NCBI GenBank assembly: GCA_028709385.1
Contig: JAQVXD010000010.1
Coordinates: 1-64,000 of the forward strand
Reading direction: 5' to 3'
Length of the DNA: 64,000 nucleotides
DNA from: Fermentimonas sp.
GTDB taxonomy: Bacteria > Bacteroidota > Bacteroidia > Bacteroidales > Dysgonomonadaceae
How positions within the stretch are numbered: position 1 is the first letter of the stretch; each line of letters starts with the position of its first letter. Of the stretch, positions 1 to 64,000 are shown one piece after another. Below the pieces are notes generated by a model. That model was not told the origin of the DNA, did no database searches, and saw only the letters and a program-made list of their open reading frames with translations. Made by a program: the position numbers and the translations under genes.

Positions 1-167
1 CCCCGGATTCACGATTTATATCCTTTTAAATTCTATTGAACGGGTACCTTAATATAATCTGATTATATTTCTTGTACTTGCTTTGTCTAAAATAATTTGT
101 ATGTAAATCTTCTAAAGATCGCTTCTTGTTTTTTTGCTTCCAGGAAGGGTTCCTTCCAAAAGCGGGT

Positions 168-200
168 GCAAAGATAGGGACTATTTTTTAATATCCAAAA
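168..200 (-). promoter_or_regulatory. Bacteroidota-type promoter (-7 TATCTTTG, -33 TTTTG, 19-bp spacer) directed off the left edge
   Basis: Plus-strand gcaaagata at 168-176 and caaaa at 196-200; matches TTTG-N19-21-TAnnTTTG on the minus strand. Confidence 0.6.
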
Positions 201-313
201 TAAAATGAGAATATTTTTCAAATTATTTTTCTTCTCTGCAACATGAACACAAATTTTGAACCATTTCAATCAATAACCTCTGTAATGAAACACACTTTTA
301 GTGGAAATGGAAT

Positions 314-348
314 GCAAAGATAGAGCTTTTTTTAGATACCCTCCAAAT
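314..348 (-). promoter_or_regulatory. Second tandem Bacteroidota-type promoter (-7 TATCTTTG, -33 ATTTG, 21-bp spacer)
   Basis: Plus-strand gcaaagata at 314-322 and caaat at 344-348. Confidence 0.55.
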
Positions 349-585
349 GTTTTCGATACTTTTTTTGCAAAATCTTTAAATAGCTATCTCAACGTAAATG
401 AGTCGGGCAGTGCAATACACTCAATAGCAACTAATTGCCTAAAAGTACTGCTTCAGCTATAGATCAGCCAGTGCAACATCGTACCATCCTCGTTTCAACT
501 TCGTATCAACCTCTGTAAATATAGAGGTTGGTTTGGCTGAGGTTATACCAAAGTTATATATATGTAGAAATAAAGTATATGGTTT

Positions 586-2025
586 TTAGTAAGCCAGCAG
601 ATGTGAGCTTGTATTTATATATGGAGTGACGGCAAAATTAAGTATTTCATCATTTCTTACTACTTCAATATTAATAGAGACCGGAGTATTCCAATCTATA
701 TATTGATTAAAGTTGAATAAATACGAAAAAGCAGCCTTATATCTTTTATTATTTGAAATTGCTGTAGATATTCTGTTATAATCAGATACATTCCAAAACA
801 TACAATCCTTGAAGCCGTTTGAATCGGTATATCGGGTATTAGTATCCCTAAACTGCATAGTTTCAGCTATGAAACGGCGATAACCCTCTGTCAGCGACTG
901 AGATGAACTGTGATCGAAGCTCTGTCCCTGAATATTAACAACTACATCACCGGGAAGTATTCCTGCCAAAGCGGCGGGTGAGCTAGGATCAACAGACGCA
1001 ACTGTTTTCAAATCATTTATATCATAACCTATGCCTGTATAATTGTATTTCAGATATTTTACCTGAAATGTGGCAAAAGACCTGTTGCCTGCATAAGGAA
1101 ATTTCAGCAACATAAGAGGAAGGTTCATCTCAAGATAGTCAGTCAGACTATAATACGAACTGAGGCGTTCAGATACCTCACTCTCCCAAATCAAGGTCAT
1201 TTCGCCAGCCTTCATAAACTTCATATCATAGAAGCGAAAGCCAAACTCTAACTCATAAGCAATATCATCTATACGAACCCCTTCAGAAGGATTATATAAT
1301 GGCACCCTTACAGTTCTGTTGTTTCTTGTATCATATCGCCATACAGGCTGATAACTTCCAAAAGAAGCAGAATTATTCTTGAAAAGAGGATTACTCTCAA
1401 AACTATAGAAAGTCTGAATTATAAAATCAGGATCAGTCGGATTGTATTCCAGCCCCTTTTCAGATAATGCTCGTATAAAGATAGCGTTTATTCGCTCGTC
1501 AAGTTCTCTGGTACTCTCATCAGAAGCCGCAAATCCAAAGGTTCTGTAGTTATGATATTGTGCATTTTCATTTGTTTTTGTTTTTATCGGCATCAAAAAA
1601 CGTCTGTTCTGAACATCCTCCAGACTGTAAAAAGCAAATACTGGGGCAAGTTGTGCCTCCGTAATTGCATTACTGCTGCGGCAATCTTTAGAAAATGTGA
1701 TCTCTTTAAATGAATGTTCAAAATTACGAATAGCAAGCGTTATCTCTGTTTCATGCAGATTAAACCAAGACATTATTGTCTGGTAAGATTTCTGATATGT
1801 TCCATTATGATTTACTGAAAGTAATATATCATTGATTTTCAAACCTGCTCTTTCGGCCGGAGAACCGGGAGTTATCTCAACAACAACAGGTTCCTTATAT
1901 CCCCAGCTTCTGTCTTCACTGATTTCGAAAGAAAAACCTGTATTACAGGTTATAGTATTTTCTTGTGAAAATGACTTACCTGTTATTAATAATAAAATAA
2001 CAACTATATTTATAATTCGCTTCAT
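586..2025 (-). CDS. Secreted protein with two PDZ-like domains
   Basis: Signal peptide MKRIINIVVILLLITGKSFSQ; PDZ-like segments VVVEITPGSPAERAGLKINDILLSVN and VASVDPSSPAALAGILPGDVVVNIQGQ. Confidence 0.75.
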   Translation of the reverse strand: MKRIINIVVILLLITGKSFSQENTITCNTGFSFEISEDRSWGYKEPVVVEITPGSPAERAGLKINDILLSVNHNGTYQKSYQTIMSWFNLHETEITLAIRNFEHSFKEITFSKDCRSSNAITEAQLAPVFAFYSLEDVQNRRFLMPIKTKTNENAQYHNYRTFGFAASDESTRELDERINAIFIRALSEKGLEYNPTDPDFIIQTFYSFESNPLFKNNSASFGSYQPVWRYDTRNNRTVRVPLYNPSEGVRIDDIAYELEFGFRFYDMKFMKAGEMTLIWESEVSERLSSYYSLTDYLEMNLPLMLLKFPYAGNRSFATFQVKYLKYNYTGIGYDINDLKTVASVDPSSPAALAGILPGDVVVNIQGQSFDHSSSQSLTEGYRRFIAETMQFRDTNTRYTDSNGFKDCMFWNVSDYNRISTAISNNKRYKAAFSYLFNFNQYIDWNTPVSINIEVVRNDEILNFAVTPYINTSSHLLAY

Positions 2026-2160
2026 TGTACTATCTTATAAAATTGTGCTTATATGACAAAGATATGAGAAATCACTTAATAAATTAAACTAAATCCTTAC
2101 AATTTCTGTATCTTTGTTATTAACGATGAATAGAATATTCAAATTACACGTCATAATAAG

Positions 2161-4170
2161 ATGTTAGACATTATTAAAAACGACCCTTGGCTGGAGCCAT
2201 ATTCCAAAGCGATTAACGGCCGGCACAATTACTACCTGAAAAGATTGTCTGATTTAACGAAAAACGGTAATATCAAATTATCTGATTTTGCAACAGGACA
2301 CCTCTATTTCGGATTACACAAGACATCTGATAATTGGGTTATTCGTGAATGGGCGCCAAATGCCACTGAGATTTTTCTTGTTGGCACATTTAATCAATGG
2401 CAACATCTTGAGTCTTTCCGTTTGCAACCCATTGGCAGTGGTGTCTGGGAAGTAAAGGTTCCGCTCAATCACATTAATCATGAAGATCTCTATAAACTTA
2501 ATGTAAAATGGCAAGGCGGCTCGGGCGAGCGTATTCCGGCCTGGAGTAAAAGAGTTGTTCAGGATTCTGAAACAAATATATTCAGTGCTCAGGTTTGGGA
2601 GCCTGAACAGAAATATACATTTAAACACAAAGATTTCGAACCAGACACCTCCCCCCTCCTTATATATGAGACACATGTTGGAATGTCTACAGAAGAAGAA
2701 AAAGTTGGTACTTACAATGAGTTCCGCGAAAACATTCTTCCACGTATAAAAAAAGCAGGATATAATGCCATTCAAATAATGGCAATACAGGAGCATCCCT
2801 ATTATGGGTCTTTTGGATATCATGTATCCAGTTTTTTTGCACCATCATCAAGATGCGGCACACCCGAAGAGTTGCGGGAATTAATCGATACCGCACATGA
2901 TATGGGAATATCGGTAATTATGGACATCGTTCACTCACACTCTGTCAAAAACGAAACTGAAGGTATAGCCAGGATGGACGGATCATACGATCTGTATTTT
3001 CATAGTGACCCATCGAGAAGATATCATCAGGCATGGGATTCATTATGCTTTGATTACGGAAAAGATGAAGTACTTCATTTTTTACTTTCAAACTGCAAAT
3101 ACTGGTTGGAAGAGTTTAAATTTGACGGATTCAGATTTGATGGCGTCACCTCTATGATATACCTCAGTCACGGACTGGGTGAGTCGTTTTCAAACTATAG
3201 CTACTATTACAATGCAGGTCAGGATGGAGATGCTATATGCTATCTGACACTTGCCAATCAGCTCATACATGAAATTAATCCAAAAGCAATAACTATTGCT
3301 GAAGAGGTTAGCGGAATGCCTGGATTGGCGATGAATATCTCGGGAGGCGGTTATGGTTTTGATTATCGTATGGCTATGAATATTCCTGATTTCTGGATAA
3401 AAACCATAAAAGAGAAAAAGGACGAGGATTGGCATCCATCATCAATATGGTGGGAAACAACAAACCGGCGGAGTGATGAGAAAACAATATCATACAGTGA
3501 AAGCCATGACCAGGCATTAGTTGGCGACAAGACAATTATATTCAGACTTATCGATTCAGATATGTATTGGTATATGTCGAAATTAACAGGAAGCTCTTTT
3601 AAGGTAGACCGTGGAATTGCTCTTCATAAGATGATCAGACTGGTTACTGCAACAACTATTAACGGTGGCTATCTCAATTTTATGGGAAATGAATTCGGTC
3701 ACCCCGAGTGGGTTGATTTCCCTCGTGAGGGCAATAACTGGTCATACAAATATGCACGCAGACAGTGGCATCTTGCAGATGACAAAAATTTAAAGTATCA
3801 CTATCTTGGAGACTTCGACAGATCAATGATTGAACTAATAAAGTCTGTTCCCAATTTTCAGGATACAACACTTGTGAAATTATGGGACAAGGATGATGAT
3901 AATATTCTGGCATATATGAGAGATGATTTGATATTTGCATATAATTTCAATCCTCAGAATTCATACAGCGATTACGGTATATTAGTTCCAGAGGGGGAAT
4001 ACAATATAATTCTTGATACAGATGATAAAGATTTTGGAGGTTTTGGATTGAATGATAAGTCAATTAATCACTTCACACAATATGACCCTTTGTATTCCGA
4101 ACACAAAAAAGGATGGTTAAAATTATATTTGCCTGCCAGAACAGCTCTTGTATTAAGAGCAAAAAAGTAA
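2161..4170 (+). CDS. glgB: 1,4-alpha-glucan branching enzyme (GH13 with CBM48-like N-terminus)
   Basis: NQWQ..., GFRFDGVTSMIY, AEEVSGMP and YSESHDQALVGDKT motifs; TATCTTTG promoter element at 2109-2116. Confidence 0.93.
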   Translation: MLDIIKNDPWLEPYSKAINGRHNYYLKRLSDLTKNGNIKLSDFATGHLYFGLHKTSDNWVIREWAPNATEIFLVGTFNQWQHLESFRLQPIGSGVWEVKVPLNHINHEDLYKLNVKWQGGSGERIPAWSKRVVQDSETNIFSAQVWEPEQKYTFKHKDFEPDTSPLLIYETHVGMSTEEEKVGTYNEFRENILPRIKKAGYNAIQIMAIQEHPYYGSFGYHVSSFFAPSSRCGTPEELRELIDTAHDMGISVIMDIVHSHSVKNETEGIARMDGSYDLYFHSDPSRRYHQAWDSLCFDYGKDEVLHFLLSNCKYWLEEFKFDGFRFDGVTSMIYLSHGLGESFSNYSYYYNAGQDGDAICYLTLANQLIHEINPKAITIAEEVSGMPGLAMNISGGGYGFDYRMAMNIPDFWIKTIKEKKDEDWHPSSIWWETTNRRSDEKTISYSESHDQALVGDKTIIFRLIDSDMYWYMSKLTGSSFKVDRGIALHKMIRLVTATTINGGYLNFMGNEFGHPEWVDFPREGNNWSYKYARRQWHLADDKNLKYHYLGDFDRSMIELIKSVPNFQDTTLVKLWDKDDDNILAYMRDDLIFAYNFNPQNSYSDYGILVPEGEYNIILDTDDKDFGGFGLNDKSINHFTQYDPLYSEHKKGWLKLYLPARTALVLRAKK

Positions 4171-4209
4171 AATCACATCGTTATTTTAAACAAAGAAACA
4201 ACAAGTAAA

Positions 4210-5223
4210 ATGATGAACAGTAAAAATAAATCTTTAAAAGAATTTGAATCTTTATATCCCCTAAAATTCAATCCTATTTTAAAATCAGTTATTTGGGGAG
4301 GCTCGGCAATTACTGATTTTAAGAATATAAAACCCACACGTGACGGTATTGGTGAAAGTTGGGAAATTTCAGGAGTAGAAAATAATATTTCTGAGATATC
4401 AAACGGCGAACTTTCAGGTCTTTCTCTGGAAGAGTTACTTTCTGAAAAAAAAGAGTTGCTTGTAGGGAAAAAAGTGTACAACAAGTTTGGAGCTACCTTT
4501 CCTCTACTCATAAAATTTATTGATGCAAAAGACGACTTGTCAATTCAGGTTCACCCTGACGATGAAATGGCAAAAGAGCGACACAATTCTTTTGGTAAGA
4601 CTGAAATGTGGTATGTTGTAAACGCCGCTCCGGGAGCTTTTCTCTATTCAGGATTTGAAAAAAGCATTTCTCCAGATGAGTATGTTGATAGTGTAAAAGA
4701 CGGATCTTTCACTGGAAAGCTTAAAAAACATACTGTTAAAGAAGGTGATGTATTTTTCCTTCCTGCAGGTCGTGTTCATGCTATTGGAGCTGGGTGTTTT
4801 ATAGCTGAAATTCAACAAACATCAAATATTACATATCGAATTTTTGACTATGATCGTCGTGATGCTGACGGTAATACAAGAGAACTTCATACCGAACTGG
4901 CAAAAGATGCCATCGATTTCAAGGTATATGATTCGTACAAAACAGAATTTAATAACGAGACAAATCAACCTGTGAAACTGATATCCTGCCCCTACTTCAC
5001 CACCAACCTTCTTGAGCTGGATATCCAAATGAGCCGTGACTTAAAAAAAATCGATTCCTTTATTATATATATGTGTATCTCGGGGCATTGTACTTTGAAA
5101 GATAATAAAGGTAATTCTGTATTTATTGATCGTGGAGAGACAGTTCTTATACCGGCTGATACTGAAAGTTTGCTGATCATTCCAAGCGAGTCCTCTAAAT
5201 TGCTGGAGATTTATATAGAATAA
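4210..5223 (+). CDS. manA: Class I mannose-6-phosphate isomerase
   Basis: IQVHPDDEMAKERHNSFGKTEMWYV zinc-binding motif; FLPAGRVHAIGAG. Confidence 0.92.
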   Translation: MMNSKNKSLKEFESLYPLKFNPILKSVIWGGSAITDFKNIKPTRDGIGESWEISGVENNISEISNGELSGLSLEELLSEKKELLVGKKVYNKFGATFPLLIKFIDAKDDLSIQVHPDDEMAKERHNSFGKTEMWYVVNAAPGAFLYSGFEKSISPDEYVDSVKDGSFTGKLKKHTVKEGDVFFLPAGRVHAIGAGCFIAEIQQTSNITYRIFDYDRRDADGNTRELHTELAKDAIDFKVYDSYKTEFNNETNQPVKLISCPYFTTNLLELDIQMSRDLKKIDSFIIYMCISGHCTLKDNKGNSVFIDRGETVLIPADTESLLIIPSESSKLLEIYIE

Positions 5224-5252
5224 GTTTAACTTTTTAATAATATCCCAAAAAA

Positions 5253-6173
5253 ATGAAAAACATCAAACTTCTATTTATTGCACTATGCGTTGCAATGATA
5301 TCACCGGCACAGGTTCCGCAAAACCTTGATAGTGAACTCGTATTACTGAACGTAAATACAGGTAAAGAGAAGGTTATTCTTCGCGAAAAACGTCATTTCG
5401 AAGCACCTAACTGGTCGAGAGACGGCAAATTCCTAATTATCAATCATGACGGATTATTGGAAAAGGTGTCTGTAAGAGGAGAAAAACTTGGAGTGATTGA
5501 CACTGGTTTTGCGGACAGGTGCAATAATGATCATGGGTTAAGCATCGACGGCAAATGGCTTATTATAAGTCACAACGACCCGTCCGTTACATCTCAGGGC
5601 GGGAACTCAAGAATATTTATTCTCCCTGCCTCTGGAGGTGTGCCGAGATTGATTACCGGAAATGCTCCAAGTTATTGGCATGGTATTAGTCCGGACAATC
5701 AATGGGTTGTATATTGCGCTATGAGGAACGGAGAGTGGGATGTTTATAAAACTCAAGTGATAATAGACGAGGAGATTCGCCTTACAGATACAGATGGTTT
5801 GGATGACGGACCTGAATATAGTTATGATGGAGAGTGGATCTACTTTAACAGTCACAGAACAGGTAGAATGCACATTTGGAGAATGCGTCCGGATGGTAGC
5901 GAACAAACACAGCTTACCAGTGATGAATATGATAATTGGTTTCCTCATCCCGGACCGGATAACAGAAGTATAGCATATATTTCTTACATAGAAGATCAAA
6001 AAGGTGGACATCCATTTGGTAAAGATGTGAAAATAAGATTGCTGGATGTAGAAACTTTGCAGACACGTGATCTTACACCTGTTTTTTATGGTGGTCAAGG
6101 CTCATTGAATGTACACAGTTGGTCACCCGATGGCAAGAGTATAGCATTTGTCAGATATTTTAACAACGACTGA
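5253..6173 (+). CDS. TolB-like WD40-type beta-propeller protein, secreted
   Basis: Repeated SRDGKFL / SPDNQWV / SYDGEWI / SPDGKSI blade motifs. Confidence 0.8.
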   Translation: MKNIKLLFIALCVAMISPAQVPQNLDSELVLLNVNTGKEKVILREKRHFEAPNWSRDGKFLIINHDGLLEKVSVRGEKLGVIDTGFADRCNNDHGLSIDGKWLIISHNDPSVTSQGGNSRIFILPASGGVPRLITGNAPSYWHGISPDNQWVVYCAMRNGEWDVYKTQVIIDEEIRLTDTDGLDDGPEYSYDGEWIYFNSHRTGRMHIWRMRPDGSEQTQLTSDEYDNWFPHPGPDNRSIAYISYIEDQKGGHPFGKDVKIRLLDVETLQTRDLTPVFYGGQGSLNVHSWSPDGKSIAFVRYFNND

Positions 6174-6180
6174 AAAACTT

Positions 6181-6873
6181 TTATATATAGTACTCCAGTT
6201 GGTCGATTAGCCCAGCCTGTAAAGCATACCTGGTAACTTCGTTAACGCTGTTTACCCCAAGTTTTCTGTAAATATTGCGACGGTGAGTATTTACTGTGTG
6301 GAAACTTAAATTCTTTTCCACGGCAATCTCTTTGGTTGTCTTTCCCAAAGCAATTTCCCTGAGTATATTGGCTTCAGAAGGAGTTAGTTTATCCGGTACT
6401 TTTGATTGGGGAACTCCGGCTTTCATTACAGATTCTGCAAAATCACACCAATACACTTCGTTCTCTGCAACGCACATTATTGCATCCAGTATTGAGGATT
6501 TGGAATTGTGCTTTAATACAACACTAATGGTGGAATCTGATTGTAAAAGTTGCCGCAGGAAGCGAACTTCAGGCTCATCAGAAAAAAGAAGCCAAGATGA
6601 TTCCTTAGCACCGCTTTTTATATTTAAAAAGTGAGCTGTAGAAGAAAAATCAAATAAAGAATAGTCAACAATTACGACAGACTCGGGAAATTGTCGCAAC
6701 ATTAACAGCATTTTACTGTAGTTTTCCACTACTACAATATTAACTTGAGTTTCATACTCCTTAAGTAATGAGATCAATCCTAATCGTGTAATATCCTGAT
6801 TATCTGCTATTATGTAAACTCGACCCACCCTTACATTCTTTTTGTGAGATACAAATTTAGCAAATAATCTCAC
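6181..6873 (-). CDS. LuxR/NarL-family response regulator (no kinase adjacent)
   Basis: Receiver-like N-terminus (VVIVDYSLFD) and C-terminal LTPSEANILREIALGKTTKEIAVEKNLSFHTVNTHRRNIYRKLGV HTH. Confidence 0.88.
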   Translation of the reverse strand: MRLFAKFVSHKKNVRVGRVYIIADNQDITRLGLISLLKEYETQVNIVVVENYSKMLLMLRQFPESVVIVDYSLFDFSSTAHFLNIKSGAKESSWLLFSDEPEVRFLRQLLQSDSTISVVLKHNSKSSILDAIMCVAENEVYWCDFAESVMKAGVPQSKVPDKLTPSEANILREIALGKTTKEIAVEKNLSFHTVNTHRRNIYRKLGVNSVNEVTRYALQAGLIDQLEYYI

Positions 6874-6962
6874 TAATGCTGTAAAAATACCACGTTTGTG
6901 CTATTTCAATTTCATCTTCCAGTCAATATCTTTGTAAAAACAAAATTTTAGAGATAAATAAT

Positions 6963-7931
6963 ATGACAAAAATTGCAGCAAACCTCACAGAACTAGTAGG
7001 TAATACACCTTTATTAAAACTAGGACATTACGGAAAATCCGAAGGAGCAAAAGCAAATCTTCTTGCTAAACTAGAAAGCTTTAATCCGCTTGGAAGTGTT
7101 AAAGACCGCATTGCTCTGGCAATGGTTGAAGATGCGGAGAAAAAGGGAATACTTAAACCCGGTTCAGTTATTATCGAACCCACAAGTGGTAATACGGGAA
7201 TAGGTCTGGCATTTGTATCTTCAATTAAAAAGTACAGACTCATTCTCACAATGCCTGAAACTATGAGTCTTGAAAGAAGGAATTTACTTAAAGCACTGGG
7301 AGCGGAACTCGTGCTTACACCAGGAGCAGAAGGAATGAAAGGAGCTATTGCAAAGTCTAAAGAACTTCAGTCACAAACACCAAATGCTATTATTCTTCAG
7401 CAATTTGAAAATCAGGCAAATCCTCGGATCCATTATCAGACAACTGGTGAGGAGGTTTGGCGGGATACCGATGGCAAGGTTGATATTTTTGTCAGCGGTG
7501 TTGGTACTGGTGGAACAGTGAGCGGTGCAGGTAAACGTTTAAAAGAACACAACCCTGATATACAAGTGGTGGCAGTTGAACCAACAGACTCACCGGTTTT
7601 GTCAGGTGGAAGTCCTGGCCCTCACAAAATTCAGGGTATAGGAGCAGGGTTCGTTCCTGGTACATACGATGCTTCTGTTGTTGACCGAGTGTTTATAGTA
7701 AGCAACGACGATGCAATACTTGCAAGTCGCAAATTAGCTTCTACTGAGGGACTACTCGTTGGAATTTCTTCCGGAGCGGCAGCATATGCTGCATTACAGC
7801 TTTCACTTGAACCGGCAAACGAGGGTAAAAATATTGTTGTGATACTCCCTGATACGGGTGAACGTTATCTATCTACAGTACTTTACGCTTTCGAGGAATA
7901 CCCAATACAACTTTCAAAGGTTGAAGATTGA
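6963..7931 (+). CDS. cysK: Cysteine synthase A (O-acetylserine sulfhydrylase)
   Basis: [25 protein letters not shown] (PLP lysine), [36 protein letters not shown]. Confidence 0.94.
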
Positions 7932-7953
7932 TCTTTTATAAATAAACTTCGAG

Positions 7954-8058
7954 ATGAACTCAGGATTAAATAAGATGCAGAGTGTGATGGTTATGTTGAT
8001 GACAGCAATGAAAAAATGTTGTTGTAAATTACATAATCAGCCTCCTCTGCATATCTGA
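7954..8058 (+). CDS. Putative cysteine-codon leader peptide: MNSGLNKMQSVMVMLMTAMKKCCCKLHNQPPLHI (possible shorter start at 8008: MKKCCCKLHNQPPLHI)
   Basis: Three consecutive TGT codons at 8017-8025; stop 8056-8058; 28 nt before the 5' arm of an intrinsic terminator; not in the supplied ORF track because of its length. Confidence 0.65.
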   Translation: MNSGLNKMQSVMVMLMTAMKKCCCKLHNQPPLHI

Positions 8059-8094
8059 ATTATATTTTGGGTATCACAAAACGGAGCGGCTGAT
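8036..8094 (+). promoter_or_regulatory. Predicted antiterminator stem: ATCAGCC (8036-8042) with GGCTGAT (8088-8094), alternative register adding CTCC/GGAG
   Basis: AATCAGCC occurs at 8035-8042 and again as the terminator 3' arm at 8101-8108, so both compete for GGCTGAT at 8088-8094. Confidence 0.6.
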
Positions 8095-8116
8095 CTAAAA
8101 AATCAGCCGTTTTTTT
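8087..8116 (+). terminator. Intrinsic terminator upstream of susC-like gene (attenuator)
   Basis: CGGCTGAT (8087-8094) ctaaaaa ATCAGCCG (8102-8109) followed by 7 T. Confidence 0.8.
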
Positions 8117-8159
8117 AATATTTAGTCCAATAACTTTTAATAAAAAATAGTTAAATCGC

Positions 8160-11100
8160 ATGAAATTAATTTTTGTCCTCCTAATTCAATTAATAATATT
8201 TGGTGCATATGCACAAAATGACAAAACTGTTGTAATAACTGGTAAAGTAACTGATCAATATAATGAGCCTCTGTTAGGGGTTACGATAGCTGATGTTAAC
8301 AATAGGGGAAGCGGTACCGTTACAGATATAGATGGTAATTACCGTATAAGTACAATTAACGGCACTACTCTCGAATTCTCATATATAGGATTTAAAAATC
8401 AGACTGTTAGTGTAGTAGAATCTGCAACAGTCAATATTAAACTTGAAGAAGCAACTACAGCCTTAAATGAAGTTATTATTACTTCTTTAAATATTCCCCG
8501 TGAAAAAAAGGCTTTAGGATATGCTGTACAGGATGTTTCTTCCGAAGCATTTCAAACAAGACCTACTAATCCGATGACTGCTCTTTCGGGAAAAATTGCA
8601 GGACTCCAGGTAATCTCAGGCGGAAGTAATTTAGGTGGATCTTCAAGGATTATATTAAGAGGTATTAACTCGATAACTGGAAACAACCAACCGCTTTATG
8701 TTATTGATGGTGTGCCACTTGACAATAGTGAATTTAACAGTTCATCAACAATAAACGGAAGTGCCGGAAAAGATATGGGTAGCACAATTCAGGATATTAA
8801 TCCTGATGACATAGCAAATGTGAATGTATTAAAAGGGCCATCAGCAGCAGCCCTTTACGGATCACGAGCAGCTAATGGTGTTATACTTATTACTACTAAA
8901 AAGGGAAGAGGTGGAGACGGCAAAATCAATATCGAATTAAATACAGGCGTAGAAATGGAAAATGTTGTCAGACTTCCTGTGCGTCAAAAAATTTATGGTG
9001 GTGGATATAATACAACTTTCAGTACAGCTGAAATAAATGGCACTACATATAATATTGTAGATTATGCAGGAGATGAGAGCTGGGGGCCAAAGCTAGATGG
9101 CACTCCTGTTCTCCATTGGTATAACCTGGATCCTGAGTATCCTGAGTATTATCTTAACCCGGAGCCATGGATTTATCCTGAAAATGATGTTCATTATTTC
9201 TTTAAGACTGGTATTGCAAATACTAATAATATATCACTATCGAAATCTAATAAAAACTCAGATTTCAGGGTATCATTCACTAATAAAAATGTAGGAGGAA
9301 CTGTTCCCAATTCATCTCTTGGGAAAAATAGTCTGAGTATCTCAGGTAATGTTACTGGCGATCTTTTATCGTTTTTTGCTAGTGCAAATTACATTAAGAC
9401 TTCAACTACAGGGCGACCTTGGACTGGAGCTTCAAATAGAAATATTATCCTGGAAGCTTATCAGTGGGGTCATGTACAGGTTGATTATAAAAAACTCAGT
9501 GAATACAAAAGACCTGATGGCACTCCCAGAGCATGGAACCGTACTGGCTATCAGAACACGGTTGCAGATGAAAAGACTAAATATATCGACAATCCCTATT
9601 GGTCGGCATACGAGAGTTATCTGAAAGAAGACAGAAACAGACTCTATGGTAATTTTGGAATTGTATTGACTCCTACCCCATGGCTATCAGTAACAGGTCG
9701 TTTGAATGCCGATATATATGATTATGATTTTCAAGACAGAATAGCCTTTAACTCCCGTTCACAATCTATGTACCAGGAGTACAACCAAAAATATGAAGAG
9801 TTCAACTACGAATTACTAGCGACAGTCAACAAATCATGGAATAATCATTCATTTGTTGCAAATGCAGGTACAAACTTTCTCCAAAGAAACAGAAGGATAA
9901 GTGATATATCCACTTCCGGAGGTCTTATCATACCAAATTACTACAGCCTTAATAATGCAACATCAACAATCATTAATCCCACAACTGGTATATATAAAAA
10001 ACAGCTCTCTTCGGTTTACGGGAGTGTCTCATACGGTTGGCGCAGTACTTTTTACTTAGATGGCACTTTTCGTAATGACTGGTCTTCAACTTTACCGGTT
10101 GAGCACAATTCATATTTCTACCCTTCAGTTACTTCATCAGTTATACTTAGTGAACTACCATCTTTACGTGATCAGGACTGGTTATCATTTGCTAAGTTCC
10201 GTTTAGGATGGGCTCAGGTGGGTAATGACACAGACCCATATCAACTTTATAAAGTTTATGAAGCTGTAAATTCAATAAATGGTAAAAGCGCATACAAGAT
10301 GCCCGACCAGCTAAATAATATCAATCTGAAACCTGAGATAACTTCTTCTTTGGAAACCGGAGTGCAATTGCAGTTTTTCCGTGACCTTATTAATCTTGAT
10401 TTTACATATTATAATAACACGAGCAGAAATCAGATAATATCACTACCTACATCAGATGCTTTCGGTTATTCCTCAAAATTAATTAACGCCGGAGAAATAA
10501 ATAATAAAGGTATTGAAGTTATTTTAGGTATAAATCCTGTGAAAAGTTATAACTGGGACTGGAATACAACGATTAATTTCTCAAGAAATATAAACAAAAT
10601 AATTAAGCTTTCAGATGCTGTAAACAAGCTGAATCTCAGCACGACACTTGTAACTCTTACTGCGCAAGAAGGAAAAAGCTACGGTCAGATCGAGGGATAC
10701 GATTTTGTATATGCTCTAGATGGACAAAAGGTTATTGATGATAACGGTTTATACATGCGAACTCAGCAAATCGTACCCCTGGGTAGTGTACTACCTGACT
10801 TTTTGTGGAGCTTTCAAAACGGTTTGCGATATAAAAACCTGAGATTTAATTTTCTTGTTGACTCTCGTGTAGGTGGAAAATTCTATTCACAAACCTACTC
10901 AGTTGCAATGTATTCAGGCATTCTTCCTGAAACAGCAGCAAACGGAATTCGTGAAACAGGTGTAGTAGCTGATGGTGTTACTGCTGATGTAACTTTTAAT
11001 TCTGATGGAACATACAGCGTGACAAACGCAGAGCCAAACACAAAAAACGTATCTGCACAGGCTTGGTCTAGAAATCATAGAAACGGACCTACTACATTCA

Positions 11101-11348
11101 GCATTTTCGATGCTACCTTTATCAAGTTAAGGGAGATATCTATGGGTTATGATTTTAAGCTGTCTGAAAACAGTCCTGTAAAAAGTATCGGAGCATCTGT
11201 TTACGCCCGCAACCTGTTTTATTTATACAGGGAGAGCAAAACCATTGATCCTGAGTTGACCAATAGCAGTGGAAATGTCCAGGGTATAGAAGGAGGTAAT
11301 ATGCCTACACCTTTAACTTATGGCATCAACTTGAGTCTTAGATTTTAA
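8160..11348 (+). CDS. SusC/RagA-family TonB-dependent outer-membrane transporter
   Basis: VITGKVTDQYNEPLLGVTI carboxypeptidase-D-like domain; PLYVIDGVPLDN; LKGPSAAALYGSRAANGVILITTKKG plug motif; C-terminal beta strand SLRF. Confidence 0.95.
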   Translation: MKLIFVLLIQLIIFGAYAQNDKTVVITGKVTDQYNEPLLGVTIADVNNRGSGTVTDIDGNYRISTINGTTLEFSYIGFKNQTVSVVESATVNIKLEEATTALNEVIITSLNIPREKKALGYAVQDVSSEAFQTRPTNPMTALSGKIAGLQVISGGSNLGGSSRIILRGINSITGNNQPLYVIDGVPLDNSEFNSSSTINGSAGKDMGSTIQDINPDDIANVNVLKGPSAAALYGSRAANGVILITTKKGRGGDGKINIELNTGVEMENVVRLPVRQKIYGGGYNTTFSTAEINGTTYNIVDYAGDESWGPKLDGTPVLHWYNLDPEYPEYYLNPEPWIYPENDVHYFFKTGIANTNNISLSKSNKNSDFRVSFTNKNVGGTVPNSSLGKNSLSISGNVTGDLLSFFASANYIKTSTTGRPWTGASNRNIILEAYQWGHVQVDYKKLSEYKRPDGTPRAWNRTGYQNTVADEKTKYIDNPYWSAYESYLKEDRNRLYGNFGIVLTPTPWLSVTGRLNADIYDYDFQDRIAFNSRSQSMYQEYNQKYEEFNYELLATVNKSWNNHSFVANAGTNFLQRNRRISDISTSGGLIIPNYYSLNNATSTIINPTTGIYKKQLSSVYGSVSYGWRSTFYLDGTFRNDWSSTLPVEHNSYFYPSVTSSVILSELPSLRDQDWLSFAKFRLGWAQVGNDTDPYQLYKVYEAVNSINGKSAYKMPDQLNNINLKPEITSSLETGVQLQFFRDLINLDFTYYNNTSRNQIISLPTSDAFGYSSKLINAGEINNKGIEVILGINPVKSYNWDWNTTINFSRNINKIIKLSDAVNKLNLSTTLVTLTAQEGKSYGQIEGYDFVYALDGQKVIDDNGLYMRTQQIVPLGSVLPDFLWSFQNGLRYKNLRFNFLVDSRVGGKFYSQTYSVAMYSGILPETAANGIRETGVVADGVTADVTFNSDGTYSVTNAEPNTKNVSAQAWSRNHRNGPTTFSIFDATFIKLREISMGYDFKLSENSPVKSIGASVYARNLFYLYRESKTIDPELTNSSGNVQGIEGGNMPTPLTYGINLSLRF

Positions 11349-11382
11349 ATTAATTAGCGAACATTTTAATTTTGAACATGTT

Positions 11383-12936
11383 ATGAAAATATTTAATATA
11401 TCACTAGCTTCTCATTCAACAGTTTTATTACTGCCTTTAGTTTTCTTTTTCTCATCATGTATTGATGAGAATCTCAATATCGATCCAAACAGGCCATCGT
11501 CGGTACAAACAACTTCACTAATCGTTACAGCTCAGAAACAACTTGTGGACAATGTTAAAAGTGAGGCTGCATCTCTGCGCAGTTCTGCACTATTCACACA
11601 ACAGATTAGTCAGGTTACATACACAAGTCAGTCACGTTATGACATCCCATTCAGTTATTCGGAAACTATCTGGAACGGACTATATAAGGCCTTGAATAAT
11701 CTTCAGGAAATTATCACACTAAACAGTGACCCGGATACCAAAGATCTGGTAACTGCAGACGGAGCAGGTAGAAACTCAACTCAGATTGCTATTAGCCGCA
11801 TTTTGAAATCCTATGCTTTTTATGCACTTACCGATATTTTTGGTAATGTCCCTTATCATTCTTATGGTAGTGATGATCCCGAATTTGAAGCACTCCAGCA
11901 AGACACAGACAATCTAACACCTGGTTATGCTTCACAAGAAAAGATTTATGCGGATATCCTAAACGAGCTTAAACAGGCTAGTGATACTTTACTTAAGTAT
12001 CAAACAGAAACAACATTTGGTTCTTCTGATATTATTTATGCAGGAAATAATCATAAATGGGCAAAATTTGCAAATTCACTCAGATTGCGTTTTGCTACCA
12101 GGTTAAAGAATAAAAACCCCGACATTTACAATTCTCATTTCTCAGATGCACTTACAAAAGGTGTGTTTACAAGTAATTCCGACAATGCTATATATAAATA
12201 TTCAACTGCTTCTCCCAACGAAGCTCCATATTATCGTGCTACAGTTACTGCAAACAGACGTGACTTTGCAATTTCTAAACCATTCATAGATCTGCTAAAG
12301 GGAGATAATCCACAGTTACCATTTGCAGATCCCAGACTCAGTAAATATGCATCGTTAAACAGTAATGGTGAATATGTAGGATTACCATACGGACTTACAG
12401 AATCTGAAGCAGGCAGTTTTCCTGCAACAGAAGTTAGTCTGCCAGGAGCAATATACAGTGCACCTGATTTTGGTGAGGTACTTATGGAGTATTCAGAAGT
12501 TGCTTTTCTGCAATCAGAATATAATGGGTGGAATCACTCCGACTATGTAAACGGTGTCAGAGCATCACTCGCGAAATGGGGAGTATCAACAAATGATGCT
12601 GAAAATTATATAGCATTGTTACCCGAAGCTAACCAAAGAAATGTTCTCAATCAGAAATACATAGCACTTTTCTCTCAGTTCCTTGAAGTATGGAGTGAAT
12701 ATCGCAGATCTGGTTTTCCCGATTTTCTTATAAAGACAGGCGATGTTATTTATTCGGGTCCGATAAATGGTGGACAGGCAACATATACTTTCAATCCACT
12801 TTTTGGAGATGGTGGCATTCCATCACGTTTGTATTATCCGGTGAAAGAGCAGTCTGTAAACCTCGAAAGCTATCAGTCAGCAATAAGTAAACAGGGAAAC
12901 GATGTAATTGAAACTAAACTATGGGTGTTTAAATAA
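11383..12936 (+). CDS. SusD/RagB-family lipoprotein (SusD-like_2 type)
   Basis: Lipobox FFSSCIDENLNIDPNRPSS; position after SusC; AISRILKSYAFYALTDIFGNVPY. Confidence 0.9.
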   Translation: MKIFNISLASHSTVLLLPLVFFFSSCIDENLNIDPNRPSSVQTTSLIVTAQKQLVDNVKSEAASLRSSALFTQQISQVTYTSQSRYDIPFSYSETIWNGLYKALNNLQEIITLNSDPDTKDLVTADGAGRNSTQIAISRILKSYAFYALTDIFGNVPYHSYGSDDPEFEALQQDTDNLTPGYASQEKIYADILNELKQASDTLLKYQTETTFGSSDIIYAGNNHKWAKFANSLRLRFATRLKNKNPDIYNSHFSDALTKGVFTSNSDNAIYKYSTASPNEAPYYRATVTANRRDFAISKPFIDLLKGDNPQLPFADPRLSKYASLNSNGEYVGLPYGLTESEAGSFPATEVSLPGAIYSAPDFGEVLMEYSEVAFLQSEYNGWNHSDYVNGVRASLAKWGVSTNDAENYIALLPEANQRNVLNQKYIALFSQFLEVWSEYRRSGFPDFLIKTGDVIYSGPINGGQATYTFNPLFGDGGIPSRLYYPVKEQSVNLESYQSAISKQGNDVIETKLWVFK

Positions 12937-13037
12937 AAACTTGTACTTTTACAATCAATCAGACAATAAGATCATACTAAGCACAGATTAAAGTATACTC
13001 ATTACAATAAATCTTCAAATAAAGTAAAATATGAAAT

Positions 13038-14273
13038 ATGAAATATATAACATTACTCTTACTAACAGCATTAATTACAGCAACATCCTCGTGCAACCAG
13101 CAGGTAAAAACAGCTAAACTGCAAAGTGGAACTTGGCTGGGTGAGCTCGAAGTTGCTGAAAACAAAAAGGCACCATTTCTATTTGAAGTGAGTAATTCAA
13201 ATTCCGACTCGTCAACTGTGACACTATTAAACGGAGAAGAAAGATTCGCACTTGAAGGTGTATCATTCAAAAATGACACACTTATAATACCAATAGTCGC
13301 ATACGACGCAGTAATAAAAGGTATTGTTACTGATAATATAATAGACGGCAAGTTTATAAAGAATTATATCGAAAATGATCCTGGTGTGCCTTTTAAGGCA
13401 ACTTATGGAATTGGAAACAGATTTGAGCCTGTAGATCAACCCGTTTCACAACAAATAGATGGTAAATGGGATGTACTTTTTCTAAGTGAACAGGGAGAAA
13501 CAACTAGCAACGTCGGGATTTTCAAAACAGATAACAATATCGTTACCGGCTCAATATTAACACTCTCAGGTGATTTACGTTATCTTGAAGGAGCATACAA
13601 AGAAAATGGAGTACAACTTTCTGCATTTAGTGGATTAAGTCCTTATTATATCGATCTTAGTTTCACAAGTGAAAACAGTTTTGAAGGGACATTTTATACA
13701 ACAAAGGGTACAACCCGTTTGATTGGCACAAAAAACGAAGATGCAGAATTAGCCGACCCCTATTCATTGACCGGACTCAAGGAGGGATATGAAACTTTAA
13801 GTTTCGAATTACCGGATCTTAACGGTAATATGGTTTCTCTTAAAGATGAAAAGTATCAGGGTAAAGTGATTATTGTATCTATACTTGGAAGCTGGTGCCC
13901 CAACTGTCTCGACGAAATGGCATTTCTGGCACCATGGTATGAAGAAAACAGAAATCGCGGAGTTGAGATTATTGGAATTGCTTTTGAAAGAAAAGATGAC
14001 TTTGATTATGCGCGTCGAACGCTTACTCAGCTAAAAGAAAGATTCAATACTGGATACCCTTTACTCTTTGGAGGTGCCGTAGGTAGAGAAAATGTTGCAG
14101 GTGCGTTACCTGAACTGGAGAATTTCTCGAGTTACCCAACAACATTGTATATCGACAAAAAGGGTAAAGTGCGTAAAGTACATACCGGCTTTAACGGACC
14201 GGCAACCGGATTATTCTATGAAGAATTTAAAAAGGATTTTAATCAATTAATAGACTCTCTTCTGGAAGAATAA
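13038..14273 (+). CDS. TlpA-like thioredoxin-fold lipoprotein
   Basis: Lipobox TATSSCN; redox motif GSWCPNCLDEM; FSSYPTTLYIDKKGKVRKVHTGF. Confidence 0.88.
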   Translation: MKYITLLLLTALITATSSCNQQVKTAKLQSGTWLGELEVAENKKAPFLFEVSNSNSDSSTVTLLNGEERFALEGVSFKNDTLIIPIVAYDAVIKGIVTDNIIDGKFIKNYIENDPGVPFKATYGIGNRFEPVDQPVSQQIDGKWDVLFLSEQGETTSNVGIFKTDNNIVTGSILTLSGDLRYLEGAYKENGVQLSAFSGLSPYYIDLSFTSENSFEGTFYTTKGTTRLIGTKNEDAELADPYSLTGLKEGYETLSFELPDLNGNMVSLKDEKYQGKVIIVSILGSWCPNCLDEMAFLAPWYEENRNRGVEIIGIAFERKDDFDYARRTLTQLKERFNTGYPLLFGGAVGRENVAGALPELENFSSYPTTLYIDKKGKVRKVHTGFNGPATGLFYEEFKKDFNQLIDSLLEE

Positions 14274-14339
14274 GTTCTTTTTTGGTGAGTAAAATATTTT
14301 TGATATAATAATTATAATACTTAAGAGCAGGTATTCAAT

Positions 14340-15572
14340 TTACCCCTCCAGTGCCTGCTTTATATCACTAAACAAGGTATCCACACTCTCAAGTCCAACC
14401 GACATACGGAGTGTGGTTTCTTTTATTCCCATATCTGATCGTTGCTCCTGGGTAAATGTACCATAAATAGTACTCGCAGGATGAATTATAAGAGATTTGT
14501 TATCAAAGAGATTTGTTGCCCTGTGAATTATTTGAAGTCTGTTCATAAACCTGAAACATGCATCTTTAGATTCCAGATCAAAGGTAAGCATAGCACCAGG
14601 GTATTCACCAAATTGATTTTGACTCACCTTATGCCAAATATTATCTTCCAAACCCGTATAATTAACCGACTTAACCCCTGTTAAAGTCTTTAATCTTTTA
14701 GCAAGTTCAAGGCAACTTGACGAATGTCTTTCATATCTTACACTCAAAGTTTCAAGTCCAAGCGACTGAATAAATGCTACATCAGGGGTCATATAAGCAC
14801 CCATGTTACGGTGAATCTCTTTGCGCAATTTAAAATGAAATGCTGATTCAGTTATTTCAGATAATGAGCTCAATTTAGGTGAATGCCCCCAATCGAATTT
14901 CCCGTAATCAATAATTAGTCCGCCAAGACTTGTTCCACCCCCTGAAATATATTTAGTGCTTGAGATGACATCAATATCAATTCCAAAATCTTTTGCTTTG
15001 AATGATGTGAAGGGCACTATTGTTGTGTCTGCAATCAGCGGAACATTATTTTCATGTGCCACTCTGCTCAGAATCTTTAGATCAGCGACTTCCATTTGAG
15101 GATTAGATATAACCTCAACAAATACAGCACAACTGTTCTCATCAAGGTTATCAGCAACATCTGCAGGATCTGTCACATCGCAAAAGCGAGTTTCAACGCC
15201 AAAAGCTTTTAAAGTATTTACGAAAAAGGAGTAAGTATTTCCAAACAAGTGCCTTGATGTGACAATATTGCTCCCACTCCATGCTAATGTCAGAAAGGTG
15301 TTACTAATTGCCGCCATACCTGAATTAAGTGCTGTAACACCATAAGCATCAGTTATTGTCTTTACACGCTCTTCGTAAAATTGTACAGTTGGATTTGTCA
15401 CTCTTGAATAAGTATGCTCGTCAGTTCGACCGCAAAAAGCATCCTCCATCTCTTCAGCAGTAGAAAATTCATACGCAAGAGCATGGTAAACCGGCATTGA
15501 CAAAGAACCATATGGATCCGGTTTTGGATAGTTCAGACTCAACGATCTGTCTTCCTGGTTTATTTTGTTCAT
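14340..15572 (-). CDS. Cys/Met-metabolism PLP-dependent enzyme (cystathionine/O-acylhomoserine family)
   Basis: YSRVTNPTVQFYEERV; ALNSGMAAISNTFL; STKYISGGGTSLGG PLP lysine; APGAMLTFDL-like C-terminus. Confidence 0.88.
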   Translation of the reverse strand: MNKINQEDRSLSLNYPKPDPYGSLSMPVYHALAYEFSTAEEMEDAFCGRTDEHTYSRVTNPTVQFYEERVKTITDAYGVTALNSGMAAISNTFLTLAWSGSNIVTSRHLFGNTYSFFVNTLKAFGVETRFCDVTDPADVADNLDENSCAVFVEVISNPQMEVADLKILSRVAHENNVPLIADTTIVPFTSFKAKDFGIDIDVISSTKYISGGGTSLGGLIIDYGKFDWGHSPKLSSLSEITESAFHFKLRKEIHRNMGAYMTPDVAFIQSLGLETLSVRYERHSSSCLELAKRLKTLTGVKSVNYTGLEDNIWHKVSQNQFGEYPGAMLTFDLESKDACFRFMNRLQIIHRATNLFDNKSLIIHPASTIYGTFTQEQRSDMGIKETTLRMSVGLESVDTLFSDIKQALEG

Positions 15573-15723
15573 TATAATTTACTTACCTGTTAAAACAATC
15601 TTTCCTAAAACAAAATAGGATTTAAATCTTATCTCTTTTAATCATTTCTACAATTTATAGACAAATTGCAAACAAAATAATCAAAGCACAAAAATAGAAA
15701 GAAACACAAAAATATATTAAGAA

Positions 15724-15749
15724 AATCCCCGAAGGTTTATTTTCGGGGA
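15724..15749. terminator. Hairpin terminator, possibly bidirectional
   Basis: ATCCCCGAA ... TTCGGGGAT with T-rich flanks on both strands. Confidence 0.6.
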
Positions 15750-15764
15750 TAGTTTTATTTTTTA

Positions 15765-15881
15765 CTAAAAATCTGGAAATCTAAACCTGTCCGTAGGAGG
15801 GACCATTCTCTTTCTATTTTGATACAACTCATATACCCAATAGAAAATAAAACCTAATAAAATATTTCTTTTAAAGGACAT
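15765..15881 (-). CDS. Small putative membrane protein, 38 aa: MSFKRNILLGFIFYWVYELYQNRKRMVPPTDRFRFPDF
   Basis: Starts 12 bp after the stop of the upstream SPOR-domain gene on the same strand; hydrophobic core ILLGFIFYWVYEL followed by basic residues; ends just before the 15724-15749 hairpin. Confidence 0.45.
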   Translation of the reverse strand: MSFKRNILLGFIFYWVYELYQNRKRMVPPTDRFRFPDF

Positions 15882-15893
15882 AATTAAAAATAG

Positions 15894-16838
15894 TTATCGT
15901 TTTAAAATCCAGGCATCCGAATACTTCGGGAATTGTTTATGTACTTTTCTTAAATAATCCTCAGCATCCGCTTCATTATTAAATGTTGCAGCATAAACAT
16001 CAATGCGATCTTTCCTTTTCAGGAAATCTGTTCCGGAGAAACCATCTGCTCTTAGCGACTCAGCAAGACGAGAGGCGGATTTATCACCCTTGAATACTCC
16101 CATAATAATATAAAAACCGGGAGAATCATCAGAAATATCTACAGCCTCTGATGATGGAAATTCAACCACTTCAGATACGTTATTCTCCACAATAACTTCG
16201 CTCAGCCTATTGCTTTTAGGATGAAGCCATTCCGTTTCATATGAGATTTTGGCAGATTGACGATCATCAACCCTGTCGCTCATCGGCATAAAGAACATTA
16301 TCAGTACTACTGCAGCAACAGCCGCTGCAGCAACACTTGCTGATCGTAAGTTGCGAGTCTTGTTAATCTGTCTTTCCGACCTGATATCCCTGTTTGCTTC
16401 AGTCAGGCTTACAGGTTTTTGCAATTGAATCAAAGGTTTCAATCTGGCCAAATTAAGACCAAAGAAAGCAGGGCGAACAAAACCACCCGGTTTATAAGTA
16501 AACCTGTTATCATCAAACAGTGTAAATGAGCCCAGTTTACCAAGTTCTAATGAACGCTGCTCTCTCAATTGTTTCTTCATTTCAGAAACCTCTTGCTCAA
16601 TCCTTAACATAGCAGCTTCAAACGACAGATCGTAAGTTTTCATGTACGATTCAGCAAGAAGCCCATCGTTATAAGTCAGTTCTCTGTTGAAAACCAATTC
16701 ACATGCAGGTGGAAAAAACAGTGCAACTCCATCTCTGTGCGAGTTTGTTGTATTTACAACAAAACCTCCAAGATCAGGGATAATTACACAATTGTGCTCG
16801 TGCAGTAAGAATTCAATATGAGTCACAAGTAGGTTCAT
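15894..16838 (-). CDS. HU-CCDC81-like/SPOR domain-containing membrane protein
   Basis: N-terminal HEHNCVIIPDLGGFVVN; TM VAAAAVAAVVLIMFFMP; C-terminal SPOR-like GFYIIMGVFKGDKSASRLAESLRADGF. Confidence 0.82.
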   Translation of the reverse strand: MNLLVTHIEFLLHEHNCVIIPDLGGFVVNTTNSHRDGVALFFPPACELVFNRELTYNDGLLAESYMKTYDLSFEAAMLRIEQEVSEMKKQLREQRSLELGKLGSFTLFDDNRFTYKPGGFVRPAFFGLNLARLKPLIQLQKPVSLTEANRDIRSERQINKTRNLRSASVAAAAVAAVVLIMFFMPMSDRVDDRQSAKISYETEWLHPKSNRLSEVIVENNVSEVVEFPSSEAVDISDDSPGFYIIMGVFKGDKSASRLAESLRADGFSGTDFLKRKDRIDVYAATFNNEADAEDYLRKVHKQFPKYSDAWILKR

Positions 16839-16902
16839 AAGGCAAAGATAAAAAATTACAGGTAAATCAATTCAAAAATAGTAAAAAAATATTTCCATTT
16901 AA

Positions 16903-17478
16903 CTAACGATTGACTTTATCGGGATGTTTATTAGCAAAATCTTTCCAGTCTTTATATTTTTTGTCACCGGAAGATAGTCCCGTCTGATAGAAATGACATA
17001 ATGCAGCTGCAAGTCCGTCAGAAGCATCAAGTTGCGGGAGCATTTTATCATCAGGTATATGTAATATTTTTTGCAACATATAGGCCACCTGCTCTTTTGC
17101 AGCTCTCCCGTTACCGGTAATAGACATTTTTATTTTCAGCGGAGCATATTCAAATATTGGAATATCCCGTGAAATTGCAGCGGCCATTGCAACACCTTGT
17201 GCCCTGCCCAGCTTTAACATACTCTGAACATTTTTACCGTAAAAAGGAGCCTCTATAGCAAGTTCATCAGGCAGATACTCATCAATAAGACCTATAATTC
17301 TTGAGTAAATTTTAGCAAGTTTCAGATAGTGATCGCCATACCTTCCGAGATTCATTACACCCATGGCCTCCATAGATGGTTTGTTATCCAATACACGAAG
17401 TATACCATAACCCATTACCTGAGTACCCGGGTCAATTCCCATAATTATGCGCTCTTTCTGAATAGAAGAATTATACAT
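16903..17478 (-). CDS. ruvC: Crossover junction endodeoxyribonuclease RuvC
   Basis: [51 protein letters not shown]. Confidence 0.94.
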
Positions 17479-17493
17479 GGTACGTTCAAAAAC

Positions 17494-17802
17494 TTAATAA
17501 TCAATAGTCTGCATTACAGTAGAAAAACCAACCAGTTTTTCTTTAAACTTCTCCATTAGTGGACTATAAACTTCATTACTTTCCTCTCTATTCCATTTTT
17601 CCAGCAGATCAATATTAGAAACGTGAAACTCCATTGCAAATGAAAGACCCTCATCAACATCATTACCAAAAACACGTGCAAGTCTGGCAGAAGTTAAAAT
17701 ACCACTTTTGGTTGACATAGGAATAAATGTCTGCAGCATATATTCTATAAATTCTTCTTGAAGCGATTCATCTATATGGAAAGTTGTATTGAAAACAATC
17801 AT
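17494..17802 (-). CDS. DUF4286-like small protein
   Basis: MIVFNTTFHIDESLQEEFIEYM...; adjacency to ruvC. Confidence 0.7.
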   Translation of the reverse strand: MIVFNTTFHIDESLQEEFIEYMLQTFIPMSTKSGILTSARLARVFGNDVDEGLSFAMEFHVSNIDLLEKWNREESNEVYSPLMEKFKEKLVGFSTVMQTIDY

Positions 17803-17839
17803 CGGAAAGATATTTTACGTAATTTCTATCACAATTGAA

Positions 17840-17870
17840 TTGCAAATATACATAAAATCTCTATCTTTGC
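17840..17870 (+). promoter_or_regulatory. Bacteroidota-type promoter for tRNA-Ala
   Basis: TTG at 17840-17842, 19-bp spacer, TATCTTTGC at 17862-17870. Confidence 0.65.
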
Positions 17871-17923
17871 ACCGCATTATTGAGGTGATGACTATAAAAG
17901 TATAATCAATTAATCAAATTAAG

Positions 17924-17997
17924 GGGGGATTAGCTCAGCTGGCTAGAGCGTTTGACTGGCAGTCAAAAGGTCATCGGTTCGACTCCGATATTCTCCA
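17924..17997 (+). tRNA. tRNA-Ala (anticodon GGC), CCA not encoded
   Basis: Cloverleaf: acceptor GGGGGAT/ATTCTCC, D-arm GCTCAGCTGGCTAGAGC, anticodon loop CTGGCAG, T-arm ATCGGTTCGACTCCGAT. Confidence 0.93.
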
Positions 17998-18011
17998 CTC
18001 TGATAATTAGG

Positions 18012-18042
18012 TTCTTACAGTAACACACTGTAAGAATTTTTT
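18012..18042 (+). terminator. Intrinsic terminator downstream of tRNA-Ala
   Basis: TTCTTACAGT aacac ACTGTAAGAA TTTTTT, perfect 10-bp stem. Confidence 0.88.
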
Positions 18043-18129
18043 GTTTCTGGGTAAATAAACTGCAATATACCCACCTCAATTCATATCAACCATGTCAATT
18101 TTAAACAACTTTGATTCAAACTCAGTATG

Positions 18130-18465
18130 TTATTTCTTAAGAAACTCTGTTTTCAGAAAAATTGTCTGCCCGTCAACTTTTGCCTGTACATGCGTAGGAT
18201 CATCTTCAGTAAGTCTGATTCCACGTGCACGTGTACCTCTTTTAACAACCATGGATGAACCTTTTACTTTAAGGTCCTTTATTACAGTTACATCGTCGCC
18301 CTCAAACAGTTCATTACCATTACTGTCAATTACTTTACCAGATTCTTCAGCTGAATCCATATCTGACTGTGTCCACTCATGAAAACATTCAGTACAGTGG
18401 AAAAGTGAACCGTCGAAATACGTAACTGCACTTTGGCATTTAATACATTTGGGTGTTTGTGTCAT
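18130..18465 (-). CDS. yjdM: YjdM/PhnA-like zinc-ribbon protein (start at internal Met of the 135-aa ORF)
   Basis: PKCIKCQSAVTYFDGSLFHCTECFHEW zinc ribbon; DSNGNELFEGDDVTVIKDLKVKGSS. Confidence 0.88.
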   Translation of the reverse strand: MTQTPKCIKCQSAVTYFDGSLFHCTECFHEWTQSDMDSAEESGKVIDSNGNELFEGDDVTVIKDLKVKGSSMVVKRGTRARGIRLTEDDPTHVQAKVDGQTIFLKTEFLKK

Positions 18466-18645
18466 TTTATTTTTTGCTTTTAACAATACAAAGATACTGT
18501 TCAAATCCATGGATTCAAAATCACACATTATAGTCATAGTTAATAAATGGAGAATGTTAACAGTATAAATTTAATAGTCATATAATAAAAATTAAGACTA
18601 TTTTTGCATTCATTAAATTTACAACCAATTTAACAATACCTCATT

Positions 18646-20244
18646 ATGCGCTTTTATAAAACACTTAACCTTACCTTACTATTTGTAATTTTTGCTGTTT
18701 TATCAACATCCTGTAATGATTCTAAGGAAAAATCACCAGAGCCTAAAATTGAATTCTTCTCTCTACAACCAGAATTCAATAAAGATTTAGACGAAGCTGT
18801 CATGGGTGAGATATCAGACTACACTATCAAATTAGCAGTACCTTACAAGGTATCTGTATCCAATTTAATTGTAACCTTCAATTATTCAGGCGTAAGGGTA
18901 GAATCAACCAATATAGAACAGATCAGCAGTGTAACTTCCAACAACTTCAGTAACCCTGTTGTTTATAAAGTGATTGGCAGCAATGGAGAAACTGCAGAAT
19001 ATATTGTAATTGTAATAAACAAACCACCACGTATACCTGGAGTGTATTTAAATGTTGAAGGAGGAGCTGAATTCAGGGATGACGAAAAAGAAATTTACAA
19101 AAATGCAACAGTTCGAATATTAGATCACGACAATTACTATACCGGCAATACTGAGTTCTTTGGTGATGGAGAAATTAAAGGACGCGGAAATTCAACATGG
19201 TGGGGGGTTCCCAAAAAGCCATACAGGATAAAGCTAGAAGATAAAAACTCATTACTTGGTATGAGCAAAGATAAAAATTGGGCACTACTTGCTAATTATT
19301 TTGATAAAACACTTCTGCGTAATATTACTGCATTCGAAATTTCAAGAATTGCAGAAATGTCATGGACTCCAAAATCAGTTAGTGTTGATTATTATATGAA
19401 CGGAACATATCGAGGAGTATATACATTAACGGAACATGTGAGAGTGTCTGACGAAAGAATAAATATGGAGCTGGTTTCACCAGATGATAATTCAGGCGAA
19501 GAGCTTACGGGAGGGTATTTACTTGAGGTTGATTTTCATTTTGATGAACCATATAAATTCAAGACAAAAAAGAAGGGGCTTCCAGTAATGTTTAAAGACC
19601 CGGAAGAACCTACTTCTAATCAATTTGAGTATGTACAGAATTATTTCAATACTGCAGAAGAGATACTATATTCCAATTATTTTAATGATCCTGTTGAAGG
19701 TTACAGAAAATATATCGATGTACCTTCTTTCATTAACTACTATATTGTTCAGGAGTTGTCAAAAAACGTAGATGGCAATATGAGAGCCAGTAGTTATATG
19801 GCTATACCTAAAAACGGGAAACTAGGATTCCCTTTATTATGGGATTTTGACCTTGCTTTTGGTAATGCAGATTACATAACGTGGGAGCAGGGTGCAACTT
19901 CAAGAGAATGGGATGGATGGTTTATTAAGACCTGTTCACCATGGTACGATCGCTTATTTGAAGATCCTCAGTTCGTTACTGAACTAAAAACTCGTTGGAA
20001 TGAGTTGAAACCTGAATTAAATACTCTACCTGAATTTATAAAAAATCGTGCTGAGATATTAAACGAACCACAAAGTAGAAACTACAGTCCAAAACCTTCT
20101 GGTGCCGGCTGGAGTATCACCAAACCTGAGTGGAACACAACTATAATAAGAGGATCTTATGAAAATGAAGTTAATTATCTGATGTATTTTGTAGAGAAAC
20201 GAATCCAGTGGCTAGATACAAATATTAATAGTTTAAAATCATAA
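18646..20244 (+). CDS. CotH kinase-family lipoprotein
   Basis: Lipobox STSCND; IKGRGNSTWWGVPKKPYRIKLEDKNSLLGM; YRGVYTLTEHVRV; FPLLWDFDLAFGNAD. Confidence 0.9.
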   Translation: MRFYKTLNLTLLFVIFAVLSTSCNDSKEKSPEPKIEFFSLQPEFNKDLDEAVMGEISDYTIKLAVPYKVSVSNLIVTFNYSGVRVESTNIEQISSVTSNNFSNPVVYKVIGSNGETAEYIVIVINKPPRIPGVYLNVEGGAEFRDDEKEIYKNATVRILDHDNYYTGNTEFFGDGEIKGRGNSTWWGVPKKPYRIKLEDKNSLLGMSKDKNWALLANYFDKTLLRNITAFEISRIAEMSWTPKSVSVDYYMNGTYRGVYTLTEHVRVSDERINMELVSPDDNSGEELTGGYLLEVDFHFDEPYKFKTKKKGLPVMFKDPEEPTSNQFEYVQNYFNTAEEILYSNYFNDPVEGYRKYIDVPSFINYYIVQELSKNVDGNMRASSYMAIPKNGKLGFPLLWDFDLAFGNADYITWEQGATSREWDGWFIKTCSPWYDRLFEDPQFVTELKTRWNELKPELNTLPEFIKNRAEILNEPQSRNYSPKPSGAGWSITKPEWNTTIIRGSYENEVNYLMYFVEKRIQWLDTNINSLKS

Positions 20245-20255
20245 ATTAAAAAAAT

Positions 20256-21464
20256 ATGAAAAGAACATCAATTTTACTAATGACACTGTTAATGTGTTCA
20301 ATTACTTTTGCTCAGCAAGCTCTATGGGGTGGAGAGCGAATACTATCCCCAGAAATACACAAAGATAACAAGGTAACTTTCCGTATTAGATCACCTAAAG
20401 CTATTAAGGTTGAAGTAACAGGAGATTTTCTTGCACCTCAAAAGATGAAAACTGAATTTGGTACATTTGATATACCTGGTACTGCACAATTGAAAGAGGG
20501 CGAAAATGGTGTTTGGGAATACACAACTCCCGAACCATTAACTTCTGAACTATACAGTTATACATTTATAGTTGACGGACAACGTATGAACGACCCGGCA
20601 AATGTTGATATGATTCGTGATGTTGCTTCTGTAACTAACGTATTTATAATTTCGGGAGAACCAGGTGATTTGTATAGTATCAACGATATACCTCACGGTA
20701 CTGTTGCCCGCCGCTGGTACGATAGCCCAACTTTGAAAGAGCAGCGAAGGATTACAATTTACACACCTCCAGGTTATGAGAACAGCAGAGCAACTTATCC
20801 TGTATTATATCTGCTTCATGGCTCCGGAGGGGATGAAGAAGCATGGATATCTCTGGGACGAACAGCTCAGATTTTGGACAACCTTATTAATCAGGGTAAA
20901 GCAAAACCTATGATTGTTGTAATGCCAAACGGCCATACACAAAACAATGCAGCCCCCAGCGAATCAAACCGACGTTACATACCGGCAATGGGTGGAGGTC
21001 CCCGCGAAGCAGTTGCAAGCATGGAAGACAGTTTTGGAGACATCATCAAATTTGTAGAGAGCAACTATAGAGTAAAAAAAGATAAAGCCAACCGTGCAAT
21101 AGCAGGACTCTCAATGGGAGGAATGCACTCAGCAGCTATCTCCGCTCAATATCCCAAAACTTTCGACTATGTAGGTATCTTTTCTGCACCCCCCATTGCC
21201 AGTATGATGGCACGCGACGATAATGAAAGAGCTAAATATGCAGAGGAGTTTGTAAAAAAATTGGAAGTACAGCAAAAGAATGGTTTCAAATTATACTGGA
21301 TTGCATGTGGCGATACAGATTTTCTTTACCAGGGTGTACTTGACAGCATGAAGAAAATGGACGAAATTGGCTTTAAATACACATACAGAGAGAGTGGCGA
21401 AGGTCATATTTGGAAAAACTGGCGAATATATTTATCTGAATTTACACCAATGTTATTTAAATAA
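20256..21464 (+). CDS. Esterase D/feruloyl-esterase-like enzyme with N-terminal E-set/CBM48-like domain
   Basis: YPVLYLLHGSGGDEEAW; AIAGLSMGGMHSAAIS nucleophile elbow; GEGHIWKNWR His. Confidence 0.9.
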   Translation: MKRTSILLMTLLMCSITFAQQALWGGERILSPEIHKDNKVTFRIRSPKAIKVEVTGDFLAPQKMKTEFGTFDIPGTAQLKEGENGVWEYTTPEPLTSELYSYTFIVDGQRMNDPANVDMIRDVASVTNVFIISGEPGDLYSINDIPHGTVARRWYDSPTLKEQRRITIYTPPGYENSRATYPVLYLLHGSGGDEEAWISLGRTAQILDNLINQGKAKPMIVVMPNGHTQNNAAPSESNRRYIPAMGGGPREAVASMEDSFGDIIKFVESNYRVKKDKANRAIAGLSMGGMHSAAISAQYPKTFDYVGIFSAPPIASMMARDDNERAKYAEEFVKKLEVQQKNGFKLYWIACGDTDFLYQGVLDSMKKMDEIGFKYTYRESGEGHIWKNWRIYLSEFTPMLFK

Positions 21465-21533
21465 TGAGGTAACTTAAGTAAGTCATACAAAGGTTAACTT
21501 AATGCAGGTAGTTTTAGTTTTTGTGTTTAAATC

Positions 21534-21567
21534 AAAAAGCGGAAAGTTCGTTTGCTTTCCGCTTTTT
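21534..21567. terminator. Bidirectional intrinsic terminator between convergent genes
   Basis: AAAAAGCGGAAAG / CTTTCCGCTTTTT, 13-bp stem. Confidence 0.88.
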
Positions 21568-21568
21568 G

Positions 21569-23236
21569 TCATCTTACCTCAATACCCTCTTTCTCACATA
21601 ATTCCAGCGCCATTTCTCTCAGACGATATTTCTGTATCTTCCCACTGCCTGTCATAGGAAAACTCTCAACAATAAACACGTAACGAGGAATTTTATATTT
21701 TGCTATATGTCCTTTACAGAAATCACGTACATCCTGAGTATTCAAATCATAACCATCTCTTTGAATAATAAATGCCCCTACGTCTTCACCGTAACGCTCA
21801 GATGCCACTGCAACAACCTGAACATCCTTTACTCCAGGCATTTTATATAAGTAATCCTCTACCTCTTTAGGAGATATATTTTCTCCTCCACGAATAATAA
21901 TATCCTTTATACGGCCTGTGATCCTGAAATTACCATTATCATCCTTAACACCCAAGTCACCTGAGTGCATAAAGCCATTAGCATCAATAACCTCAGCAGT
22001 TGCATCAGGTTTTTTATAGTAACCTTTCATAACGTTATAACCACGACAGCACATTTCTCCCTCAACACCAGTAGCACATTCTTCTCCTGTCTCAGGATCA
22101 AGCACTTTCACCTCAGTAAACTCATACTCCCTTCCAACGGTAGTACAGCGAACTTCAAAAGGATCATCCACCCTGCTCTGTGTCATTCCAGGCGAAGTTT
22201 CAGTCATACCATATACACTTGTCAGGTTCATATACATCTTCTCATTCACCTCTTTCATCAGCTCCTCAGGACAAAGTGCTCCTGCCATTATACCTGTTCT
22301 AAGTGTACTCATATTAAACAGAGAAAACATGGGATGATTTAGCATGGCTATAAACATAGTAGGCACTCCATGCAATACAGTACAGCGCTCTTTATGAACT
22401 GAAACCAGAGTCAACAGAGGATCAAATTTCTCTACCATAACCTGCGTACTTCCATGAGTCAGACAGCACATAGTAGCCAACACAACACCAAAACAATGAA
22501 ACAAAGGCACACAAATACAACATTTGTCATCATTAGTAAAATTCATATGCACACCTGTCAGAAAACCATTATTGGCAATATTGTGATGAGTTAACATCAC
22601 ACCTTTCGGGAAACCTGTAGTTCCTGAAGTGTACTGCATATTCACCACATCATGACAATTTGTAAGCGATCGCAGTCTTTTAAATTCATTATCAGCCACA
22701 TTCCTGCCCAGCAGCAAAATCTCTGCAGTATTAAACATTCCCCTGTATTTCTCCTGACCGATATAAACAACGTTCTTGAGTTGGGGGTAACGTTCCGATT
22801 TCAACTTACCCCTCTGAGTTGATCTCAGTTCCGGAATCAACTCATAAATAACATCAGTATAATTGCTCCCCGGCACACCGTCAGTCATACACAAAGTGTG
22901 CATATCAGAATCCTTCATCAGGTAATCCAGCTCTTCCAGTCGGTAACTCGTATTTACAGTTACAGCAACAGCTCCAATTTTAGCAGTAGCGTAAAGAAAT
23001 GTCAGCCAGTCGGGCACATTCTGAGCCCATATCCCAACATTGCTCCCACGCGTTACACCTATAGATACTAACCCTTTAGCCATATCATCTACCCTCTCGT
23101 TAAACTTCTCCCACGTAAAACGCAGATCACGGTCCGAATAAACAATATACTCCTTATCAGGAGTCTTTTTAGCCCAATATTCCAGCCAGTCGCCCAACGT
23201 CCTGTCAGACAATCTTATATCAGATTCAATAGTCAT
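21569..23236 (-). CDS. AMP-binding acyl-CoA synthetase family protein
   Basis: MQYTSGTTGFPKGVMLTHHNI; GYYKKPDATAEVIDANGFMHSGDLGVKDDNGNFRITGRIKDIIIRGGENISPKEVE. Confidence 0.92.
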   Translation of the reverse strand: MTIESDIRLSDRTLGDWLEYWAKKTPDKEYIVYSDRDLRFTWEKFNERVDDMAKGLVSIGVTRGSNVGIWAQNVPDWLTFLYATAKIGAVAVTVNTSYRLEELDYLMKDSDMHTLCMTDGVPGSNYTDVIYELIPELRSTQRGKLKSERYPQLKNVVYIGQEKYRGMFNTAEILLLGRNVADNEFKRLRSLTNCHDVVNMQYTSGTTGFPKGVMLTHHNIANNGFLTGVHMNFTNDDKCCICVPLFHCFGVVLATMCCLTHGSTQVMVEKFDPLLTLVSVHKERCTVLHGVPTMFIAMLNHPMFSLFNMSTLRTGIMAGALCPEELMKEVNEKMYMNLTSVYGMTETSPGMTQSRVDDPFEVRCTTVGREYEFTEVKVLDPETGEECATGVEGEMCCRGYNVMKGYYKKPDATAEVIDANGFMHSGDLGVKDDNGNFRITGRIKDIIIRGGENISPKEVEDYLYKMPGVKDVQVVAVASERYGEDVGAFIIQRDGYDLNTQDVRDFCKGHIAKYKIPRYVFIVESFPMTGSGKIQKYRLREMALELCEKEGIEVR

Positions 23237-23248
23237 TATAATTTAGTT

Positions 23249-23812
23249 TTATGCAGGAGAATATACCACAGCAAGAATCTTTGCGCCACCCTCATCGATT
23301 GATGTAACCAGATGATTCACGATAGAATCATAATAAATACTATCGCCCTGTTTCAGGATATATGATTCACTTCCATAACGCACTTTAATAGAACCTTCCA
23401 ACACAAACAAGAACTCTTCACCCTCATGAGAAGAGCACGCCTCATTACCGTTTTCTGTTTGAATATTAATAAGGAAAGGCTCCATATTTCGCCCGGCCTT
23501 ACTTGCAGCAAGTGAAATAAAATCCATATGAGAGTTGCTGTTTGTCTGATGACTTGTGAATGTGACCGGTTGATGTTTATCACCACCACGATTCACAACA
23601 GGACCTATCTGCTCACTATCATCGAGAAATGTGCCAAGTCTCACTCCCAAAGCCCTGGAGATTTTTATTAAAGATGAGAGAGAAGGAATCTTTTCGCTCT
23701 CGCAGATCCTGTTAACCTGCTCTAATGTAAGTCCTGAACCCTCAGCAAGTTCAGCTGCCGACATTTTTTTATCGGCACATAAAATCTTAATTTTATCTGT
23801 TACTGTTGACAT
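23249..23812 (-). CDS. XRE-family regulator with C-terminal cupin
   Basis: N-terminal HTH (KKMSAAELAEGSGLTLEQVNRICESEKIPSLSSLIKISRALGV) and C-terminal cupin (EGEEFLFVLEGSIKVRYG...LKQGDSIYYDSIVNH). Confidence 0.9.
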   Translation of the reverse strand: MSTVTDKIKILCADKKMSAAELAEGSGLTLEQVNRICESEKIPSLSSLIKISRALGVRLGTFLDDSEQIGPVVNRGGDKHQPVTFTSHQTNSNSHMDFISLAASKAGRNMEPFLINIQTENGNEACSSHEGEEFLFVLEGSIKVRYGSESYILKQGDSIYYDSIVNHLVTSIDEGGAKILAVVYSPA

Positions 23813-24019
23813 TGATTTAAAAGTACGTTTGTTTCTGAATATGTTATAAGTCGCAAATGTAAAAGATTATAATTAAAGCGGCAAATATTATTGCAAAATG
23901 TTATAATACATATCAACTTTATTATAATTTCATGCACAAAGTGTTTATTATTATAATAACTGTAACTTTGTAGATCATAGAAATTTGAAATATTCAGATA
24001 AAATCAAAAACGGTAAATT

Positions 24020-24724
24020 ATGTGCTTTACAGTATCATTTGAGGGAGAAGCCATTAAAGCAGTAAAAGAACATCTTAAGGTCAATAAGGATTTAAAAATG
24101 AATGGTGAATTCAACGAAATCTATTATCTGGTATCAGGCTTCTCTCATCCAAAACTTCCTGTTATAAAGTATGACTCAGTTGATGTATCAGAATGGGGAT
24201 TGATTCCCAACTTTGCAACAAATATAGAAAGAGCCAATGAACTTGCCAACATGACTCTCAACGCCAGAAGTGATACGATACATGAAAAACCATCTTTCCG
24301 AAACTATATTAAAACTAACCGATGCGTTCTTCCCCTCGATGGTTTTTATGAGTGGCAACATATAGATAAAAGAAAACAGCCATATTATATCTACCCTTCT
24401 GACGAAACAGTTTTTTATATCGGATGTATCTACAATATATGGGTAAACCGACAAACAGGAGAAATGCGGGATACATTTTCAATTATTACCACAGATGCTA
24501 ATCCCATGATGGAAAAGATACACAATACGAAAAAACGAATGCCTCTGATATTACCTAAAAATGCATTGCAAACATGGGTAGACCCAACAACAAATATCAG
24601 TGATATAAACAACCTGATGCAGCCCTACACTTCAGATTTGATGTCAGCTTATACAATCACTCAGAATGCCGGAAATGCAAGATTAAACAGAAATACTCCT
24701 GAAATTAAGGCAAGAGTAGTTTAG
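24020..24724 (+). CDS. SOS response-associated peptidase (YedK/HMCES-like)
   Basis: MCFTV catalytic Cys2; WGLIPNF; NARSDTIHEKPSFRNYIKTNRCVLPLDGFYEW; HNTKKRMPLIL. Confidence 0.93.
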   Translation: MCFTVSFEGEAIKAVKEHLKVNKDLKMNGEFNEIYYLVSGFSHPKLPVIKYDSVDVSEWGLIPNFATNIERANELANMTLNARSDTIHEKPSFRNYIKTNRCVLPLDGFYEWQHIDKRKQPYYIYPSDETVFYIGCIYNIWVNRQTGEMRDTFSIITTDANPMMEKIHNTKKRMPLILPKNALQTWVDPTTNISDINNLMQPYTSDLMSAYTITQNAGNARLNRNTPEIKARVV

Positions 24725-25054
24725 AGTATATAGCATATTCAGCTGCAAATGAAAGACTAAACATACCTTCTGTATTGTTATTATCAGGCACGTCATCCCA
24801 TCCAGTTAAAAGATTGGATGGCAAACTCCCATTATACAAGTGGTTATAATATGCAAAATGTTCTCATCAGTAAAATGATTGGATACTGTTCTATCCAGCA
24901 AATTCTTCGGTCGGAGCAAATATTGTTCAGCAACCTATACATCTTTACTTTTGTCATATAAAACAGATTTTAGATTCTTATCCTGTTTCTTTTCAAAGGA
25001 TAATAAAGTAAATACCAACAAAAGCAGCAATATTTAAAGTAAATTTCTATTCAT
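24705..25054 (-). pseudogene. Degraded secreted-protein gene (signal-peptide-like start, in-frame stops, one frameshift)
   Basis: Minus-strand reading: MNRNLL*ILLLLLVFTLLSFEKKQDKNLKSVLYDKSKDV*VAEQYLLRPKNLLDRTVSNHFTDE//HFAYYNHLYNGSLPSNLLTGWDDVPDNNNTEGMFSLSFAAEYAIYSKLLLP*. Confidence 0.4.
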
Positions 25055-25262
25055 ATTTGTAAAATTAAAAAGATGTGTATATTTTTAGCAGAGAATGATA
25101 CTTTCATTTTTTCAATGAAACAAAAGGACTTACAAATTTTTCTTTCCGGAGTACACATTGTTTTACCCGACAATCTGATTGATTTCAATTTGGAAAGTAG
25201 TGATATTCAATCTAATAGCTCAAATAAAAACTACTGTTTTGTAACAAATAAAATATCTTAAT

Positions 25263-26903
25263 ATGAACTATGTAAAAATAAAATTCACACTAATATCAAT
25301 TTCCCTGTTAACCATCTTTTCGTTGTATGCCGGTGAAATTGAAATCAAAATCAGTAAAAACTATTTAAATATACCCATTACACATAATGTGGATAGAGCT
25401 AAAATGACCTTTAAATTAAATGGAGAACCTGATTTATCAGTTGTTGTTCGTTTAGCACCAGATGAGCCAGAATACTGGGTTTTTAAAGATGTTTCTCATC
25501 TAAAAGGCAAAACTCTGGTAGTAAGTTACGATGGAAATAGCATTGGACTCAAAAAAATGTATCAGGATGATTCAATTGCCGGTAATGATAGTTTGTATAA
25601 AGAAAATAATCGCCCTCAATTTCATTTCACAACACGCAGAGGATGGATAAATGATCCAAATGGACTTATTTATTATGAAGGCGAGTATCATCTGTTTTAT
25701 CAGCATAATCCATATGAGCGTGATTGGGAGAATATGCACTGGGGCCATGCAATAAGCAAAGATCTGATACATTGGGAAGAACTGACTGACGCTATGTATC
25801 CAGACCAATTAGGCACAATGTTCTCAGGTTCAGCAGTAATTGACTTTGATAATACTGCCGGTTTTAAGAAAGGTGGTGAACCTGCAATGATTGCAATATA
25901 CACCGCAGCCGTTTCTGACAAACAAGTACAAGCAGTTGCTTACAGTCATGATAAAGGACGGACATTTACCAAATTTGAAGGAAACCCGGTTATAGATTCC
26001 AAACACATCTGGAACAGTCAGGATACACGCGATCCAAAAGTTTTCTGGTATACACCTGCCAACCATTGGGTGATGGTATTGAATGAACGCGACGGACATT
26101 CTATTTACACCTCATCAAACCTTAAGGAGTGGAACTATGAGAGCCATATTACCGGATTCTGGGAATGCCCTGAGTTATTTGAACTTCCTGTAGATGGAGA
26201 TACCAATAATACACTTTGGGTGATGTACGGCGCTTCAGGCACTTACATGCTGGGCTCATTTGATGGAAAAGTATTCACCCCCCAAAAAGGTAAATATCTT
26301 TATACAACAGGCTCAATGTACGCTGCACAGACTTTCAGCAATTTGCCCGAGAATAGGCGTGTACAGATTGGATGGGGACGAATAAGTCACCCCGGCATGC
26401 CTTTCAACGGAATGATGATGCTACCTACTGAATTAACCCTTCGCACCACTAAAGATGGAGTAAGACTATTCAGCTACCCTATTGAAGAAGTCAATAAATT
26501 AGCAGATAAAAGTAAAAAGTGGAGTAATCTTAATGTAGAAGAAGCAAGCAGAGTCATAAATGAGTTCAGTAATGAGTCTCTATTACGTATCAGACTTACA
26601 ATGATCCTCTCACATGCAACAGGTGCCGGTATGAATTACAGAGGTCAAAACATTCTAAACTATGATATGAACTCCAATACCGTTAACGGTGTCTTTTATT
26701 CTCCTGAAGATATGACAAGTATGGAAATTTCAGCTGATATATTTATCGACAAAACATCTGTCGAGATCTTCATAGACAATGGTGCGTACTCAACTACTTT
26801 CGAAAGAAGGAGTATAAATCCCGTCGAAGGTTTCAACTTCTGGGGCAACAATATACTTATTAAAGAACTCCAGATATCAACATTAAAGTCTATATGGGAT
26901 TAA
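25263..26903 (+). CDS. GH32 beta-fructosidase (levanase/inulinase/invertase type)
   Basis: RRGWINDPNGLIYYEGEYHLFYQHNP; DTRDPKVFW; WECPELFELP. Confidence 0.93.
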   Translation: MNYVKIKFTLISISLLTIFSLYAGEIEIKISKNYLNIPITHNVDRAKMTFKLNGEPDLSVVVRLAPDEPEYWVFKDVSHLKGKTLVVSYDGNSIGLKKMYQDDSIAGNDSLYKENNRPQFHFTTRRGWINDPNGLIYYEGEYHLFYQHNPYERDWENMHWGHAISKDLIHWEELTDAMYPDQLGTMFSGSAVIDFDNTAGFKKGGEPAMIAIYTAAVSDKQVQAVAYSHDKGRTFTKFEGNPVIDSKHIWNSQDTRDPKVFWYTPANHWVMVLNERDGHSIYTSSNLKEWNYESHITGFWECPELFELPVDGDTNNTLWVMYGASGTYMLGSFDGKVFTPQKGKYLYTTGSMYAAQTFSNLPENRRVQIGWGRISHPGMPFNGMMMLPTELTLRTTKDGVRLFSYPIEEVNKLADKSKKWSNLNVEEASRVINEFSNESLLRIRLTMILSHATGAGMNYRGQNILNYDMNSNTVNGVFYSPEDMTSMEISADIFIDKTSVEIFIDNGAYSTTFERRSINPVEGFNFWGNNILIKELQISTLKSIWD

Positions 26904-26939
26904 CATATTTGCCATGAAAATAAACAATAATGAATCAAA

Positions 26940-28442
26940 ATGATTAATTTAAGTAAAATCAACTCAGTTCTGCTTATCAGTGGAATTAGTGCTTTTCCAT
27001 TCATTTCAAAAGCACAAAACACACAAAACAATAAACCTATAAACATCTTGATGATTCTGGTTGATGATCTGAAACCAAATCTTGGTTGTTACGGCGATGA
27101 AACAGCAATAAGTCCCAATATCGACAGGCTGGCACAAATGGGTGTAAGGTTCGGCAGAGCATACTGCAATCAGGCGGTCAGTGTTGCATCGAGATACAAT
27201 CTATTAACCGGAGCTCGTTCTACCACGTCAGGACTTTATGATTTCGGAACCCAGCTGAGAGAAGTATATCCCGATGGAATTACACTTCCGCAATTTTTCA
27301 TGCAAAACGGGTACCATACCGAAGCAATAGGAAAAGTATTTCATGTAGGTCATGGTAATACTGATGATAAAGCATCCTGGAGTATCCCTCATCATCAGGA
27401 TAAACTTATAGAGTATCTTCTTCCTGAAAGTACTGACAGGCAGTTGACGCGAGAAGAAGCTTTATTCGAAAATACCCGACTTCAATTTCCTCAAACCCAA
27501 ATAGGACGCCTGCCTCGTGGTACCGCATGGGAAGCGCCCGATGTAGTTGATGACGCTTATGCTGATGGTCGTGTTGCCAGACAAGCTATCTACAGACTAC
27601 GCGAATTAAATAAGAACCCCGATCACCCATTTTTTATGGCTGTAGGCTTTGTACGTCCTCACCTCCCTTTTAGCGCACCAAAAAAGTATTGGGACTTGTA
27701 TGATCCCGAAATACTCCCTATGCCTGAATATGAAAAAGATCCTGAAAATGCACCTCATATGGCAATCAAAAGAGGAGGAGAAATTGATCAGTTCAAGCCA
27801 ATTCCGGCAGGTCAGTATGTCTATGACGATTCACTTACACGCAAATTGATTCATGGATATTATGCATCCATGAGCTACATGGATGCTCAGCTGGGACGAG
27901 TCTTAGATGAATTAGAACGTCTTGATATGCTTGAAAACACCATCATCGTACTATGGGGAGATCATGGCTGGCATCTTGGCGATCATGGATACTGGACAAA
28001 ACACACAAATTATGAGCAGGCAAACAGGATTCCACTAATCATAGTTGCTCCCAGTACAGCAATACCAGGTGAATCAACTGATCAGTTTGCTGAAACAGTA
28101 GATATTTATCCAACACTTACTGAACTTACCGGATTTGGTAAACCTGATACTCCACAACCAATTGATGGAATGAGCTTAATACCCGTTTTAAAGGATCCTG
28201 AAGTCATTCTCAAAGACCATGCTTATCACGCATATCCTCACGGTGAATATCTTGGGCGTGCAATAAGAACAGAAAGATATCGTTTAGTTGAATGGAAAAA
28301 TAGAATGAACCCATCCGATGTAGTTTATGAGTTATATGATTATAATAATGATCCACTCGAAACAAGGAATGTAGCAGATCAAAACCCTGAGGCAGTTGAA
28401 AATCTAAAAAAAATTCTTTTAACACATCCTGAAGCAAAATAA
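26940..28442 (+). CDS. S1 formylglycine-type sulfatase (iduronate-2-sulfatase-like), Ser-type motif
   Basis: ILMILVDDLKPNLGCYGD; SVASRYNLLTGAR; WGDHGWHLGDHGYWTKHTNYEQ. Confidence 0.9.
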   Translation: MINLSKINSVLLISGISAFPFISKAQNTQNNKPINILMILVDDLKPNLGCYGDETAISPNIDRLAQMGVRFGRAYCNQAVSVASRYNLLTGARSTTSGLYDFGTQLREVYPDGITLPQFFMQNGYHTEAIGKVFHVGHGNTDDKASWSIPHHQDKLIEYLLPESTDRQLTREEALFENTRLQFPQTQIGRLPRGTAWEAPDVVDDAYADGRVARQAIYRLRELNKNPDHPFFMAVGFVRPHLPFSAPKKYWDLYDPEILPMPEYEKDPENAPHMAIKRGGEIDQFKPIPAGQYVYDDSLTRKLIHGYYASMSYMDAQLGRVLDELERLDMLENTIIVLWGDHGWHLGDHGYWTKHTNYEQANRIPLIIVAPSTAIPGESTDQFAETVDIYPTLTELTGFGKPDTPQPIDGMSLIPVLKDPEVILKDHAYHAYPHGEYLGRAIRTERYRLVEWKNRMNPSDVVYELYDYNNDPLETRNVADQNPEAVENLKKILLTHPEAK

Positions 28443-28542
28443 CAATCAGTATAAACGAGTTATTAAATGGCTTTTGTGTTTTTCTCTGATTTATACGAAA
28501 GCTATGGTCAATGAAATTATATTTGTAAAAAAGATTAACGCT

Positions 28543-29427
28543 ATGAACAACATAATTGTAGGACTCGGAGAAATATTATGGGACCTGTTTTCAGATCAGA
28601 AAGTACTAGGCGGTGCCCCTGCCAATTTTGCATATCATGTATCACAACTTGGATATGAAGGTTACGCGGTAAGTGCAATAGGAAATGACCCTTTAGGCAG
28701 TGAAATTATAAGCTCGCTTAAAGAAAAGAACCTAAAGTACATGATTGAGACAACCGATTACCCAACCGGAATTGTCAATGTCACTCTCAATGATAAGGGC
28801 ATACCTCAATATGAAATAGTAGAAAACGTGGCATGGGATAATATTCCGTTTACAAAAAAAATAGTAGATCTGGCAAAAAGCACTTCCGCAGTCTGCTTCG
28901 GCACATTAGCACAACGCAGTGTTTCATCACGCAAAACGATCAGAGAATTTCTAAACAGTGTTCCCAACAACTGCATAAAGATTTTTGATATAAACCTTCG
29001 TCAGCATTTTTACAGTAAAAACATAATTGATGAATCACTGAAAATCACCAATATACTGAAATCAAATGATGACGAATTAAAAATTGTTGCTGATCTTTAC
29101 AACCTGAATGATTTAAGCGAGCAGCATGTATGCCTAAGACTTAAAGAACAGTTCTCTCTTGATATTATTATACTCACAAAAGGAACTGATGGAAGCTTTG
29201 TTTTCAGCAATGAAGAGATTTCCTTTCAGCCAACACCAAAAGTAAACGTTGTTGATACAGTAGGAGCCGGGGATTCATTTACAGCTGCATTTACAGCTGC
29301 ATATCTGAATGGTAAATCTATAAGAGAAGCCCATCTCTCGGCAGTTAACGTTTCTGCATCGGTTTGTCAGCACCACGGCGGTATGCCAAATATTTTCTCA
29401 CAGGCACATCATACACCTTCAAAATAA
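28543..29427 (+). CDS. PfkB-family carbohydrate kinase (probable fructokinase), start at internal Met
   Basis: GLGEILWDLFSDQKVLGGAPANFAYH; VDTVGAGDSFTAAFTAAYLNG. Confidence 0.9.
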   Translation: MNNIIVGLGEILWDLFSDQKVLGGAPANFAYHVSQLGYEGYAVSAIGNDPLGSEIISSLKEKNLKYMIETTDYPTGIVNVTLNDKGIPQYEIVENVAWDNIPFTKKIVDLAKSTSAVCFGTLAQRSVSSRKTIREFLNSVPNNCIKIFDINLRQHFYSKNIIDESLKITNILKSNDDELKIVADLYNLNDLSEQHVCLRLKEQFSLDIIILTKGTDGSFVFSNEEISFQPTPKVNVVDTVGAGDSFTAAFTAAYLNGKSIREAHLSAVNVSASVCQHHGGMPNIFSQAHHTPSK

Positions 29428-30499
29428 CCCATGCTAAAAACAGATTTCCAAACAACAGCAATAGTGCAACCGGCCATACATCTGTAAATGTAAATCCGTT
29501 CTTCCATACCCATGAGTAGAAAAGATACATAAATGGATAGTGCACCATATAAAGAGGATATGAAATATCCCCAAGAAATTTACATACACGTTCAGAGGCT
29601 TTACTTTTGAGATAGCCAGATGCACCTATATAAACCAGAATAGGGAAAACTACAATTGTGCAAACTGCGTCGTATAATCCATTCAGCCAAAGCTGATCAG
29701 TATTTCCGATAAAGGGCATTGAGAGTAGAAAAACTATAACGATACTGCTTATTAAAAATGCACCTTTAATCCTTTTAGGTTTGAACACACGAGACATTAA
29801 CAATCCTGCTGAAAAGGCATAAAGTAATCGAAGTAACCCGCCAATAAAATTGTTATCTGCAAGAGTCCATCCTACTCCCAAGTGGCCAAATCCTGAGAAG
29901 TTACCAACAGCGAAAGTAGCCAATCCTATTCCTGATAACAATACCACAACCTTAAGAGCTTTAGTCGAAAAGCGACGAAGAAATAGTGCATAAAGTATAT
30001 TTCCTATATATTCAAAAAAGAGCGACCAGCTGGGTCCATTCAGCGGGAACATCTCACCATTTCCGCGCACCTCAACACCGCAGCCCGGTATTGCAGGTAT
30101 AAGAAAAATGTGAAGCGCAAATGCAAATGCAATCATCAGGAAAGGCACCTTAGTGCCGTTCCACATTTCACCTCCCTGAATTAAAAAAGTAAGCAATCCC
30201 AAAAAGGCTCCCATTATCACCATGGGCTGCAAGCGAATCAGTCGTCTGCGGAAAAAGTTTCCAACACTCATCTTTCCCCATCGGTCGTCATAAGCGTATC
30301 CAATAACGAAACCTGATAGTACAAAGAAAAAATCTACTGCAAGATAACCGTGATTAAATTTCTGATCCATTGAACTTGTGGCAAAAGCCTCAAAAATGTG
30401 ATAAAAAATCACCATAATAGCTGCTACTCCACGCAATCCGTTAAGGATTTGATAATGTGGTTTTGAATCTGCGTAACTAGCAGAAGAAATATCTGACAT
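29345..30499 (-). CDS. Acyltransferase 3 family membrane protein
   Basis: YQILNGLRGVAAIMVIFYHIFE; FFFVLSGFVIGYAY; multiple TM segments. Confidence 0.9.
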   Translation of the reverse strand: MSDISSASYADSKPHYQILNGLRGVAAIMVIFYHIFEAFATSSMDQKFNHGYLAVDFFFVLSGFVIGYAYDDRWGKMSVGNFFRRRLIRLQPMVIMGAFLGLLTFLIQGGEMWNGTKVPFLMIAFAFALHIFLIPAIPGCGVEVRGNGEMFPLNGPSWSLFFEYIGNILYALFLRRFSTKALKVVVLLSGIGLATFAVGNFSGFGHLGVGWTLADNNFIGGLLRLLYAFSAGLLMSRVFKPKRIKGAFLISSIVIVFLLSMPFIGNTDQLWLNGLYDAVCTIVVFPILVYIGASGYLKSKASERVCKFLGDISYPLYMVHYPFMYLFYSWVWKNGFTFTDVWPVALLLLFGNLFLAWVILKVYDVPVRKYLAYRRGADKPMQKR

Positions 30500-30562
30500 A
30501 AGTAAATTAAGAGTGTAGTTCTACAATTGTTTTGAATAAACAAAAGTAAGCATTTTTCATTA

Positions 30563-30580
30563 AACCCCATTTTTGGGGTT
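30563..30580. promoter_or_regulatory. Palindrome AACCCCA-TTTT-TGGGGTT, candidate operator
   Basis: Perfect inverted repeat; second ACCCCA-N4-TGGGGT copy at 33156-33171. Confidence 0.55.
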
Positions 30581-30758
30581 GCTCCTCAATTAAAAGGACT
30601 CTAATTTTGTTTCATTCATTTGCTGTTATTTAATATAGTAAACATCTAATTATAATCATTTTACTGGTTATAAGTAGTATTGAAAATATTACAAAACCAT
30701 TTGATCATTTAATAACTATTTTTGTATTACCTTTGAAAAATTAAACACTCTTAATGCT

Positions 30759-32512
30759 ATGAGACATTTCCTGTTGTTTCTGATTATACCTTTTCATTCT
30801 ACTTTGTTACAGGCACAGCCGGCAGACTCCCTGTCACAATCCAGGATATTTACATCTTTAGCACAAGAATATGTTGAAAAAGACAGCATTGCCAAAGCAT
30901 TGGACTATTACGGGAAGTCACTCTCTTCACTGGCAGAAAATAATTCTAAGGAGTATGAATTAGAGACAGCTAAAGTTCTGGAAGCTATCGGAACCATATA
31001 TCAAAGCTTTGATGATTATGAAACAGCCTATTCTCATTATCAGGAGGCTGAACAGTTGTTACTAAAAAATAATGGCTACAATGAGCTGATCGGTATCTAT
31101 AGCAAGATGGCTAATATATTTCTAAGGAACAGCGACATTCAGCGTAATAAGCAGATTATAGAAAAATGTGATGAAATTATTGACAAGGTAACTGATAAGA
31201 ATGTACTGACAGGTTATTATACCAACAGAGGAAACGTTTATGGTTACGATGAGGATTACGAAACCTGTGATGAGTATTTCCAGAAGGCTTTGTCTATATT
31301 AAATGAAACGGGCAACCAGTACCGCTTGGGTATGCTTTACTACAATATGGGCTATTTTGAGGTGCAAAGGGATAATCTGCAAAAAGGTGAGGAGTATTAC
31401 ATAATGTCACTAAATACTTTTGAAAACGATGACAGTAAATTTGATATCTGCGATGGTATTTTCGCGCTGGGCAGGGTACTTTATTACAACCAAAAGTATG
31501 ATGAGGCAGAATCATACCTGATGAAGGCACTTTCCATGGCACAACAGATGGAGTCGAAGCTGCTTATGCGGAATGCATATATAACTCTTTCGTGGCTTGA
31601 ACATGACAGAGGAAATTATAAAGAAGCTTTTGAATATTCAGAAAATGGAGCTGAAATAGATACTGAACTTGTTTCGGAAAACACACAGAACAACTTGCAT
31701 TTTTAGAGGTAAAACATGAAACCGAAAAAAAGGAGCAACAGATATTATCTCTAACAAGGGAGAAAAAACTGATCTTATATTTAGGTGTTGCAGTTGGCAT
31801 AATGCTGCTGCTTTCACTGTTGCTGATGTTTGCCCGTCATAATATAAACAGGCATAAAATTGAACGTCTTAAGAAGGAGAAGCAACTGGTGGCTACTCAG
31901 TCAATTCTGGATGGTGAAACAGCAGAGCGTACGCGACTGGCTCGTGATCTTCATGACGGCTTGGGTGGAATGCTTTCAGCCGTTCGGTTTAATCTGTCGG
32001 GACTTAAAGATGGTAACACAGGAGCAACAATAGAAAGCACTGATGTTGAAATATTCAACAAAGCTCTTAATACTCTTGACGAATCTATTCGTGAATTGCG
32101 GCGTGTGGCTCATAACATGATGCCCGACTCACTGGCGAAGTATGGATTGAAGGCGTCGCTGACCGACTTCTGTAATAGTATCTCAATTGTTAAGTTTAAC
32201 TATTTCGGTAGTGGTGACAGACTCGATTCCAAGCTGGAAGTGATGATTTATCGTACGGTTCACGAGCTGATCAACAATTCATTGAAGCATTCGGGAGCAA
32301 AGGAGATAATTGTACAGATAATTCAGGAAGTTGACCGCATAGCAATCACAGTTCAGGATGATGGTCGGGGGTTTGATACATCTGCAACGTATGAAGGATC
32401 GGGACTCAATAATATCAAAGATCGTGTAGGTACATACAATGGGCGAATGGAAATATGGTCTAAAGAGAATGAAGGTACTGAAATTAGTGTTGAGTTTATT
32501 TTATCGGAATAA
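30759..32512 (+). pseudogene. TPR-containing sensor histidine kinase, interrupted by an apparent 1-nt deletion near 31678-31681
   Basis: ORF 30759-31706 (TPRs) ends ...ELVSENTQNNLHF*; the -1 frame reads ...EKHTEQLAFLEVKHETEKKEQQILSLTREKKLILYLGVAVGIM into the 31802-32512 kinase ORF (ARDLHDGLGGMLSAV, NNSLKHSGAKEI, DDGRGFD). Confidence 0.75.
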
Positions 32513-32528
32513 ATAAATAATCAGGAAC

Positions 32529-33140
32529 ATGATTCAAGTAAATATTACCGACGACCACAAGGTGTTAGTGGAAGGACTTTCACGCATAATCAATGATTCA
32601 AAAACCGCAAGAGTAGCTGCTACTGCCTACTCTGCATCAGAGTGCAGATGGATGCTTATGAGTAGATTACCCGATGTACTTCTGCTCGATATAAATCTGC
32701 CTGACGGTAATGGAATTGATCTATGTAGTGAGATTACAAGTAAATATCCAAAAATGAAAATATTGGCTCTCACAAGTTTTGCTGAGCTCACTGTCATTCG
32801 TCTTATGCTAGATGCAGGTGCTTTTGGTTATATTCTTAAAAATGCGATGGCAGACGAGATTATGCTGGGGATACAAACTGTAGCTTCCGGAGAACGTTTC
32901 CTCTGCGATGAGGTTGATTTGCTGCTTAAAAAACAGAGTGGACTGGAAATCATCCTCACTAAAAAGGAGCGCGAACTACTTGAACTTATCTGCGAGGGCT
33001 ACACCAGCAACGAAATAGCCGAACGTATGTTTCTGAGCGTTGAAACAATTAACAGTTACCGTAAAAATCTTCTGTTTAAACTTAATGCCAAGAACACTGC
33101 AGCTATGGTGAGAATAGCAATCGAGGAGAAATATATTTAA
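32529..33140 (+). CDS. NarL/LuxR-family response regulator
   Basis: VNITDDHKVLVEGLSRII; DVLLLDINLPDGNGI; LTKKERELLELICEGYTSNEIAERMFLSVETINSYRKNL. Confidence 0.93.
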   Translation: MIQVNITDDHKVLVEGLSRIINDSKTARVAATAYSASECRWMLMSRLPDVLLLDINLPDGNGIDLCSEITSKYPKMKILALTSFAELTVIRLMLDAGAFGYILKNAMADEIMLGIQTVASGERFLCDEVDLLLKKQSGLEIILTKKERELLELICEGYTSNEIAERMFLSVETINSYRKNLLFKLNAKNTAAMVRIAIEEKYI

Positions 33141-33155
33141 TTCCAAAATGTATAA

Positions 33156-33171
33156 ACCCCAATTCTGGGGT
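33156..33171. promoter_or_regulatory. Palindrome ACCCCA-ATTC-TGGGGT, candidate operator upstream of OmpA-family gene
   Basis: Same half-sites and N4 spacing as 30563-30580; lies 22 bp upstream of a TAATTTTG -7 element. Confidence 0.55.
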
Positions 33172-33231
33172 ATAATCAATTAACAATGCCATGTAATTTT
33201 GAATTTCGAATACATATAAAAAACAATTATC

Positions 33232-34533
33232 ATGAAAAGAGTGGTTTTACTATTAGGTTTTGGCTTGTTGTTTACAATTCAGGTTGATGCTCAGGGTTTT
33301 CTAAACAGATTGGGTAATTCTGTAAAAGGAGCGGTAGAGAATACCGTGGAGCGAAGAGCTATACAAAAAGCAGAGGAGGTAACTGAAAGTGCAATGGATG
33401 TGACAATTAATAAAAAAGATTCTGAAACAGAATCAATAACAGAATCAGAAATAAACTCTATAAGCGTTTCTGAGAATAAATCCGAGGATTCCAAAACTTC
33501 AACACAAAGCACGAAACAGGAACCACAGCAAAAGTTGTCGAGTACAAGCAAATATGATTTTGTACCTGGTGATCAGATTCTCTATTTTGACGATTTTTCT
33601 CAGGATGCAATTGGTGATTTCCCGGCACTATGGACTTCCAACGGCAGCGGGGAGGTTAAAACTGTGAATATTGCCCCAGGTAACTGGTTTCACATGAATG
33701 GTGAAGATGCAGTTTACTGTTATACTAAGGAGATTGATTTTCCAGATAACTTCATCGTAGAGTTTGATATTATCCCTGATGACGAGTATCTCTATGGAAC
33801 ACAGTTCACACTCTACAACGACTGGAAGGATGATACCAAAGAGCTGAATAATGACCTTTTTCCAGGTCTGGGAGGACTTCACCTGGCTCTAGAACATGAC
33901 AGATGGGAAAGCAGGGGCTACAAGGATGGCGAAGATTGGATTGATGGTGTAGCAACTAAAAACCCAGTTATTCGCGAAAAACTGAACCATGTTATAATTT
34001 GGATTCAAAAACGCAGAGTGAGAGTTTATCATCAGGATGAGAAGGTGTTGGATGTGCCGACAAATATATATCCCGATTTGAAGTTCAATCGTATGCGTTT
34101 CTCCGGATGGGACAGATACAGCGCTCCTTTTATTTCAAACCTTAAGATAACAAGCGCAGCACCCGACATGCGCAGCAAGTTGATAACTGAAGGTAAGCTG
34201 GTTACCTACGGAATCACTTTTGATGTGAATAAAGCTGACGTAAAACCTGAATCGTTTGGTACACTTAAGAGTATAGCTGATGTACTCAAAGAGAATGGAT
34301 CAGTTAATGTGAAAATTATTGGTCATACCGACAGTGATGGTGATGATGCTAAAAATCTTGAGCTCTCGCAACAAAGGGCTCAATCGGTAAAAAATGAGTT
34401 AATTAAAAACTTCGGTATAGATGCATCACGTATGGAAACTGAAGGGGCAGGAGAAACAAAACCTATTGCACCAAATGATTTTCCTGCCAACAAAGCACAA
34501 AACCGAAGGGTTGAGTTTGTAAAAATAAATTAA
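33232..34533 (+). CDS. OmpA-family C-terminal domain protein, secreted
   Basis: Signal peptide; VKIIGHTDSDGDDAKNLELSQQRAQSVKNELIKNFGIDASRMETEGAGETKPIAPN. Confidence 0.9.
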   Translation: MKRVVLLLGFGLLFTIQVDAQGFLNRLGNSVKGAVENTVERRAIQKAEEVTESAMDVTINKKDSETESITESEINSISVSENKSEDSKTSTQSTKQEPQQKLSSTSKYDFVPGDQILYFDDFSQDAIGDFPALWTSNGSGEVKTVNIAPGNWFHMNGEDAVYCYTKEIDFPDNFIVEFDIIPDDEYLYGTQFTLYNDWKDDTKELNNDLFPGLGGLHLALEHDRWESRGYKDGEDWIDGVATKNPVIREKLNHVIIWIQKRRVRVYHQDEKVLDVPTNIYPDLKFNRMRFSGWDRYSAPFISNLKITSAAPDMRSKLITEGKLVTYGITFDVNKADVKPESFGTLKSIADVLKENGSVNVKIIGHTDSDGDDAKNLELSQQRAQSVKNELIKNFGIDASRMETEGAGETKPIAPNDFPANKAQNRRVEFVKIN

Positions 34534-34546
34534 ACAGGGATTAAAC

Positions 34547-34578
34547 AGGGAGTTCATCAATTAACTCCCTATTTTTTT
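34547..34578 (+). terminator. Intrinsic terminator after OmpA-family gene
   Basis: AGGGAGTT catcaatt AACTCCCT followed by A and T-run. Confidence 0.85.
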
Positions 34579-34628
34579 TATTATGATATAATTATCGAAG
34601 AGATTTAATATCGAAAAAATCAAAAATC

Positions 34629-35303
34629 ATGAAACAGTTTTATATTCTGATGATAATGTTATTTTTTGCTTCACAGGCTATTAGTCAGGACTACGATTAT
34701 CTGAGTTTGTTAAACAGTTTCCCACCTGTACCTGATAACTCTCTTACAGGAAGTAAAGAGGAAAAAGAGAGTTTCATAAACAAACTTGAAGTAATAAACA
34801 GTTTACTGTGGGACCTTGAGGAAGCTCAAAAAGAAGCAAAGAGGAAAAGTGAGAGTGAGCCTTTTCCTTTCAATTTAAATAATAAGGATAGATTTGAAAA
34901 AGCCAAAGAAGAATGGGATTCACTTTTTCAGAAAGTTTTAAATGTAATAATGGATCATTCTCAAATAGAGTTAGATTTACTGGATCAATGGCGTTCTTAT
35001 GCAGCTTTACAAATGGCAGGTGAAGGAAAAGACAAGTTAAGTTTACACAAACAATTGGATAAAAATAACATAGAAAATCTTCAAGCACTTATCCAAGAAT
35101 GCAAAGAGATGACTCCCATAGTAGAAAAACTGGATAATTACACTGTGGATGGATATAAATTATCAAATAATGATGCAGGACTTTACATACTCCGTGAAGT
35201 GTATAATTCGTTTGAAACAGTTTATAGATATAATTTAGGTCCAAAAGAGCAAGATCCTCTTAACAGTTTGTTGGAGATGAGACAAATGTTTAATACTAAA
35301 TAG
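34629..35303 (+). CDS. Hypothetical secreted protein
   Basis: Intact ORF with signal peptide MKQFYILMIMLFFASQAISQ. Confidence 0.65.
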   Translation: MKQFYILMIMLFFASQAISQDYDYLSLLNSFPPVPDNSLTGSKEEKESFINKLEVINSLLWDLEEAQKEAKRKSESEPFPFNLNNKDRFEKAKEEWDSLFQKVLNVIMDHSQIELDLLDQWRSYAALQMAGEGKDKLSLHKQLDKNNIENLQALIQECKEMTPIVEKLDNYTVDGYKLSNNDAGLYILREVYNSFETVYRYNLGPKEQDPLNSLLEMRQMFNTK

Positions 35304-35313
35304 TTTCTTCTAA

Positions 35314-36882
35314 TTATTTAACCTCAATAAGTATTGGTGGAGGTAGTCTCAGGCTCTCATCTATCGCAATGGCTGCTGATCTGGTTGATGCCTGAGTCTC
35401 CCTGACATCTTTTCGCTTAAACTCTTCGAAAGAGTACTCTTCGCCTGCAAGTTGTTTAATTCTTTTCACAATCAACTCTCTGCCCTGAGCATTGATATAC
35501 CGAATATTGTCATTCATCAAACTTCTTAGTTCAGACCTCCAGACTCCTTTGGCGTAGGTGTAGCCTCCTTCATAAACTCCAACATAGGAGAAAGCAGGAT
35601 CCTTAATAAGATGTTGCCATAAAATTGTCTGAGGATTATTTGTCAGATCTACATTATCAAAAAATCCCCAAGATTGCCATTTTTTCAAGTCCTCTTTTTC
35701 AGAATCAGGAATTGTTGTATTATTATCAGTATACTCATCTGCCAGTTGCCCAAAACCATGCCCCGCTGCCTCGTGCTGAACCACTCCTCTGAAATCATTC
35801 GGGTAGCTCAGATTTGAGACAGGAACTACGGAAATTGACATACCATCTGAGAACGACCAGTTCGTACCTGCATACCTTGAACTATTTGTAATAATAGTAA
35901 TTTGTGTTTCTGTCAGGTCAGCACTCAGAGGAACCTTCTGTGCATACTCAAAAGCAGCAGTATGATCAATACTCATCCTGGTAGTAGTGGCACTCTCATA
36001 TTTAGCAGAAAACTTAGTTTTTTTGGTTGTCCCCATATCACTTATGCCACTTTCTTCAGAGAAAGCATAAACAATATAAACATCAAAATAATTTCTATAG
36101 GCTCTGTATGGTTCAATATCAAAGAAATGATCTATTGCTTCATACAGATTATCATTAAACTTTCCTGCTTTGACATCTTCAATTGTATAGCCATCACCAA
36201 GAAACACAAGGTCAATGCCATCACCTGCCGTAGAACTCTGCACTTTTACATAATCTCCATCACTTTGCTGGTAGTTAATCTGATTGATGGTTAGAGTATC
36301 TGTTCGATTTCTATCATTAAGTTTAAAAATCAATTCACCCGAACGATTAAGTGATGTGCCTACAAATTGTGAAATCTCAATGTTTACTTTAACTGAGTCT
36401 GGTCCCGTTTTTACACCTGTTATTGGAGATGCCTTAACCCATTGAGGTGTGGACAATATTGTCCACGCACTGCTCGCTGATACTTTAACTTCATAAGCCC
36501 CTCCATTGAGCGATGATTCAATTATATTATGAGAAAGTGATATCCAGCTCTCAATAACTTTTACATTTACAACCTTACTCATATTCCCATATTGTGTAGA
36601 CACTGTAACGGTTGCTTCACCTACATTAGTAGCACTTAAAATTCCTCTACTATTAACGGAGACAATATTCTCATTGCTGGAATTCCAGCTAAGGTTTTTA
36701 TTAGAAGCATCCGAAGGCAACACTACTGCTTTAAGCATAAAAGTATCACCTTCTACTATTGTTACACTGTTTTTATCAACTGAAATATCAGTAACCTTAA
36801 TAAACTCCGGTTCCTTTTCGCAAGAAACAAAAGAGATAAGAAAAATAAGAAAAACAGACAAAATCAAATCCTGCAAATTCAT
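35314..36882 (-). CDS. M64-type metallopeptidase lipoprotein with Big_2-like and BACON-like domains
   Basis: SCEKEPEF lipobox; ISVDKNSVTIVEGDTFMLKAVVLPSDASNKNLSWNSSN (Big_2); VSASSAWTILSTPQWVKASP (BACON); FLGDGYT...; HEAAGHGFGQLADEY zinc motif. Confidence 0.88.
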   Translation of the reverse strand: MNLQDLILSVFLIFLISFVSCEKEPEFIKVTDISVDKNSVTIVEGDTFMLKAVVLPSDASNKNLSWNSSNENIVSVNSRGILSATNVGEATVTVSTQYGNMSKVVNVKVIESWISLSHNIIESSLNGGAYEVKVSASSAWTILSTPQWVKASPITGVKTGPDSVKVNIEISQFVGTSLNRSGELIFKLNDRNRTDTLTINQINYQQSDGDYVKVQSSTAGDGIDLVFLGDGYTIEDVKAGKFNDNLYEAIDHFFDIEPYRAYRNYFDVYIVYAFSEESGISDMGTTKKTKFSAKYESATTTRMSIDHTAAFEYAQKVPLSADLTETQITIITNSSRYAGTNWSFSDGMSISVVPVSNLSYPNDFRGVVQHEAAGHGFGQLADEYTDNNTTIPDSEKEDLKKWQSWGFFDNVDLTNNPQTILWQHLIKDPAFSYVGVYEGGYTYAKGVWRSELRSLMNDNIRYINAQGRELIVKRIKQLAGEEYSFEEFKRKDVRETQASTRSAAIAIDESLRLPPPILIEVK

Positions 36883-37071
36883 ATTCCTGCAATTCTGTTT
36901 ATACAGTATTCATATTTCAATAACGTATAAAGGGCTCCAGGGTTTATCTAATAAAAATATTAAATCTATAAATATTAATAATTTAAAAAATTGTTTCAAA
37001 TTTTACTATTTAACTAATGCTACATTCAAACAACTACGAAATGATTTTGAATTTAGTTTACACTGGTATAA

Positions 37072-37138
37072 AACCTACCTCGCTCTATTGTAAAAGGACT
37101 TTATAAGGACGAGGTAAGAGCAAATTGAGAGGTAGGTT
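37072..37138. repeat. 10-bp perfect inverted repeat AACCTACCTC/GAGGTAGGTT with nested GCTCT/AGAGC
   Basis: Arms 37072-37081 and 37129-37138; nested arms 37082-37086 and 37117-37121. Confidence 0.5.
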
Positions 37139-37268
37139 GTAGCAATGTTACGATAAAGTACTTTTTTTCTGTGAAAGTGGTTACTATAGAATGTATATAA
37201 TAAAAAATAATTCGTAATCTTGTATTTCAAATTTTTTGTATCACATACTCATTTAAAACTATTAAGTT

Positions 37269-37757
37269 ATGAAATACATGGTTTTACTAGTATCACTTTT
37301 GATTGCAAACTTAGCATTTGGAAATACAACCAATATTTTGCAGAATGATACTACAATTACTAATCCTAATTACGACAAGCAACTTGCAGATAGATTAGGC
37401 GGTGATGATTACGGAATGAAATTATTTTATCTTGTTATTCTTAAAACAGGTACAAATAAAACTACAAACCAGGCTATTATTACCGAAAGTTTTAGAGGTC
37501 ACATGACAAATATAAATAGGTTGGTAAACGAAGGAAAGATGATTATTGCAGGTCCTTTGGGAAAGAACGAAAACAGCTACAGGGGCATATTTATTCTCAA
37601 TAACATCAATTCATTTGAAGAGGCAAGTGAGATTTTGAAAACGGACCCTGCAATTGAAAACGGACTACTGGAATACGAATTATATGAATGGTACGGGTCG
37701 GCTGCATTGCCTGAATATTTACCATTTTCTGATAAAATCTGGAAACTAAATCCTTAG
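37269..37757 (+). CDS. YCII-related domain protein, secreted
   Basis: Signal peptide; HMTNINRLVNEGKMIIAGPLGKNENSYRGIFILNNINSFEEASEILKTDPAIENGLLEYEL. Confidence 0.8.
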   Translation: MKYMVLLVSLLIANLAFGNTTNILQNDTTITNPNYDKQLADRLGGDDYGMKLFYLVILKTGTNKTTNQAIITESFRGHMTNINRLVNEGKMIIAGPLGKNENSYRGIFILNNINSFEEASEILKTDPAIENGLLEYELYEWYGSAALPEYLPFSDKIWKLNP

Positions 37758-37763
37758 TAAAAT

Positions 37764-38198
37764 ATGACACTAAAAGAAGCGACTATGCTCCTGCGTGATG
37801 CTGATTTGGAGCCAACTGACAGAGTTATTGAGGATAGTCTTGGCAAAGAAGCCTATAAAATTTACAGTACATTAATTGATATGATTACAGAGAAATATAA
37901 ACTTGCTTATGAATGGAGATTTTACAAGGACGGCAATGCTTGGCTTTGTAAGATTACAAATAAAAATAAGACTGTTTTTTGGCTTTCTATATGGGAAACA
38001 TTCACAAAGACAGGTTTTTATTTCACAGAAAAGACCATGGATGGAGTTAATGATCTTCCTATAAATAACGAAATAAAAGATAAATTTAATAATGCAGCTG
38101 CTATTGGCAAACTTTTTCCTTTAAGTTTGGATATTAAAAAGACAAGTGAGCTGAAAGATTTTGAGGAGATTGTAAAATATAAGTTGAAAGTACTTTGA
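37764..38198 (+). CDS. DUF3788-like protein
   Basis: EWRFYKDGNAWLCKITNKNKTVFWLSIWE. Confidence 0.65.
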   Translation: MTLKEATMLLRDADLEPTDRVIEDSLGKEAYKIYSTLIDMITEKYKLAYEWRFYKDGNAWLCKITNKNKTVFWLSIWETFTKTGFYFTEKTMDGVNDLPINNEIKDKFNNAAAIGKLFPLSLDIKKTSELKDFEEIVKYKLKVL

Positions 38199-38345
38199 TA
38201 ATTATTTAATAATGATTGAAATAAAAATGAATAATTTGTGTCTGACAATGATTTAAGTTGTGCTATATCGAGTGAACAATTATTATAAGGAGTTGCAGAA
38301 GATATTATGGAGATCTATTGGAAAAAAATACTAAGGTGTTATGGT

Positions 38346-39665
38346 TTATTTTTTTCCTTTCCTGATAATACTGGAAAGTGCACCTTCAGAATTTTTGTAA
38401 TCTCTTTTATTTCTGAATGGTTTTTTGAAAACAAGAATTGCTGTCACTGTCAAAAATAAAGACATTATTCCACCATAGAGAAAGGAGCTGTCAGGAAAAG
38501 CTTTGCCTAAAAAACCTGCAATCGGATAAGCTATAAACCACCAGAGATGAGAAAAAGCAAAGTGTGAACCATAAACATTTGCTTGATCTTTAACATCTAT
38601 ATTTTCGCCTATTAGGGTTTCTGAAGGCAAATCGGCTAATGTCTGCCCTATTCCGGCAAAAATCCATAAGATAATTAGTTGATTGAATGATGCGTAATTT
38701 GCAAAAGATACAGAAATTGATATTAGTAATGCTCCACTGATAAGCGAAACACTACGAGTCTTACTTTTATCTAAGCTTCCAAGCAGGAATGCAGTAATTG
38801 CTCCGCCTAAACCAAAGAATGCCATTATCAGACCATAGTGCGAATCATCTAATTGCATTGATGTTTTAACCAAGGCTACGGTGTTTACCAAAACGAGTGC
38901 TCCTGCTATTGCTGCTACAAATTCCATACTCAGCGAGAACCTCAGTATTTTATTGCCAAAAAGCAGATGTATGCCTTTGGTGACGCTGTTTAGGCTGGAC
39001 TTTAAATTGGTTTTTCGGACTGAAATAATATTTTGAATTGAATCCATTGGTATAGAGTGTATTATTATATAACTCAAAAATAGCATGGCTACGCTTACCA
39101 GAAATAGTTGTCTCACTCCTATCCACATAGTAAATATACCTGCTATAGCCGGACCGAAAACACTTAAGAGCTGAAACACTGCCATCGACAGGCCATTTGC
39201 TTCTCTATATTCGCTACGTTCAACTATCAATGGAATAATGGCTCTATATGTGGGTGTATAGAATGCAGCTGCAGCATTTAGCAAAAAAACCAATACATAA
39301 AGTTGCCATTCCGCTGAAATAAAAGGCATGAGACCTACAACCAGCATACGAATTAGTTGTGTCAACAAGAGAATATTTTTTCTCTTGAAATGGTCAGAAA
39401 CAATTCCGGAAAAAGGGGAAAGCATGATGTATGCCAAAACCCTCATTGTAAGTGCGAATGCAAGTATGGATGAGGTTTGGGTTGGATTTAATTCGTAAGA
39501 GATAAGAGCCAGGCCAAGCCATATAAAAGAATCACCAAGCAGGCTTGCAATTTGTGATGCAAAAAGTTTAGAGAAAGTTTTGTTCCTTAATGTCCTGAAT
39601 GGATGAATAATTTTTTTAAGCACGATTTTAGTAAAAAAAGTATAGTTTTGTAAATGAATATTCAA
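38346..39665 (-). CDS. MFS transporter
   Basis: Approx. 12 hydrophobic segments; SGIVSDHFKRKNILL loop motif. Confidence 0.9.
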   Translation of the reverse strand: MNIHLQNYTFFTKIVLKKIIHPFRTLRNKTFSKLFASQIASLLGDSFIWLGLALISYELNPTQTSSILAFALTMRVLAYIMLSPFSGIVSDHFKRKNILLLTQLIRMLVVGLMPFISAEWQLYVLVFLLNAAAAFYTPTYRAIIPLIVERSEYREANGLSMAVFQLLSVFGPAIAGIFTMWIGVRQLFLVSVAMLFLSYIIIHSIPMDSIQNIISVRKTNLKSSLNSVTKGIHLLFGNKILRFSLSMEFVAAIAGALVLVNTVALVKTSMQLDDSHYGLIMAFFGLGGAITAFLLGSLDKSKTRSVSLISGALLISISVSFANYASFNQLIILWIFAGIGQTLADLPSETLIGENIDVKDQANVYGSHFAFSHLWWFIAYPIAGFLGKAFPDSSFLYGGIMSLFLTVTAILVFKKPFRNKRDYKNSEGALSSIIRKGKK

Positions 39666-39827
39666 ATAATTTCTAATCCAGCCTTGTTTGATTATTATTA
39701 CAAAGTTAGTTATTTTCGTTATATTCTAAATAAGACACAACATTTGTTTTATAATAACACAAACTAATTATCAAATCATCAAAAACATACAGCTTTATAA
39801 TTTGTTATAAAATAAAAATTATAACAT

Positions 39828-40832
39828 ATGGAAACAATTAAGCAGGTGAAATTGGGCAGTCAGGGACTCGTTATACCAACTATTGGCCTTGGATGTATGG
39901 GAATGTCGAAACTAAAAGGATCAAGTATTTATGGTGAAGCGGATGAAAAGGAATCTATTGCCACAATACACAGATCATTTGAACTTGGTGGCAACTTTCT
40001 GGATACCGCCGATATGTATGGCGAAGGCGAGAATGAGAGACTGATTGCGAAAGCTGTAGCAGGTAATCGAGATAAATATATTATCGCAACTAAATTTGGT
40101 GTAGAAATGGATGATGAAGGCAATCGTACAGGAAAAGTCAATGGAAGCAAAAGATATCTGAGAAAGGCTGTAGAGCGTTCATTGCGAAATCTTAATACAG
40201 ATTATATCGACCTGTATTACCTGCATCGCTTAGATCTAAACACTCCAATTGAAGAAACAGTTGACGCTATGGCTGAGCTGGTTAAAGAGGGTAAGGTGAG
40301 ATATATTGGCTTGTCTGAAGTGGGTTCAGGCACTATCCGTAAAGCTCATAGCATATTTTCGCTGACTGCTGTTCAGTCGGAGTACTCTCTTTTTGAACGA
40401 CAGATTGAGGAGCTCGGCATCCTGAATACTATGAAAGAACTGGGAATCGGACTTATATCATACTCCCCACTTGGACGTGGATTTCTGTCTGGCACCATTA
40501 AACATCCCGAAGATTTGGAAGAGGGCGATTGGAGACGTTATATGCCTCGTTTTCAGAACGAACAGTTTTACAAAAACATTGAACTGCTAGAAAAGATCAA
40601 ACAGGTGGCTGAAGAGAAAAATATTACACCTTCGCAACTTGCATTAGCATGGATCATCTCAAAAGGACATGTGCCTATTCCAGGAACTAAAAGAGTTAAG
40701 TATGTAGAAGAAAATATTGCAGCTACAAGAATAGAAATTAGTCAGGAAGAACTATACCGACTGGAATCAATAATTCCTTTGGGAACTCATACGGGCGACA
40801 GATATGCTAATATGAGCGGTGTAAATTTGTGA
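39828..40832 (+). CDS. Aldo/keto reductase
   Basis: GLGCMGMSKLKGSS; FLDTADMYGEGENERLIAKAV; SLRNLNTDYIDLYYLHR; GLSEVG. Confidence 0.94.
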   Translation: METIKQVKLGSQGLVIPTIGLGCMGMSKLKGSSIYGEADEKESIATIHRSFELGGNFLDTADMYGEGENERLIAKAVAGNRDKYIIATKFGVEMDDEGNRTGKVNGSKRYLRKAVERSLRNLNTDYIDLYYLHRLDLNTPIEETVDAMAELVKEGKVRYIGLSEVGSGTIRKAHSIFSLTAVQSEYSLFERQIEELGILNTMKELGIGLISYSPLGRGFLSGTIKHPEDLEEGDWRRYMPRFQNEQFYKNIELLEKIKQVAEEKNITPSQLALAWIISKGHVPIPGTKRVKYVEENIAATRIEISQEELYRLESIIPLGTHTGDRYANMSGVNL

Positions 40833-40840
40833 TAAATCTA

Positions 40841-42040
40841 TTATTTGTTATATATTTCGTCAGTAACCGGTTCCAACCATACTACGCTTCCTTTATCAAG
40901 CTGAGGTGATATCGCAATGTGTTCAAACTCACTATCAGGGGCTGCTCCGTGCCAATGCACTACATCTGGCAATATAGCTACTACATCACCTACATTTAGC
41001 AACTGTATAGGTTTACCTTTTTCCTGATAGTAACCTTTGCCTCTTGTACATAGTAATAATTGTCCTCCGGGATGTGAATGCCAGTTGGTTCTTGCTTTTG
41101 GCTCAAACACCACGTTACCTACGGTTGTGTTGAAGTTGTCTCTATCTGTTACCAGCCTTGTATGCCAGGCATTTCCGGTGAAATTATTTTCTATTAATTC
41201 TCCCTGAGGAAATATCTCACTTTTTCTTTCAGATTGATCATTTTTAATTTCTGATGGAATATAATTCAATTCGGAAATAACATTGTTGAGTACTTGTTGG
41301 GCTGAATTTGCTTCGGTTCCACCAACTTTAGAGTTAATTATATCTGCAAACTGTTGTAGTTGTGCCGGACTTAATCCGAGCTGAAGGCATATATACAGAT
41401 GCGACTGAAGCATTGGTTCAGCATTACCAATAGAGGCTATAACAGATATTGTAACCAGTTCTCTCTCAGCATAAGTCAGCACATCCCTTTCAAACAGATC
41501 TGCAAAAAGGTGTTCTTTGAGAAATATTTCAATTTGAGGTGCAAATGCAGAATAGCCAGTCCTGGGACCTGTTTGAGGTAAACCAGTAAGTTCTCCGAGA
41601 ATCTCCTTCCCCCTTTCGTATCTGCTGCGATCGTCATTTATAGGAGATGCCTCATCACCCAAAACATCAATTATTCCCTGTGCCTTGCGTGTTTCCAACA
41701 CTTCCATAAATGTTTGTAAACCTCTGATACTTCGGGGAAAGCCACAATAGGCGTAAGCATGAATTATTGCTTCTTTAATTTGATTTACAGTCAGACTTGC
41801 ATCTAGTCCTTTCACAAGCTCAATCTTAAGGTTAGCCAGATCACCTTTGGCAGTTAATGCTGCTATCGCGATTATTTGTTGCTGCTTTTCGCTTAATCCT
41901 CCATTGACTTCATTTAATATGATCTCATCACTAGTTGCTAGGTCACCTCTTTCTGCCAACTCATTATTTGCAATTAGACTATTAGGTAAAAAAATCAATA
42001 TTGAAAATAATGGAATTAATATTTTAGAATTTAATTTCAT
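40841..42040 (-). CDS. Carboxymuconolactone decarboxylase-like / cupin fusion, secreted
   Basis: Two CMD-like halves and C-terminal cupin (TNWHSHPGGQLLLCTRGKGYYQEKGKPIQLLNVGDVVAILPDVVHWHGA). Confidence 0.88.
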   Translation of the reverse strand: MKLNSKILIPLFSILIFLPNSLIANNELAERGDLATSDEIILNEVNGGLSEKQQQIIAIAALTAKGDLANLKIELVKGLDASLTVNQIKEAIIHAYAYCGFPRSIRGLQTFMEVLETRKAQGIIDVLGDEASPINDDRSRYERGKEILGELTGLPQTGPRTGYSAFAPQIEIFLKEHLFADLFERDVLTYAERELVTISVIASIGNAEPMLQSHLYICLQLGLSPAQLQQFADIINSKVGGTEANSAQQVLNNVISELNYIPSEIKNDQSERKSEIFPQGELIENNFTGNAWHTRLVTDRDNFNTTVGNVVFEPKARTNWHSHPGGQLLLCTRGKGYYQEKGKPIQLLNVGDVVAILPDVVHWHGAAPDSEFEHIAISPQLDKGSVVWLEPVTDEIYNK

Positions 42041-42052
42041 GTTTATTTATTT

Positions 42053-44665
42053 TTAAAAACCACCTCTTGTTTGAATATTTGTTCTTTCTTCAAACCCCTT
42101 CTCTATAACATCAAGTCTTGCTTTTCTTGGGTCGGATGTACCAACCGGCAGTCCATCAAGGCCGATATTTAGTATTTCTTCTTTTTGAATATTGTAAAGA
42201 GGCCATACCGGTAAATCATCACTGTTGGGATTACCTGTTTTTGCAAAGTTGGTCCAATAACTGTTAATTATTTCTGCAAGGTTTTTCTCTTCAAATGATA
42301 TTTCAGATGATTCTCTGCGACTATTTAAATTGTCGAAAACATAAGGGATTTCAGCACCGTGTCCTGCACCAAAAGGTGAACGTTCTCTCAAATGTGGTGC
42401 TACATAACCAAAGTTGTAGATATATACAGGAAGATTGTGTGAAATAAATTCTCTTGCAGTCATCCTTCCCGGTTCTGCCCAACCCCAATCGGTATTAAAC
42501 ATTGTAATTACTTCTGCGAATTCTTTATATCCTTGTGGATCATAAACCGACCTGGCTTCGCTCTCGAGTGCTCCAAACAGTGCAAATAACTCATCTTTTG
42601 AACTGCTTGGGTTGATAAACCCTCCTCCAATTTCTGCGCTTGTGCTTCCTATTATTAACGGAACTTTTGCTTGTCTGCCGACATTATAAGCACTTTCGGC
42701 AGTTTCTGTTACAAATACACCATCTAAAATTGGACCTGAATACGTGCGGGGACCTCCTTCCCCATCTGATTCCATACCTCCGTCAACTATTTCTTCTACA
42801 CTTAATGCCCGTAACTTTGCTAAAGCTGCTTCATCTGTGTCTTCTATACCATGTCGACGTGCAAAGTTCACACCTATAGTTTCAGCCGAAACAGTATAAA
42901 GAGGATCGAAGTTGTCTTTGTTAATTGGTCTGCCTGTGAGTACACCATCTCTGCCACCACCGGACTGACTTATTGCTTTGTGAAACAGTCCTTTTGCAGA
43001 AGGAATAGTGAGTAGTGAATGAACAGAAACACCTCCTGCTGATTGTCCAAAGATGGTTACATTGTTAGGATCTCCTCCGAATGCAGCAATATTTTCCTGT
43101 ATCCATTTTAATACAGCAATCTGATCCATAAAAGCATAGCTGCCTTTTGGTTCATCAGGATGTTCCTGGCTAAGGGCAGGGAATGCAAAATGTCCAAGGC
43201 GACCAAGACGATAGTTAATCGTTACCAGCATAACACCTTTTTTTGCAAACTGATTCCCTAAACTGGGATCACCTGATCCGCTGCCTCCAACAAAAGCACC
43301 TCCGTGAATCCATACCATGACAGGTAGTTTTGCTTCAGGTTTTGTGCCGGTTGGCAGCCACAGATTAAGATAAAGACAATCTTCTGAAGATCCCGGGGCA
43401 ATTGTACCGGAGCCGCGGGGCCATCCTGCCTGAGCAGCATTGGGTCCGAACTCAGTTGCATCTCGAACTCCTTTCCAAGATTTTACAGGTTGAGGAGCAC
43501 GCCACCTTAATTCACCCACAGGAGGTGCTGCATAGGGTATTCCCTTGTAACTATCTACACCCTGATCTGTTGTGCCTTGAAGAACTCCATTAGCAATTCT
43601 GACAATCGGTGACGAAAGATGATTGCCAAAAAACTCTGTCAATTTATTTAATGCCAGGTCAACATAATCAGGCACGTAATAGGTTTGTATATGAGATGCT
43701 CCAGGAATAAAGAACATCTCCTTGACATCTGTACCGGTAGCCTTATTAAAAGCATCCTCAGTCATGTAATGAGTATCAGATTTGCTTCCTGAGATCATCA
43801 ACAGAGGCTGAGTAATCAGATCCATATTTGCAGCTGCATCAAAATCCATCAGGTAAAGCAGACTACTCATTGTATATCTGAAAGTTGAATTTGGATGCGC
43901 GTGTGTACGAAAATAGTAATAGTGACCTTCGCGGTAAAGATCAAACGGCATAGCATCTGCCTGCTCGTCAGTAGACACAGTTTCTCCCAGGTAACGCACC
44001 TCAACTCCTGCAACCTCAAGGGCGCGAGCTTCAGTTGCCTGCTCCAGCCTCTCCTGAATAGTGGATATTTGTGAGTCATGAAATCCATTACGTCTTACAA
44101 TGCCTGAGTTGAACATACTTAGGGTGGAAACAGCCTTAAACCGTTTGTCAGTCTGAGCTGCCTTTAATGAATAGCCCCCACCGCCGCAGATACCAAGCAG
44201 GCCAAGTTGTTTGGAATTAACTCCGGGGTAATGTGTAATAAAATCTGCCATGCCTCTTATATCTTCAACACGATTGGCAGGTCTGTCGGTATTACGGGGT
44301 TCGCCTCCGCTGGCACCCTGATAAGAAGCATCCGCGGCAATAGTTATATATCCTGTTTCTGCCAAACGTTGTGCATAAAGACCCGCAACCTGCTCTTTTA
44401 CACCCCCATTTGGATGAGCCACAACAATAGCAGGATACCAGTTTGACGGATCGTAATTTGCAGGCGTATAAACATTTGCAGAGATTTCATTACCATTAAG
44501 TTTATATGTAACAGGGTGAATGTTTACTTCACCGGGAATATTTTCTGTAACAGCATTTTGATAAACCAATCCAAAAGGGTTTTTAGGTTGGTTCTGACCT
44601 ATCACAACCATACTTGTAAATAAAAACATAATTATCAATGAAAACTGTTTATTTTTTAATTTCAT
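42053..44665 (-). CDS. Two-domain esterase: N-terminal alpha/beta hydrolase (GICGGGG) fused to type-B carboxylesterase (GQSAGG)
   Basis: N-half PAIVVAHPNGGVKEQ...LLGICGGGGYSLKAA; C-half GIPYAAPPVGELRWRAPQP, EDCLYLNLWLP, FGQSAGGVSVH. Confidence 0.9.
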   Translation of the reverse strand: MKLKNKQFSLIIMFLFTSMVVIGQNQPKNPFGLVYQNAVTENIPGEVNIHPVTYKLNGNEISANVYTPANYDPSNWYPAIVVAHPNGGVKEQVAGLYAQRLAETGYITIAADASYQGASGGEPRNTDRPANRVEDIRGMADFITHYPGVNSKQLGLLGICGGGGYSLKAAQTDKRFKAVSTLSMFNSGIVRRNGFHDSQISTIQERLEQATEARALEVAGVEVRYLGETVSTDEQADAMPFDLYREGHYYYFRTHAHPNSTFRYTMSSLLYLMDFDAAANMDLITQPLLMISGSKSDTHYMTEDAFNKATGTDVKEMFFIPGASHIQTYYVPDYVDLALNKLTEFFGNHLSSPIVRIANGVLQGTTDQGVDSYKGIPYAAPPVGELRWRAPQPVKSWKGVRDATEFGPNAAQAGWPRGSGTIAPGSSEDCLYLNLWLPTGTKPEAKLPVMVWIHGGAFVGGSGSGDPSLGNQFAKKGVMLVTINYRLGRLGHFAFPALSQEHPDEPKGSYAFMDQIAVLKWIQENIAAFGGDPNNVTIFGQSAGGVSVHSLLTIPSAKGLFHKAISQSGGGRDGVLTGRPINKDNFDPLYTVSAETIGVNFARRHGIEDTDEAALAKLRALSVEEIVDGGMESDGEGGPRTYSGPILDGVFVTETAESAYNVGRQAKVPLIIGSTSAEIGGGFINPSSSKDELFALFGALESEARSVYDPQGYKEFAEVITMFNTDWGWAEPGRMTAREFISHNLPVYIYNFGYVAPHLRERSPFGAGHGAEIPYVFDNLNSRRESSEISFEEKNLAEIINSYWTNFAKTGNPNSDDLPVWPLYNIQKEEILNIGLDGLPVGTSDPRKARLDVIEKGFEERTNIQTRGGF

Positions 44666-44696
44666 TTTCTAAGGTTTTTAAATTTGTTGATTATCA

Positions 44697-45797
44697 CTAC
44701 TGTTTGTCTAATCCTTTTTCTTTTAGCCAATCAGACATAAGATCAGCAATCTCTAAATTATTTAAGTCTGCAAACGGGAAATGAGTATTCCCATAAATCC
44801 CTATTTCAGGCAGATGAATAAGAGTAACATCACCACCATATTTGTTAACTACATCTCTCCAAAGACCGGCCATTTCGAGACGTGTACGCCAGCCGTCAGT
44901 ACCCGGATCGTCTGATGGCTCTTCAGGAATAAAATCTCCATAATAAATTATGATTGGGATTTTTGTAATCTTCAAAAACTCTTCCATTGGAATGCTGTTT
45001 GCAGATAATGGACCTGATGAACTTGCAATTGGCTCGGGAACTTCACCTTCGGGAAACACGAAACCGCTGCCGGGTTCGTAAGAAACAATTGCTTTTACAT
45101 TATCATTTCTTATTGCCGTGAGCCAACCAAATCCTCCTGAATGAGAGTGAGAAACGAGTATAGCATCTCCTATTTTATCAAAAAGTGCTGATGTGGCAGA
45201 AACAATTACTTCTGTGTCGAAAGAACCAATGTTTGGTGTAATCTGCCTCAGGAATTGATTAAGCGTTTCCTCACTTTTATCAAATTGCACCCCTTCAAAA
45301 TAGTTAGGCCAGATACCCAGTCTGAAAGTACCAAACCATTCCTGATCATCTGTAATCGGTAAGATATTTGCCTCAACTGTACTTCTGCCGGCATTTCCTC
45401 TGCGAGGCTGATTGATCAGGTATACACCATAATTACGACGAAGAAATATATTCTGAAAACCTTCTCTGCCATCAGGTGTGGTTTCCCATGTTTTGGAGAA
45501 CTGACCGAATCCGTGCCAGAATACTAATGGAAGTTTACGTGCTTTATCCGGTATCTGATAAACTATGTATGCATGATCACCATGTAGCGTTTGACCGTCA
45601 GGAGTTCTGGTGATAGGATTAAATTCACCCGGGGTAGTTAACACGCTTCCTCCAACAGTGAAACTCCCCTGTTCTTTTAATACAATTAAATTGCTGTTTT
45701 CTTTTTGATCTTCATTATTGACAGTACTACATCCTGCCATTACCATAAAAAACAATAATGTAAAGCAGACAATCAAATTTAAATTTTTTGAGCTCAT
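44697..45797 (-). CDS. Alpha/beta hydrolase lipoprotein
   Basis: MAGCSTVN lipobox; LVFWHGFGQFSKTWE; ILVSHSHSGGFGWL nucleophile elbow. Confidence 0.85.
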   Translation of the reverse strand: MSSKNLNLIVCFTLLFFMVMAGCSTVNNEDQKENSNLIVLKEQGSFTVGGSVLTTPGEFNPITRTPDGQTLHGDHAYIVYQIPDKARKLPLVFWHGFGQFSKTWETTPDGREGFQNIFLRRNYGVYLINQPRRGNAGRSTVEANILPITDDQEWFGTFRLGIWPNYFEGVQFDKSEETLNQFLRQITPNIGSFDTEVIVSATSALFDKIGDAILVSHSHSGGFGWLTAIRNDNVKAIVSYEPGSGFVFPEGEVPEPIASSSGPLSANSIPMEEFLKITKIPIIIYYGDFIPEEPSDDPGTDGWRTRLEMAGLWRDVVNKYGGDVTLIHLPEIGIYGNTHFPFADLNNLEIADLMSDWLKEKGLDKQ

Positions 45798-45956
45798 ATT
45801 TTATTAATTTAATGATGTTACAAAAATAGAATCGATTTTTAAGAATTAACAGATACGAATTACAGAATAACTACCAAATTTACTGATTTATAATTATTTC
45901 CGAGAATTGATTTAGATAAATTGCTATTTTTGTAAATCTAAAATATAAGATTCACT

Positions 45957-46850
45957 ATGGATACTATCATCAATTTTAATAGTATTAAGGAGTATAATGA
46001 TTTTAATAATCAGGAGACTTTGCATCCATTGGTAAGTGTGGTTCATCTGGATAAAGCTGAAAAAAGACAGCTCAGGCGACTTCGCTACTCATTTTATACT
46101 ATTTTCCTTAAGAAAATACATTGTGGCGACTTGCGCTACGGGTTAAGTAATTATGATTATGAGGAAGGGACATTAATATTTCTGGCACCGGGACAAGTAA
46201 TCGGTAAGTATGGCGAAGATTATTACCAACCTCAGGGTTTAGCATTAGTATTCAGTCCCGATTTAATTTCAGGAACGCCTCTCGGTCAGGATATTAATAA
46301 TTATCATTTTTTCTCTTATGCTGTTAATGAAGCTCTGCACTTGTCAAATGAAGAGAGAAAAATTATTTTAGATTGTTTTGATAAAATAGAATATGAACTA
46401 AAACATGCAATAGACAAGCATAGCAAACATTTGATTGTTTCTAACATAGAGCTGTTTTTGGACTATTGTACACGATTTTATGATCGTCAGTTCATTACAA
46501 GAGATAACAGCAATAAAGGGATTTTAGAGCGTTTTGAAACTGTTTTAAATCATTACTTTCAATCAGAAAAGCCTGATAAAATTGGGCTACCCTCAGTTGC
46601 ATGGTGTGCCGAGGAGCTCAAGTTGTCTGCTAATTACTTTGGTGATTTAATAAAAAAGGAAACAGGCGTTTCGGCTCAGGAATATATTCAGTCAAAAGTA
46701 ATAGACGTTGCAAAACAGAAACTATTTAACTTAGATAAAACCATAAACGAAATTGCATATGAATTAGGATTTAAATATCCTCAGCATTTCAGTCGACTGT
46801 TTAAGCAAAAAACAGGACTTACACCAAATGAGTTCAGAATAAAGAACTAG
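45957..46850 (+). CDS. AraC-family transcriptional regulator
   Basis: C-terminal AraC HTH: CAEELKLSANYFGDLIKKETGVSAQEYIQSKVIDVAKQKL...IAYELGFKYPQHFSRLFKQKTGLTPNEFR. Confidence 0.94.
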   Translation: MDTIINFNSIKEYNDFNNQETLHPLVSVVHLDKAEKRQLRRLRYSFYTIFLKKIHCGDLRYGLSNYDYEEGTLIFLAPGQVIGKYGEDYYQPQGLALVFSPDLISGTPLGQDINNYHFFSYAVNEALHLSNEERKIILDCFDKIEYELKHAIDKHSKHLIVSNIELFLDYCTRFYDRQFITRDNSNKGILERFETVLNHYFQSEKPDKIGLPSVAWCAEELKLSANYFGDLIKKETGVSAQEYIQSKVIDVAKQKLFNLDKTINEIAYELGFKYPQHFSRLFKQKTGLTPNEFRIKN

Positions 46851-46877
46851 TTTATATTTTAATCTAATTTCTTTCAA

Positions 46878-47939
46878 TTGAATAATACGGAGCTGCTTAA
46901 CCTGCGTCTTTATAATCAACTTCTTTCGGCTCATACTCTGAAAGACCCTGTAGAAATTGTGTCGTATATGTGTGCAATTCAGTCACAGGCACTGGAAATG
47001 GCAAAATGGGCAATTGGATCACGTTTAAAGGAATGTAGCAATAAAAGTGTGACTGATGCACTTAATACTGGTGAAATTATTCGTACACATATACTACGAC
47101 CTACATGGCATTTTGTTGCAGCTGAGGATATTTATTGGATGTATGAGCTCTCCTACTCTCGTTTGAAACCTGTTTATCAATCATATGCTAAGATGCTTAA
47201 AGCTGATGAGACTTTATTATACAGCTATTTACCTCATATCGAAAGTCTTTTGAGGGATGGCAGGCATCTTACAAAACAAGAGATTGGAAACAAACTGAAA
47301 GATGTCGGATTTGAGCTTGACGATAATAACTTATCGGTGTTACTTAGTTTTGCAGAGCTTGAAAGGATTATTGTGAACGGCAGATTGGATGGTAATAAAC
47401 AAACATTTACCCTTTTAGAAGAGTGGTCTCCTTACAGAAAAAGTATTTCAAGAGATGAAGCTTTGGAGCGGTTGGCAGATAAATTTTTCAGGAGCCATGG
47501 TCCTGCAACATTACAGGATTTTGTGTGGTGGTCGGGACTCACACTTACTGAGTGCAGAAAAGCTTTGGAGATGATTAATCCGAGTTTTGTAAGTGAGATG
47601 GTAAATGGCAGGGAATGCTGGATGGCAAATGATATAAGGACTCCACCTGTGAATGTTAATTCTGCTCTATTACTGGCTCCTTTTGATGAGTTTTTGGTTA
47701 GTTATAAAGATCGTTCTGAGATTTTTGATTCTGATCACTTAAGGAGGGTAGTGACTAAAAACGGAATTTTTTCTCCAACAATAATGCTAAATGGCAAGGT
47801 AATTGGTACCTGGAAGAAGATAATGAAAAGGAATAATACTGAGATAGTTCTATCATTCTTCGAAAAAGTAAATAAGTGTGTGGCAAATCTTTTTGAACCT
47901 GAGAAAAAGCGATTAGAAGAGTTTTACAAAGTGACTTGA
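46878..47939 (+). CDS. Winged-helix DNA-binding protein (HTH_42, AlkZ-like superfamily); TTG start
   Basis: AIQSQALEMAKWAIGSRL; ILRPTWHFVAAEDIYWM; LLAPFDEFLVSYKDRS; VIGTWKK. Confidence 0.83.
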   Translation: MNNTELLNLRLYNQLLSAHTLKDPVEIVSYMCAIQSQALEMAKWAIGSRLKECSNKSVTDALNTGEIIRTHILRPTWHFVAAEDIYWMYELSYSRLKPVYQSYAKMLKADETLLYSYLPHIESLLRDGRHLTKQEIGNKLKDVGFELDDNNLSVLLSFAELERIIVNGRLDGNKQTFTLLEEWSPYRKSISRDEALERLADKFFRSHGPATLQDFVWWSGLTLTECRKALEMINPSFVSEMVNGRECWMANDIRTPPVNVNSALLLAPFDEFLVSYKDRSEIFDSDHLRRVVTKNGIFSPTIMLNGKVIGTWKKIMKRNNTEIVLSFFEKVNKCVANLFEPEKKRLEEFYKVT

Positions 47940-48009
47940 TTTGACAAATTTAAGACTACATCGTATCGTGAAGGAAATGGACATATGAATAGAACGAAAA
48001 TTACAAAAT

Positions 48010-48546
48010 ATGATTTTGAGAGTTGATGAAAATATTAAATTAAAACAGCTCGAGCTGTCAGATGCTAAGGATATCTTTATGACTATAGACTCTCAGCGAC
48101 AATATCTGGGTAAATGGTTACCTTTTGTTGAGACAACAAAAGATATTACTGATTCGGAAATGTATGTAAGCTCAGTTGCTAATGCTGATAAAGATCATTT
48201 TGAATATGTTTTTGCTTTAAAATATCAAGATGAGTTTGCAGGTATTGTCGGATTTAAAGATACGGATAAAGCAAACAGGAAAACCGAAATCGGATACTGG
48301 CTTTCCAAAGGTTTTCAGAAGAAGGGTATTATGACTAAATCGGTTGACATGCTTTGTGATTTTGCTTTCAAAACACTTAATATTAACCGAATACAGATTA
48401 AATGCGCAGTTGGCAACGTACCAAGCAGTAATATTCCAAAGAAACTAAACTTTAAATTTGAAGGGATTGAGAGGGATGGCGAGTTACTTACAGGAAACCA
48501 TTTTGTAGATTTGGAAATTTATAGTAAATTGAAATCTGATTGCTGA
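48010..48546 (+). CDS. GNAT-family N-acetyltransferase (RimJ/RimL-like)
   Basis: EIGYWLSKGFQKKGIMTKSVDMLCDFAFKTLNINRIQIKCAVGNVPSSNIPKKLNFKFEG. Confidence 0.9.
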   Translation: MILRVDENIKLKQLELSDAKDIFMTIDSQRQYLGKWLPFVETTKDITDSEMYVSSVANADKDHFEYVFALKYQDEFAGIVGFKDTDKANRKTEIGYWLSKGFQKKGIMTKSVDMLCDFAFKTLNINRIQIKCAVGNVPSSNIPKKLNFKFEGIERDGELLTGNHFVDLEIYSKLKSDC

Positions 48547-48602
48547 AAAAAATTCTAATCAGGAAAGATAATACAATACTCTTAATTGTAAGTTAGTATA
48601 AT

Positions 48603-49808
48603 ATGGATAATAATTTAAATTCAGACAAACGCTACCGTGAACTGTTGTCTTTCTCACTGGGAGTAATGAACGGTGATGATGTTAAAACACTAATCGACAC
48701 TTATAAAGAGACTATTGACAGTGTTACCCCATATGATATTGTAAAGGTTGAGGACAGGCAGTTGCAAATGGGTATAAAACCGTTTCTGATTAAGGAGTAT
48801 CTGGAGAAGATTGTAAATGTTATTACCAAAAGTCTGAATAGTTACGAATGGGATAAGCCTGCCAAAGGCACTTTCTTATATTATATGATGCTTGAAAATG
48901 ATGCTTTTGCTTTTAAGCTCAACCAGATGAAAAAGATTATTAAGAGTTTCAACGGCAGGGAGCATGATGATTTTGAAAGTATGAGAGTAAAGCTGCTTCC
49001 ACTATTCAGGGAATTCAGGGAATTTGAACATCATTACGTAAAAAAGGAAAACATACTTTTCCCTTATCTGGATAAGATATGGGAGTATTATCGACCGCTG
49101 AAGGTTATGTGGTCGCTGGATGATGATATTCGCGAATCACTTAATAAAATAATCGGTTTGCTTGAGGGTGAAAACACAGTTTGGGATGATTTTAAGGTGA
49201 ATTTGGGACAGTATTTCTTCAAGGTATTCAGGATGATTCATAAGGAGAATGCTGTAGTTTACCCTATTGCATCAGAAACAGTCAGCAAAGAGTTGTGGGA
49301 GGAAATGCATCTGCAGAGTTTTGAGTATCCCTTTACTTTTATTGAGGCTCCGGAGAAACCTATGATTGAGGAATCAGATAATAGCAACTCATTGCAAAAA
49401 GGCAGGATCGTTTCTGAAACAGGTATCCTTAGTGCTGAACAGGTTCTAATGGCATTTAATAATCTGCCTGTAGATATAACAATAGTTGACGAAAACGATA
49501 AGGTAGTATTCTTCAATAAGGCTGAGGAGAGATTCTTCCCCCGTTCACCTGCTGTGATTGGCAGGGCAGTTCAGAACTGTCATCCACCGGAAAGCGTACA
49601 TGTTGTAGAAGATATTATTATGGCTTTCAGAACAGGTGAAAGAGACAAGGCTGACTTTTGGATTCAGTCGAGAGGGAAATTTATTCTAATTCAGTATTTT
49701 GCGCTTAAAGATGAGTCTGGTGTTTACAAAGGAGTGATAGAAGTGAGTCAGGATGTCACTAATATAAGAGAGCTGAATGGTGAAAGGCGATTACTTGAGT
49801 GGAGTTAG
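48603..49808 (+). CDS. DUF438-like protein with hemerythrin-like and PAS domains
   Basis: HHYVKKENILFPYLDK hemerythrin-like His; C-terminal PAS (ITIVDENDKVVFFNKAEERFFPRSPAVIGRAVQNCHPPESVH). Confidence 0.88.
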   Translation: MDNNLNSDKRYRELLSFSLGVMNGDDVKTLIDTYKETIDSVTPYDIVKVEDRQLQMGIKPFLIKEYLEKIVNVITKSLNSYEWDKPAKGTFLYYMMLENDAFAFKLNQMKKIIKSFNGREHDDFESMRVKLLPLFREFREFEHHYVKKENILFPYLDKIWEYYRPLKVMWSLDDDIRESLNKIIGLLEGENTVWDDFKVNLGQYFFKVFRMIHKENAVVYPIASETVSKELWEEMHLQSFEYPFTFIEAPEKPMIEESDNSNSLQKGRIVSETGILSAEQVLMAFNNLPVDITIVDENDKVVFFNKAEERFFPRSPAVIGRAVQNCHPPESVHVVEDIIMAFRTGERDKADFWIQSRGKFILIQYFALKDESGVYKGVIEVSQDVTNIRELNGERRLLEWS

Positions 49809-49871
49809 GTTCACTTTTTTGTAATTATCAGTTACCTTTGTAAATACAATTAACGGTGTATTAATATACAG

Positions 49872-50624
49872 ATGGAAAATAAAGATTTGATTCGTATAAA
49901 TAAATATTTTAGTGAAGTGGGTTATTGCTCGCGAAGGGAAGCAGATAAACTTATTGAGCAAAAACGTGTTACTATTAATGGTGCAGTTGCCGAAATGGGT
50001 AGTAAGGTTTCATATAATGATGAGGTAAGATTAAATGGGAAACTAATTACTCCAAAAGGTGATATTGATGGTAAGAAAAAGAAGCATGTTTACCTGGTAT
50101 TGAATAAACCGAGAGGTATTGTTTGTACTACAGATACCCGCAGGGAAAAGAACAATATCATTGATTTCATTAATTATCCCGAGAGAATTTTCCCAATTGG
50201 AAGACTGGATAAAGACAGTCAGGGATTGATTTTACTTACAAGCGACGGCGATATTGTGAATAAAATACTTCGGGCAGGAAATAATCATGAGAAGGAGTAT
50301 TTAGTGAAAGTAAAACATCCTATCACAAAAACATTTATTCAAAAAATGAGCAACGGTGTTACTATACTGGGTACTGTTACTAAAAAATGTTTTGTGGAAC
50401 AGATTGACAGGTTTACATTCAGAATAATTCTTACTCAAGGTCTTAACCGACAGATCAGGCGCATGTGTGAGTATCTTGGTAATGAAGTGGTTGAATTGGA
50501 AAGATATAGGATTATGAATATTGATCTGGATGTGCCGCTTGGAAAATGGAGACATTTGACCGAAAAGGAGCTTAATGGCATTTTTAAAATGGTGAGACAT
50601 TCTTCAAAAACGACTGTAATTTAG
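49872..50624 (+). CDS. rluF: RluF-type S4-domain rRNA pseudouridine synthase
   Basis: [66 protein letters not shown]. Confidence 0.9.
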
Positions 50625-50647
50625 TTGTAATTTTTTTATTTGATCAG

Positions 50648-51562
50648 ATGGGTTATATAGATTATTATAAAATATTGGGAGTAAGCAGAAATGCATCAGG
50701 CGAGGATATTAAGAAGGCTTATCGTAAACTGGCCAGGAAGTTGCATCCCGACCTGAACCCTAATGATAAGGAAGCACATAAAAAGTTTCAGGAGCTGAAT
50801 GAAGCCAATGAGGTGCTTAGCGACCCAGAGAAACGCGCTAAGTATGATAAATATGGCGAGAACTGGAAGCACGGTGAGGAGTATGAAAAGGCGCAAAAAC
50901 AGTATCAGCAACAGTGGGGCGGTCAGGGTGACCAGACTTTCTATACTGAAGGTGATTTTTCGGATGATGACTTTTCAGAGTTTTTTCATTCATTGTTTGG
51001 AGGCGGGTTTAGTCAGCGCGCAAGAAGTTCAGGCAGACGTTACCGGCATAAAGGATCGGATTATCAGGCTGAGTTGCGACTTACTCTTCGGCAAGCCATG
51101 CATTCACATCAACAGACATTAACGATTAATGGTAAGAATGTTCGTATTACTATTCCAGCGGGGGTGAGTAACGGACAGAAGATCAAGCTGGCAGGATACG
51201 GTCAGCAAAGTACTGATGATGGTTTAAACGGAGATCTGTATATAACATTTATAATTGAAGAGGATCCTGATTTTAAACGTCTTGGAGACGATCTGTACAC
51301 TGATGCTTCGATTGATCTTTACACAGCTGTTTTAGGCGGTGAGGTAATGATAAATACACTCAGCGGACAGGTTAAAATGACAATAAAACCGGGTACTCAG
51401 CCGGGTTCTAAGCTCAGACTTAAAGATAAAGGCTTTCCGGTTTATAAGAATGAAGGAAAATTTGGCGATCTGTACGTTTCAATAAAAGTGCAGTTGCCGG
51501 AATATTTATCCGATGAAGAGAAAGATCTATTTACCCGATTATCAAAAATTAGAAAACCATGA
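50648..51562 (+). CDS. cbpA: CbpA-type DnaJ co-chaperone
   Basis: [33 protein letters not shown]-domain; CTDI/II repeats; no Cys-rich zinc domain. Confidence 0.92.
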
Positions 51563-51855
51563 GCGGAAAACGATTATTATACAGCGAATGCCTTATAATT
51601 TACGATGTAGAGGAATCATTTATCGATTCATTGCACGAGGTGGGTCTGATTCACGTGGTGGATCATGAAGAGGAGCGTTTTATTGAGTATCAGGAATTAT
51701 CAGACCTGGAGCAGTTTATACGCTGGTATTACGATATGGATATCAATGTGGAAGGAATTGACGCACTGCGCCATATGCTTGAGAAAGTGAAAGCGCTGCA
51801 ATCTGAGATTGATCAGCTCAGGAGCGAGTTACAGTTTTATAAGTCGCTGTTGTAG
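51559..51855 (+). CDS. cbpM: CbpM-like chaperone modulator
   Basis: Overlaps cbpA stop; MerR-like N-terminus and coiled coil [27 protein letters not shown]. Confidence 0.82.
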
Positions 51856-51876
51856 TTCTTAACAAGTAACTCACGA

Positions 51877-53151
51877 CTATTTATCATTTATATTAAAACG
51901 GAGACCGATTCTCAGATTAAAATTAGTTGGCTGATCTTTATATATTGATTCAAGTTTACTGCCGTTATTAAAATAATATACTATCCCCGGTTCTGCGTAT
52001 ATTCCAATAAAATTTGAAATACGGTATTCGATACCTATTGCAGAGTTAACTGACCACTGCAATTCACTGGAAGTAAAACTTTTACTGGTTGTTGATTCTA
52101 ATTCGTTATCTATAAAGTAATTTGATGTTAATTTGCCGGCAATGTTTTTTTCCACAAGTCCGCCGGCAGAAATATAAGTTGATATTTTATTGTTTTGCCA
52201 GAAAGTATATCCCACTTTTAACGGGATTCCCAGATAGTGAAGCGTTTGAGTATCATCGTAAAAATAATTGCTGCTTTCTGACCGCAACTTGGACGAAAGC
52301 AAAGAGTATGTTAAACCACTTGAGAGGCTCCATCTGTCAGTCAGATTATATCTGAAAGTGAGTCCGAATGTAATTGGCTGTTTATGCTTTACATCGGTGT
52401 ATGCCTCTTCACGGGTGTATTGAGAAGTGAAGGCATACTCCTCATTTACTGTCTCTTCCAGAGCAAAAGTGCCGTATCCGGAATACGTTTCAGATGATCC
52501 TGAAGGAGTGTTTGACATGGAAACATTAGTTTGCCATCTGGATCTATTTCGACTACTTATTTCGTTTGAGGCAAAAAGTTGGTCATCTCTTTTGTAGAGG
52601 CTTAAATTATCGGCGTCTTCTTCTTTAGAAACTTTTTCTTTTGTGTCAACTACGTCATTATTATTATCTATAATCTCAGTATTATCACTCCAAATTATTG
52701 CATTTTCTTCAATATTATTTTCTTCAATATTTCTGCCAACGGTTGTTGTCTTGACTACTACAACATTTTCCTGCAACTTGGATTTTTCAGAATAAAGAGC
52801 CTGGGATTTTGTAGTATTTGATTCATTATCTGCAATTATAATCTTTGAAGTTGGAATTTCTTTTGTAACTTCTTCTTGTACACTATTATCTGTAAATTGT
52901 GAGGATGTTTGTTTTTCTTCTGAAATATTAAGTATTAAGAATAGCAGGATGACGGCTGCTGCGGCAGATACTACTCCTATACTGATTTTACAGAGCCATT
53001 GATTTTTACGAACAGGTAAAATAATATTGTTCCCGGAAACTATATTTTCGGAAACTATACGGTTCTCCAAGACTTCCCACAATCCTTCAGGAGCAGGTTC
53101 TTCGTGAGAATTAAAGCGATTGCGAAGTTTATCTTGCCACTGATCGTTCAT
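51877..53151 (-). CDS. Predicted dual-membrane-spanning anti-sigma-like protein (cytoplasmic N-terminus, one TM, periplasmic linker, C-terminal OM beta-barrel)
   Basis: N-term MNDQWQDKLRNRFNSHEEPAPEGLWEVLENRI; TM ISIGVVSAAAAVILLFLILNI; C-term barrel-like strands ending NLRIGLRFNINDK; 23-nt overlap with the sigma gene. Confidence 0.75.
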   Translation of the reverse strand: MNDQWQDKLRNRFNSHEEPAPEGLWEVLENRIVSENIVSGNNIILPVRKNQWLCKISIGVVSAAAAVILLFLILNISEEKQTSSQFTDNSVQEEVTKEIPTSKIIIADNESNTTKSQALYSEKSKLQENVVVVKTTTVGRNIEENNIEENAIIWSDNTEIIDNNNDVVDTKEKVSKEEDADNLSLYKRDDQLFASNEISSRNRSRWQTNVSMSNTPSGSSETYSGYGTFALEETVNEEYAFTSQYTREEAYTDVKHKQPITFGLTFRYNLTDRWSLSSGLTYSLLSSKLRSESSNYFYDDTQTLHYLGIPLKVGYTFWQNNKISTYISAGGLVEKNIAGKLTSNYFIDNELESTTSKSFTSSELQWSVNSAIGIEYRISNFIGIYAEPGIVYYFNNGSKLESIYKDQPTNFNLRIGLRFNINDK

Positions 53152-53716
53152 TTTTCTTTTTATTTAACCGATACAACTCTATTTCTTTTGCTAACAGGCT
53201 TTTGGCTCTGTGAAACTGCGAAGCGGAACTATTTTCCGCAATATCTAATATCGATGCTATCTCTTTGTGACTTTTTTCCTCAAACACATATAAATTAAAT
53301 ACAGTGCGATATCCTGTTGGCAGTTGACTTATCATCTCCAGTATAGTAGAAGTCGGTATATCTTCGAATTCCGGCTCCTGGTTATCATATTCATCGGGTA
53401 AATCCCCTTCTGGTAAACTCACCAGTTGTTTTTTCTCATTCTCCTTGATATGTCTTAAAGATTCATTCACAACTATACGAGCCGACCATGCCTTCAGCGA
53501 TCCCGCGCCCCTGTATTTAAAATTATGTATCGCTTTAAATATATTAAGAAAACTTTCCTGTAAAACATCTTTAACATCCTCTTTATTAGAGATGTATCGA
53601 GAACATATAGAAGTAAGATACCCCGAATAGGTATCATAAAATGCCTTCATTGCAACCTTGTCGCCACGCACAATTTGCTGAAGTAATTCACGCTCTCTGC
53701 TTTCTTCTTTTTTCAT
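53129..53716 (-). CDS. ECF-type RNA polymerase sigma factor
   Basis: LLQQIVRGDKVAMKAFYDTYSGYLTSICSRYI; DVKDVLQESFLNIFKAIHNFKYRGAGSLKAWSARIVVNESL; HKEIASILDIAENSSASQFHRAKSLLAKEI. Confidence 0.94.
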   Translation of the reverse strand: MKKEESRERELLQQIVRGDKVAMKAFYDTYSGYLTSICSRYISNKEDVKDVLQESFLNIFKAIHNFKYRGAGSLKAWSARIVVNESLRHIKENEKKQLVSLPEGDLPDEYDNQEPEFEDIPTSTILEMISQLPTGYRTVFNLYVFEEKSHKEIASILDIAENSSASQFHRAKSLLAKEIELYRLNKKKNERSVAR

Positions 53717-53780
53717 TTAAAGATATAGTCCGGACATTACTAATTACACTTTAAAAACTTCATTTTTACTTTTTTGTTTA

Positions 53781-53816
53781 GTTAGGTTGTGCCTTTTTTT
53801 GAAGGTACAACCTAAC
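53781..53816. repeat. 14-bp stem hairpin between nigD-like and ECF sigma genes
   Basis: GTTAGGTTGTGCCT ttttttga AGGTACAACCTAAC (one G-T pair). Confidence 0.65.
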
Positions 53817-53869
53817 ATATTTAAATGAAAGAATGAAAAGAAAGCATTTTTTAAAATCTTAGAGTCAGA

Positions 53870-54610
53870 TTATTTCAACGGTATCAAACTTCGCTGTGAA
53901 GCAACGGCTGTTGTTCCAGTTGTTGCAGTGCGTGTCTTATAGTCAAACTCAACCGATTTGGTGACACCATTAAAAGCATTCCAAATCAGTTTTAATTTAA
54001 CTGTCTCACCCTCAGTGTCTGGTAAATTATCAAGCTTAAAAGCAACGAGTCCATCTCCCATTCTACCTGTTACATCTCCCTTGGCATCATGCCTGAACTC
54101 TACCTCGTAAGGATTATTCGGGTTGTTGGTTGGAATAAGATTTACGTGATGAGTAATCCCCATATTGCTCCAAATAGTTCTGAAACGCAAAGTCAGATAT
54201 CCATCTTCGGCAATTGTGACCCAGTCACGTACTATTTCTACGGGGTCATCACCATATTTTTCATCATTTAGATCACCTAAATTTGGTGCCATGGACTTTG
54301 TCCTGATGCTATCTATCCAATTAATATGCACTGCTTTATCGAAATTACCACTTGACTCATCAACTTCATCATAATTCACTAATGCTCTTACTTCCTTGCC
54401 ACCGAAAGGGTGAGAATTCAGATTTACGGGAAGAAGAGTTGTCTGGTCATCCAACTGGAAAAAGAGTGTCTCACCAGCATCCTCCTTAACAGTAACAAGT
54501 GCATTGGGATACCTTAGATGCATGTCATAATCATCATCGTCTAGACAAGAAGGTAAAATTACCAGACCCATTAAAAAAAGGACTCCTAAAAGTAATTTGG
54601 TTGTTTTCAT
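53870..54610 (-). CDS. NigD-like lipoprotein
   Basis: Lipobox LPSCLDDDDYD; N-terminal beta domain ALVTVKEDAGETLFFQLDDQTTLLPVN. Confidence 0.82.
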   Translation of the reverse strand: MKTTKLLLGVLFLMGLVILPSCLDDDDYDMHLRYPNALVTVKEDAGETLFFQLDDQTTLLPVNLNSHPFGGKEVRALVNYDEVDESSGNFDKAVHINWIDSIRTKSMAPNLGDLNDEKYGDDPVEIVRDWVTIAEDGYLTLRFRTIWSNMGITHHVNLIPTNNPNNPYEVEFRHDAKGDVTGRMGDGLVAFKLDNLPDTEGETVKLKLIWNAFNGVTKSVEFDYKTRTATTGTTAVASQRSLIPLK

Positions 54611-54795
54611 AATTCAGTTGTTTTAAATAGTTTTCTATAACAGTTTTTGTATTTATCTATCTCTACTATCATTAAATAGCAACATACACAAAATCTTGCA
54701 TGAAAAATAGTTAATTAATTAAAAACAACACCAATAAAATCAACGCCTGCTTTTAGGAAATACGCATTCTAATTGATATACAGAATAAAATATCA

Positions 54796-55992
54796 CTATT
54801 CTATTATCACGTTACGTTTTGTAAATTGTTTGCTTCCAGCAATTTTATCTATAATAACTGCAATTGCACCATCACCGGTTACATTGCAGGCAGTACCAAA
54901 ACTGTCGATTGCTAAGTAGGCTGTAATCATCATTGCTATAAGTTCTTCGTTGAATCCCAACACGCTTTGAATGATGCCAATTGCTGCCATAATTGCGCCT
55001 CCCGGCACTCCCGGGGCTGCAATCATTGCAATTCCTATCAGGAAGATAAATTCAACAAATGTGGCCAGCTCAACAGGCATTCCCGAGAAATACATAAAAG
55101 CAATAGAAAAGGCTACAATTTTGAGAGTACTGCCAGGCAAGTGTATTGTTGCACAAAGTGGAATAGTGAATGATGCAATAGGTTCGGATACTTTGTTTTT
55201 AAGCGTACAATTGAGTGTTACCGGAATAGTTGCAGCCGAAGACGAAGTACCCAAAGCTGTAGCATATGCAGGAAGCATGTTTTTTAGCATTTCCAAAGGG
55301 TTGCGTCGTGAAATAACTCCTGCAATTACAAAAAGTATTAGCGGCACGAGGATATGTAGTATAAAAACAACCACAATTACTTTTAGGAATAGCATTATTA
55401 CTGAATACACCTGACCACTCACTGTCATACTCATAAACATACCGAATATGTAGACAGGCAAAAGTGGAATAATCAATGAACCGATTATTCGGGTGATAAT
55501 GTCTCTAAAATCAACAAAAACTTTTTGCAATGTATTCCCTTTAATGATAGATAATCCGATGCCCACACAAAAAGAGAAAATAAGCGCTGACATTACATCT
55601 AACAATGGCGGCATATTTATAGAGAAATATGCAGTAGGAATATTGTTTAAAGTATCTGATCCAGTTGCAGGGAGCGACATTCCTTTAAGGATAGAGGGAA
55701 AAGTCGACTGACATGAAAAATATGTAAAGAATCCGGAAAAGAGCGTTGATAAATATGCTATTACAGTTGTAATAACAAGTAAACGACCGGCTCCTTTACC
55801 CAACTCTCCAATAGCTGGGGTAACCAAACCCACTATTATTAATGGTATTAGAAATGAGAGTAAGTTGCCAAAAAGATCGTTGAAAGTAGCAAATATACGT
55901 GCTAACCAAAAAGGCGCAAACTGTCCGATTAATAAACCAAGGATTATTGCTATTATTATACGACCGAGCAATGGTATTTTAGAAAGCTTCAT
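54796..55992 (-). CDS. Dicarboxylate/amino acid:cation symporter (DAACS family)
   Basis: LGTSSSAATIPVTLNCTLKN; TIHLPGSTLKIVAFSIAFMYF; ITAYLAIDSFGTACNVTGDGAIAVIIDKI. Confidence 0.92.
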   Translation of the reverse strand: MKLSKIPLLGRIIIAIILGLLIGQFAPFWLARIFATFNDLFGNLLSFLIPLIIVGLVTPAIGELGKGAGRLLVITTVIAYLSTLFSGFFTYFSCQSTFPSILKGMSLPATGSDTLNNIPTAYFSINMPPLLDVMSALIFSFCVGIGLSIIKGNTLQKVFVDFRDIITRIIGSLIIPLLPVYIFGMFMSMTVSGQVYSVIMLFLKVIVVVFILHILVPLILFVIAGVISRRNPLEMLKNMLPAYATALGTSSSAATIPVTLNCTLKNKVSEPIASFTIPLCATIHLPGSTLKIVAFSIAFMYFSGMPVELATFVEFIFLIGIAMIAAPGVPGGAIMAAIGIIQSVLGFNEELIAMMITAYLAIDSFGTACNVTGDGAIAVIIDKIAGSKQFTKRNVIIE

Positions 55993-56076
55993 ATGATTAA
56001 ATATAAATTAAGCTCAAAAATGGGAACCAAGTGACAGTGTATTCACTGTGATCGGAGCTATGACTACTACATATTG

Positions 56077-57507
56077 TCAGTACTTGATATTTTTAAAAAG
56101 TACTCTATTCTCACGCGCTTCGTTTAGTCGTGTTAGGATCTTTTCTCTGCTGAAATCAGCAAAGTCTGTTTTATCACTTCCCATAATAAGGCTTAATAAA
56201 TCACGCAGCTCTTCATCTGTGAATTGCTGCATGATGTTGTCAAAAGGTTCTTTAGAGCCTATTTCAAAACGGACAAATGCGAGTCTGGCTTTAGCTGTTG
56301 GATATTCCGGGGATAATTCCAACAACTCTTCAAGGTAATCGGCTGCTTGCTTATACTTTTCTTGTGCAACGCTAATATTTGCAAGCTTGTCGAGGATTTC
56401 TTCATTGCCTTCAGAAATTAAAGCAGCTTTGATGTATGAAGCTTCTGCAGCAGCAAAATCCTCATCATTAAATGCTAGTTCACCTTCAAGCAAATGATAC
56501 TCCAGAGAATCTTTCTCATCCTCAGGAATCTGGGAGAAATAAGATTTTGCCAAATCATAGTCACCTTTGCTAAGGTAAACAAAAGCTCTTCTTGACAATA
56601 TACCTTCACTCCCAATTCGTTCTTCTCTCAAGTCGATAAGATTCATCATCTCCTCATACTGCTCCATTGCTGCATATGCCTCAAGCAGAGAATCATAAAT
56701 AGCTTCGTCCTCAGGAGATATGGCCAGACATTTTCTGAAGATTGCGATAGATTCATCCACATTATCGTTCAGGAAAAGTGCCATAGCCTTCATTTTCAGA
56801 ACAGACAGCTCATCTTCTCTGATTGTTAATGCAAAGTCGAATGAGTCAATCGCTTTATCATACTGTTCGTTCATTGTGAACAGTTTACCAATATTTACCC
56901 ATGCATCAAAAGAGTATGGATTGATATCCAGAAGTCTGTTGTTGTTCTCAATAGCTTTATCCATATCTCCTTTCATCTCATATGAGTAGGCTAGATCAAT
57001 CAAAGCTTCCGTATTAGAGCTGTTAATTTTCAACCCCTCCTCGAGATAAGCGATAGCACGATCAAATTTATCCACATCGTTGAGAAGATATCCAACCTCG
57101 TTGATAAAGTAATAGTAATCCTCTTCGGGCAGATCCTTATCAATAATTTTATTTATCAGCTTTTCAGCTTCATCAAAACGTGAAAGGTGGAGAAGAGCCT
57201 CTATTTTGAGTAATGGAAGATCCAGATCATTATCGTCGGACAAGTGTCGCATGAAACTTAACGACTCTTTATACTTACCAGAAAGGACCAGTTGCTTTGC
57301 CTTTAAAGGCATGAGTTCAGAACTCCCGGGATGCATTGCAAGTCCCTCCTCAACAAGAAGTTCAGCCTCTGCGGTATCTCCTTCTGAATAATAAAAATCT
57401 GCAAGCAAAGCGAACTCGTCGGCATCGAAATATACTTTCTTGCCGAGAGCCCGCATATTCTCATACTTTTCTACCAGCGACGTTATATCTGTATCATTAT
57501 CTTCCAT
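56077..57507 (-). CDS. Tetratricopeptide repeat protein
   Basis: Multiple TPR units, e.g. ALIDLAYSYEMKGDMDKAIENNNRLLDINPYSFDAWVNIGKLF. Confidence 0.9.
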   Translation of the reverse strand: MEDNDTDITSLVEKYENMRALGKKVYFDADEFALLADFYYSEGDTAEAELLVEEGLAMHPGSSELMPLKAKQLVLSGKYKESLSFMRHLSDDNDLDLPLLKIEALLHLSRFDEAEKLINKIIDKDLPEEDYYYFINEVGYLLNDVDKFDRAIAYLEEGLKINSSNTEALIDLAYSYEMKGDMDKAIENNNRLLDINPYSFDAWVNIGKLFTMNEQYDKAIDSFDFALTIREDELSVLKMKAMALFLNDNVDESIAIFRKCLAISPEDEAIYDSLLEAYAAMEQYEEMMNLIDLREERIGSEGILSRRAFVYLSKGDYDLAKSYFSQIPEDEKDSLEYHLLEGELAFNDEDFAAAEASYIKAALISEGNEEILDKLANISVAQEKYKQAADYLEELLELSPEYPTAKARLAFVRFEIGSKEPFDNIMQQFTDEELRDLLSLIMGSDKTDFADFSREKILTRLNEARENRVLFKNIKY

Positions 57508-57525
57508 TTCTTAACTTCAAATGCT

Positions 57526-59199
57526 TTAGCTTCCTTTCTTCCAAGAATCCCTGAGTGCTACTGTACGGTTGAAAACCAAAGCATCGGGGTTGGAGTCGAT
57601 ATCTACATTAAAGTATCCAATACGTTGAAACTGAAAGCTATCACCCGGTTTAGCATCTTTAAGGTATTCTTCAACCTTACAATTTTTTTTAATAATTAGC
57701 GAATCTGGATTAAGCAGATCCTTGAAATCTTTGTCTTTTTCACCTGCAGGATCTTCCACTAAAAACAGTCGGTCATAAAGCCTCACTTCGGCATCAAGAG
57801 CATGAGATGCTGATATCCAATGAATTGTACCTTTTACCTTTCTGTTTGCTTCAGGCAAACCACTTTTAGTATCAGGATAATATTCTGCATATACCTCAGT
57901 AACATTGCCTTCTTTATCCTTTTTGCATCCGGTGCATTTAACTATGTAAGCACTTTTAAGTCTTACATCACTGCCAGGTGTCAGCCTGAAATATTTCTTG
58001 GGTGCATCTTCCATAAAATCATCACGTTCTATCCAAAGTTCGCGTGAAAATTTTATATTGCGGTAGCCCATTGTTTCATCTTCAGGATTGTTGATTGTAT
58101 TCATCTCTTCAACTTCACCCTCTGGATAATTAGTAATAATCAGTTTAATAGGATCTATAACTCCTGACACTCGAGTCACATGAGCATTAAGATCTTCTCG
58201 TACAGCATGCTCCAGAAGAGATACATCATTTATACCATCATACTTTGTGTAACCTATAGAATCAATAAAGTTACGAATTGCCCTGGGAGTATAGCCACGG
58301 CGACGCATTCCGGTGAGTGTAGGCATGCGAGGATCATCCCAACCGTTGACAAGTTTTTCCTGAACAAGTTGTAAAAGTTTGCGTTTACTCATCATCGTAT
58401 AGGTGAGATTCAAACGATTAAACTCAATCTGTCTGGGACGATAATCACTCTCGGCAAGTTGATCCAGAAACCAGTCATAAAGTGGTCGGTGCACCTCAAA
58501 TTCAAGTGTGCATAGTGAATGTGTAACTCCCTCAAAGAAATCCGACTGCCCATGTGCGAAGTCATACATAGGATAGGCTTTCCATGCTGTACCTGTCCGG
58601 TGATGCGGTATATGAATTACACGATATATAATGGGGTCACGGAAGTGCATGTTAGAAGATGCCATATCAATTTTAGCACGTAATACCATCTTACCTTCAG
58701 GAATATCACCACTGTTCATTTGATTAAACAGAACCAGTGACTGCTCTATCGGGCGATCGCGGAAAGGACTGTTAGTGCCGGGTGTAGTAGGTGTACCCTT
58801 CTGACGCGCTATTTCTTCAGCTGACTGCTCATCAACATACGCTTTACCCTCTTTAATCAGCTTAACTGCAAAGTCCCACAGCTGTTGAAAATAATCAGAA
58901 GCATAATAAACATTCTCCCAGTGAAAGCCGAGCCATTTTATGTCTTCCATAATTGAATCAACATATTCAACATCCTCTTTCACAGGATTTGTATCATCAA
59001 ATCTGAGATTACAAATACCTCCGTAATTTTCAGCTATACCAAAATCCAAACAAATAGCCTTGGCATGGCCTATGTGCAGATAACCATTTGGTTCAGGCGG
59101 GAAGCGAGTTTGTATTCTCCCATCATTTTTTCCCTCTTTCAAATCATTCTCTACAATCTGTTCAATAAAATTGAGACTCTTTCTGTTTTCCTCCATCAC
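57526..59199 (-). CDS. glnS: Glutaminyl-tRNA synthetase
   Basis: RFPPEPNGYLHIGHAKAICLDFGIAENYGG; DRPLYD-like anticodon region; MSKRKLLQLV (KMSKS-like). Confidence 0.95.
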   Translation of the reverse strand: MMEENRKSLNFIEQIVENDLKEGKNDGRIQTRFPPEPNGYLHIGHAKAICLDFGIAENYGGICNLRFDDTNPVKEDVEYVDSIMEDIKWLGFHWENVYYASDYFQQLWDFAVKLIKEGKAYVDEQSAEEIARQKGTPTTPGTNSPFRDRPIEQSLVLFNQMNSGDIPEGKMVLRAKIDMASSNMHFRDPIIYRVIHIPHHRTGTAWKAYPMYDFAHGQSDFFEGVTHSLCTLEFEVHRPLYDWFLDQLAESDYRPRQIEFNRLNLTYTMMSKRKLLQLVQEKLVNGWDDPRMPTLTGMRRRGYTPRAIRNFIDSIGYTKYDGINDVSLLEHAVREDLNAHVTRVSGVIDPIKLIITNYPEGEVEEMNTINNPEDETMGYRNIKFSRELWIERDDFMEDAPKKYFRLTPGSDVRLKSAYIVKCTGCKKDKEGNVTEVYAEYYPDTKSGLPEANRKVKGTIHWISASHALDAEVRLYDRLFLVEDPAGEKDKDFKDLLNPDSLIIKKNCKVEEYLKDAKPGDSFQFQRIGYFNVDIDSNPDALVFNRTVALRDSWKKGS

Positions 59200-59355
59200 T
59201 GTATATATTATTTTTTTAGATCAGCTTTTACAACTATAATTTCAAATTCCTGATTACTTATTTTAGAAATTAATTGGTCCTGATTATCACAAAACTAGAT
59301 AAATTAGAATACTTAACTCGAACAATTAATTAAAACATCAATTTTTATAACCCCA

Positions 59356-60372
59356 TTAAATAGAAACCCTTGCATATGGGGCAACATCATAAGTTGCAAA
59401 ATCCTTTTCAAGATATTTATAATATCCGGAAATGGCTACCATAGCAGCATTATCAGTGGTATATGCAAATTTTGGGATATGTATCTTCCATCCGTACTTG
59501 TTACTATATTCTTCAAAAGCGTTCCTCAAGCCTGAGTTTGCTGACACACCACCTGCAACTGCAACCTCCTTTATTCCAAGCTCTTCTGATGCCTTAAATA
59601 GTTTATCCATTAGAATATCGACAATTGTTTTTTGTAATGAGGCACATAGGTCATTTTTATGTTTCTCGATAAAATCACTGTCCATTTTCAGCTCATCTCT
59701 AAGAAAATAGAGAAATGAAGTCTTCAGTCCACTGAAACTGTAATCATAACCATCTATACGCGGCTTACTGAAAGTGAATCTATCAGGATCACCCATCTTA
59801 GCCAATCGATCAACTACCGGTCCTCCGGGATAGCCTAATCCCATCACTTTAGCGCATTTATCAAAAGCCTCACCTGCAGCATCATCAATTGTTTTTCCAA
59901 TTATTTCCATGTTATCATACGATTTCACAAGGATTATTTGTGAATTGCCACCAGATACCAAAAGACACAGAAAAGGAAAGTGAGGTTGATTATGATCACT
60001 TTTATGCTCCTTTATAAAATGTGCCATAACATGTGCCTGCAGATGGTTAACCTCAATCATGGGAATATTAAGTGCAGAAGAGAATCCTTTGGCAAAAGAT
60101 GTACCAACAAGTAGGGAGCCAAGCAGTCCCGGTCCCCTTGTAAATGCTACTGCCGAAATCTCCTCCTTTGAAACCTCTGCCTGCTTCAGAGCATCATGAA
60201 CAACAGGAATTATATTTTGCTGATGAGCACGTGATGCAAGCTCAGGAACTACTCCTCCATAACGTTCATGAACGACCTGGCTAGCTATCACATTAGACAG
60301 TATTACACCATCTCGAATCACAGCAGCTGATGTATCATCACATGAAGATTCTATGCCTAATATTGTAATCAT
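59356..60372 (-). CDS. tsaD: tRNA N6-adenosine threonylcarbamoyltransferase TsaD (start at internal Met)
   Basis: ILGIESSCDDTSAAVI; PGLLGSLLVGTSFAKG; EVNHLQAHVMAHF; VSGGNSQIILV; GGVSANSGLR. Confidence 0.95.
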   Translation of the reverse strand: MITILGIESSCDDTSAAVIRDGVILSNVIASQVVHERYGGVVPELASRAHQQNIIPVVHDALKQAEVSKEEISAVAFTRGPGLLGSLLVGTSFAKGFSSALNIPMIEVNHLQAHVMAHFIKEHKSDHNQPHFPFLCLLVSGGNSQIILVKSYDNMEIIGKTIDDAAGEAFDKCAKVMGLGYPGGPVVDRLAKMGDPDRFTFSKPRIDGYDYSFSGLKTSFLYFLRDELKMDSDFIEKHKNDLCASLQKTIVDILMDKLFKASEELGIKEVAVAGGVSANSGLRNAFEEYSNKYGWKIHIPKFAYTTDNAAMVAISGYYKYLEKDFATYDVAPYARVSI

Positions 60373-60621
60373 TATCTTGCAATCACTTAATATAGTATTT
60401 TCATTCTTAATTTTGATCAATAAATCAAAATCTATTTCAATCTGACAATTAATCTTTTCCTGTTATCCTAACTATAAGGAAAACAGAACTGATATTATAA
60501 TACAAAGATAGTATAAAAAAGTGTTTTTTTACATACAATAGACTTACCTGTTCAAAGATTCAAATATCAACAATCGTATATAAAATAATTATTTAACAAC
60601 CGCAACAGAACCTTTAGCATC

Positions 60622-62742
60622 TCATACAATTTCTTGAGATTCAATAAGTAATTGACGCGACACATGAGCAATATTATAAATAAGTGCAGCTCTTTTATTA
60701 TCTTCGTTCATCTGCAATTTCTCAAGTTCCTCCTCCCACATTGCTGTTGATATAATTAGAGTTTTTAGTTGCGATACATCCGCAACTCCCTTCATCATAT
60801 CAACAACAAACTGAAGAACATAGCTCACAGCTTCACAAAACTTAAGTTCTTCTGCAGTAAGTTCCTCGGCATGTTTGTGTACGCCAAACGCAGAAATGTA
60901 TGAAAGCAGAGCATGATTTAAATTAGTAAGATTAAATGCACTCTCTTGAAACATTTGCGTCCTGCGTGGTTCAAGACGCATGCCCTTCCAGGCTGCAGCC
61001 AGCGAGTTATCAGCATTATAAGCTGTGCGCCTGTTATGCAGATAATCCTCCTCTGAAACCGATCCTTTGTAAATACTCTCGAAATAGCGTTTATTCTTAT
61101 TCACAGCATTAAACATTAACTTAGGAAGTTGCTTATACTGCCAGTCAGGCCAAACGAACCTCACCACCAGATAGGCAAGCATACCACCTATTAATGTATC
61201 AACGATCCTTGGCAACATTACTGCAACACCCTGATTATCGTGAAGGTTAAAAGACGCAAGTACATATACTGTAATGAAAACCGCAGCAACAACGTAATTC
61301 TTTTTCACCCAGTAGAAGAAAAGGTAAATAGAGATAAGCAGGAGCAAAATCTGACCGGCAAGAGTAGGCAACAACTGAGATAATGTAACTCCCAGAATAA
61401 CACCCATAAGTGTTCCAAAAACACGGTGAAAGAGTCTCATCCTTGTGGCACTGTATGTTTGCTGAAATACTATAAGTGAAGTAAGCAAAATCCACGCACC
61501 TTTATCAATATGCATTAACTGAATTATCCAGAAACCCAGCAACCAACTAAGAGTCAGACGAACGGCAGACTTAAAACGCGGGTGTTCCGGCTTAAGCAGT
61601 GTTGAAAGTTTGCTATTCTCCGGTTTACGGCTATTGAAAACCGTAACATCAATCTGAGCAATTATGGTCTCTTCTTCTCTCAGATTCCTCTCCAGCCCCA
61701 TCAGATTGCGAATAAGAAGCGAAAGTGTCAAATAATGAGGCTCTCCCTTTTCCTCCTCAAGCAGCTTTTGCACAGAATTTAACGTCCACTGTAAAGATAT
61801 TGGGTGCTTATAAACCTGGTCTGTTAAAAGTGAATCAGCATAAATATGTATTGCTCTCGCAATCTCTCTCATCAGCTGTCCGTAGCCCTCAATAAGTTCT
61901 GGATTTTCAACTTCACGGCTTAGCAAATCATACTGCTCATGGCTTGAAATCGCACGCTCCTGCATCTCCTGAAGCAGAAACCATTTCTGGTAATACCTGT
62001 TAACCACTGACCTACATCCCTCTCCACTCTCCTGCGAATAACTGTATAGATGATTCTTACAACTTTCAATCTGCTGGGCAAGATCAATATTTTTCTGAGC
62101 GAGTTGATTTCTTATTGGAGTCTGTGATTGCGGATCACTTGGAAACAGATTAGCCTTCAGGTCGATATACTCTGCAAGATAATGAAATCCGCGTGCAAGT
62201 TGCTCCTTAAGCAGACGGTAAGGTCTCTGGCGTAACAGTAGTATTGATATCAGCGAATAAGCAAAGGCTCCAATTGTATAAAGCACAGGTTGATAAAACC
62301 ACTTTTCAGTTTCGTCAGCACCCAACATTGTGTAAACAAAAATCAGCAATGCACCAAAAGTCACTCCTTGCATCCTGGAATTAAGACCTCCAACAATAGT
62401 CAGAGTAAAAGCTGCAATCAGAATAAGCAGACTGAAGTATACGGGAGAATCAAAAAACAGTTCAACCAGAGCGCTAATTATAAAAAATAAAATGAGAGAA
62501 ATTAAAGCTGATTTTACTCTTCCTCGTGGATGAACATCTGTCTCTCCAAGTGCCATAGCCACAACACCCAGGGCAAGTGTAGTTGAAATAAAAGAGTCAT
62601 TAAAAATCAGCTCAGCCGGTATCAAAAGTGCTGCGATTGAAACTGTAACCTTCAAAGCCCATAGATGGTTCGGGTTTTTCCAGAACACATTGATCCAGAC
62701 ATCAGTTACACGGGTATTAATTTCATTTAACCAGTTCTTCAT
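60622..62742 (-). CDS. FUSC/YccS-like inner-membrane protein
   Basis: Two clusters of TM segments separated by a helical cytosolic region; FHRVFGTLMGVILGVTLSQLLPTLAGQ. Confidence 0.87.
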   Translation of the reverse strand: MKNWLNEINTRVTDVWINVFWKNPNHLWALKVTVSIAALLIPAELIFNDSFISTTLALGVVAMALGETDVHPRGRVKSALISLILFFIISALVELFFDSPVYFSLLILIAAFTLTIVGGLNSRMQGVTFGALLIFVYTMLGADETEKWFYQPVLYTIGAFAYSLISILLLRQRPYRLLKEQLARGFHYLAEYIDLKANLFPSDPQSQTPIRNQLAQKNIDLAQQIESCKNHLYSYSQESGEGCRSVVNRYYQKWFLLQEMQERAISSHEQYDLLSREVENPELIEGYGQLMREIARAIHIYADSLLTDQVYKHPISLQWTLNSVQKLLEEEKGEPHYLTLSLLIRNLMGLERNLREEETIIAQIDVTVFNSRKPENSKLSTLLKPEHPRFKSAVRLTLSWLLGFWIIQLMHIDKGAWILLTSLIVFQQTYSATRMRLFHRVFGTLMGVILGVTLSQLLPTLAGQILLLLISIYLFFYWVKKNYVVAAVFITVYVLASFNLHDNQGVAVMLPRIVDTLIGGMLAYLVVRFVWPDWQYKQLPKLMFNAVNKNKRYFESIYKGSVSEEDYLHNRRTAYNADNSLAAAWKGMRLEPRRTQMFQESAFNLTNLNHALLSYISAFGVHKHAEELTAEELKFCEAVSYVLQFVVDMMKGVADVSQLKTLIISTAMWEEELEKLQMNEDNKRAALIYNIAHVSRQLLIESQEIV

Positions 62743-62890
62743 TTCTAAGCTAATATTCTAAAAGAGTGTGATTTATGTTTTGATATAAGTGATTTTAAAC
62801 TGAAATGTTTTAAATTTTATATTAACATTCTGCTAAAGGATAGTCTATATTTTTATGAAAAATATTTCTCTTTCTAATTGTACCAAGATA

Positions 62891-64000
62891 TCACAATGTA
62901 ACATCAACCCTAATTTTTCCCAGTAATGCATCAGGGTGATCTCGGTAAATAAACCTGTGAACATATTCAACACGAAGCAGTCCTAATATATTCGTAATAC
63001 CAATCGTACCTTCAACATAAGGCACAGAATCATATTCAAAAGAATTCTCAGGAAAATCATATAACTCACCGTTTCCCGGTAGGTTTTTATCACTTAGCCT
63101 GCCGTACGATGCTCTTAGAGATATCAACTCCCTAATCTGCAGTTGATTCATTATCGGAATCTTTGTTAACAGCAGGTCATCTCCTACAAAGGTAAACCTT
63201 AGAGTATACTGCTCATCTGCCACAAACTCCAGTGCTCGATTCAGAAAAAATGCATTGTTTTCGATATGATGTCTCTGTCGTTGATTAGGATAAACAAGTA
63301 GTGGAAAAGGCACACTACTCCATACTTTCATAACCTCACCCACTGCATCCAGACGACCAGCATTCCCCAGCAAAAAACGTTTCTGTGCGGAGAATTCAGT
63401 GCGGTGATAAGTGTGATTTTTGTCAAACTGGTCATAAGCCCCAACTATATGAGAAAGAAAGAAAACTGGGCTCGTCAGCTCTATTGGTTTTCTTCTTCTT
63501 TTTTGTTGTTCATAAGCTTCATCGAAGGAATATCTAAGGAAAACACCTGCTTCTGAATTGATTAGTTCTTTGTCACTAAAAACAATGTTATCCAACTTGT
63601 AATCAAACTTCAAACTCCCTTGAGGAGTTAACTTCGATCTCCTTAACCAAAAAGTGTGTGCCAAACCGTTTTTATACTCCCTCTCATAATTCACCTCTGC
63701 AAAATTGCGATATGTTGCCTCATTCTCCGACCTTCTGAAAGTTAATAATAGCAGATTATTTGGAGATCTCGGATGCATTTCACCCGGTGAGTAGAGATCA
63801 TTCTCGTAAACCAACGCTATTTTGTTTTTTGGAAACTCATTCTCATGATACGCTTTCTTATCAAATGAATATGATAATTCTCCTCTGAACTTCCATCTTT
63901 GATCACCAAAGCCGTAGGCCACATAACTATTCATGAAGAAGTTGGGACTTAATCTTGAATTAGAAGCAACACCAGCTCTCAGGCGCAGCCCCTCAATTGG
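62891..64000 (-). CDS. DUF5686-like outer-membrane protein, C-terminal part (continues past right edge)
   Basis: Reading frame stays open to 64000 (...PIEGLRLRAGVASNSRLSPNFFMNSYVAYGFGDQRWKF); PVYFSL/beta-barrel pattern, ends GKIRVDVTL. Confidence 0.8.
   Translation of the reverse strand, partial: PIEGLRLRAGVASNSRLSPNFFMNSYVAYGFGDQRWKFRGELSYSFDKKAYHENEFPKNKIALVYENDLYSPGEMHPRSPNNLLLLTFRRSENEATYRNFAEVNYEREYKNGLAHTFWLRRSKLTPQGSLKFDYKLDNIVFSDKELINSEAGVFLRYSFDEAYEQQKRRRKPIELTSPVFFLSHIVGAYDQFDKNHTYHRTEFSAQKRFLLGNAGRLDAVGEVMKVWSSVPFPLLVYPNQRQRHHIENNAFFLNRALEFVADEQYTLRFTFVGDDLLLTKIPIMNQLQIRELISLRASYGRLSDKNLPGNGELYDFPENSFEYDSVPYVEGTIGITNILGLLRVEYVHRFIYRDHPDALLGKIRVDVTL

Follow-up and report, generated by a model that had tools for sequence, protein, structure and literature searches.

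A predicted ribosome-mediated transcription attenuator with cysteine control codons upstream of a SusC-SusD-TlpA operon in Bacteroidales

Organisation of the cysK-susC region

The window (the whole stretch of DNA analysed, 64,000 nucleotides from Fermentimonas sp.) contains a cysteine synthase gene, cysK, that is followed on the same strand by genes encoding SusC-, SusD- and TlpA-like proteins. Between cysK and susC lie a short open reading frame (ORF) with three contiguous Cys codons and an intrinsic terminator. A Cys-codon ORF with an anti-arm inside it, followed by an intrinsic terminator, precedes susC in all 15 orthologues of the genus for which the upstream region was included (most of them from draft or metagenome assemblies) and in a representative of another lineage (L046), and these 16 loci form the basis of our comparison. 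The features of the region, with their conservation among the 16 leaders, are as follows:

6887-6904, + strand: candidate sulphur-regulon operator before cysK, ATACCACGTTTGTGCTAT, degenerate, one mismatch to ATACC-N8-GGTAT (by sequence)
6927-6934, + strand: cysK promoter -7 element, TATCTTTG, Bacteroidota consensus TAnnTTTG; best promoter of the cysK-susC region
6963-7931, + strand: cysK, cysteine synthase A (TIGR01139, above cut-off), the upstream gene
7954-8058, + strand: predicted leader peptide ORF, 34 codons with six Met and three Cys, MNSGLNKMQSVMVMLMTAMKKCCCKLHNQPPLHI and stop; no in-frame stops in 16/16 orthologues
8017-8025, + strand: Cys codons TGT TGT TGT, the putative control codons (region 1); distance from a Cys codon to the anti-arm downstream of it, 17-22 nt in 16/16
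8036-8042, + strand: anti-arm ATCAGCC (region 2), within the leader ORF, pairs with 8088-8094; pairing kept except at one end column in one clade
8045-8086, + strand: predicted inner helices of the antiterminator, 8045-8049 with 8082-8086 and 8051-8059 with 8066-8074; -19.8 kcal/mol in the minimum-energy fold, with comparable composite folds in most of the other leaders
8083-8116, + strand: intrinsic terminator, a hairpin followed by seven T (regions 3:4); pairing in 99.5% of cells, with both sides changed at three pairs
8088-8094, + strand: terminator 5' arm GGCTGAT (region 3), common to terminator and antiterminator
8160-11348, + strand: SusC/RagA TonB-linked outer-membrane protein (TIGR04056), first gene of the operon predicted to be controlled
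11383-12936, + strand: SusD-like lipoprotein (SusD-like_2)
13038-14273, + strand: TlpA/ResA-like thiol-disulphide oxidoreductase

The coordinates that the initial annotation gave for the ORF, its Cys codons, its stop (TGA, 8056-8058), the terminator and the repeat arm were all re-read and are correct, and the SusC-SusD-TlpA system that it placed downstream of the leader is indeed there. The stretch from 7954 to 8116 occurs once in its own 2.83 Mb assembly, and the named genomes nearest to the window are those of Fermentimonas and Proteiniphilum.

The leader reading frame

A short ORF with a cluster of potential control codons, as found in ribosome-mediated attenuators, is present in 16/16 loci (translation is predicted). 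Over the 16 leaders the leader frame contains no stops in 518 codons, compared with 55 and 30 in the other two frames, and ATG triplets are concentrated in frame (84, versus 10 and 8 out of frame). Met is the commonest leader residue after the start (13.5%) and Cys makes up 8.2%, whereas the corresponding values for neighbouring proteins of the window are 1.1% and 0.4%; with one sequence per clade the enrichment has p values of ~4e-19 for Met and ~2e-16 for Cys. Met codons immediately precede the Cys codons in most leaders and others are scattered over the ORF. Since Met is even richer than Cys, the leader may sense both sulphur amino acids.

Five kinds of leader peptide are observed: A (...MKKCCCKLHNQPPLHI and ...MNVCCTKLHNQPSLYT), B (...MTMVMCCHRHRHQSLLYA), C (...MNMMMRCRCRCNDQLLLYV), D (...MMNCRKLPDSRHLLCT) and E (MYKLSMHIMCMSCRHFHVDDRPPLCS). 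The initial annotation had envisaged a CCC peptide in relatives; an ORF with Cys codons does occur in 16/16, but the exact CCC run is restricted to two close species and the other leaders carry CC, CRCRC, CCHC or a single C. The Cys run alone was dropped as evidence, because each genome has over 200 copies of the bare motif TGYTGYTGY on a strand. The ratio dN/dS was uninformative as a coding test for the leader, since pN is close to pS in several leader pairs, and frame and composition were used instead. There is thus little purifying selection on the whole peptide sequence, and the weak difference between silent and replacement changes fits a peptide whose sequence would be of minor weight outside the control codons.

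Terminator and antiterminator

The terminator arms (CGGCTGAT at 8087-8094 and ATCAGCCG at 8102-8109) are followed by seven T residues (8110-8116). An intrinsic terminator lies between the leader and the first gene in 16/16 loci, with a 12-pair helix and a T tract, and the terminator scores above all shuffles on several measures. The sequence AATCAGCC occurs at 8035-8042 and, letter for letter, again at 8101-8108, as initially annotated, and the resulting complementarity between anti-arm and terminator 5' arm recurs in all 16 leaders. For the window sequence alone the 7-bp complementarity has p = 0.0055 against dinucleotide shuffles. In the alignment of the 16 leaders (137 columns), 95.5% of cells in the 7-pair helix are paired, and this falls to 54.5% or less when the partner is slid by one to three columns. 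It is the conservation across 16 orthologous loci, neither the Cys run nor the single complement, that constitutes the decisive sequence evidence for the predicted switch.

The antiterminator helix shares the 5' arm of the terminator, and the two structures would be mutually exclusive. Five of its seven pairs vary, on one side only, and G-U pairs maintain the pairing except at one end position in clade D. No two-sided covariation was found in this helix in the 16-leader alignment, because the terminator arm is nearly invariant; a column-shuffle control is uninformative here for the same reason, one side hardly varying. The antiterminator is a composite: inside the helix of the anti-arm lie one or two further helices, to which the last part of the ORF and the sequence preceding the terminator contribute. 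Calculated fold energies for the 16 leaders range from -14.5 to -20.9 kcal/mol for the composite antiterminator and from -16 to -25 kcal/mol for the terminator. The terminator fold is favoured when all arms are free, as in known attenuators, and therefore the antiterminator could prevail only by folding earlier. The Cys codons can also pair with the anti-arm (regions 1:2) in a helix of four pairs, which has one two-sided swap and a folding probability of 0-0.25; since this helix is weak in folding, a 1:2 hairpin protecting the untranslated leader is only possible.

Spacing of control codons, anti-arm and stop

The position of the leader stop relative to the anti-arm is well maintained, the stop beginning 20-24 nt after the anti-arm start in 15/16 leaders (the exception is L028). 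The consequences of this spacing were modelled with a ribosome mask, on the assumption that the ribosome covers positions -17 to +12 relative to the A site. Placed at the first Cys codon, the ribosome leaves the antiterminator a probability of 0.94-0.97 in each of the 11 leaders that do not belong to clade D; placed at the stop, it lowers this value to 0.04 or less in nine of the 11, but not in L004 and L028. Within clade D, where only one Cys codon closely precedes the anti-arm and pairing is split between two competing registers, the modelled probability drops from about 0.5-0.6 at Cys to 0.02-0.18 at the stop. According to the same model, a stall at the third Cys codon of L006 would itself mask the anti-arm. 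Thus the spacing logic of the initial annotation, in which a ribosome stalled at Cys frees the anti-arm and one at the stop covers it, is borne out by the Cys distance (16/16) and the stop distance (15/16), and in the mask model it is contradicted at the stop by L004 and L028. One extra base in a C run of L028 (L028:1304-1425) carries the leader past the usual stop, and the mask model fails there; this may represent an assembly error or a decaying leader.

The abundance of Met raises the question of which amino acid is read. Methionine, or charging status in general, could be the main signal of the same attenuator, given that no residue after the start is more frequent than Met (13.5%) and that Met codons directly precede the Cys codons in most leaders. 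However, a near-constant distance to the anti-arm is found for the Cys codon only, the Met codons being scattered over the ORF, and we consider a main signal other than cysteine unlikely.

Distribution and evolutionary history

Orthologues of susC show 79-93% identity within the genus and 67-71% in other genera of the family, and more are present in named genomes. The leader invariably lies between an upstream sulphur gene and susC in the 16 loci; in most of them this gene is cysK, whereas clade D has O-acetylhomoserine sulfhydrylase at this place. The ORF and the duplicated arm, on whose conservation the initial annotation had made its reading depend, are kept in all 16 orthologous leaders, and cultured species of Proteiniphilum carry the attenuator. 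When a covariance model was built from the 16 leaders, it gave one match per genome in the 15 genus members (E < 1e-11), and no other match in 101 genomes of the family and 393 genomes of the order approached their scores. Lower matches of this model (L081-L095, L096) were rejected as further leaders, and are read as ordinary terminators lacking a Cys leader. In L088 (genus g6) an O-acetylhomoserine sulfhydrylase gene ends, near position 1588, in a terminator that resembles that of clade D and has no leader ORF; it is followed by ATACCATAAAAGAGGTAT and a gene resembling those for heavy-metal-associated domains, rather than by susC.

In the SusC tree the 16 leader-bearing sequences fall into a single, fully supported group that lies within a set of lineages under another type of control. 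From these sequences the attenuator seems to have arisen once.

Other arrangements were encountered upstream of susC. Petrimonas (L016, L017, L027, L053) encodes a different leader, MIVNIHQ(I/V)NNKKTFKLHETSCCCCRLSVFSRMCL, which contains four Cys codons, is located ~235-370 nt before susC and directly follows a consensus-like promoter (TACCTTTG). Folding of the sequence after this CCCC leader gave no clear intrinsic terminator, and for this reason it was left out of our count; it is perhaps an independent cysteine leader with another read-out. The susC orthologue of L027 (G046:C250:706-3780) has one in-frame TAG in the match, and may be a pseudogene or an assembly error. In Chitinophaga (L049, L051, L059) a conserved box like CCTATTTAGTCTATATAATTAATAGGG, less than 60 nt from susC, replaces leader or operator.

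Promoters and a candidate sulphur operator

The promoter element before cysK (TATCTTTG/TACCTTTG) is retained in the cysK-bearing relatives within the genus, and no conserved promoter comparable to it was found before the leader ATG or before susC across the 16 loci. Since a conserved promoter was found before cysK only, the switch probably acts on read-through from cysK. An independent susC promoter between 8116 and 8160, which the initial annotation had named as evidence against attenuation, has a weak candidate in TAACTTTT at 8131-8138, after the terminator; this has a counterpart in L003 and is not at the same place in the other 14 loci.

This weak element is relevant to the view that the hairpin is a mere cysK 3' terminator, that the ORF and the AATCAGCC repeat are coincidental, and that susC has its own promoter after 8116. 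A terminator following cysK would be ordinary, and a hairpin of this sort, lacking a leader ORF, is found at the end of the L088 sulfhydrylase gene. Coincidence is nevertheless difficult to reconcile with the retention of ORF, Cys codons, anti-arm and spacing in 16/16 loci behind two different upstream genes, or with the extreme counts of in-frame stops and ATG triplets, and the promoter-like element after the terminator is not conserved. We regard this explanation as quite improbable.

Outside the attenuator-bearing group, a palindrome, ATACC-N8-GGTAT, is found within ~180 nt of susC in Dysgonomonas, Paludibacter and Parabacteroides, in some as a one-mismatch copy; the palindromic sequence is present upstream of susC in L018-L026, L041 and L054-L057. 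Copies are likewise located upstream of cysK plus O-acetylhomoserine sulfhydrylase in both D. mossii and Paludibacter, upstream of cysK in P. goldsteinii, and, again in D. mossii, in the interval separating metQ from metNI. Operator-like sites are not more numerous in the D. mossii genome than in a reversed control, and therefore only sites adjoining clear sulphur genes were used. Sites at sulphur genes are present in L112, L113, L114 and L116 (centres near 3000). We consider ATACC-N8-GGTAT a candidate sulphur-amino-acid operator in several Bacteroidales.

No exact copy precedes susC in the attenuator-bearing loci. One-mismatch operator-like sites occur at -70 to -76 of cysK in L032-L034 and L038, and L046 has an exact site (ATACCATAAACATGGTAT) before cysK. 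To judge from the sequences, the attenuator seems to have taken the place of the operator at susC, once. Most simply, transcription would begin at cysK, governed by a sulphur operator, and the attenuator would set the share continuing into susC-susD-tlpA.

Proposed mechanism and importer function

RNA polymerase would reach the leader mainly from the cysK promoter. When Cys-tRNA is ample, the ribosome would proceed to the stop at 8056 and cover the anti-arm (8036-8042), so that the terminator forms and transcription ends; termination at the leader would also make the 3' end of the cysK transcript. When Cys-tRNA is short, a ribosome stalled at 8017-8025 would leave the anti-arm to pair with 8088-8094, the terminator would be excluded and the importer would be made. 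Shortage of Met may contribute through the many Met codons just upstream, in which case the leader would act as a sulphur-amino-acid switch.

It is possible to envisage the leader peptide itself as a metal or redox sensor acting through Cys and His residues, in the manner of CruR, which governs a TonB-dependent transporter by its nascent peptide (PMC9426467). Some leaders are rich in Cys, His and Arg (CCHRHRHQ, CCRRHKHQ) and some contain QPP, but the window leader has neither CXXC nor RAPP and is 34 rather than 145 residues long. Moreover, termination looks intrinsic rather than Rho-dependent, clade D has no His cluster, and both the neighbouring genes and the genes that share the operator in relatives are sulphur genes, all of which makes such a sensor very improbable. 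A riboswitch or T-box sensing a sulphur metabolite directly might be suggested by the structured terminator/antiterminator with its inner helices, but is scarcely credible given that no Rfam riboswitch or T-box reaches the gathering score and that the reading frame, not the inner-loop sequence, is conserved. Searching the whole window with Rfam covariance models yielded only a tRNA at gathering score and no regulatory family.

The region 7954-8116 is thus very probably a trp/his-type ribosome-mediated transcription attenuator of the susC-susD-tlpA operon, as predicted from its sequence; this reading in the initial annotation is strengthened by the ORF, Cys codons, anti-arm, terminator and spacing in relatives, the mechanism itself being a prediction. 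A wider proposal is that one attenuator reads Met and then Cys codons, sets the share of cysK transcripts entering the importer genes, arose once, and displaced the operator of the relatives, a transcription-factor input having been swapped for a ribosome input. We offer this tentatively, as a scheme somewhat more apt to fail than to hold as a whole.

The nearest solved relative of SusC is BT_2264 (5fq6), and BT_2263 is among the matches of SusD; this pair is reported to have been crystallised with a bound peptide. On the basis of the TlpA partner, the sulphur-regulon setting and the nearest solved SusCD relative, we would guess that the cargo is a sulphur-bearing organic compound, for example a Cys-containing or disulphide-bearing peptide.

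Comparison with known systems

Ribosome-mediated attenuation is a classical mechanism, and SusCD importers are usually discussed as being substrate-induced through sensor proteins. The predicted switch resembles the trp and his attenuators of Proteobacteria in its control-codon leader, its antiterminator with a shared arm, its intrinsic terminator and a stop codon that lets the ribosome cover the anti-arm. Those attenuators control biosynthetic operons, whereas here the target is a SusCD-TlpA importer in Bacteroidota, the control codons are Cys (perhaps Met) and the switch is probably located inside a cysK-susC transcript.

Cysteine-responsive attenuation has been shown for the leaderless polycysteine short ORFs of mycobacteria (Canestrari et al. 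2020, Mol Microbiol 114:93; via PMC9094748, PMC9031893). As far as the cited accounts go, these share with the window leader a short upstream ORF, contiguous Cys codons and attenuation in response to cysteine (predicted here), and differ in phylum, controlled genes and peptide. The mycobacterial cys leaders lack a conserved terminator hairpin (PMC1262725), whereas an intrinsic terminator and antiterminator are conserved here; as regards a leaderless start, no conserved promoter was found just upstream of the leader ATG. Mycobacteria, which the initial annotation correctly cited, are not the sole case, as Cys-codon attenuators are also predicted, without terminators, for actinobacterial cys operons (PMC1262725) and, with a terminator, for cysS of Rhodobacterales (the uORFC-8-2 motif, PMC8632094). 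In the portion of the latter account drawn on here, uORFC-8-2 likewise combines tandem Cys codons (two) in an upstream ORF with a following intrinsic terminator as a predicted ribosome-mediated attenuator, but it controls cysteinyl-tRNA synthetase in Alphaproteobacteria and no Met-rich stretch is reported (PMC8632094).

The nearest precedent for a Cys-bearing upstream ORF before a TonB-dependent transporter gene is CruR (DUF2946), the copper-responsive ORF before Bordetella bfrG, which also acts by transcription termination (PMC9426467). CruR is an exported protein of 145 residues with CXXC and a C-terminal RAPP, responds to copper and employs Rho-dependent termination (PMC9426467); these defining motifs are absent from the window leader, which has 34 residues, CCC and no RAPP. 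Within the same phylum, leader-peptide attenuation, the same general mechanism, has been predicted for amino-acid operons of Flavobacterium psychrophilum, although the cited part of that work concerns biosynthesis operons and names no cysteine leader or SusCD importer (PMC9723704). Leader-like short ORFs have been noted in B. thetaiotaomicron (PMC7366714).

The literature searched held nothing on point on SusC/SusD/TlpA in connection with sulphur or on cysteine attenuation in Bacteroides, in keeping with the initial view that cysteine attenuation at a SusCD system is apparently undescribed. The SusCD-TlpA system described here is apparently governed by sulphur-amino-acid shortage, with the ribosome as the sensor; in relatives the control would lie with an operator that the importer shares with cysteine and methionine genes. 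One operon would thus be subject to two kinds of control, an evolutionary swap, and control by sulphur shortage provides a testable clue that the importer cargo is a sulphur source. For Bacteroidota, the leader would represent a defined attenuator that responds to cysteine and employs an intrinsic terminator.
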